NCBI GenBank assembly: GCA_017883075.1
Contig: JADGOI010000012.1
Location: 1-36,171, forward strand
Source of the DNA: Acidimicrobiales bacterium
GTDB lineage: Bacteria; Actinomycetota; Acidimicrobiia; Acidimicrobiales; RAAP-2
Length of the DNA: 36,171 bases
Direction of reading: 5' to 3'
Part shown: piece after piece, positions 1 through 36,171 of the stretch
How the letters are laid out: every line of letters begins with the position of its first letter
How positions within the stretch are numbered: the first letter of the stretch is position 1
Translations under genes and position numbers: made by a program
Notes under the pieces: generated by a model
Told to the model about the DNA's origin: nothing
Seen by the model: the letters and a program-made list of their open reading frames with translations, nothing else
The model's database searches: none

Positions 1-1820
1 TCGAGCGCCTCGTCCATTGTCAGCCAATCGTGCTGGGGCTGTTTGCCGGCGACGATGACGTTGACGCAGTTCAGGCTGCGCAGGCAGTGGTCGGCCACCG
101 ACAGCAGGCAGTTGGTGTCCGGCGGGAAGTACACCCGGACGATCTCGGCCTTCTTGTTGACCACGTGATCGATGAATCCCGGGTCCTGATGGGAGAAGCC
201 GTTGTTGTCCTGGCGCCAGACATGGCTCGAAAGGAGGTAGTTCAACGAGGCGACCGGCCGGCGCCACGGGACCTCGGCGCTGACCTTCAACCATTTGGCA
301 TGCTGGTTGAACATCGAGTCGACGATGTGGATGAACGCCTCGTAGCAGTTGAAGAGGCCGTGGCGCCCGGTGAGGAGGTACCCCTCGAGCCAACCCTGGC
401 ATTGGTGCTCGGAAAGCATTTCCATCACCCGCCCGTCGGGGGCCAGGTGGTCGTCACCCGGCCGCAGCTCGGCGTCCCACGTCCGGTCGGTGACCTCGAA
501 CACATCCTGTAGGCGGTTGGAGGCGGTCTCGTCGGGGCCGAAGAGCCGGAACGTCGACGGGTTGGCCCGCATCACGTCCCGGAGGAACGAGCCGAGCACC
601 CGCGTCGCCTCGCTCATCACCGTTCCCGGGCTCGGGACCGCGACGGCGTAGTCACCGAAGTCAGGGAGTTCGAGGTCGGACCGAAGTAGGCCCCCGTTGG
701 CATGCGGGTTGGCGCTCATGCGCTGCTCCCCGCGCGGAGGAAAGGCGCAGATGGACTCCATCGGGCGGCCGTCATTGTCAAAGAGCTCCTCGGGCCGGTA
801 GCTGCGGAGCCACGCCTCGAGTTGGGCCAGGTGCTCGGGGTTGGTGCGGACCTCGGCCAGTGGGAGCTGATGGGCACGGAAGGTGCCCTCCACAGGCAGC
901 CCGTCGACCACCTTGGGGCCGGTCCAGCCCTTGGGCGTCCGCAGGATCAACATCGGCCATCTCGGCCGAGCAGGGCTTCCGCCCGCGCTGAAGGTATCCC
1001 GAATCTCGACGATCTCTGCCACGATGTCGTCCAGCGCGTCGGCCATACGACGATGCACGGCCATGGGGCTCTCGCCATCGAAGCCTCCCTCGACCAGTAC
1101 CGGTCGGTACCCGTAGCCAGTGAAGAGCGCCAGCAGCTCGGAGGTGGGGATCCGAGCCAGCACCGTCGGGGATGCGATCTTGTAGCCGTTCAGGTGCAGG
1201 ATCGGCAGGACAACGCCGTCCCGGCGGGGATCGAGGAACTTGTTCGAGTGCCACCCGGTGGCCGCTGGTCCCGTCTCTGCCTCACCATCGCCCACCACGC
1301 ATGCCACCACGAGGTCGTGGTTGTCGAACGCTGCCCCGAAGGCGTGACTCAGCGAGTACCCGAGCTCCCCACCCTCGTGGATCGAGCCCGGGGTCTCGGG
1401 GCTGCAATGACTGGGGATGCCGCCGGGGAAGGAGAACTGGCGAAAGAGCCGGGCCATACCCTCGCCGTTGCGTGCCACGTGGGGATAGAGCTCGCTGTAG
1501 GTGCCCTCCAACCAGGTGTTGGCGACGATGGCCGGCCCCCCGTGACCGGGACCGCAGACGAACATGGCATTGAGATCGTGTGCTTTGATGCTCCGGCTCA
1601 GGTGGGCGTAGAGGAAGTTGAGCCCAGGGCTCGTTCCCCAGTGGCCGAGCAGGCGGGGCTTGATGTGTTCGGGGAGGAGGGGCTGGCGCAGCAGGGGGTT
1701 GTCCATGAGGTAGATCTGACCCGCGGTCAGGTAGTTGGCCGCCCGAAAGTAGGCGTCGAGCTGGCGGAGTTCGCTCTCCTCGTTCTGTGCGGGGGATGGT
1801 GAACCCTCGATGTCGGTCAT
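1..1820 (-). CDS. xfp: Phosphoketolase (xylulose-5-P/fructose-6-P phosphoketolase), 3' end truncated by the window edge
   Basis: Reverse-strand translation from ATG at 1820: [74 protein letters not shown]... with [27 protein letters not shown] and GDGEAETGP motifs; SD-like AAGGAG upstream. Absent from the ORF track because it has no stop inside the window. Confidence 0.95.
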
Positions 1821-1899
1821 CAGCCTCTCCTTCGATACGTCACGGGATCGGTCGTCGCCAGTCTGCCAGCGCGGCCGCTCGATCTGGCAAGGTGGGCAC

Positions 1900-2994
1900 A
1901 TGCACGTCCTCGTCGTCAACGTGGGGTCTACCGGCCTGAAGCTGCGCGTGCTCGATGACGGGGACGGTCTGGTGGCGGCCAAGGACCTCCCACGCCTGGA
2001 GCCGACGGACCTGGGCCATGAGCTCGGGGCCTTCCTCCACGAGAACCCGGCGATCGATGCTGCCGGGCATCGGGTCGTCCACGGCGGTTCCTCGTTCAGG
2101 CAACCCGTCATCCTCGACGCGACTTCCGAGACGGCGCTCGAGGCGCTGGCCGACCTGGCCCCCCTGCACAACCCGCGCTCCTTGGCGGCGATCCACGGGT
2201 TGCAATTGTTGCGGCCAGATCTGCCCCAGGTTGCCTGCTTCGACACGAGCTTTCACGCGGACATGCCGGCGAAGGCTTCCACCTACGCGGTGCCGCGAGC
2301 GTGGCGGGAGCGCTGGGACATCCGACGCTTCGGTTTTCATGGGCTTAGTCATGCCTGGGCCAGCCGGCGGGCGGGTGAACTCCTGGGCCAACCCCGAGAA
2401 AAGCTTCGCTTGGTCACGGCCCACCTGGGTGCCGGTGCTTCGCTGGCTGCGGTGGCCTTCGGGCGCTCGGTCGACACCACTATGGGGTTCACCCCGATGG
2501 AGGGCCTGGTGATGGCGACCCGTTCGGGCAGCGTCGATCCCGGGCTCGTCCTGTGGGTTCAGCGACACGGTGGCCTGTCGGCCGATGAGGTCGAAGAGGC
2601 CCTCGAGCATGACTCTGGTCTGCGGGGGCTGTGGGGGGAGTCCGGGGACCTCCGCCGGGTGATCGGCGCCGCGGACTCCGGGGACCAGGATGCGTGCCTT
2701 GCCTACGACGTCTACGTGTACCGGATCCAGACCGGTGTTGCCGCTATGAGCGCAGCCATGGGGGGGGTCGACGGCCTGGTGTTCACCGGTGGGGCCGGCC
2801 AAGCATCGCCCCGGCTGCGGGCCGACACATGTGCAGGCCTCGGCCTCCTCGGGGTGAGCCTCGAGAGCACACGCAACGACGCGCCCGAAGGGGATGGTCT
2901 GGTGTCCGCCCCCGGAGCCAACCCGGCGGTTCTGGTCGTGGAAGCCCGGGAGGACCTCGAGATCGCCCGTCACGTGCGGGAGCTGCTCGAGTAG
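1900..2994 (+). CDS. ackA: Acetate kinase
   Basis: [18 protein letters not shown]..., [74 protein letters not shown]. Start moved from 1810 to ATG 1900, preceded by an SD-like AAGGTGG. Confidence 0.9.
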
Positions 2995-3146
2995 CACGTC
3001 ACGGCAGGTCGGTGAATGCCGTGGTCGGAGTGACCCTGGCCCCACGGCCCGCCGGGAGCAGGGGCTTGGACCTCGGGCAAGATGCCGGCTGCTCCCCGGC
3101 CGTTGGGTGCGAAGGGACCGGAGCGTTCTCGCTGCTCGGACCACTC

Positions 3147-3575
3147 TCAGCTTGTGGGCGTCAAGAGCACGAGTGGGATGTCCCGCTGGGTCTTGCTCTG
3201 GTAGCCGGCGTAGTTCTTATGGTCGGCGGTGAGCCGAGGCCACAACTCAGCCTTCTCTTCGGGCGTTGCGATCCGCGCCTGCATCGGTCGTGACGTTCCG
3301 CTCATGGTCACTGTGACGGCGGGATGGTCACGCAGGTTGAGGAACCACGCCGGGTGTCGATCGTCGCCTCCCCGGGACGCCACGATGGCCAGGGTGTCAC
3401 CGAGCTGGAGGGGTGAGGTCAGCATTACCTTCCGGGGCTCACCCGACTTCCGCCCGATGGTCGTCAATTCCAACACCGGCATACCGAGGGCGGACCACCC
3501 GAGTCGCCCGAAGCTCACCGTCAGCACGATCCGATGTAATGCATTCATGGCTTTGAGCCCATAGTCGCTCGGCAT
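3147..3575 (-). CDS. Nitroreductase family deazaflavin (F420)-dependent oxidoreductase (DDN-like)
   Basis: VLELTTIGRKSGEPRKVMLTSPLQLGDTLAIVASRGGDDRHPAWFLNLRDHPAVTVTM is the typical DDN fold signature; SD-like GAAGGA upstream of ATG. Confidence 0.88.
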   Translation of the reverse strand: MPSDYGLKAMNALHRIVLTVSFGRLGWSALGMPVLELTTIGRKSGEPRKVMLTSPLQLGDTLAIVASRGGDDRHPAWFLNLRDHPAVTVTMSGTSRPMQARIATPEEKAELWPRLTADHKNYAGYQSKTQRDIPLVLLTPTS

Positions 3576-3607
3576 GATGGAGAATCCTTCCTTCGAACAA
3601 GAGAACG

Positions 3608-3739
3608 TTACAGGTTGAGGTTGGCGCCCATCTGGGCCAAGTCGGTTTCGAACTGCTCCTCGGGTGGGTCATTGCTGAGGCAGGCAATGGCGGCGATGGC
3701 GGCGATGGCGGTCGAGAGATCGGGGGTGATGGCCTTCAT
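3608..3739 (-). CDS. Possible small protein (43 aa), hypothetical, upstream of the DDN-like gene
   Basis: In-frame ATG at 3739: MKAITPDLSTAIAAIAAIACLSNDPPEEQFETDLAQMGANLNL; contains a 9-bp x3 tandem repeat. The longer listed ORF (to 3889) would run through the palindromic intergenic region. Confidence 0.3.
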   Translation of the reverse strand: MKAITPDLSTAIAAIAAIACLSNDPPEEQFETDLAQMGANLNL

Positions 3740-3812
3740 TGCCGGCTGGGCGTCGCCCGGGTCGTGTCCCGCAAAGCCCTTTCCTCCGCCGGCTGATCTG
3801 TCACCGTCGGCA

Positions 3813-3850
3813 ACACTCGCCACAATCCATGGTTGGATTATGGCGAGTGT
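3813..3850. promoter_or_regulatory. 38-nt near-perfect palindrome (operator or hairpin)
   Basis: ACACTCGCCACAATCCA-TGGT-TGGATTATGGCGAGTGT: 17-bp arms with one mismatch and a 4-nt centre, 26 bp upstream of the MpaB-family GTG. Confidence 0.75.
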
Positions 3851-3876
3851 CTCGAAACGACGGAGGAGACCACGAC

Positions 3877-4776
3877 GTGCGCCAGCCACCCATCCCGGCC
3901 GACCAGGTCGTGCCGCGGACCGTGGGCTATCTCGACCCGGAGGATTCGACCGGTTTCAACTCACGGAGCGCCATCCGCAGGCTCACCACCGAGCCCATTC
4001 TCGGGCTGCTGCTTCAACGGGCATTGGTGATGGAGGTCGCCCACGCCAAGGTGGGCGCGGGGGTCACCCACCACAGCCTGTTCCAATCCCGACCACTCAC
4101 CCGGGCATGGTCCACTGCCGATGTCGGGCTGCGGCTGGTGTGGGGCACTCCGGAGGTGGCCCGGGCCGCGGCAACCCAGGTCTACCGGTTCCATGACCAC
4201 ATCAACGGTGAGTTGCCGGAGCCCACTCCGGCCTGGCCGGAAGGCTCCGTCTATTCCGCTCATGATGCGTCACTGCTGCTGTGGGTCTGGGCGACCCTTG
4301 TCGAGGTGATGGAGGTCGCCCACGCCAGATGGGTCCGACCGCTGGAGGGCGAAGAAGCCGATGCCCTGTACGCCGATATGTGCACCTTCGCCCGGTTCTT
4401 CGGTATTCCCGCCGCCATGATCCCGGCTGATCGGGACGAGTTCACCAGTTATTTCGAGAGCGTGGTCGACGGCCTCGAACTGATGCCGACGCCAACCAGC
4501 TCGGCGATGATCCGAGAGGTTCTGTGGTTCCGGAAGTGGAACGTACCTGGCTTTGCCGTACGGCCGGCCCGGGTGATGGCCATCGGCACCCTCGACCCCC
4601 GCATTCGGGAACGGTTCGGGCTCGAACTGTCAACGAGGGACCAGCGGCTATTCGACCGAATCGACCGGTTCCTGACCCGCTGGTACCGGTTCCGTCCCGC
4701 CGGGCTCCTCCAGTGCCTACCCCCTCTCTACGTCGCGCTCCGGCGTCCGACCATCGGTTGGTCGAAGCCGGATTGA
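3877..4776 (+). CDS. Oxygenase MpaB family protein (DUF2236)
   Basis: VRQPPIPADQVVPRTVGYLDPEDSTGFNSRSAIRRL...LQRALVMEVAHAKVGAGVTHHS...YRFHDHINGE...YSAHDASLLLWVWATLVE; GTG 3877 has SD GGAGGAG about 9 nt upstream. Confidence 0.85.
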   Translation: MRQPPIPADQVVPRTVGYLDPEDSTGFNSRSAIRRLTTEPILGLLLQRALVMEVAHAKVGAGVTHHSLFQSRPLTRAWSTADVGLRLVWGTPEVARAAATQVYRFHDHINGELPEPTPAWPEGSVYSAHDASLLLWVWATLVEVMEVAHARWVRPLEGEEADALYADMCTFARFFGIPAAMIPADRDEFTSYFESVVDGLELMPTPTSSAMIREVLWFRKWNVPGFAVRPARVMAIGTLDPRIRERFGLELSTRDQRLFDRIDRFLTRWYRFRPAGLLQCLPPLYVALRRPTIGWSKPD

Positions 4777-4880
4777 ATGGTCGTCGCATGGCGTGACGTT
4801 GCTCCGTCGATGAATCGAGACGGCTGTTCTCCGTTACCGTAGGCACCGACGCGGTCCCGTTCGCCCGTCCCTGACCTGAG

Positions 4881-4910
4881 GGCATCGACGAGTCTTGGAT
4901 CGTCGATGCC
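4881..4910. repeat. Perfect 11-bp inverted repeat, 8-nt loop
   Basis: GGCATCGACGA-gtcttgga-TCGTCGATGCC between the MpaB-family gene and the acidic small-protein gene. Confidence 0.7.
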
Positions 4911-4976
4911 GGGTTGTAGCGGCGGCCGGTGTCGCATTGATCGAGTAGCAATAGAGGCAACCAGGGAGAATCTCAG

Positions 4977-5324
4977 ATGAATCCACCAGATGACTGGTCA
5001 CCCGATCAGCCCCAGGGTACCGAGACATTCGAACAAGGTGACGAGGCGTTCGACGAGGAGGATCGTCTCGACCCGGCCTTCCTCGAGGCAGTCGAGGCGG
5101 ATCCGTCGATCGATCCTGTGAATGAGGTAGACCTCGTCGAGCTCGAAGAGGCGGGCGTCGAACTCGACGATCCCGAAGTCATGGTCACGCTCGACGGCGG
5201 TGGCGACGACCCCGACGGCATCGGAGGGCCATCCGGCCATACCCGCGTCGCTCCCGAAGCCGAGCAGGGTTGGGATCTCGACGGCTCGAATTCGGCCGAT
5301 GACGACGATGTGACGGGAACCTGA
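4977..5324 (+). CDS. Highly acidic hypothetical protein (115 aa)
   Basis: MNPPDDWSPDQPQGTETFEQGDEAFDEEDRLDPAFLEAVEADPSIDPVNEVDLVELEEAGVELDD...; SD-like GGGAG upstream; co-directional with the next gene. Confidence 0.7.
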   Translation: MNPPDDWSPDQPQGTETFEQGDEAFDEEDRLDPAFLEAVEADPSIDPVNEVDLVELEEAGVELDDPEVMVTLDGGGDDPDGIGGPSGHTRVAPEAEQGWDLDGSNSADDDDVTGT

Positions 5325-5350
5325 CCGACACCCGCAGTTCGCCACTCGAC

Positions 5351-6034
5351 TTGTTGGCTGACGACATCGTGGCCTGTCGCCGCTGCCCCCGTCTGGTCAA
5401 GTGGCGCGAACAGGTTGCCGTCGAAAAGCGAGCCTCGTTCATGGACCAGGACTATTGGGGCCGTCCGGTTCCCGGTTTCGGCGACCCGGCAGCACGGGTC
5501 CTGCTCGTAGGTCTGGCGCCGGCGGCCCATGGTGGCAATCGCACCGGTCGGGTGTTCACCGGCGACCGGTCCGGCGACTGGCTGTTCGCTGCCCTGTGGC
5601 GCACGGGCTTCGCCAACCAGCCCGAGAGTGTGGGCATCGACGATGGCCTCACCTTGTCCGGTGCCTTCGTGGTCGCGGCTGTCCGCTGCGCCCCCCCGGC
5701 CAACAAGCCCACGCCATCCGAACGCGATGCCTGCCTTCCGTTCTTGCGCCGCGAACTCTCGTTGCTCACCGACGTGCGGGTCGTCATCGCGCTCGGCCGG
5801 TTCGCCCATCAAGTCGTGGCCGGCGAACTCGGCTTCGGGCCGCGACCGCCGTTTGGTCACGGATCGGAAGCGGTGGCGCCGGACGGGAGAGTGCTGCTGA
5901 GCTCCTATCACCCGAGCCAACGGAATACCTTCACCGGCACGCTGACCGAGCGCATGTTCGACGATGTGCTCATCCGGGCGCGCCATGTGGCCGAGGATCC
6001 TCCTTCCGTGGCTCCGAGAGAACCGGCCAACTGA
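5351..6034 (+). CDS. Uracil-DNA glycosylase, family 5 (UdgB-like)
   Basis: CRRCPRLVKWRE, LLVGLAPAAHGGNRTGRVFTGDRSGDWL and LLSSYHPSQRNTFTG are UDG family 4/5 motifs. Start uncertain (TTG). Confidence 0.9.
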   Translation: MLADDIVACRRCPRLVKWREQVAVEKRASFMDQDYWGRPVPGFGDPAARVLLVGLAPAAHGGNRTGRVFTGDRSGDWLFAALWRTGFANQPESVGIDDGLTLSGAFVVAAVRCAPPANKPTPSERDACLPFLRRELSLLTDVRVVIALGRFAHQVVAGELGFGPRPPFGHGSEAVAPDGRVLLSSYHPSQRNTFTGTLTERMFDDVLIRARHVAEDPPSVAPREPAN

Positions 6035-6148
6035 CCATTCGGCCTCTTTGAGGTGACGGGAACCTCCCTGGTGGAAGATGGCCGGGGGGCATGCACTCGG
6101 CTCCGGTGGAGCCGGTGACTGGGGGCTCTTGGCTACGGATGCCAGTGG

Positions 6149-6883
6149 TCACTCACTCGCGTTCCCGGCCCGCGCACCTTCACCCCGTTCGAGGTCTTCC
6201 ATCAGGCGATCCCGACCCAGAAGGATGTGTTCCGACATCAGTCTCCCGGCCCGCGCTCCTTCACCCCGGCGGATGGCATGGGCAGTCATCCGATGGAATT
6301 CCGCTGAACGCTGAAGCTCGGATCGCTCGAACCCACGGAGGGCCTGGAAGACCAACGGGACATCCACCGCGCTGGCCAGCATCTGGGAGAGGCGCTCGTG
6401 CCCGGCCGCCGCCACGATGGTCTGGTGGAACCGGTTGTTGGTGTCGCTGAGTGCCCTCACCCGGTCGTCCTGGGCTATGACGACGTCGCCGGATCGGCCG
6501 ACCTGCCGCTCGAACTGCTCAGCCGCCTCGTCCATGGCGTCGTACGACCTGATCGTGCCTCGGACGGACGCCAGTTCGGCGGCATAGGACTCGAGCCTGG
6601 CGCGGAGCTCGTAGAGGTCACGGACATCGTCGGCCGACAAGTACCGCACGGCTGCGCCGCGGTTGCGGCGGAACACCACCAGACCCTCGGACTCGAGGCG
6701 TCGGAGTGCCTCCCGCACCGGAGTGCGGGAGAGGGAGAACTCTTCGCTGATCCGTTGCTCGACCAGACGATCACCGGGCCCGTAGGCACCTTCCACGATG
6801 GCCTGGCGGATCCGGTCGTAGGCGAGGGCGGCATGGCCTTTGGATGCTCGGTGTTCGGGCCCGGCCGGTTCGCCCGAGGTCAT
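6149..6883 (-). CDS. GntR family transcriptional regulator, FCD subfamily
   Basis: HAALAYDRIRQAIVEGAYGPGDRLVEQRISEEFSLSRTPVREALRRLESEGLVVFRRNRGAAVRYLSADDVRDLYELRARLESYAA is a wHTH plus FCD. The ORF extends to 6916; start chosen at MTSGEP. Confidence 0.92.
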   Translation of the reverse strand: MTSGEPAGPEHRASKGHAALAYDRIRQAIVEGAYGPGDRLVEQRISEEFSLSRTPVREALRRLESEGLVVFRRNRGAAVRYLSADDVRDLYELRARLESYAAELASVRGTIRSYDAMDEAAEQFERQVGRSGDVVIAQDDRVRALSDTNNRFHQTIVAAAGHERLSQMLASAVDVPLVFQALRGFERSELQRSAEFHRMTAHAIRRGEGARAGRLMSEHILLGRDRLMEDLERGEGARAGNASE

Positions 6884-8088
6884 CCCACAATGCCGCTGGA
6901 TTGGAGTGCCGCCCACTCTGGGTCATCCACGCCGGCCAGCTGGCGCAGGATGTCCTCGGTGTGCTCGCCGAGCCGTGGCCCGACATCGCTGATCCCCCCC
7001 GGGGTGCGTGAGAACTTGGGCACGATGCCGGTCATGGGCAGGGCGACACCGGCGCGATTGGTGGCTTGGATCACCATCTCCCGGGCCAGGTAGTGAGGAT
7101 CCTGTAGGGAGTCGGCGGCCGTGTAGACCCGCCCGGCCGGTACGCCGTGCGACGACAGGAGCTCGAGTAGGTCATCGGTGGCCATGGTGGCGCTCCATTC
7201 CGCGATGAGGGCGTCGAGCTCTTCCATGTGCTCACCCCGGGCCGCATGAGTGGCGTACCGGTGGTCGATCGTCAGTTCCGGGGAGTTCATCGCCGAACAG
7301 AGCCGGGCGAAGACCGAATCGGCGTTGCCGGCGATCAACACGTCAGACCCGTCTGCTGTCGGGTAGGCGTTGGACGGGGCAACTCCGGGGAGCACGCTGC
7401 CGGTGCGCTCCCGCAAGACCCCGGCAACGGCGAAGTCGGCCAAGGACGATTCCATCAGTGCGGCTACTGCTTCGTAGATGGCCACGTCGACCTCTTGGCC
7501 GCGCCCGCTGCGCTGGCGTTCGGTGATCGCCGCCAGGGTCCCGATCACCGCGAACAACGCGGCCAGGGCATCACCGAGGCTGATGCCGCAGCGGGCCGGG
7601 GGGCGGTCCGATTCACCGGTGGTGCCGCGTATCCCACCCATCGCTTCGCCGATCGAACCGAAGCCGGCGTCACCGGACCGGGGACCTGTTTGGCCGAATC
7701 CCGAGATGTGCACCACCACCACACCCGGGTTGCCTACGGCCAACGATTCGTAGCCCAGGTCCCACTCGTCCAACCGGCCGGGCCGAAAGTTCTCGAGCAC
7801 CACGTCGACCTGAGAAGCCAGGCGTCGCACCAGATCTCGGCCGGCTTCGGTGCGGAGATCGATGGTCACCGACTTCTTGTTCCGGGCGATCGCTGGCCAC
7901 CACAGCCCGTCTCCCTGGTGGGTGACGCCCCAGGTGCGCATGGGATCACCCGACCCCGGGGCCTCTACCTTCACCACCTCGGCTCCGTAATCGCCCAGGA
8001 GTTGGCCGGCAAACGGCCCGGCGATGAAACTTCCGAGTTCGAGGACACGGATCCCGGACAGGGGCCCGGAATGCTGGAGGGATCGCAC
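6880..8088 (-). CDS. CaiB/BaiF family CoA transferase (class III)
   Basis: GPLSGIRVLELGSFIAGPFAGQLLGDYGAEVVKVEAPGSGDPMRTWG...NKKSVTIDLRTEAGRDLVRRLASQVDVVLENFRPGRLDEWDLGYESL. Start moved to GTG 8088 because the listed start (8124) overlaps a candidate promoter. Confidence 0.92.
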   Translation of the reverse strand: MRSLQHSGPLSGIRVLELGSFIAGPFAGQLLGDYGAEVVKVEAPGSGDPMRTWGVTHQGDGLWWPAIARNKKSVTIDLRTEAGRDLVRRLASQVDVVLENFRPGRLDEWDLGYESLAVGNPGVVVVHISGFGQTGPRSGDAGFGSIGEAMGGIRGTTGESDRPPARCGISLGDALAALFAVIGTLAAITERQRSGRGQEVDVAIYEAVAALMESSLADFAVAGVLRERTGSVLPGVAPSNAYPTADGSDVLIAGNADSVFARLCSAMNSPELTIDHRYATHAARGEHMEELDALIAEWSATMATDDLLELLSSHGVPAGRVYTAADSLQDPHYLAREMVIQATNRAGVALPMTGIVPKFSRTPGGISDVGPRLGEHTEDILRQLAGVDDPEWAALQSSGIVG

Positions 8089-8097
8089 GGGAACAGA

Positions 8098-8107
8098 TTG
8101 TATGCAA
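8098..8107. promoter_or_regulatory. Candidate FCD-GntR operator, site 1 (TTGTATGCAA), overlapping the CaiB -10
   Basis: TTGTATGCAA; the related copy TTGTACGCAA lies at 8161-8170. On the minus strand TTGATT-N16-TACAAT-N8-GTG overlaps this site. Confidence 0.5.
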
Positions 8108-8160
8108 AGCTGGCTCGAAATCAAACACCGTGGCAGTGCTCACCACTCAGATATCCCAAT

Positions 8161-8170
8161 TTGTACGCAA
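8161..8170. promoter_or_regulatory. Candidate FCD-GntR operator, site 2 (TTGTACGCAA)
   Basis: Second copy, 63 bp from site 1, in the divergent CaiB/VOC intergenic region. Confidence 0.45.
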
Positions 8171-8257
8171 TATGGGTAGGTTGGGTATCTCCGGAAGGCC
8201 CGGGGAGCCCGGCCCGTACTAGTTTGTCGGCACAGCTTCGTCGCCAGGGAGGACACA

Positions 8258-8815
8258 ATGACGTCGTCAGAAGATGGGTTTGAACTCGGGGGGATCAATC
8301 ACCTCGCCCTGGTGTGCAGCGATATGGAACGAACCGTCGAGTTCTATACCAACGTGCTGGGAATGCCATTGGTCAAGACGATCGAACTGCCGGCCGGGAT
8401 GGGACAGCACTTCTTCTTCGACTGTGGCGGGGGGGACTGCCTCGCTTTCTTCTGGTTTCCCGATGCCCCCGACGGGGTTCCCGGTGTGTCGGCGCCGGCC
8501 GCTCGTCCCGATCAGGGCAGTTTGACCAGCGCCATCGGATCGATGAACCACGTTGCCTTCGCGGTTCCACCCGAACAGATCGATGCCTATCGGGTTCGAC
8601 TGCTGGCCGCCGGGGTCGACTGCACCGAAGTGGCCAACCACGATGACAGCGAGTGGGGCATTTCCGACAAGATTCATCCCGGCGTCTTCGTCCGGTCGGT
8701 CTATTTTCAAGACCCCGACGGGATTCTCCTCGAGTTTGCTTGTTGGACCAAGACGTTGACCGAGGATGACGTGGTGCATGCACCCAAGCGGGGCGTCGAC
8801 CGGATCATGGTCTGA
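8258..8815 (+). CDS. VOC family protein (glyoxalase/extradiol dioxygenase-like)
   Basis: GGINHLALVCSDMERTVEFYTNVLGMPLVKTIEL...SMNHVAFAVPPEQIDAYRVRLLAAGVD...VYFQDPDGILLEFACW; SD-like GGGAGGA upstream. Confidence 0.9.
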   Translation: MTSSEDGFELGGINHLALVCSDMERTVEFYTNVLGMPLVKTIELPAGMGQHFFFDCGGGDCLAFFWFPDAPDGVPGVSAPAARPDQGSLTSAIGSMNHVAFAVPPEQIDAYRVRLLAAGVDCTEVANHDDSEWGISDKIHPGVFVRSVYFQDPDGILLEFACWTKTLTEDDVVHAPKRGVDRIMV

Positions 8816-8819
8816 GGCG

Positions 8820-9470
8820 ATGGCTCCCCGATTGCGTCAGGTCCCCAAGGCCGAGGCGAAGGCGCCGATCGTCACCATGATGTACGACTTCCTCTTCGAA
8901 GGAAGGGATCCAGTGGCCGAGCCGGGAACCGCCACCGGATCGCCGGGTGACTGGTGGACGGTGTTCGCGCTGGTCCCCGATGTCCTCGAACATGCCGTGC
9001 AGGGTTTCGGTCTCTACCAGAGCCCCGATCGTCTGCTGGCCCCGAGACTACGGGAGCTGTCCCAGGCCCGTGCCGGCTGGGCGGCCGGAAGCCAGTTCGT
9101 GTACTCGCAACACTGCAAGTCCTTGCGCGCTCTGGGGGTCGGCGACGATGTCATTGCCGCCGTCCCGCACTGGACCGCGGCTCCCTGCTTCGACGATACC
9201 GAGCGATTGGTGTTGGCCTATACCGATTGCTTGGTGTTCGACAGAGGTCGGGTGCCCGATGGTCTGTTCGATGCCCTCCGGGGAAAGCTGAGTGATGAAG
9301 AGATTCTGGAGCTGACCTATATCGGGGCTCTCTACCTGCAACATGCGGTGATGTCGCGGGCCCTGCGGACCGAGTTCGACGACCGGCCCGAACCGATTGT
9401 GGAGGTGGCGGCGCCCGAGGGGTCCGAGGCCCGTGATGTGGGCAGCGATATCTCCATACCGAAACAGTGA
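8820..9470 (+). CDS. Carboxymuconolactone decarboxylase family protein (AhpD-like)
   Basis: MAPRLRQVPKAEAKAPIVTMMYDFLF...SQFVYSQHCKSLRALGVGDDVIAAV...DDTERLVLAYTDCLVFDRGRVPDGLFDALRGKLSDEEILELTYIGALYLQHAVMSRAL. Start trimmed from 8766. Confidence 0.85.
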   Translation: MAPRLRQVPKAEAKAPIVTMMYDFLFEGRDPVAEPGTATGSPGDWWTVFALVPDVLEHAVQGFGLYQSPDRLLAPRLRELSQARAGWAAGSQFVYSQHCKSLRALGVGDDVIAAVPHWTAAPCFDDTERLVLAYTDCLVFDRGRVPDGLFDALRGKLSDEEILELTYIGALYLQHAVMSRALRTEFDDRPEPIVEVAAPEGSEARDVGSDISIPKQ

Positions 9471-9474
9471 AGCC

Positions 9475-10380
9475 ATGAAGGCGGTGGAGATCGTGGAGGT
9501 CGCTCCCCGAGACGGCCTCCAGGATGAGTCGATGGTGGTGCCCACCAAAGCCAAGATCGAACTCATTGAACGGGCGTTGGCAACCGGCGTCCGAAGGGTC
9601 GAGGCCGTGAGTTTCGTCCATCCGGAGCGGGTGCCGACCATGGCCGACGCCGAGGCGGTGATGGCCGGGGTGAAGCGTTGCCCGGGCACCCGCCTGGCCG
9701 GCCTTGTCCTCAACGAGCGCGGCCTCGACCGAGCACTGGCCTCCGCGGTGGACGAGGTCAACGTGGTGGTGTTGGTGACCGACGCCTTCAGCCGGCGGAA
9801 CCAGGGTATGACCACCGGCCAAGCCCTCACCATGTGGTCACAAGTGGCCGCCCGGGCCGCCGATGCCGGGGTGGCGGCCACTGTCACCTTGGGTGCGGCA
9901 TTCGGTTGTCCCTACGAGGGTGTCGTGGACCGCGCCTGGGTCGGCGAGGTGGCGGAGCGGGTGGCCGAGTCCGGGCCGTCGGAGATTGCCCTGGCCGACA
10001 CCATCGGTGCCGCGGTGCCCCACGAAGTGGATGCCCTGGTCCGAGAGGTCGGGTCCCGTTCGGGGTTGCCGGTCCGGGTCCACCTCCACAACAGCCGGAA
10101 TACCGGGTTTGCCAATGCCCTGGCTGCGGTGATGGCCGGCGCACACACCATCGATGCCAGCCTCGGTGGGATCGGCGGTTGCCCGTTCGCCCCCGGGGCG
10201 TCGGGGAATATCGCCACCGAGGACGTCGTCTATCTCCTCGAGCGCTCGGGTTTCGAAACCGGCCTCCAGCTCGGCGGGTTGATCGAGGCATCGCGATGGT
10301 TGGCCGGGGTGTTGGGTCGGGACCTGCCGGGCCAACTTGCCCGAACCGGCCCGTTCCCGTTGGCCCCGGCGGCGGCGTGA
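9475..10380 (+). CDS. Hydroxymethylglutaryl-CoA lyase family protein
   Basis: MKAVEIVEVAPRDGLQDESMVVPTKAKIELIERAL...HLHNSRNTGFANALAAVMAGAHTIDASLGGIGGCPFAPGASGNIATEDVVYLLE, including the Cys-loop signature. Confidence 0.92.
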   Translation: MKAVEIVEVAPRDGLQDESMVVPTKAKIELIERALATGVRRVEAVSFVHPERVPTMADAEAVMAGVKRCPGTRLAGLVLNERGLDRALASAVDEVNVVVLVTDAFSRRNQGMTTGQALTMWSQVAARAADAGVAATVTLGAAFGCPYEGVVDRAWVGEVAERVAESGPSEIALADTIGAAVPHEVDALVREVGSRSGLPVRVHLHNSRNTGFANALAAVMAGAHTIDASLGGIGGCPFAPGASGNIATEDVVYLLERSGFETGLQLGGLIEASRWLAGVLGRDLPGQLARTGPFPLAPAAA

Positions 10381-11474
10381 ACGTGAGCGGCGATGGGATC
10401 CGCACGCCCGTCGACGTGACCCCGGAGTGGCTCACGTCGGTGCTGCGCGCCGCCGATGGGCTCGATCGTGCCGCTTCGGTGCGGGCGGTGTCGGTCGAAC
10501 CGGTGGGCACGGGTCAGATGGCCGATACGGTGCGCCTCACCCTCACCTTCGAACCACCCGGCGCGGGACCGGCTTCGCTGATCGCCAAGTTCGCCTCGGA
10601 AGACGCCACCAGCCGGTCCACCGGCCTCATGACCCGTGCCTACGAGATCGAGGTGTCCTTCTACGCCATGGTGGCCGATCTGATCGGGACCCGGATGCCG
10701 CTGGGCTACTACGGATGGCACGATCCCGAGACCGGTTGGTTCGTCCTCCTCCTTGAGGATGTGACCGAGAGCATCCAAGGCGAGCAGTTGGTGGGATGCG
10801 CTCCCGACGTGGCTGCCGCCGCGCTGGGCGAGATGGCGGCGTTGCACGGTCCGGTGTGGGAATCGGAGAAGTTCCAGTCGTGGCCCTGGCTCAACCGGTC
10901 TGGCCCCGGGTCGAATGAGTTCACCGTGGCCCTGGTGACGTCCCTGCTTCCCGGCTTCATCGACCGCTACGGTGACCAACTCGAGACCCCCCATGTGGCG
11001 CTGTGCGAGCGATTCATCGGCGTGCTGGGTGAATGGTTGGAGTCCATTCCCGGGCCACGAACCGTCACCCATGGTGATTTCCGCCTCGACAACCTGTTGT
11101 TCCGCCCGGGTGATCCGCGTCCTTGGGTGGTGGATTGGCAGACCGCGTCCTGGGGACTCGGAACGTCGGATGTCTCCTACTTCTTGGGCGGGAGTCTCAC
11201 CGTGGCCGATCGCCGAATCCATGAGCACGATCTGCTGATGACCTATCACCAGGAACTGGTGGGGCAGGGGGTGGACCAGTACCCTTTCGCCCGACTCGAA
11301 GACGACTACCGCCTGACCTGTTTCGGGGGACTCCTCATGGGGATTGGAGCCTCGATGCTGGTGAAGCGAACCGAACGCGGGGATGCCATGTTCGTAACCA
11401 ACGTCCAACGCCACGCCCAACAGGCCATCGACATCGATGCCGAGGCCATGCTCCCAGGGAGAACCCATGCCTGA
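10377..11474 (+). CDS. Phosphotransferase family protein (APH/ecdysteroid-kinase-like)
   Basis: SLIAKFASEDATSRSTG...WFVLLLEDVTES...PRTVTHGDFRLDNLLFRPGDPRPWVVDWQTASWGLGTSDVSYFLGGSL is a kinase HGDFRxDN / VVDWQ motif. GTG 10377 overlaps the HMGL stop. Confidence 0.9.
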   Translation: MNVSGDGIRTPVDVTPEWLTSVLRAADGLDRAASVRAVSVEPVGTGQMADTVRLTLTFEPPGAGPASLIAKFASEDATSRSTGLMTRAYEIEVSFYAMVADLIGTRMPLGYYGWHDPETGWFVLLLEDVTESIQGEQLVGCAPDVAAAALGEMAALHGPVWESEKFQSWPWLNRSGPGSNEFTVALVTSLLPGFIDRYGDQLETPHVALCERFIGVLGEWLESIPGPRTVTHGDFRLDNLLFRPGDPRPWVVDWQTASWGLGTSDVSYFLGGSLTVADRRIHEHDLLMTYHQELVGQGVDQYPFARLEDDYRLTCFGGLLMGIGASMLVKRTERGDAMFVTNVQRHAQQAIDIDAEAMLPGRTHA

Positions 11475-12411
11475 ACGCCAACGCCACGCCGTCGATGCCA
11501 CCGACGAGCAACTTCACACCCCCGACACCCAGGCACTGTGGAACGAGTCGTACTACCTCGACTTCGTGTCCGAGGACGGTTCGGTGGGTGGCTATGCCCG
11601 CATCGGGTTGTACCCCAACCTGGGCGTCACCTGGTGGACCGCCATGGTGGTCGGCCCGGCCCGGCCGATGGTGGCTTCTGTCTCGTATGACCTGCCCCCG
11701 TCGGTCGGAACCGACGTGTCGATCGATGCGGATGGCCATTCGATCAGATGTGTAGCCGGTGATCCGCTTCAGCAGATGTCGTTGCGGGCCACCGCGCCGG
11801 CAGCCATCCACGACGATGCGGCGGCCGGCTATCACGGCGATGCCGGCCAACCCACCACGCTGGCCATGGATCTCACCTGGATGACCGATGGAACCCCGTA
11901 TCACTATGACGTCACCACCCGCTACGAAGTGCCGTGCCTGGTGGAGGGCGAACTGTCGGTCGGCGGCGAGCGGATCGTGGTGCGGGGGGAAGGTCAACGC
12001 GACCATTCGTGGGGCGTGCGTGATTGGTGGGCGTTCGGTTGGTGTTGGGCGGCGGTTCGTCTCGACGACGGCACCCGGCTGCACTTCGCCGACATCCGGA
12101 TGCCCGGGTTCCCGGTCGCCTTCGGCTACGTGCAGCCACCCGACGGTGCCGTGCTGCCGGTGGGGACATTGTCGGTATCCGAGGTGGCCGGAAGGGAGGG
12201 CATGCCGGTAAGTGGCTTCGCCGCCGTGGAGCCCGGGGGGATCGAGGTGGCCATTGAACCGCTGGCGTTCGGCCCGCTGCTGTTGACCGCCGATGATGGC
12301 CGCATCAGCCGGTTTCCCCGGGCCATGGCCCGCTTCACCGCCAAAGACGGGCGGACCGGGCGGGGATGGATCGAGTGGAACCAGCCCGGGCACGAGCCGG
12401 CTGGTCGGTAG
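11467..12411 (+). CDS. DUF7064-like / hydroxyneurosporene-synthase (CrtC)-like lipocalin-type protein
   Basis: WNESYYLDFVSEDGSVGGYARIGLYPNLGVTWWTAMVVGPARP...GEGQRDHSWGVRDWWAFGWCWAAVRLDDGTRLHFADIRMPG. Family name from memory. Confidence 0.7.
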   Translation: MPERQRHAVDATDEQLHTPDTQALWNESYYLDFVSEDGSVGGYARIGLYPNLGVTWWTAMVVGPARPMVASVSYDLPPSVGTDVSIDADGHSIRCVAGDPLQQMSLRATAPAAIHDDAAAGYHGDAGQPTTLAMDLTWMTDGTPYHYDVTTRYEVPCLVEGELSVGGERIVVRGEGQRDHSWGVRDWWAFGWCWAAVRLDDGTRLHFADIRMPGFPVAFGYVQPPDGAVLPVGTLSVSEVAGREGMPVSGFAAVEPGGIEVAIEPLAFGPLLLTADDGRISRFPRAMARFTAKDGRTGRGWIEWNQPGHEPAGR

Positions 12412-12421
12412 CGTCCATCAC

Positions 12422-12856
12422 ATGAGACTCGCCCTGATCCCGCCCACCGATCCCGGCGACTATCAGTTCGTCCACACCATCCGTACGCGGTTCTCCGAGA
12501 CGGATGCCATGGGCATCATCCATCACGCTGCCTATCTGCCCTATCTCGAGGAGGCCCGGGTGGAGTTCCTGCGCCACGCGGGCCATCCCTACGATGAGGT
12601 CCGGGCGGGTGGCACCGACTTTGCCGTGCTGGAAGTGTTCGTCCAATACCGGCAGCCTCTCAGATTCGACGATGTGGTCGACATCAATCTGATGGTGGGC
12701 AAGGTGCGCGGGACGACATTTCAGATCGGCTACCTCCTGGCCGTCGACGGGGTGGCCCGTGCCACCGCGGTCACGGTTCACGGGGCGGTTGATGCCACCG
12801 GGAAGGCCCGGCGACTGCCCGCCTGGATCGCCGGCCCCCAGTTCGCCGGGGCATGA
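12422..12856 (+). CDS. Acyl-CoA thioesterase, 4HBT/YbgC family
   Basis: VHTIRTRFSETDAMGIIHHAAYLPYLEEARVEFLRHAGHPYDEVRAGGTDFAVLEVFVQYRQPLRFDDVVDINL is the hotdog DAMGIIHH..Y..Y.EEAR motif. Confidence 0.92.
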   Translation: MRLALIPPTDPGDYQFVHTIRTRFSETDAMGIIHHAAYLPYLEEARVEFLRHAGHPYDEVRAGGTDFAVLEVFVQYRQPLRFDDVVDINLMVGKVRGTTFQIGYLLAVDGVARATAVTVHGAVDATGKARRLPAWIAGPQFAGA

Positions 12857-12967
12857 GCAACAGGCAGAGCATCTCGTCGTGACCTCCTTCATGACCGCCC
12901 CGCGAGGTACAACCGGCACTGTGAGTAACTTTCGTCGGCCGTGCCGATATGTCACAATGTTGGCCTG

Positions 12968-13117
12968 ATGACCCTGGGCACCAGCCATTCTCCGATTATC
13001 CACCGTTGTGGGCAGTGCGGCGGCCTTGTGCATCCGAGCGACCGTTCCTCTCTCGCCGCCTGGTGCCGCCGTTGTGACCGCATCGTGAGCTCCACCGTCG
13101 ACGGAGGCGGTGAGTAG
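12968..13117 (+). CDS. Small zinc-ribbon-like protein (49 aa)
   Basis: Not in the ORF track. MTLGTSHSPIIHRCGQCGGLVHPSDRSSLAAWCRRCDRIVSSTVDGGGE; two CxxC pairs (CGQC, CRRC). Confidence 0.55.
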   Translation: MTLGTSHSPIIHRCGQCGGLVHPSDRSSLAAWCRRCDRIVSSTVDGGGE

Positions 13118-13154
13118 GCGGACCCACCGGGCGGACGAGGTTACGGTGGAGGGC

Positions 13155-14078
13155 GTGCAGATCTCCTATCGACTCCCTACTCACCGGGTGGAACTCGGCG
13201 ACGTGTTCTTGTCCCCCGGGGTCATCGGCGACTTGGCGTTGGCCGCGGAGGCGGTGGGATTCGGAGCGGTGTTCACCACTGATCACCCGTTTCCGGGCGA
13301 CACATGGTTGGCGCATGGAGGACACCACGCCCTCGATCCTTTGGTGGCGCTCTCGTTCGCTGCCGCGGCCACTTCGAGGATCCGACTGCACACCAACCTC
13401 TTCGTCCTCGCCTACCGGAACCCCTTCATGGCGGCCAAGGGTGTGGCCACCCTCGACGTGCTGAGCGGTGGCCGGGTCACCCTCGGGATCGGGAGCGGCT
13501 ACCTCGAAGAGGAGTTCACCGCGCTCGGCGCCTCGTTCGCCGATCGCAACGACAACACCGACGACGCCATCAAGGCCATGAAGGCGGCATGGACGGGGGA
13601 GAGCGTGACCTGGTCCGGCGCCTCCTTCGAGGCCACCGGCAATACGATGCTCCCCACGCCTCGCCAACTGCCGCATCCCCCCATCTGGATCGGGGGCAAC
13701 AGCCGTCGGGCCATCCGGCGGGCCGTCGAGTTGGCTGACGGTTGGTGCCCGTTCCCGAACCCCGCCGGTCTGGCCAAGTACACCAGGACCGCGGTACTGG
13801 TGACCCCATCCGACCTGGCCCGCGAACTGGAGTACGCCAGCGAGTACGCCGGGTCGATTGGACGGACCCAACCCCTCACGGTGGCATTCGCTGCGGATGT
13901 CCCCTCTAACTTCGGTGCTGGCGAAGGCGCCGATGACGCGGTGATCGGGTCCATCGAGCAGCTGGCCGGCATCGGGGTGAGTTGGGTGACGGTCGGCCTA
14001 CCGGGGGACACCCGCGACGAGCAGATTGCCTCCATCGACCGGTTCGGCAAGGTGATCTCCGCGGCAGCCACGCTTTAG
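13155..14078 (+). CDS. TIGR03619-type F420-dependent LLM-class oxidoreductase
   Basis: VQISYRLPTHRVELGDVFLSPGVIGDLALAAEAVGFGAVFTTDHPFPGDTWLAHGGHHALDPLVALSFAAAATSRIRLHTNLFVLAYRNPFMAAKGVATLDVLSGGRVTLGIGSGYLEEEF. Start trimmed from 13110 to GTG 13155. Confidence 0.9.
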   Translation: MQISYRLPTHRVELGDVFLSPGVIGDLALAAEAVGFGAVFTTDHPFPGDTWLAHGGHHALDPLVALSFAAAATSRIRLHTNLFVLAYRNPFMAAKGVATLDVLSGGRVTLGIGSGYLEEEFTALGASFADRNDNTDDAIKAMKAAWTGESVTWSGASFEATGNTMLPTPRQLPHPPIWIGGNSRRAIRRAVELADGWCPFPNPAGLAKYTRTAVLVTPSDLARELEYASEYAGSIGRTQPLTVAFAADVPSNFGAGEGADDAVIGSIEQLAGIGVSWVTVGLPGDTRDEQIASIDRFGKVISAAATL

Positions 14079-14232
14079 GTGACGCCGGGACCACCGCGGT
14101 GTTGGTGGGGATCGTTGTGGCGTTCGTGGTGGGGTCAGCGATTCCGGCAACGGCACGTATGCTGCCTTCGACGGCCAACCCCGACCGGGGGACGGCTCGC
14201 CGGGGTCGTCATCGAGTACGAGGAGACACACC

Positions 14233-14715
14233 ATGACCATTTCGGTTGGCGATCGCATTCCCGATGTGCAGGTGATGACGTTCGGAGCCGGTGGGCCCAC
14301 CCACGTGCAGACCGCCGATGTGCTGGGCACCGGCAAGGTGGTGCTCTTTGCCGTCCCCGGGGCGTTCACCCCGACGTGCTCGGACTACCACCTTCCCAGC
14401 TATCTGATCCGCTACGACGACTTGAAAGCCAAGGGTGTCGACTCCATCGTGTGCATCTCGGTGAACGACCCCTTCGTGATGGGCGCGTGGGGTGATGCCC
14501 AACAGGTGGGCGACAAGGTGGTGATGCTGGCCGACGGAAACGGCGAGTTCACCAAGGCCGTCGGCCTCGAAATGGACGGCAGCGGATTCGGTCTCGGTTC
14601 CCGCTCGCAGCGTTACGCCGCTGTCATCGAGGACGGCGTGGTCACCGCCTTGCAGGTCGAGCCGGGCGCGGGTCTTTCGGTGAGCGCCGCCGACGCCATC
14701 CTCGAGGTTCTGTAA
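14233..14715 (+). CDS. Peroxiredoxin (Prx5-like)
   Basis: VVLFAVPGAFTPTCSDYHLPSYL...DSIVCISVNDPFVMGAWG, i.e. PGAFTPTCS peroxidatic Cys; SD GAGGAGA upstream. Confidence 0.94.
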   Translation: MTISVGDRIPDVQVMTFGAGGPTHVQTADVLGTGKVVLFAVPGAFTPTCSDYHLPSYLIRYDDLKAKGVDSIVCISVNDPFVMGAWGDAQQVGDKVVMLADGNGEFTKAVGLEMDGSGFGLGSRSQRYAAVIEDGVVTALQVEPGAGLSVSAADAILEVL

Positions 14716-14769
14716 CTCGATCCATCGCGGGGAGGCGGGTGCCCGCCGATTCCCACTACCGTCGCGTCC

Positions 14770-15462
14770 ATGGAACTCAGCGCTGCACTGCGAACGACCG
14801 GGGCGGTACGGGAATTCGAATCGTCACCTGTATCCGACGAGGTGATCTTCCGAATTCTCGACACCGCGCGCTTTGCCCCCAACGGTGGGAACCGTCAGGC
14901 CTGGCGGGTGGTGGTGGTCAAGGATCCCACTATCCGCCGCACCCTCCGTGACATCTATCTACCCGGGTGGTACGAGTACCTGGCCCAGGTCAAGGCCGGC
15001 CTCACCCCGTGGGCGGCGGTCACCGACAACGACCGGGAACGCCAGGCCATCGCCGAGGCACCCGAGATCGCCACGGCAGCCGCGGCTGCCCCCGGCGGGT
15101 TCGCCGAGCATTTTGACGAGGTCCCGGCGATGTTGGTGCTGTTGGCCGATCTCACCCGTTTGGCCACCGTGGATCGGGACGCTGACCACTACACACTGGT
15201 CGGTGGGGCATCGGTGTACCCGTTCGCCTGGAGCATCCTGTTGGCGGCACGTGGTGAGGGGCTGGCCGGCGTCATGACCACCATGGTGGTGCGAGACGAG
15301 GCTTCGGTGAAAGCCGCGCTGGGCGTGCCTGATGAGGTGGTGGTGGCCGGGGTGCTGGCCCTCGGGCGTCCGGTACACCAACCGACCCGACTCCGACGAG
15401 AGCCGGTGGAGGCGTTCGCCAGCGTGGACCGGTTCGACGGCCCACGGTTTGAGCGGCCATGA
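14770..15462 (+). CDS. Nitroreductase family protein
   Basis: AALRTTGAVREFESSPVSDEVIFRILDTARFAPNGGNRQAWRVVVVKDPTIR. Confidence 0.92.
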   Translation: MELSAALRTTGAVREFESSPVSDEVIFRILDTARFAPNGGNRQAWRVVVVKDPTIRRTLRDIYLPGWYEYLAQVKAGLTPWAAVTDNDRERQAIAEAPEIATAAAAAPGGFAEHFDEVPAMLVLLADLTRLATVDRDADHYTLVGGASVYPFAWSILLAARGEGLAGVMTTMVVRDEASVKAALGVPDEVVVAGVLALGRPVHQPTRLRREPVEAFASVDRFDGPRFERP

Positions 15463-16349
15463 AGGTCCGGATCGGCATAGGCGTCGGGGCGCTTTCGCAT
15501 CCTGACCACCATGGCTTCGCCCACCTTGTCGACGATATCGACGAGCTTGGATTCGACTCGATCTGGTTGCCCGAGATTCTCACTGCCCCAACTGTCGAAC
15601 CGTTGACGGCGCTGGCCTTCGCCGCCGCCCATAACCCCCGGCTCAAACTGGGAGCCACACTCGTGCTGCCGGGGCGAAACCCGGTGCGGTTGGCCAAAGA
15701 ACTCGCCACCTTGGATGTGTTGTCGGGTGGTCGGCTTCTGGCCACCTTCGTCCCTGGGTTGCCTCGCCAACCGGAGTCGGAAACGGTGGGAGTGCCCGGT
15801 CCCGACAAGGGCCGGCTGATGGATGAGATGCTCCCGTTGCTGCGTCGGTTGTGGACAGGGGAGACGGTGTCCCATCACGGTGAGACCGCCGGATTCGATG
15901 ACGTGTGTGTGTCACCTGCACCGGTCCAGCAGCCCTTCGAGTTCTGGACCGGAGGCATGGGGTTGGCGGCCCTGCGTCGCTGCGGGCGCTTCGCTGACGG
16001 TTGGCTGCCGTCCGCGTGCACGCCTGACGAGGTGGCCGTGGCCACCTCGGTGATTCACGAGGTGGCTGAAGAGGAGGGTCGCACCATCAGCCCCGAGCAC
16101 TTCGGCGTCTCCATCGGCTACTCCCATCACACGCTTTCACCGAAGATGGCTCAGGCCATGGCGTCCCAACGCCGCGGGGTCGATCCTTCTGCGGTGGTTC
16201 CGGTGGGTATCGATGGTCTGCGTGACCTGATGGAAGGCTTTCTCGACGTCGGATTCTCCAAATTCGTGGTCCGGCCGATCGAGACCCCGCACTCATGGAG
16301 GGCTGAGCTCGAGTTGCTGGCCGACGGCATCGCCGATCTTCAGACGTGA
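15459..16349 (+). CDS. LLM-class F420/flavin-dependent oxidoreductase
   Basis: MKVRIGIGVGALSHPDHHGFAHLVDDIDELGFDSIWLPEILTAPTVEPLTALAFAAAHNPRLKLGATLVLPGRNPVRLAKELATLDVLSGGRL; ATGA overlap with the nitroreductase. Confidence 0.9.
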   Translation: MKVRIGIGVGALSHPDHHGFAHLVDDIDELGFDSIWLPEILTAPTVEPLTALAFAAAHNPRLKLGATLVLPGRNPVRLAKELATLDVLSGGRLLATFVPGLPRQPESETVGVPGPDKGRLMDEMLPLLRRLWTGETVSHHGETAGFDDVCVSPAPVQQPFEFWTGGMGLAALRRCGRFADGWLPSACTPDEVAVATSVIHEVAEEEGRTISPEHFGVSIGYSHHTLSPKMAQAMASQRRGVDPSAVVPVGIDGLRDLMEGFLDVGFSKFVVRPIETPHSWRAELELLADGIADLQT

Positions 16350-16359
16350 GAGGGGCATC

Positions 16360-16845
16360 GTGACCCGGGCCCGTCCCGAAGAGTTGGAGTTCGTGCCCGG
16401 CGACTGGGGAGATTTGTTGGCTCGAATGGCCGAGATCAAAGCGTCGGGGACCGGATGGGTGAATCTGCGACCGGTCATCGACCGCGAAGACGAGCCCCCA
16501 CCCCCCGGTCCTCTGGCCATCTTCGGCGGGAGTCCTCACAAGGTTCCCCTTGCCACCTGGGCCCCGGGTACCCGAGCCCCCAACGGAACAGTGAAGCTCA
16601 CCGCGGTCGGCCTCCAACACAGTTCCGGGCCTCGGGTGGTAGCCAGGCTCCGTGATCTGGGACTTTCCCTTCCCGCGGGATGGCGGGTCACCCAGGATCA
16701 CCCCCGCCGAGGCCTGGTGGCCCAGCTGTCGACCGAATCTTCCGATGCCGAGGCTGTCGACTGGTTGGTGCAGGCCGGGACGGCCCTCTGCGCGGTTCCG
16801 GCCACCGGGCGCTGGCGGGCATCGCTGCACGCGGGCCTGGGTTGA
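16360..16845 (+). CDS. Conserved hypothetical protein (161 aa)
   Basis: GTG start 10 nt after the LLM stop; high-GC coding character; MTRARPEELEFVPGDWGDLLARMAEIKASGTGWVNLRPVI... Confidence 0.7.
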   Translation: MTRARPEELEFVPGDWGDLLARMAEIKASGTGWVNLRPVIDREDEPPPPGPLAIFGGSPHKVPLATWAPGTRAPNGTVKLTAVGLQHSSGPRVVARLRDLGLSLPAGWRVTQDHPRRGLVAQLSTESSDAEAVDWLVQAGTALCAVPATGRWRASLHAGLG

Positions 16846-16853
16846 CACCTCGG

Positions 16854-18080
16854 TCAGTGGGCAACCGTCCCGCTCACCGTCCGCCACACCAGGGCGATCC
16901 CCACGGTGATCATGAGACCGATCGACGCGGCGATGACAAATGGTGCCGACGCCGCCACGCCGAAGAGTGCTCCGGCGGCCGCGGCCGACACCGCGGTGGC
17001 GGCGGTCTGGCTGGTGGAGAACACGCCTTGCACTCGTCCGTATTCGGAGGGATCCGAGGCCTGTACCAGAAGTGACTGCACGGCGGGGAGTACGACGGCG
17101 ATACCGACAGCCTCCAATCCTCCGAGAACGACCAGTGCCGCGACACTGTGGAGATACGGATACGCCCCGCACATCGCCACCGACAACGTCAGGCCCCCGA
17201 ACACCAGGCGTTTCCGATCCATGTGGTCGGTGAGCCATCCACCGGGTCGGGCCATCAACACGAAGGGGACGGCGAACAGGGTCCACGACAGGCCGATTTC
17301 CCACCCCGAGGCACCCCGAAGGCGAAGGAGGAGTGTCCAGCAGATCTCATAGACGCCGAAGGTGAGGCCGAGTACCACGGCAGCCATCAGCGAACCGATC
17401 AGGGCGGGGGAACGGCGGATGCCCCGCTGGGTGCCGGCTCGGGCCCGAAGGTCGTCCACGGCACCGCCGTCGAATCGAGTGCGCACCTCGACAGTGGCGA
17501 GAGCGGGGACGCAGGCGGCCAACGAAGAGATGCCGGCAGCCACGAAGACGATCCACATCAGATTCACGCCGAGGATGCTGCCGGCCAGAGGCCCGACGGC
17601 CATGCCCGCCACCTGCCCGCTGTAGATGGAGGCGAAGGCCTTGCCCCGCCGTTCCGCGGTCACCGCGGCCGACACCATGGCCAGCGCCGCCACTTCGGCG
17701 GCCCCGGCCCCGATTCCTTGCAGGGCGCGCAGGCCGATGTCCATGGTGGTTCCCATCGGGACCAGAAAGGCGAAGCTGGCGACGGCGTAGACGGCAAGCC
17801 CGGCCAGCAGCACCGGGCGCCGGCCGAGGCGGTCGGCAATTCGACCCGCCGGGTACTGGAAGAGCACGCCGGCGCCGAAGAAGGCGGCCATCACCACTCC
17901 GGCCAGGGAGTCCGAGCCACCCCGGTGGCGGATGTACTCGGGGAGCATGGGGATGATGGCGCTGGCGCCGAACCATTGCAGGAAGACGGCCAGACTCAAC
18001 CCACGGACCAGACGATCCGCGGAGGCAGGAGAGGTTGCGCCGAGGCGGGTATCGGCGGTGTCAGGGGATATGACGGTCAT
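16854..18080 (-). CDS. MFS transporter
   Basis: LSLAVFLQWFGASAIIPMLPEYIRHRGGSDSLAGVVMAAFFGAGVLFQYPAGRIADRLGRRPVLLAGLAVYA is the MFS motif A, with multiple TM segments. Confidence 0.93.
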   Translation of the reverse strand: MTVISPDTADTRLGATSPASADRLVRGLSLAVFLQWFGASAIIPMLPEYIRHRGGSDSLAGVVMAAFFGAGVLFQYPAGRIADRLGRRPVLLAGLAVYAVASFAFLVPMGTTMDIGLRALQGIGAGAAEVAALAMVSAAVTAERRGKAFASIYSGQVAGMAVGPLAGSILGVNLMWIVFVAAGISSLAACVPALATVEVRTRFDGGAVDDLRARAGTQRGIRRSPALIGSLMAAVVLGLTFGVYEICWTLLLRLRGASGWEIGLSWTLFAVPFVLMARPGGWLTDHMDRKRLVFGGLTLSVAMCGAYPYLHSVAALVVLGGLEAVGIAVVLPAVQSLLVQASDPSEYGRVQGVFSTSQTAATAVSAAAAGALFGVAASAPFVIAASIGLMITVGIALVWRTVSGTVAH

Positions 18081-18134
18081 CGGACGTCCGTAAGCAGGCC
18101 TTCGAGTTCAGTGACGCCCGGAACTGTAACGGCT

Positions 18135-18163
18135 CCTGAGGCGCAGCCGGGCCGCACCTCAGG
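18135..18163 (-). terminator. Hairpin between the small CxxC ORF and the MFS gene (weak terminator/attenuator candidate)
   Basis: Plus strand CCTGAGGCGC-agccgggcc-GCACCTCAGG; as minus-strand RNA the single mismatch becomes a G-U pair (10-bp stem). No U tract. Confidence 0.35.
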
Positions 18164-18169
18164 CTTCGG

Positions 18170-18358
18170 TCATTCCCGTCGATTGCCCAGGTGCCAACCG
18201 CGGCAGAAGCCACAGAGGTAGGGGTCGAGGTCAGCGCCCTCTTCCAATCGGAGTTGGAGAGATGCCCGATTGGCCTCGTCGGGCCCGGGGAACCGGGTCT
18301 TGGGTTGCCCGTCGGATCGCCAGTGTTCACGGCGTTGCCCGTCAGCCGGACTGGTCAT
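18170..18358 (-). CDS. Small CxxC/WHLG-type protein (62 aa; alternative GTG start at 18400)
   Basis: MTSPADGQRREHWRSDGQPKTRFPGPDEANRASLQLRLEEGADLDPYLCGFCRGWHLGNRRE; the C-terminal YxCxxCxGWHLG resembles small zinc-finger-like proteins. It is the 3' part of the listed ORF 18170-18595. Confidence 0.55.
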   Translation of the reverse strand: MTSPADGQRREHWRSDGQPKTRFPGPDEANRASLQLRLEEGADLDPYLCGFCRGWHLGNRRE

Positions 18359-18408
18359 TCGGTGAGCAGGTCGCCGCCGTCCCCTTCGTGCCTTGGTCAC
18401 GTTGGTGA

Positions 18409-19209
18409 TTACTCGGTATAGACGGGTCGGCGCTTTTCGCGGAATGCGGCCGACGCTTCGGTGAGGTTGCCGGTGTGCCCGGCGAGGAGTTGCGTCCGGT
18501 TCTCGAGAGCCACCGCCGCCTGCAGGCTGGAGACCTCCTGAGAGGCCCAGATGGTCTCTTTGGTGAGGGAGAGCCCGAAGGGGCTGAAGGAGCACATTCC
18601 CTCGGCCAACTCGATGGCCGTGGTGAGGAGCGCCTCGTCGGGCACTACCCGGGAGACCAGCCCGATCCGGAGCGCCTCGGCGGCGTCGACCAACTTGCCG
18701 GTGAGCAGGATCTCCGCCGAATTGGAGGTGCCGACCGCCTTGGGGAGAAGCCAGCTCACCCCGAGCTCAGCCCCGGTGAGCCCGTTGCTGATGCCGGCCC
18801 CGCAGAACACCGCGGAGTCGCCGGCCAGCCGGATGTCCGCCCCCAGGGACAGGCACATCCCCCCGCCGTAGGCCGGCCCTTTGATGGCGGCGATGATGGG
18901 TTGGGGCAGGGCGCGCATGGCCGGGACGATGCCCCCCATGAACTCCATGGCCCGCATGCCCATCCGGTGGCGCCCGAGGTCCTCGGTGCCGGGTGGGAGC
19001 CCGGCGTGTTCGAGTTCGAGTCCCGAGCAGAACGCCCGACCTGCGCCGGTGAGGACCACCACTCGGCATTCGTTGTCGTTCGACACCTGGTCGAAGGCGG
19101 CGTAGAGGTCACCGACCAAGGCGAAGGACATCGAGTTGAGCCGGTCTGGATGATTGAGGGTCACCACGCTCACGTGAGGGCGAATCGGGTCGATCGATAC
19201 GAGTGCCAT
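18409..19209 (-). CDS. Enoyl-CoA hydratase/isomerase family protein
   Basis: VSVVTLNHPDRLNSMSFALVGDLYAAFDQVSNDNECRVVVLTGAGRAFCSGLELEHAG...PQPIIAAIKGPAYGGGMCLSLGADIRLAGDSAVFCGAGISNGLTGAELG is crotonase. Confidence 0.94.
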   Translation of the reverse strand: MALVSIDPIRPHVSVVTLNHPDRLNSMSFALVGDLYAAFDQVSNDNECRVVVLTGAGRAFCSGLELEHAGLPPGTEDLGRHRMGMRAMEFMGGIVPAMRALPQPIIAAIKGPAYGGGMCLSLGADIRLAGDSAVFCGAGISNGLTGAELGVSWLLPKAVGTSNSAEILLTGKLVDAAEALRIGLVSRVVPDEALLTTAIELAEGMCSFSPFGLSLTKETIWASQEVSSLQAAVALENRTQLLAGHTGNLTEASAAFREKRRPVYTE

Positions 19210-19275
19210 GGCCCCAGCCTCATCGAAGCGACGGCTCGGCGCCACTTTGTGACGCGGGTGGACAATGATTGGGGT

Positions 19276-19914
19276 GTGTCCTCGAGCTCACCTCGTGCTT
19301 TCGACCCGTACGGTGGCGCACCCCGTCCCGATTCATTCTCCGGCCACCTGGTGGTGGCGTCCCCCCGCCTGGAGGATCCCAACTTCGCCCGACGGGTGGT
19401 GCTGGTCCTCGACCACAGCGATCACGGCGTGCTGGGCGTGGTACTGAACAAGCCCGGGGGGGTGGGAGTGGATGAAGTGCTTCCGGAGTGGCACCCCTTG
19501 GCCACACCTCCGGCCGAGCTGTTCACCGGGGGACCGGTGGCCCGTAATGCGGTCATCGGCCTGGCCCGGCTCCGGTTGGGAGAGGACGGCGACGCTGATC
19601 CCGTGATGCCCGCGTCCGATGGCTGGAGACAACTCATCGCCGATGCGCATCCGGTCGGGACCATCGACCTGGCCGCCGGTCCCGGTCCCATTGCCGGCCT
19701 GATCATCGGGGTACGGCTGTTCTCCGGATACGCCGGCTGGGACGCCGGGCAGCTCGAGGAAGAGATCGAGGAGGGATCGTGGTACGTGGTGAGAGCCGAG
19801 CCGAATGATCCGGTCTCGGCCGACCCGGAGGGATTGTGGCAGCGGGTCCTCCGGCGCCAGGGCGGCTCACTGGCCGTGGTGTCGGGATATCCCGTGGATC
19901 CCGGCGCCAATTAG
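19276..19914 (+). CDS. YqgE/AlgH family protein
   Basis: FSGHLVVASPRLEDPNFARRVVLVLDHSDHGVLGVVLNKP...LFTGGPVARNAVIGLARL...GYAGWDAGQLEEEIEEGSWYVVRAEP. Start trimmed from 18475. Confidence 0.92.
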   Translation: MSSSSPRAFDPYGGAPRPDSFSGHLVVASPRLEDPNFARRVVLVLDHSDHGVLGVVLNKPGGVGVDEVLPEWHPLATPPAELFTGGPVARNAVIGLARLRLGEDGDADPVMPASDGWRQLIADAHPVGTIDLAAGPGPIAGLIIGVRLFSGYAGWDAGQLEEEIEEGSWYVVRAEPNDPVSADPEGLWQRVLRRQGGSLAVVSGYPVDPGAN

Positions 19915-19943
19915 AAGGGAAGTTCCCCGGCTACCATCCCAGA

Positions 19944-20567
19944 GTGGAACATGCCCCGGCTCGCCCAGTGGTCAGACGCGTCGTCCGATCGGATGTCCCG
20001 GCCGTGGTCGACCTCCTGGTGCGATCGTTCGATGACGACCCGGTGTCCAACTTCGTCTTCAGCGGCGACCGCCGCCGTCGTTTGGGGCTCCACTCGTTCT
20101 TCACCACCCAGATCCGTCGCCAGTACCTCAACTTCGGGCATGTGTACACCACCGCGGACTTCGGTGGTGCGGCGGTGTGGGGCCCGCCCACCCGCCACCG
20201 TCAGGGACTCAAGGAATTGTTCGAGCTGTTGCCGACAGCCCCGTTTCTGGTGGGCACCCGGATGATCCGGGCCCTCCAGCTGTTGACGGAGATCGACGCG
20301 CTGCATCCCAAGGAGCCCCACTGGTACCTGGCGACATTGGGCACCGAACCCGACCGCCAGGGCATCGGCATCGGATCGGCACTGTTGACGGCCAGGTTGG
20401 CCCAGATCGACGAGGAAGGGATGCCCGCCTACCTCGAGTCGTCCAAGGAGCGCAACGTTCCCCTCTACGCCCGCTTCGGATTTGAAGTGATCGACGAGTT
20501 CCGCTCGCGGCCCGGAAGCCCGCCGTTATGGCGTATGTGGCGCGAGCCAAGGGTGCCTGAGCTCTAA
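19944..20567 (+). CDS. GNAT family N-acetyltransferase
   Basis: VVRRVVRSDVPAVVDLLVRSFDDDPVSNFVF...WYLATLGTEPDRQGIGIGSALLTARLAQIDEEGMPAYLESSKERNVPLYARFGFEVIDEF. Confidence 0.9.
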   Translation: MEHAPARPVVRRVVRSDVPAVVDLLVRSFDDDPVSNFVFSGDRRRRLGLHSFFTTQIRRQYLNFGHVYTTADFGGAAVWGPPTRHRQGLKELFELLPTAPFLVGTRMIRALQLLTEIDALHPKEPHWYLATLGTEPDRQGIGIGSALLTARLAQIDEEGMPAYLESSKERNVPLYARFGFEVIDEFRSRPGSPPLWRMWREPRVPEL

Positions 20568-21862
20568 GGCTTCTGGTAGTAGTCGGCGCTCACCCCGGGG
20601 TAGGCGTGGTCCAGTCCGGGGTCGAGTCCACGCGGGGCGTTGTCGATGCCGAGCCCGTATCGCAACTGTGCGGTGACGGCCTGGTCGATGAGAGGCCAGA
20701 CCGAGGATGGGCTGACGTCGGGTGGGAAGCATCCATCGTCGGCCAAAGAGGCCACTTGTCCGAGTGGTCCGCTTGATCCGGCGCTGGACTTGAGCAGGTC
20801 CACCAGCCGCTGACTCCCGTTGTGGATTCCGCAGATGTCATCGAACACGTTGTGCCCGGCGCCGGTGATGACGATGAGGCGCTTTGGCACCGGGAGACCC
20901 GAGTAGAGCTGCTGCACGTTCGACGGATCGACAACCGTGTCGCTGGCGCCATACATCACCAGACCGGGCTTGGCCGTCGTCGGTGGGACACCGGCCCCCG
21001 GTGCCAGGGCGACATAGGTTCTGATGGCCGAGTTGCTGGCGGCCATGGTGACGGCTGTGCCCCCGCCGGCCGAATGGCCGAACACCCCCACCTTGGAAAA
21101 GTCGAGCCTCCCGTAGAGGACCGACGAGGGGTTCTTGTTCTCGACATGGAGAAAGCTCAGGGTGTTGTCCATGTCGACCAGGTCGGGCCCGCCGACGGTG
21201 GTGACGGTGTTCGACAACACGGCACCGAGGTCACGCGAACGATGGTCGGGAGCGGCGATGACGAAGCCCCAGGTGGCGAGGTGGTCGGCCAGAAAGCTCG
21301 ACTGCTCGGGATAGGAGCCGTTCCCATGGCTGAACAGGAGTACCGGAAAGGCCTTGTTCGGGTCACCGGTAGCCGCAGTGTCGGTGGCGGCCGGAACGTT
21401 CTCGTAGGAATCGGTGGGCACGCTGTCAGGGAGTGAGGCCAGTGCCGGGTTGGATGCCAACACGGCCGGGAACCACGATCTCACCCGGTAGGTGTACTTG
21501 CTCTTGCCCTCGACCGCTGACGGGTCCACCGGGTACCAGATCTGGGCGAGGTCGCCGTCCGGCAGAGTGACCCGGGCCGTCCCCGCAGCGTAGGGTCCCG
21601 CCTTCGAGTACACGGTGTTGGCCGGGGTAGAAGGGTTGTGGGGGCCGTTGCCGGCATTTCCGCCGGTGGTCTGGGATGAGCAGCCTGCCCCTGTCAGCGC
21701 GAGGCAGATGAGCACCGCCCCGAGCCATCGGGCCCTGGCCCGCCGAGAGTTGACCGGACCCGCTCCCGTGGTGACCCGCGGGGGGTGGATCGAAGCGGTG
21801 ACGGACATGGACGGCGACACTACCGCCATCGACTCGACCCGACGGACGGTGGTTCGATTCAT
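20564..21862 (-). CDS. Lipoprotein alpha/beta hydrolase (chlorophyllase / PAF-acetylhydrolase-like)
   Basis: LICLALTGAGCSSQ lipobox; LLFSHGNGSYPEQSSFLADHLATWGFVIAAPDHRSRD; VGVFGHSAGGGTAV nucleophile elbow. Exact start uncertain. Confidence 0.85.
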   Translation of the reverse strand: MNRTTVRRVESMAVVSPSMSVTASIHPPRVTTGAGPVNSRRARARWLGAVLICLALTGAGCSSQTTGGNAGNGPHNPSTPANTVYSKAGPYAAGTARVTLPDGDLAQIWYPVDPSAVEGKSKYTYRVRSWFPAVLASNPALASLPDSVPTDSYENVPAATDTAATGDPNKAFPVLLFSHGNGSYPEQSSFLADHLATWGFVIAAPDHRSRDLGAVLSNTVTTVGGPDLVDMDNTLSFLHVENKNPSSVLYGRLDFSKVGVFGHSAGGGTAVTMAASNSAIRTYVALAPGAGVPPTTAKPGLVMYGASDTVVDPSNVQQLYSGLPVPKRLIVITGAGHNVFDDICGIHNGSQRLVDLLKSSAGSSGPLGQVASLADDGCFPPDVSPSSVWPLIDQAVTAQLRYGLGIDNAPRGLDPGLDHAYPGVSADYYQKP

Positions 21863-22773
21863 CAGGCTCCGGTGTGGAGACCATCGGGTAGATCGGACTT
21901 GGCCACGATCGCCCTCAGGAGATCGAGAAGGGCCAGGGTTGGGGCCGATGGCAGCCCCCGGCTTCGCTGGGCCACCCCGATCCGCCGTCGCGGAAGTCCT
22001 TCCACGGCGAGGGGCTGGAATCGGGTCCGCAGATAGGTGGGAATGGCCGAGGCGGGCAGAATTGCGGGCCCATATCCCTCGAAGGTCAACGAAGCAATCA
22101 ACCTGAGCCCATCGATCTGGGCGGAGGGATTCAGCGTGATCCCTGACGGTTTGATGGCCGCGTCCAATTCGTCACGAAATGCAGTTCCGGGGAGAGGGAG
22201 GATCAACTTCACCTCTGACAGATCCCTCAGGACCAGGTGACGGTCGGTAGCGGCCAACGGGTGGCCGGAAGGGACCACCAGGACCAGGTCTTCTTCGAAG
22301 AGCAGGGTGGACACGAGGTCCTTGCCGGGCACCGGCAAATTGAGAATGGCCAGATCGAGCTGACCCGAGGCCAGCTGGGGCTCGAGGCCGATGGTCGAAC
22401 CCTCCACGATGACCAGGGCCAGTTTGGGATGGCGCTCGGCCGTCAACCTCATCAGGTGGGGTGCGAGCCATCGGGCGGTGGTTCCGATCATTCCCACCCT
22501 GACGGTACCGGTGACTTCGTCCTTGCAGGCGGCGACGTCGGAGATCAGGGCGTCCACTTCGGAGAGGATGCGGCGGGCGCGGGCCAACACCACCTCTCCC
22601 TCCTGGGTGAAGCGGCCGTTGCTGCGGTCGATCAACGGAACCGACAACTGGCGTTCGAGGCGGGCAACATGGGACGACACGTTGGACTGCACAGTTCCCA
22701 GATGATCGGCGGCACCGGAAAACGTGCCATGGTCACTGATGGCGACCAGTGCCTGCAGGTGTCGGAGTTCCAT
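21862..22773 (-). CDS. LysR family transcriptional regulator
   Basis: MELRHLQALVAISDHGTFSGAADHLGTVQSNVSSHVARLERQLSVPLIDRSNGRFTQEGEVVLARARRIL is a LysR HTH. Confidence 0.94.
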   Translation of the reverse strand: MELRHLQALVAISDHGTFSGAADHLGTVQSNVSSHVARLERQLSVPLIDRSNGRFTQEGEVVLARARRILSEVDALISDVAACKDEVTGTVRVGMIGTTARWLAPHLMRLTAERHPKLALVIVEGSTIGLEPQLASGQLDLAILNLPVPGKDLVSTLLFEEDLVLVVPSGHPLAATDRHLVLRDLSEVKLILPLPGTAFRDELDAAIKPSGITLNPSAQIDGLRLIASLTFEGYGPAILPASAIPTYLRTRFQPLAVEGLPRRRIGVAQRSRGLPSAPTLALLDLLRAIVAKSDLPDGLHTGA

Positions 22774-22788
22774 CTCTAAAGACGATAG

Positions 22789-22798
22789 TAGATATCTA
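22789..22798. promoter_or_regulatory. Palindrome TAGATATCTA upstream of the LysR gene (operator candidate)
   Basis: Perfect 10-bp palindrome in an AT-rich pocket, just upstream of TATCGT (minus strand) 8 nt before the LysR ATG. Confidence 0.45.
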
Positions 22799-22808
22799 GA
22801 ATAACTGT

Positions 22809-22837
22809 TTGACTGATGGCCGAAGATTGTTCACAAT
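22809..22837 (+). promoter_or_regulatory. Candidate sigma70-type promoter TTGACT-N17-CACAAT
   Basis: -35 TTGACT 22809-22814, 17-nt spacer, -10 CACAAT 22832-22837; about 190 bp upstream of the HAD-PlsC start. Confidence 0.4.
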
Positions 22838-22893
22838 AGAGACAGACCACAGGGATCAGGAACCCCCCCTCCGTTCCTTGTCGTGTCAGTGCG

Positions 22894-22923
22894 AAGGGAT
22901 CGCCATCCCCCCGGCGGTCCCTT
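22894..22923 (+). other. Leader hairpin upstream of HAD-PlsC/murT/gatD
   Basis: AAGGGATCGCC-atcccccc-GGCGGTCCCTT: 11-bp stem with one G-U, 8-nt loop. Confidence 0.5.
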
Positions 22924-23024
22924 TGCCGCGTCCGGGGTCGGGTCGGCTCCGGTGGCAGGTCGTCCGAGCCGAAGGCTCCGAGATGTCTTGCCGCGACGGT
23001 TGGCAGCGGAAGTAGCGTGGAGCC

Positions 23025-24407
23025 ATGTCACACGGCTCCGGAGCAGTATTCGTGGATCTCGACAGGACCCTGCTCCGGTCAGCCAGCGGACCAGTGGTCC
23101 ACGCGGCCTTGGCGGCCGAGGGAGTGGTCAAGGAAGGCCAGCACCTGCCGGGGGAGCGGTACATGTACAGCTTCTACAACCGCTTCGGCGAATCGGCACC
23201 ATTCATCGGCCTGGCCCGGGCCGCGGCCCGGATGATGCGGAACCGGTCGGCCGACGCCACTCGCCAGGCCGGCAAACGGGCAGTGGAACAGCTGGTCGAC
23301 CTGGTACAGCCGTGGGCCCTCGAAGCGTTGGAGGTGCACCGTCGGCAAGGTCGCCCCCTGGTCCTCGCCACCACGTCGCCGTCGGATCTGGTGACGCCAC
23401 TGGCCGAGACCCTGGGCTTCGACGCCACCATCGCCACGCGGTACGAAGAGATCGAAGGCCGGTACACCGGTCGGTTGGACGGTGGGTTCGTGTGGGGAAC
23501 CGGCAAGCGACATGCGGTGCGCCAATGGGCCGATGCCCACGGTGTCGACCTGGCCGCTTCCCATGTCTACTCGGACAGCTTCTACGACCTGCCGCTCCTG
23601 ACCGCCGTCGGCCACCCCCACCCGCTCAATGCCGATCCCCGATTGGCCGTCGTCGCCGTGGCCCGGCGGTGGCCGCTCGAGTACTGGGACCGCCCTCCGG
23701 GAGTGCCGTCGCTGTTGGGCCTGGAGCCCTACCACCTGGCCCGGTTGATCTTCCGGGCCGAGGCATTTCCCTATGCCCGGTTCGATGTGGACGGCGTGGA
23801 TCACATCCCGAGGGAGGGACCGGTGCTCTTGGCCGCCAATCACCGCAGCTACTTCGACGTGGTTGCCGTTGGCCTGGTGGCGGCTCGCCTCAATCGGCCC
23901 GTGCGCTTCATGGCCAAACAGGAGATCTTCGACGCCCCGGTGGTCGGCCATCTGGCTCGGGCCCTGGGTGGCATCGCCGTTGACCGCGGCAGTGGATCCT
24001 CTGATCCGATGAGCCGGGCGAGCGCGGCACTGCGGGCCGGTGAGGTTGTCATCGTGTTGCCCCAGGGGACCATTCCCCGGGGGGATGCGTTCTTCGACCC
24101 GATCCTGTCCGGCAAGACCGGCGCCGCGCGGCTGGCCGCGGGGACCGGTGCACCACTGGTGCCCATCGGGGTGTGGGGCACCGAAGAGGTGTGGCCCCGG
24201 TCGTCGAAGTTGCCGAACATGACAGCCCTGGGCCATCCACCCATGGTCACCGTGCGGGTCGGGGCGCCTGTCGACCTGACCCATCACGATGCTGTGGCTG
24301 ATACCGAGACGCTGATGAGTGCGATCTCAGGATTGTTGCCGGAGGAGTCCCGGACGCAGCGGATTCCCACCAGTGAGGAACTGGCCCGCACGCAGCCCTC
24401 GGCGTGA
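23025..24407 (+). CDS. Bifunctional HAD-IB family hydrolase / 1-acyl-sn-glycerol-3-phosphate acyltransferase (PlsC) fusion
   Basis: N-term HAD VFVDLDRTLLRS, LATTSPSD, YSDSFYDLPLL; C-term PlsC LLAANHRSYFDVVAV (HX4D), VLPQGTIPRGDAFFDPIL. Confidence 0.93.
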   Translation: MSHGSGAVFVDLDRTLLRSASGPVVHAALAAEGVVKEGQHLPGERYMYSFYNRFGESAPFIGLARAAARMMRNRSADATRQAGKRAVEQLVDLVQPWALEALEVHRRQGRPLVLATTSPSDLVTPLAETLGFDATIATRYEEIEGRYTGRLDGGFVWGTGKRHAVRQWADAHGVDLAASHVYSDSFYDLPLLTAVGHPHPLNADPRLAVVAVARRWPLEYWDRPPGVPSLLGLEPYHLARLIFRAEAFPYARFDVDGVDHIPREGPVLLAANHRSYFDVVAVGLVAARLNRPVRFMAKQEIFDAPVVGHLARALGGIAVDRGSGSSDPMSRASAALRAGEVVIVLPQGTIPRGDAFFDPILSGKTGAARLAAGTGAPLVPIGVWGTEEVWPRSSKLPNMTALGHPPMVTVRVGAPVDLTHHDAVADTETLMSAISGLLPEESRTQRIPTSEELARTQPSA

Positions 24408-25744
24408 CCGGCCCCCACCCCCCAGCTACCCGCCGGCTCCCGTTTCGTCCCTCGGTAGCCGTGAAGGTGGCGTCAGGGATCAATCGGTTGTCCCGGCTGC
24501 TCGGGCGGGGCAGCGGTACCGTCATCGGCGGGAGGGCCGGGTTGGCCGTTGACCCCATGCTTCTGGCGGTATTGGCCAAGGACCGGGATGTCGCCCTCGT
24601 CTCGGGTACCAACGGGAAGACCACCACCACCGGGATGTTGGTGGCGGCCCTGTCCGAACCCGATTCGGTCGGAGTGGCCACCAACATCACCGGCGCCAAC
24701 ATGCCGGCCGGCCACGTGGCCGCCCTCATCGGGACCCGGCCGGTCGGGACGGTGGTACTCGAAGTCGACGAGGCGTATCTGGGTCGTCTCATCGAGGACA
24801 CCCACCCCCAAGTAGTGGTGCTCCTCAATCTGTCGCGGGACCAGCTCGACAGGATTTCAGAAGTCCGGATGCTGGTGGACCGGTGGCGGTCGGCGCTGGG
24901 ACGTCTCGACCCCGTTGGCCATGGCGGTTCGCGAACCGTGGTGGTGGCCAACGCTGACGACCCGATGGTGGTGTGGGCGGCATCCACCGCGCCGGAGGTG
25001 CGATGGGTGGGCGTCGGGCAGGTCTGGCACGACGATGCGGTCGGCTGTCCCGCCTGCGGTGCCCGCATCGTCTTTGAAGCGTCCGGGAGTTGGAACTGCG
25101 ATCATTGCGGATTTGGTCGGCCCGAACGGTTCGCGTGGTTGGAGGGAGATGTGCTCGTCTTGGCCGACGGACGTCGCTTTCCGGTGGTCATCGGGCTGCC
25201 CGGCCAGTTCAATCGGGCCAATGCGGCCATGGTGGCGGTGGCCGCACCGGAGTTCGCCGGAACCCACTGTCAACCGCCCGTATCCATCACCACCGCCGTG
25301 GAGCGACTGTCCAAGTTGCACGAAGTGGCCGGTCGCTTCTCAACGGTGCAACGGAAGGGACGGGATATCCGGCTGTTGCTGGCCAAGAACCCGGCGGGTT
25401 GGACTGCCATCTTCGACCTCCTCGGTGAATCGGGCGACCCCACCTCTCCGGTGGTGCTCTCCATCAACGCCCGGGTTGCCGACGGTTTCGATACCAGCTG
25501 GCTCTGGGACGTCCCCTTCGAGCGCCTGATTGGGAGGGCAGTGGTGGCTACCGGGGAGCGGTGCCGCGACCTCGCCGTGCGCCTCCGGTACGCCGAAGTG
25601 GACCACCGGGTGGTACCGGACGTGCTCGAAGCAGTGGACATGGCCATTGGGAACGCCGGCCGGTTGTCGGTGGCCAGCGCCTCGATACCGGTGGAGTTCC
25701 TCGGCAACTACACGGCTTTCGCCCAGTTGAGGAGCCGACTGTGA
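24404..25744 (+). CDS. murT: Lipid II isoglutaminyl synthase (glutamine-hydrolysing) subunit MurT (Mur ligase, DUF1727)
   Basis: DVALVSGTNGKTTTTGMLVAAL, LLNLSRDQLDRISEV, zinc ribbon CPACGARIVFEASGSWNCDHCGF; GTG overlaps the upstream stop by 4 nt; followed by gatD. Confidence 0.93.
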   Translation: MTGPHPPATRRLPFRPSVAVKVASGINRLSRLLGRGSGTVIGGRAGLAVDPMLLAVLAKDRDVALVSGTNGKTTTTGMLVAALSEPDSVGVATNITGANMPAGHVAALIGTRPVGTVVLEVDEAYLGRLIEDTHPQVVVLLNLSRDQLDRISEVRMLVDRWRSALGRLDPVGHGGSRTVVVANADDPMVVWAASTAPEVRWVGVGQVWHDDAVGCPACGARIVFEASGSWNCDHCGFGRPERFAWLEGDVLVLADGRRFPVVIGLPGQFNRANAAMVAVAAPEFAGTHCQPPVSITTAVERLSKLHEVAGRFSTVQRKGRDIRLLLAKNPAGWTAIFDLLGESGDPTSPVVLSINARVADGFDTSWLWDVPFERLIGRAVVATGERCRDLAVRLRYAEVDHRVVPDVLEAVDMAIGNAGRLSVASASIPVEFLGNYTAFAQLRSRL

Positions 25745-26553
25745 GCATGGCGAAGGGGGCGCGTTCGCCGTTGACGGTGGTGGTGATCTACCCCGATCTG
25801 CTGGGGACGTACGGGGATGGAGGAAACGGCCTGGTGTTGGCCCGGCGGGCCAAGTGGCGGGGCCTGGATGTGAGCCTCGTGCAGGCACCTTCCGACCGAC
25901 CGGTACCCCGCGGCGACATCTATTGCATCGGCGGTGGGGAAGACGGCCCGCAGGTGCGGGCGGCGTCCACCCTGATCGCCGACGGCACGTTGACGCGGGC
26001 GGTGGAGGATGGCGCGGTGATCCTGGGGGTATGTGCCGGTTTTCAACTTCTGGGTCGGGAGTTTCCCGACGCAGCCGATCGGCCTCACGATGGCCTCGGC
26101 CTGCTCGACGTGACCACCAGGAAGGGAACCGACCTTCGGGCGGTGGGCGAGTTGGTGGCCACGGTGGAACCCGACGCCCCCCGGGACCCGGACGGTTCGG
26201 CTCTCCCGGCCTTGACCGGGTTCGAGAACCACGGCGGCGTCACCACCATCGGTCCTGGGGCGTCACCACTGGCTCGAGTGATCACCGGGGTGGGCAATGG
26301 GGGCGGGGACGGGACCGAGGGGGCATGGAGTGGGCGGGTCATCGGCACCTACCTCCATGGCCCGGTACTGGCCCGCAACGTGGCGCTGGCCGACCTGCTG
26401 CTGGGATGGGCCCTGGTGTCCCGCGGGGAACGCCTCCCACTCGTCTGGCTCGAGGATGGCGAAGAGAATGCGCTGCGGGCCGAGCGCTTGGCCATGGCGG
26501 GAACCGTGAAGCTGTCGGCCCGTCTACGGCACGTTCCGCGACCCCGGCGCTGA
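25741..26553 (+). CDS. gatD: Lipid II isoglutaminyl synthase glutamine amidotransferase subunit GatD
   Basis: VVVIYPDLLGTYGDGGNGLVLARRAKWRG, IYCIGGGEDGPQ, VILGVCAGFQLLG (Cys nucleophile), GTYLHGPVLARN (His). Start trimmed from 25561 to GTG 25741 (4-nt overlap with murT). Confidence 0.93.
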   Translation: MSMAKGARSPLTVVVIYPDLLGTYGDGGNGLVLARRAKWRGLDVSLVQAPSDRPVPRGDIYCIGGGEDGPQVRAASTLIADGTLTRAVEDGAVILGVCAGFQLLGREFPDAADRPHDGLGLLDVTTRKGTDLRAVGELVATVEPDAPRDPDGSALPALTGFENHGGVTTIGPGASPLARVITGVGNGGGDGTEGAWSGRVIGTYLHGPVLARNVALADLLLGWALVSRGERLPLVWLEDGEENALRAERLAMAGTVKLSARLRHVPRPRR

Positions 26554-26558
26554 CGTCT

Positions 26559-27590
26559 TCAGTCGGACCGGTGTGGCCACTCGGTCCCATCCGAACCGGA
26601 GTGGGTCGGGTTCGTTTCGGGAAGGGCCCAGGACCGGCGCCAAGGGGCCACGTCGGGTCCCTGCAGCGGTGGCGTGGTTCCCGTCACTGACCGCTTCCGG
26701 GCCGTCCACCAGTCGGTGATGGTTTCATCGGCCAATGTGGCTACCGCCGACTCGATACGGAGCCCGAAACGACGGGCGTCCTCACCCTCTTCCGGCCACA
26801 ACGGGGTTCCGAAGGTCACCGTCGTACGGGTGCGCCGGATCCCTTTGCTCCCCTTGGGCAATACGTTCCCGGTTCCCTCGAGGTGGACCGGAACCACCGG
26901 GCGGTTGGTCTTCACGCTGAGGTATGCGGCGCCCCCGCGGAACGTCTGACCCCATCCATCGGGCGAGCGACCCCCTTCGGGGAAGATGATCAGGTTCCAG
27001 CCGTCGCCGACGAGATCGGCAGCGAGCTGGGCGGAACGACGGTTGACCTTGTTCCGTTCGATGGGAATGGCGGCGAGGGAGAAGGCGAAGAAGTCGGCCT
27101 TCCAGCGGCGGTCGAAGAAGTAGTCGGCCGCGGCCGCCACCACTGTCCGATGCCGGAAACGCAACGGCAGGCAGCTCATCAACAATGGGGTATCGATGTG
27201 GCTGGTGTGGTTGGCCGCGAAAATCACCGGTGCCCCGACATCGGTCAGGTACTCGTCACCCCGGATCAGGGGAGAGGCGATCACCCGGGCCAGGGGGCGG
27301 GTCACATTGTCGAGGACCATGGCCCGGGCCAGCCGTACCGGATACTTGCGCGACCAGCTGGTGTCATAGTCGACTCCCAGGTCGCGGTCGGGCGCCGGAC
27401 GCGGGACGTTCTCGGGCCAGCTGGGCGCGGCCAACGGAAATCTCCGATTGCCGGCGCGGGAGGCGATGCCGGTGGGGGAGTACCGCTTGAGGGTCGCGAC
27501 CGCCCGGCGCCGGTTGGTGCCGAGCGCGGCGTCGGCCCGAACGGCCCGAGTCTTCAGCAGCGATCGTGAGGACCCGTGTGTGGGTGTCAC
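26559..27590 (-). CDS. Lysophospholipid acyltransferase family protein (PlsC-like)
   Basis: VIFAANHTSHIDTPLL (HX4D), NLIIFPEGGRSPDGWGQTFRGGAAYLSVKTNRPVVPVHLEG. Confidence 0.92.
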   Translation of the reverse strand: MTPTHGSSRSLLKTRAVRADAALGTNRRRAVATLKRYSPTGIASRAGNRRFPLAAPSWPENVPRPAPDRDLGVDYDTSWSRKYPVRLARAMVLDNVTRPLARVIASPLIRGDEYLTDVGAPVIFAANHTSHIDTPLLMSCLPLRFRHRTVVAAAADYFFDRRWKADFFAFSLAAIPIERNKVNRRSAQLAADLVGDGWNLIIFPEGGRSPDGWGQTFRGGAAYLSVKTNRPVVPVHLEGTGNVLPKGSKGIRRTRTTVTFGTPLWPEEGEDARRFGLRIESAVATLADETITDWWTARKRSVTGTTPPLQGPDVAPWRRSWALPETNPTHSGSDGTEWPHRSD

Positions 27591-29176
27591 TGCACGTCCG
27601 ACATGAAGATCGGAGGGGTATGGATGTGGGTGAGGGTCGGCGAGGTCCCCACGATGTCATTGGCCATCTCGAGAGCGTCGGCCATGGTCGAGGCGACCCG
27701 AAAGCCGAGACGGTGGACGGCCGCTGGATCCCCACCCACAATGATCACCGCTCCCAGGTGTTGAAGTGCGTGAGCGCACCAGTACCACATGTAGAAGGGG
27801 TGGACACCGTGATAGGCGTGGCCGGTCCGGTAGAGGTGGATGTACCACGGATCGGTGGCGAATGATTCTTCGAATCCGTTGGCGATCTCGATGGGGTCGG
27901 TTGTCTCGCTCAAGACCTGTTCGAAGAAGTCGATGTAGCTCGGGTGATGGACCGGACTGAACTCCCACGGGGTCGGGTGGCTCATGATCACCACGCCGCC
28001 CTCGCGCACCAACGGTTTGCCCCGGTACATGTTGAAGAAATAGCCGAGACCGAGGCATGCCACCAGAATCGGGTTGAGGATCGAATTCACGTTGTACGGG
28101 CTGATGTAGGGGAGTCCCATCGACAGGATGTCGGTCTGGCCCTCTACGACCACGCCCTGCTGCTTCCAGACGTTGTCGGTGGTGACGGCGTGGACGGCTT
28201 CGACTTCACCGGCCTGAACCGATGTCATCCGGTGGGGCGCCTTCACCGAGTGGAAGACCTGCCGGGCGTACTTTGCCGGGGTGCGGTCCAGAACCTTCGA
28301 TGCACCCAGGTAGGCCAGGCGGTCCTTGACCCCCCATTCCCACTCGCGCTTCTGGAGAAAGTTGAAGGCCGGAGGGAACGCGTCGTTGTTGAGGTTGGTC
28401 TCGATTTGGAACACGTTGACGCCACTGTCGGCGATGAGTTTCCCCATGCGCCAGTTGGCCGAGTGCAACTCTGATTTGTGCTGGTCCATGAATGACCGGC
28501 TCCGTTGCATGGTCTGAGGATTGTGATGGTGGCGGAGGCTCTTGTAGCTGGCCAGACCGGTTGCGACGCTCTTGTGCCCGCCGTCCATCGCCACCAGGTT
28601 GATGTTGACGTAGACCAACAGGTCGCTTTCCGCCGCCCGCTTGTTGATCTCGACATCCTCGCCCTGGTCGGTGAGACCAAGGTGGACCAGGGCATCGGGA
28701 TCTTCGGCGTCGTGCTGGGTGAGGAGGCCGTTCGGGGCGAAGGCATCGTAGATCCGGTCGCCCAGGGCATGGCGGAGCTCGGGCTCGGTCATTCGACGGT
28801 GGAGGGCCAGGGCGACAATCAGTTCGACGTCGTCGACCCCGGCATCGGCGGCCATGTCGAGAACTTGTTCGATGACAAGTTGACGGATGTCCGGTCGTTC
28901 CATCGGAGGGAGGGGCAGCGAGATGTCATCGAAGGCGATCGTCAACTTCATGCCGGGGTGCAGCAGAGCCGGAAGCGGGTCCTTGTCGCCCAACGGGTGA
29001 CGCAACGCATGGCGGATGGCCGCCGACGGGTCGCCCAACGGGTCGAGGGGCTCGGGAGCGTAGATCACCCGACTCCCCTCGGGCAGGCGCTCCATCCTGA
29101 ACCGTTCACCGTGCCAATACAGGGTGGGCGGGGTGGAGCGGTCGACCTCGAGCACAAATCCGGGCCTGGGGCTCAT
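27587..29176 (-). CDS. Lactate racemase (LarA)-like / DUF2088 domain protein
   Basis: KLTIAFDDISLPLPPMERPDIRQLVIEQVLDMAADAGVDDVELIVALALHRRMTEPELRHALGDRIYDAF...MDGGHKSVATGLASYKSLRHHH is DUF2088/LarA-like. Confidence 0.85.
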   Translation of the reverse strand: MSPRPGFVLEVDRSTPPTLYWHGERFRMERLPEGSRVIYAPEPLDPLGDPSAAIRHALRHPLGDKDPLPALLHPGMKLTIAFDDISLPLPPMERPDIRQLVIEQVLDMAADAGVDDVELIVALALHRRMTEPELRHALGDRIYDAFAPNGLLTQHDAEDPDALVHLGLTDQGEDVEINKRAAESDLLVYVNINLVAMDGGHKSVATGLASYKSLRHHHNPQTMQRSRSFMDQHKSELHSANWRMGKLIADSGVNVFQIETNLNNDAFPPAFNFLQKREWEWGVKDRLAYLGASKVLDRTPAKYARQVFHSVKAPHRMTSVQAGEVEAVHAVTTDNVWKQQGVVVEGQTDILSMGLPYISPYNVNSILNPILVACLGLGYFFNMYRGKPLVREGGVVIMSHPTPWEFSPVHHPSYIDFFEQVLSETTDPIEIANGFEESFATDPWYIHLYRTGHAYHGVHPFYMWYWCAHALQHLGAVIIVGGDPAAVHRLGFRVASTMADALEMANDIVGTSPTLTHIHTPPIFMSDVQ

Positions 29177-30411
29177 CGGTTGTGTCCTTTCCGGTTGCGT
29201 AGATCAAAGACCACCTTCACCGCGCCGCGACGACCGGCCGCGCCGGCATGGACGAGAGCCTCTTCGTAGCGGTCGAGTGGATAGGCGGCAGAAACGAGGG
29301 AGCCGAGGCCGGCCTGGGTCACCAGGTCGATGGCGAGCTCAAAGGTGCGTCGAGGTTCGCCGCCCGGGCCGGTCGTCGACTCGGTGCCATAGGCGTAAGC
29401 GCCGACCAGGGTCAGCTCGCGGTGCCACAACGGGGCCAGGTCCACCGACACCTTGGCCGGCATGCCGACGACTACCACCCGCCCTCTGGGTCGGACCATG
29501 GCCAATGCCTGGGACAACGACTCGGACGAGCCCACACAATCGAAGACCACGTCGGCGCCACCGGTGAGCCGGCCGGCCAGCACCAGTGACCCGGCTTGTC
29601 GGCGCACCGCCCGGGCCAGTTGGTCGGGAGGGACGACTGTGTCCGCTCCCATTGCCTCGGCCACCCGTCGTTGATGGGGGTGTTTGGCACCGGCCAGCAC
29701 CGTGCACGAGGTGGCGGGTCGTATCAGATGATGCAGAGCGGCGATGGTGGTGAGCCCGAGCGTCCCCGCACCGATGACGGCCACGGAGTCACCGGGTTGG
29801 ATGTCACCGGACAGGGCGGCGTGCACCGCGCAGGCGGTCGGCTCGACGATGACCGCGTCCTCGTCGGAGAACCCGTCGGGGACGGCGTGGAGTTGGGAGC
29901 GATGGGCGACCAGGCCGGCCGCAGACCATCCGCCTCCGGTGTCGGCGCAGAAACCCGTCTGCAATCCCGGTGAGATCACTCCAAGGGCGAGGTTCCCGCA
30001 AAGCCCGTAGTGCCCCGACCCGCATTGAGGGCAAGGCGGCACGATGTGGCGGGGAGCACAGCCGAGGACGGGTTCGATGATGGCCCGTGTCCCGGGGGCC
30101 ATCACTGTTCCCGAATAGTCCACGCCTCCGCCGTCGAGGACCCCCACCACCTCGTGGCCGGGGACGAAGGGGAAGCTCACGATGTCCTCGAAGTACCGGG
30201 AGCTCCGGCCGTCGAGGGTGGCGAGATCAGACCCGCAGATACCCGAGAGCAGTGGCCGGAGGTGGAACCAGTCGGAGTCCGGGGCTTCGGGGGGCAATGC
30301 GTCCAACAGTTGAAGCGGCCCGATTCCCGCGCCCCGACCCGATCCGAAGACGGAGGCGACCCGGGAGGCGGCGAAGCGGGGAAGATTGCGCTCGAATACC
30401 AGAGCCTTCAT
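29173..30411 (-). CDS. Zinc-dependent alcohol dehydrogenase (MDR superfamily)
   Basis: LLSGICGSDLATLDGR, FVPGHEVVGVL, CPQCGSGHYGLCGN, VAVIGAGTLGLTTIAALHH, ADVVFDCVGSSESLSQALAMVRPRGRVVVVG. Start trimmed from 30564 to ATG 30411. Confidence 0.93.
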   Translation of the reverse strand: MKALVFERNLPRFAASRVASVFGSGRGAGIGPLQLLDALPPEAPDSDWFHLRPLLSGICGSDLATLDGRSSRYFEDIVSFPFVPGHEVVGVLDGGGVDYSGTVMAPGTRAIIEPVLGCAPRHIVPPCPQCGSGHYGLCGNLALGVISPGLQTGFCADTGGGWSAAGLVAHRSQLHAVPDGFSDEDAVIVEPTACAVHAALSGDIQPGDSVAVIGAGTLGLTTIAALHHLIRPATSCTVLAGAKHPHQRRVAEAMGADTVVPPDQLARAVRRQAGSLVLAGRLTGGADVVFDCVGSSESLSQALAMVRPRGRVVVVGMPAKVSVDLAPLWHRELTLVGAYAYGTESTTGPGGEPRRTFELAIDLVTQAGLGSLVSAAYPLDRYEEALVHAGAAGRRGAVKVVFDLRNRKGHNR

Positions 30412-32858
30412 CGGGCATCCTTGGCGGCCAGTCGGCGCACGGCTCCGGCCAGGGCGGCTGAGCTGGTACGACCCCGTTTGGCGGCGTCGCGGGTGTCGAG
30501 GGGTCCGATGGGAAGCATGGGTTGGGCGCCGCCGTCGGCCTTGTCCCAATGCTCGACGTGCCAACCACGCCGACGGGCGATGGCGGCGAGTTTGGTCTCG
30601 GGGTTGACCGCCACCGGGAAGCCCACCGCCTCGAGCATGGGGAGATCGCTGGCCGAATCGGCATACGCCATCGACTCGGACAGCTCGAGACCCTCGGCTT
30701 CGGCATAGTCGGCCAGCACCAGGGCCCGGGCTTCACCGATCGGGGGGAGCTCGGCCAGGCGCCCGGTGTACCGGCCGTCCTTTTGGCTCAGGCGGGCGCA
30801 CACGATTTCATCGAAGAGCGGACGGAGAGGCTCCACCACGAAATCAAGGGCCCCGGTGATGAGGATGGTGCGATGTCCGAGGGCCCGGTGCTTTCGCACC
30901 CGGGCGATGGCCGCCGGAAACGACTTGGCCAATAGCTGATGATGGAAGAGCTCCCAACCATCGTCGTGGAGCTGGTCCACCGGGGCGTCTTCGTAGCGTC
31001 GATAGAACGACCGGAGGAAGTCTCCCCGATCGCGTCGGTCGAGGGCGAGCAGCGACGGAGCTTTGCGAACCAGTCCGGCGATGAACGCCGCCCGTTCGCC
31101 GGCCCGAAGATGGCGCGAGGCCAGCCACGCGTAGGAGTCGACCACGTTGGAAGCGATGAGGGTGTTCTCGAGGTCGAAGGCGGCCAGGTGACGGTCGGGG
31201 GAGAGGATGGCCTTGCGGGCCCGATCGGCCCGGGAGGGTTGTATCGATCTGCCTGGGGTGGTCCTGACCCGGGCGTGTTCGACGATCGACGGGAGGTGAA
31301 TCTCGCGGACATAGTGGTCCCAGTCCACCGCGGCCGGGTCGAGACAGAGCATCTGGCGGTCGTCCTCGTCCATGCGGTCCCAGAGCGCCAGCAGGCGGTC
31401 GACCCGGTAGCGGGCCTCGGTCTCGGTGTAGGCGCCATACAGCTCGACGTAGCCGAGGGCCCGATCGGCCAACAGGTGTTTCTCTTCGAGGGCGGCCATC
31501 CACGCCGCCTGGCGGCCGCGGATGGGCAACGACCCGACCACCTTTTCGGCCATGTCCATCGCCTTGCTGGCCCGGGTCAGCTGATGTTGGACCCGGCCCC
31601 GACCCGGAAACGACCACTCGGGTACCACGATGGGTTGGCCGTCGGTGTCGTAGAGGGGATGTTCGGTGAACCACTCCCGGATGAGCTCGACCAGACGGCC
31701 GTAGTGGAACGGATTTCGGACCCCGGAAGCCACGTGGTAAACGCTCGGCCCTTCGTAGGGCCGTCCCTCGGCGGCGTGGAGGAGACTCTCTCCGCTGACG
31801 GCGATGATGGTGGCCACCACCAAGTCCACCGGAATGACGTCGGTCACTCCCTCGGGAACGCCGGGGAATTCCTTCAGCAGGCCGCGGGCGTAGGAGACGA
31901 TGATCGGCTCTGCCATCCGGAACCCTCGGATCCACCCTGGGCGGGGCTCGGCCAACGCCGACTCGATGATGGACGGACGGACGATGGTGATGGGAATGAG
32001 GTCCCCGTACTGGGAGATGAGGGCTCGCTCACCGAGGGCCTTCGTATAGGGATAGGCGTCGGGCCAACCCAGTGATTGGGCCCGGACCTTCCCGATCTCG
32101 ACCAGCTGCTTCTTGACCCAGTCCTCGCGAAGTCGCTCGGCGCGCTCGGCCAACAGATGGAGCCCGGCCCCACCCAATTCGCTGCGGGCCGCCTTCGAGA
32201 ATGCGCGTAGTCGCTCGGGCCGGCGGGATTCGGCCTCGCTGTCGCCACGTTGGCGCCGGGCCGCGTCCACCTCACTCTTCCACGCCACGTCGAGGCTGAA
32301 CCGGTTGCCCTCGAGCAGTTCTTCTTTGGCCTCTCCCTGGTGGGTTCCGGCCACGTAGGCGGTGGAGACCGGGATGAAATGGACGGGCCCCACCCGACCT
32401 TCCGCCGCGGCCGCGTCCCGGGCAGCCACCATGGCCTCGGCCACCCTCGAGGGCCCGAGCAAGTTGACCTCGACCGCGGCATCGAGGGGGGAGTCGAAAC
32501 TGACCGACGCCGCCGAATGGATCACGATGTCGCACCGCGACAACTGTCGTCGTCCCTCTTCGTCGAGGCCCAGCCCGTCGGTACCGACGTCGCCGGCCAC
32601 GGCCGTCATTCGGCTGGCCACCTGGGTCTCGAACTGATCGCCACGCTCGTGGCGGAGCCGATCGAAACAATCGTTCTTCAGGATCTCCTTGGTGGCCCGC
32701 TGCATCGGTGTCGAACGGCGGGTCGGCCGGATGAGGAGTACGACCTCGCAATCGGGAACACTGCGCAACAATCTCTCCACCAGGGCCGTTCCCAGAAACC
32801 CGGTGGCTCCGGTGATAAAGAATCGTTTGCCGCCGAGGGCGCCACGAACACGGGTCAC
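30408..32858 (-). CDS. Fatty acyl-CoA reductase (NAD_binding_4/Male-sterility SDR) - HAD-IB hydrolase fusion
   Basis: N-term KRFFITGATGFLGTALVERLLRS, HSAASVSFD, DAYPYTKALGE (YxxxK), IVRPSIIESAL; C-term HAD LAAFDLENTLIASN, ILITGALDFVVEPL, YADSASDLPMLEAVG. Confidence 0.92.
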   Translation of the reverse strand: MTRVRGALGGKRFFITGATGFLGTALVERLLRSVPDCEVVLLIRPTRRSTPMQRATKEILKNDCFDRLRHERGDQFETQVASRMTAVAGDVGTDGLGLDEEGRRQLSRCDIVIHSAASVSFDSPLDAAVEVNLLGPSRVAEAMVAARDAAAAEGRVGPVHFIPVSTAYVAGTHQGEAKEELLEGNRFSLDVAWKSEVDAARRQRGDSEAESRRPERLRAFSKAARSELGGAGLHLLAERAERLREDWVKKQLVEIGKVRAQSLGWPDAYPYTKALGERALISQYGDLIPITIVRPSIIESALAEPRPGWIRGFRMAEPIIVSYARGLLKEFPGVPEGVTDVIPVDLVVATIIAVSGESLLHAAEGRPYEGPSVYHVASGVRNPFHYGRLVELIREWFTEHPLYDTDGQPIVVPEWSFPGRGRVQHQLTRASKAMDMAEKVVGSLPIRGRQAAWMAALEEKHLLADRALGYVELYGAYTETEARYRVDRLLALWDRMDEDDRQMLCLDPAAVDWDHYVREIHLPSIVEHARVRTTPGRSIQPSRADRARKAILSPDRHLAAFDLENTLIASNVVDSYAWLASRHLRAGERAAFIAGLVRKAPSLLALDRRDRGDFLRSFYRRYEDAPVDQLHDDGWELFHHQLLAKSFPAAIARVRKHRALGHRTILITGALDFVVEPLRPLFDEIVCARLSQKDGRYTGRLAELPPIGEARALVLADYAEAEGLELSESMAYADSASDLPMLEAVGFPVAVNPETKLAAIARRRGWHVEHWDKADGGAQPMLPIGPLDTRDAAKRGRTSSAALAGAVRRLAAKDAR

Positions 32859-32868
32859 CAGATCTGTC

Positions 32869-32880
32869 TACCATATGGTA
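32869..32880. promoter_or_regulatory. Perfect 12-bp palindrome TACCATATGGTA between the FAR-HAD and TetR genes (operator candidate)
   Basis: TACCATATGGTA in the 23-bp gap between divergent GTG starts; a second 8-bp palindrome, CAGATCTG, lies at 32859-32866. Confidence 0.7.
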
Positions 32881-32881
32881 A

Positions 32882-33565
32882 GTGACCAAGTCGAGCGCCC
32901 CATCAGAGAGTGCAGCAGGCCGGGACAGGGGTCGGCCCCGACCCATGCCGACCAGTAACGGGGTGGCCGACGAGACGAGCACCCCGGCCCGCATCCTCGA
33001 CGCTGCTCTCGTCTCGTTCGCCACCCGTGGATATGAGGCCACCTCGCTCGACGCAGTGGCGGCGGGTTTGGAAGTGCGCAAACAGACGATCCTCTACTGG
33101 TTTCCATCGAAGGAAGTTCTCCTCGATGCGGTGATCGACCGGAGCGCCATCGAATTGTCCGAGGCATTGGAAGGATCTCTGGCCACCGCCGGCACCGGAT
33201 GGGTTCAGGTCGAGGCCGTGGTGCGCTCGGTGTTCAGGTTGGCGGCCCGACAGCCTGAGCTGTTGGGGCTGGTCCGGGAGATGGGGCGACTGGGCCCGCC
33301 GGCGGCGACCCGGTTCGTGGCTGCACTGGAGCCTCTGGTCAGACGCGCCTCGGAGTTTCTGGGGGCCGAGATGGATTCGGGTCACATGAGACGTCACGAG
33401 CCCCGTCTTCTGCTCTTGGCCATCTACTCCACCGTCATCGGGATGCTCACCGAGGTCGAGTTGCTTCGCGCCCTCGGTGAAGAGCCGACAGCCCGGTCAT
33501 TGGTCCGTCGGCGGGCGGAGATCCTCGACCTGTTGCGGTCGGCGTTGGTCACCAACCCAACGTAA
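32882..33565 (+). CDS. TetR/AcrR family transcriptional regulator
   Basis: TPARILDAALVSFATRGYEATSLDAVAAGLEVRKQTILYWFPSKEVLLDAVIDRS is a TetR HTH. Alternative starts: ATG 32945 or GTG 32963. Confidence 0.92.
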   Translation: MTKSSAPSESAAGRDRGRPRPMPTSNGVADETSTPARILDAALVSFATRGYEATSLDAVAAGLEVRKQTILYWFPSKEVLLDAVIDRSAIELSEALEGSLATAGTGWVQVEAVVRSVFRLAARQPELLGLVREMGRLGPPAATRFVAALEPLVRRASEFLGAEMDSGHMRRHEPRLLLLAIYSTVIGMLTEVELLRALGEEPTARSLVRRRAEILDLLRSALVTNPT

Positions 33566-33594
33566 GCGGTTTCTGATTCCTGTCGGGGCCCGAC

Positions 33595-34368
33595 TCAGTC
33601 GGAAGCGGCGGCTTTGCGTGCGCGCCGCGACGGCTTGGGTGGAGGAGGGAGCGGGCGTTTGGGGGTGTATCGCTTGTTGCCGGCCGGTGCGGGCGGCCCT
33701 TTTGACCGGGGTCCCCCGCGGGCAGTCGCGGTAGACGGACGGGGTGAGCCAGCCGGGCGCGATCCAGATGAGGATCGAGTCCTCGGAGCGGCTCTGGCCT
33801 CCCGGATCTTGCCCGCCGTCTCACGTTGGATCTTGTAGGAGCGGTACAACAGCCAAACGGCCAGGGCGAAGAACGGCAAACCCAAGAACAGAAACGATCC
33901 TCCGAATGCCGCGCCCGTGAACAACGCCACGAATCCGGCTGGGGCCCGGCGGCCCAAGATGGTGGCGGCGATCAACAACCCGGCGGCAACGAGCCCCACG
34001 ATCAGCGTCGTCTGCGGGGTGATCTGTCCCTTGGCCAATCGAAAGTTGTGGTTTTGGGTCTCGGCCAGGTAGATGATGACGCCGAAGAGGGCCGCTCCAC
34101 CGGCGGCGGCGAACGAGAAGCGCTTCTCCCGCTCGTCCAAGCGGTCGATGGCCCACTTGGTCGAGAAGCTGGATTGACCCGGTTCGATATTGGCGGACTG
34201 GACGCTGGCCCGAACCCGGTCGAGTCGCTTCGCCTTGCCGGTGGGTGCCTCTGCCGGGTCGGTCCCGTCCTCGTCTCCGATGGCGTTCTCGAACTCCTCG
34301 TGGAGAGACTCGTCATCTTCCACTTCGTCAGCCATGGAGTCGTCGAGGTCGCGATCCTTCGGGCTCAT
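33595..34368 (-). CDS. Multi-TM hypothetical membrane protein with acidic N-terminus and basic/Pro-rich C-tail
   Basis: FSFAAAGGAALFGVIIYLAE, TTLIVGLVAAGLLIAATILG, AGFVALFTGAAFGGSFLFLGLPFFALAVWLLY; tail NKRYTPKRPLPPPPKPSRRARKAAASD. Confidence 0.75.
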   Translation of the reverse strand: MSPKDRDLDDSMADEVEDDESLHEEFENAIGDEDGTDPAEAPTGKAKRLDRVRASVQSANIEPGQSSFSTKWAIDRLDEREKRFSFAAAGGAALFGVIIYLAETQNHNFRLAKGQITPQTTLIVGLVAAGLLIAATILGRRAPAGFVALFTGAAFGGSFLFLGLPFFALAVWLLYRSYKIQRETAGKIREARAAPRTRSSSGSRPAGSPRPSTATARGGPRSKGPPAPAGNKRYTPKRPLPPPPKPSRRARKAAASD

Positions 34369-34415
34369 CGGACACAGGATACCGGGTTGCCCGGATAGGT
34401 CCTGACCGGCTCAGA

Positions 34416-35297
34416 TCAGCTTGGGACCACCACCAGCCGTAATCCGAGATTCTTCTCGGGCTCGATCACGATGGGGCAGCTGCCGTGAGCCGAGCCCCCC
34501 AGGCCGGGAAGGCCGGGTGGGGCCGGATCAGCACCGACCAAGGTGTCGGGCTCCTCGGCAGTCAGCAGCAGGTGGTGGACCCGGCCGGTTCGGTCGCCCA
34601 GCCACGCGGAGAGCTCCTTGGACTCGGGCCCGTCAGTGGGGGCGACCAGTCGTACGCCCAGAGGTCCGTCCCAGCGGAGATCTATCCACTGTTCACCGGG
34701 ACCGGTGCCGCGATCTACGACGTGGCCCCCGAGCAGTCCGCTGAACAGATCGACCCCGGTAGAGAGATCGGCCACCGCATGGGTGACTCGCAGAAGCGAT
34801 GCCGGTGCCACGGGACCGTCGCCGTTCTTTTTCTGGCGCCGCTCGGTCGGATAGCCCTCGGGTGGGGAACTGGCCCAGTCGACGAGGGCTTGAGCCAACT
34901 GCACCACGACCCCGGTTGCCTGCTTGGGATGGATGAATGCCTCCTTCCACCCGGGATCGCGGAGATCCACCCCAATCGGATCGAATCCGGCATCACGCAC
35001 CGCGTCGAGGGCCGCCAGAAGATCGGGGACTTTGAAGGTGAGGTGATGAGGGCCGGGCCCGTTCCGCTCGAGGAAGCGGGCCAGAAAGTCGTTGGTGGTG
35101 GTGTCGTGGGGCATCAACAGCTCAATCCGTGCCCCGTTGGCAAAATGCAGTTGTGCGGGTGAGAACCCGGTACCTTCCCCTCCGGACTTCCATTCGGCGC
35201 CAAGGTCAGGCGCGTAGCGTGCCCACGCGTCCTTCCACGCCGGAACGGCGTGCGCTACGTGATCGAGCACTATCTGCTTCAGCGACGGTGGAGTCAT
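34416..35297 (-). CDS. VOC/glyoxalase-like domain protein (two VOC halves)
   Basis: IVLDHVAHAVPAWKDAWARYAPDLGAEWKSGGEGTGFSPAQLHFANGARIELLMPHDTTTNDFLARFLERNGPGPHHLTFKVPDLLAALDAVRDAGFDPIG...VTHAVADLSTGVDLFSGLLGG. Confidence 0.85.
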   Translation of the reverse strand: MTPPSLKQIVLDHVAHAVPAWKDAWARYAPDLGAEWKSGGEGTGFSPAQLHFANGARIELLMPHDTTTNDFLARFLERNGPGPHHLTFKVPDLLAALDAVRDAGFDPIGVDLRDPGWKEAFIHPKQATGVVVQLAQALVDWASSPPEGYPTERRQKKNGDGPVAPASLLRVTHAVADLSTGVDLFSGLLGGHVVDRGTGPGEQWIDLRWDGPLGVRLVAPTDGPESKELSAWLGDRTGRVHHLLLTAEEPDTLVGADPAPPGLPGLGGSAHGSCPIVIEPEKNLGLRLVVVPS

Positions 35298-35404
35298 GGG
35301 CAAACACTGCTTCGGGACACACTGAATTGTCGAACCGGCAGGTGAGGTTGGCGGGTACCCACCGACTCGGTTGTCGTCCGGGCACCGCGGAGGTACCGTC
35401 GTTC

Positions 35405-36171
35405 ATGGACTTCCGTACCGATTCAGTTGTCGATCTGGCCGGGAGGGTGAGGCGGGGCGAACTCTCCGCCCGTGAGATGGTCGGCCACGCGTTGGCTCAG
35501 ATCGATGCCGATAATCCGACCCTCAACGCTTTCGTCGCCGTGGACGGGGAGCGGGCCCTGGACGCGGCGGCGGTGGTCGACGAGACGGTTGCCGCCGGCA
35601 AGGACCCGGGGCCACTGGCGGGCATCCCCATCGGGGTCAAGGACCTCGAAGACGCCGCCGGATACGTGACCACTCTCGGTTCACCGGCGTTCGCCGGCCA
35701 CGTACCGGCCACGTCCGACTCGATTCTGGTGATGAGGCTGGTAGCGGCGGGGTGTGTCGTGGTGGGGAAGACCAACACCCCCGAGCTCGGATGGAAGGCC
35801 GACACCGTGAACTCGGTGTTTGGGCGCACGCTGAATCCGTGGAACCTCGCCCACAGCACCGGCGGCTCCTCGGGCGGAAGCGCGGCGGCCATCGCCTCGG
35901 GCATGGTTCCGCTCGCCACCGGCTCCGATGGTGGCGGCTCCATCCGGATCCCGTCAGCCAGTTGCGGGCTCTCGGGGATGAAGACGTCCCTCGGTCGAGT
36001 CCCGTCCGGAGGCGGACATCCTCCCGATTGGCAGAACCTTTCGACCAAGGGTCCAATGGCCCGCAGAATGTCCGATGTGGTTGCCGCCCTCGATGTGGTG
36101 GTGGGTCCCGATCCGACCGACCTGCGATCTCTGCCCCGTCCAGAGGCATCGTGGACGGCGGTGTTGGACGA
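35405..36171 (+). CDS. Amidase (amidase-signature family), 3' truncated by the window edge
   Basis: MDFRTDSVVDLAGRVRRGELSAREMVGHALAQIDADNPTLNAFVAV...LAGIPIGVKDLEDAAGYVTTLGSPAF...NPWNLAHSTGGSSGGSAAAIASGMVPLATGSDGGGSIRIPSASCGLSGMK. Not in the ORF track as a whole (no in-window stop). Confidence 0.95.
   Translation, partial: MDFRTDSVVDLAGRVRRGELSAREMVGHALAQIDADNPTLNAFVAVDGERALDAAAVVDETVAAGKDPGPLAGIPIGVKDLEDAAGYVTTLGSPAFAGHVPATSDSILVMRLVAAGCVVVGKTNTPELGWKADTVNSVFGRTLNPWNLAHSTGGSSGGSAAAIASGMVPLATGSDGGGSIRIPSASCGLSGMKTSLGRVPSGGGHPPDWQNLSTKGPMARRMSDVVAALDVVVGPDPTDLRSLPRPEASWTAVLD

Follow-up and report, generated by a model that had tools for sequence, protein, structure and literature searches.

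A conserved TetR-linked actinobacterial operon with a LarA-like nickel-pincer protein and its possible role in ether-lipid formation

What does a LarA-like nickel-pincer protein do among lipid genes? The question is raised by a 36,171-nucleotide stretch of DNA from an Acidimicrobiales bacterium (the window; contig C27 of a 2.8 Mb assembly in 232 contigs), in which the ORF listing shows positions 26559-32858 filled by four minus-strand genes for a FAR-HAD fusion, a Zn-dependent alcohol dehydrogenase (ADH), a LarA-like protein and a PlsC acyltransferase. We propose, with a probability of about 0.5, that they form a TetR-controlled actinobacterial operon for a glycerophospholipid bearing a reduced (alkyl) chain, with a 1-O-alkyl (plasmanyl) ether lipid as the likeliest product.

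The cassette and its divergent regulator

The following features of the window are concerned.

30408..32858, minus strand: FAR-HAD fusion, 816 aa; SDR-type fatty acyl reductase, FAR_C-like region, then a HAD-IB domain
29173..30411, minus strand: Zn-dependent MDR alcohol dehydrogenase, 412 aa from ATG, polyol-dehydrogenase-like (PF08240/PF00107)
27587..29176, minus strand: LarA homologue of the LarAH14/15/16 family, 529 aa (NF052592; PF09861 Lar_N)
26559..27590, minus strand: PlsC-type acyltransferase, 343 aa, GTG start (PF01553)
32867..32882, strand not given: putative TetR operator TCTACCATATGGTAAG, one base away from TCTACCAnnTGGTAGA
32882..33565, plus strand: divergent TetR-family regulator (PF00440), whose start is possibly further downstream

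A first-pass annotation had described three ATGA overlaps between the four genes. The 4-nt overlap was found at each junction, but only two of them are ATGA; the LarA/PlsC overlap (27587-27590) is GTGA, with the GTG start of PlsC. The domain calls of that annotation were all recovered (PF07993 plus HAD, Zn-ADH, PF09861 Lar_N and PF01553). No defence-system match was found.

The reductase part of the fusion matched PF07993 (Pfam, E 6e-57), and the HAD part matched PF12710/TIGR01490, with TIGR01490 107 bits over cutoff (NCBIfam). The match to PF03015 (FAR_C/Sterile) was weak (E 2e-7, 31.5 bits versus a cutoff of 35.4). Residues 7-531 aligned to the fatty acyl-CoA reductase of PDB 7eoz. TGxTGFxG, Y269 and K273, together with D562, D734 and D738 of the HAD domain, are conserved in the alignment. 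Position 564 is Glu in 33 sequences and Asp in 12, and because the HAD domain is thus often DxE, its phosphatase activity is uncertain. For the ADH, the top NCBIfam matches were polyol and threonine dehydrogenases, all far under cutoff; C59, H86, E87, E190 and C118/C127/C130/C138 are conserved in the alignment. Both HAD and ADH are members of broad families. The PlsC protein matched PF01553 (E 3e-19) and carries the NHx4D and FPEG motifs in the conserved forms NHxSHxD and FPEGxRSxDGW.

The region between FAR-HAD and the divergent regulator was also compared among loci of the same order. Of 13 intergenic regions between a divergent TetR and FAR, 10 to 11 held a TACCA-TGGTA palindrome. Among 118 genomes from the order, 27 contained the exact motif TCTACCAnnTGGTAGA, versus 1 for the reversed control. 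It stood directly before FAR-HAD in 26 of the 27 loci, with a divergent TetR beside the site in 25 of these 26; the remaining locus was a glycosyltransferase-like gene region. The TetR protein would presumably bind this putative operator.

Distribution of the arrangement

A gene-neighbourhood survey showed that the FAR-HAD/ADH/LarA/PlsC order is widespread and not unique to this genome. The LarA protein was matched in 50 of 61 relatives, and the order of the four genes was kept in 20 order-level loci from 19 families, most of them with a divergent TetR and three of them missing the ADH. Across the phylum, LarA scored over the family cutoff in 86 of 396 genomes, and the cassette order recurred in 12 further families, Rubrobacter exceptions aside. 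A scan of GTDB contigs confirmed at least 573 relatives. The best 80 of these were all actinobacterial, including Frankia, Nocardioides, Actinomadura, Kribbella, Actinopolymorpha, Phytohabitans and Streptomyces, and nearly all of the 80 kept the cassette order; gaps were mostly contig ends, the exception being a locus without a PlsC match (L125). With recurrences in about 120 loci of the phylum, coincidence falls far short of explaining the arrangement. The cluster was missing from more distant LarA relatives (L102-L115), which scored under the family cutoff, and their neighbourhoods gave no functional clue.

Overlaps were common at every junction, and the exact 4-nt overlap was seen at HAD/ADH in 83 of 113 loci and at LarA/PlsC in 46 of 97. 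All five domains were present in 99 loci, where their pairwise distances were correlated with r of 0.86-0.94, a value to which shared ancestry alone contributes. The conserved order, coupling, co-divergence and dedicated operator therefore support the co-translated lipid operon that had been proposed from the window, and no characterised set of the four homologues with another role was found. In the literature searched, no description was found of a conserved and regulated lipid operon that includes a likely NPN enzyme. Its novelty is limited for Rubrobacter, whose operon was possibly already proposed in a 2023 paper: the abstract of Sinninghe Damste et al. 2023 reportedly mentions, for five Rubrobacter species, a putative operon that would make 1-O-alkyl glycerol phosphate.

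The LarA-like protein and its cofactor

The LarA-like protein scored 889 bits against NF052592 (LarAH14/15/16, cutoff 740), a full-length match that places it in the family holding groups 14 and 15 of Desguin et al. 2020, and only 74 bits against the lactate racemase family NF033504 (cutoff 460). D84, H126, K202 and H217/H218 are invariant in the alignments, so that the NPN-anchoring Lys (K202) and the Ni-binding His (H217/H218) are kept. In contrast to lactate racemase, in which a second His and a carboxylate-binding Arg are found, the protein keeps H126 but, when aligned with PDB chains, shows N193 at the His174 position and L87 at that of Arg75. The other aligned cluster members likewise have Asn at the second catalytic His site and Leu or Ile at the Arg75 site.

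The AF2 model (pLDDT 93) gave its best PDB matches with 9q3k and 9q3j (TM 0.72-0.86). Together with 9q2u, these structures represent the single-histidine LarA proteins of Blautia wexlerae and Streptococcus plurextorum, the closest solved fold. They share with our protein an Asn where the second catalytic His would be (the residue to which N193 aligns), the conserved NPN Lys and the Ni His. They differ in having only 20-24% identity in the fold alignment, Lys rather than Leu at the Arg75 site, and a suggested context of carbohydrate metabolism.

LarA groups 14 and 15 have been noted as lacking His174 (PMC12611868). The tested LarAH14 comes from Frankia, a carrier of the same cluster, and none of the racemase activities tested was detected (PMC7583248). 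This null assay fits an unfamiliar substrate, but equally a failed assay. The cluster-type members described here are distinguished by their tie to a lipid operon; in the literature searched, no substrate was assigned to these members and no link between LarA and lipids was found.

As had been remarked earlier, none of larB, larC and larE was seen in the window. A search across the rest of the genome located larB, larC and larE, all on contig C206. In other genomes, larB/C/E genes lie alongside the cluster in 29 loci, and all three are present in 26 of the 29. The larB/C/E genes, present here and adjacent to the cluster in other genomes, together with the retained cofactor-anchoring residues, make it likely that the protein uses the NPN cofactor. 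Its proposed action on a 2-hydroxy-acid finds no support and is, if anything, somewhat disfavoured, since two lactate-racemase residues, the Arg that binds the carboxylate and the second catalytic His, are replaced in the aligned cluster members.

Ether-lipid context and the proposed pathway

The Rubrobacter version of the cluster bears on the kind of lipid that is made. In 7 of the 9 Rubrobacteraceae loci, PlsY (PF02660) lies immediately upstream of FAR-HAD, and no PlsC match was found in the nine; the FAR-HAD part was missing or cut off in two. Three Rubrobacter loci have a protoglobin gene between ADH and LarA (L093 10804-11394, L094 and L100). R. xylanophilus DSM 9941 (G100), reportedly among five species analysed for lipids, has one strong PF07993 match in its genome, the cluster FAR. 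Other Rubrobacter genomes have a second NAD_binding_4 match; the one inspected, in G253, proved to be an NRPS-type thioester reductase and not a FAR. Searches of R. xylanophilus found neither a DUF2229 glycerol ester reductase (Ger/PlsA) nor AGPS, although a divergent enzyme could escape both; its three FAD-oxidase_C proteins carry the GlcD-type GEHG and not the HHH of AGPS. The cluster is a candidate answer to how Rubrobacter, with neither known route detected, makes abundant ether lipids. Ether-linked lipids are reported to make up about 46% of the core lipids of Rubrobacterales (PMC10821996, citing PMID 36868099).

The AGPS route shares the presumed product class with the cluster. The genome studied here has a true AGPS homologue on contig C122 with an SDR just upstream (L282 8360-11000), a conventional-looking ether-lipid pair. 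Only in four genomes of the window's order (G043, G047, G050 and G434) is AGPS close to the cluster, about 5 kb or less from its TetR/FAR end, and it is not part of the conserved cluster. These AGPS genes support an ether-lipid setting and lessen the case for LarA as the obligatory ether-bond former. An AGPS-like gene is present in 7 of 10 named carriers as well as in this genome, and because such genes coexist with the cluster, LarA need not form that bond. Among the 396 genomes of the phylum, AGPS was found in 8 of 86 carriers versus 70 of 310 others (Fisher p 0.006), an anti-association given little weight since the genomes are related and 7 of the 10 named carriers have an AGPS-like gene. 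The Ger/PlsA route also lies outside the conserved cluster: its DUF2229 enzyme was found in 0 of 6 genomes, this one included, while four control genomes gave a match. Genes for D-Ala-D-Ala ligase and a MurF-like protein lie between the cluster end and AGPS at L277 10347-12850 and L032 11738-14268.

The myxobacterial elb genes (ElbB HAD, ElbD FAR-ACS-ACP-AT, ElbE SDR) likewise bring FAR, HAD, acyltransferase and oxidoreductase together, and their reported role is in alkyl ether lipids. The first-pass annotation had described ElbD as containing reductase, HAD and PlsC domains. It does have FAR and acyltransferase domains, along with acyl-CoA synthetase and ACP, but HAD is a separate protein, ElbB (PMC9131029). 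The four cassette proteins contain no AMP-binding or ACP domain, so they are not an ElbD-type fusion. They also differ from elb in the FAR fused to HAD, in an MDR ADH instead of an SDR, and in the LarA enzyme, none being described for elb.

Indirect support for the ether-type lipid of the first-pass annotation thus comes from the Rubrobacter PlsY, from the four genomes of the order in which AGPS adjoins the cluster, and from the richness of Rubrobacterales in ether lipids; we regard an ether lipid as the best-supported product. In the pathway that we infer, FAR-HAD would reduce acyl-CoA to fatty alcohol, and the operon's own glycerol-phosphate acyltransferase (PlsC in most carriers, PlsY in Rubrobacter) would supply or complete the backbone. 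The polyol-type ADH may interconvert the C2 hydroxyl and ketone of a glycerol-phosphate lipid. The single-histidine LarAH14, supplied with NPN by LarB/C/E, could perform hydride chemistry at glycerol C2 and might even permit exchange of acyl for alkyl where no AGPS exists. In the boldest form, LarAH14 would itself be an NPN-dependent ether-bond former: it would take the hydride off C2 of 1-acyl-glycerol-phosphate, at the ketone stage the alcohol made by FAR would take the place of the C1 acyl group, and return of the hydride would give alkyl-glycerol-phosphate without AGPS or Ger. We consider this step distinctly doubtful; if true, it would put the NPN cofactor to a new use.

Other products can be drawn from the same genes. 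Diol lipids are made in the phylum, for example by Thermoleophilum, and in a 2-hydroxy-lipid or long-chain 1,2-diol pathway LarAH14 would epimerise or isomerise a 2-hydroxyacyl chain, FAR would yield the diol and PlsC would acylate it. LarA chemistry takes place at a 2-hydroxy carbon, NCBIfam names the family hydroxyacid isomerase, and FAR with PlsC could assemble such a lipid. We nevertheless hold this pathway to be unlikely, given the Leu/Ile and Asn at the Arg75 and His174 sites, the Rubrobacter PlsY, which acylates glycerol-3-phosphate, and the fact that no fatty-acid 2-hydroxylase was recognised among recurrent cluster neighbours. PlsY would also be left without a role, as would the NPN enzyme, if the FAR-made alcohol were free or esterified by the PlsC-like enzyme as a storage wax with LarA and ADH for tailoring. 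The FAR domain does match fatty acyl-CoA reductase, and in one relative (L283) AGPS has a WS/DGAT gene as its neighbour; but the bacterial wax synthase is WS/DGAT, not PlsC (PMC11948995), and it was not seen within the conserved cluster in the loci surveyed. We regard wax ester or free fatty alcohol as a very unlikely product.

LarAH14 might instead epimerise C2 of the (alkyl)glycerol-phosphate backbone and in this way decide between sn-1 and sn-3 stereochemistry. C2 inversion via transient oxidation is known chemistry of the superfamily (PMC7583248), and PMC10821996 assigns no stereochemistry to the Rubrobacter ether lipids. However, a single catalytic His impairs the racemase mechanism, and PMC12611868 suggests one-way action at most, so we find the epimerase very doubtful. 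Another specialised lipid, head group or secreted lipid unrelated to ethers would agree with a LarAH14 group without assigned substrate, with HAD and ADH from broad families and with the diversity of the carriers. It appears quite unlikely in view of acyltransferase partners of glycerolipid types and of R. xylanophilus, for which no known ether-lipid enzyme was found.

The proposed alkyl-glycerophospholipid operon offers a concrete pathway hypothesis for an uncharacterised nickel-pincer group, set in a context conserved across the phylum, with a regulator and putative operator of its own and with neighbouring cofactor genes. Lipids of this kind would be expected in Frankia, Nocardioides, Kribbella and Actinomadura; to our knowledge ether lipids have not been reported from these genera, and routine fatty-acid analysis could miss them.

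Further genes flank the operon in the window. A second HAD-PlsC fusion gene (23025-24407, plus strand), with a canonical DxD HAD, lies near the cluster in several order-level relatives as well. Between it and the cassette, 24404-26553 encodes homologues of MurT and GatD (lipid II amidation); the listed start of the GatD ORF, 25561, is probably placed too far upstream. The protein adjoining the TetR gene (33595-34368) is without a Pfam or NCBIfam match, and weak matches to it occur beside TetR in some relatives.
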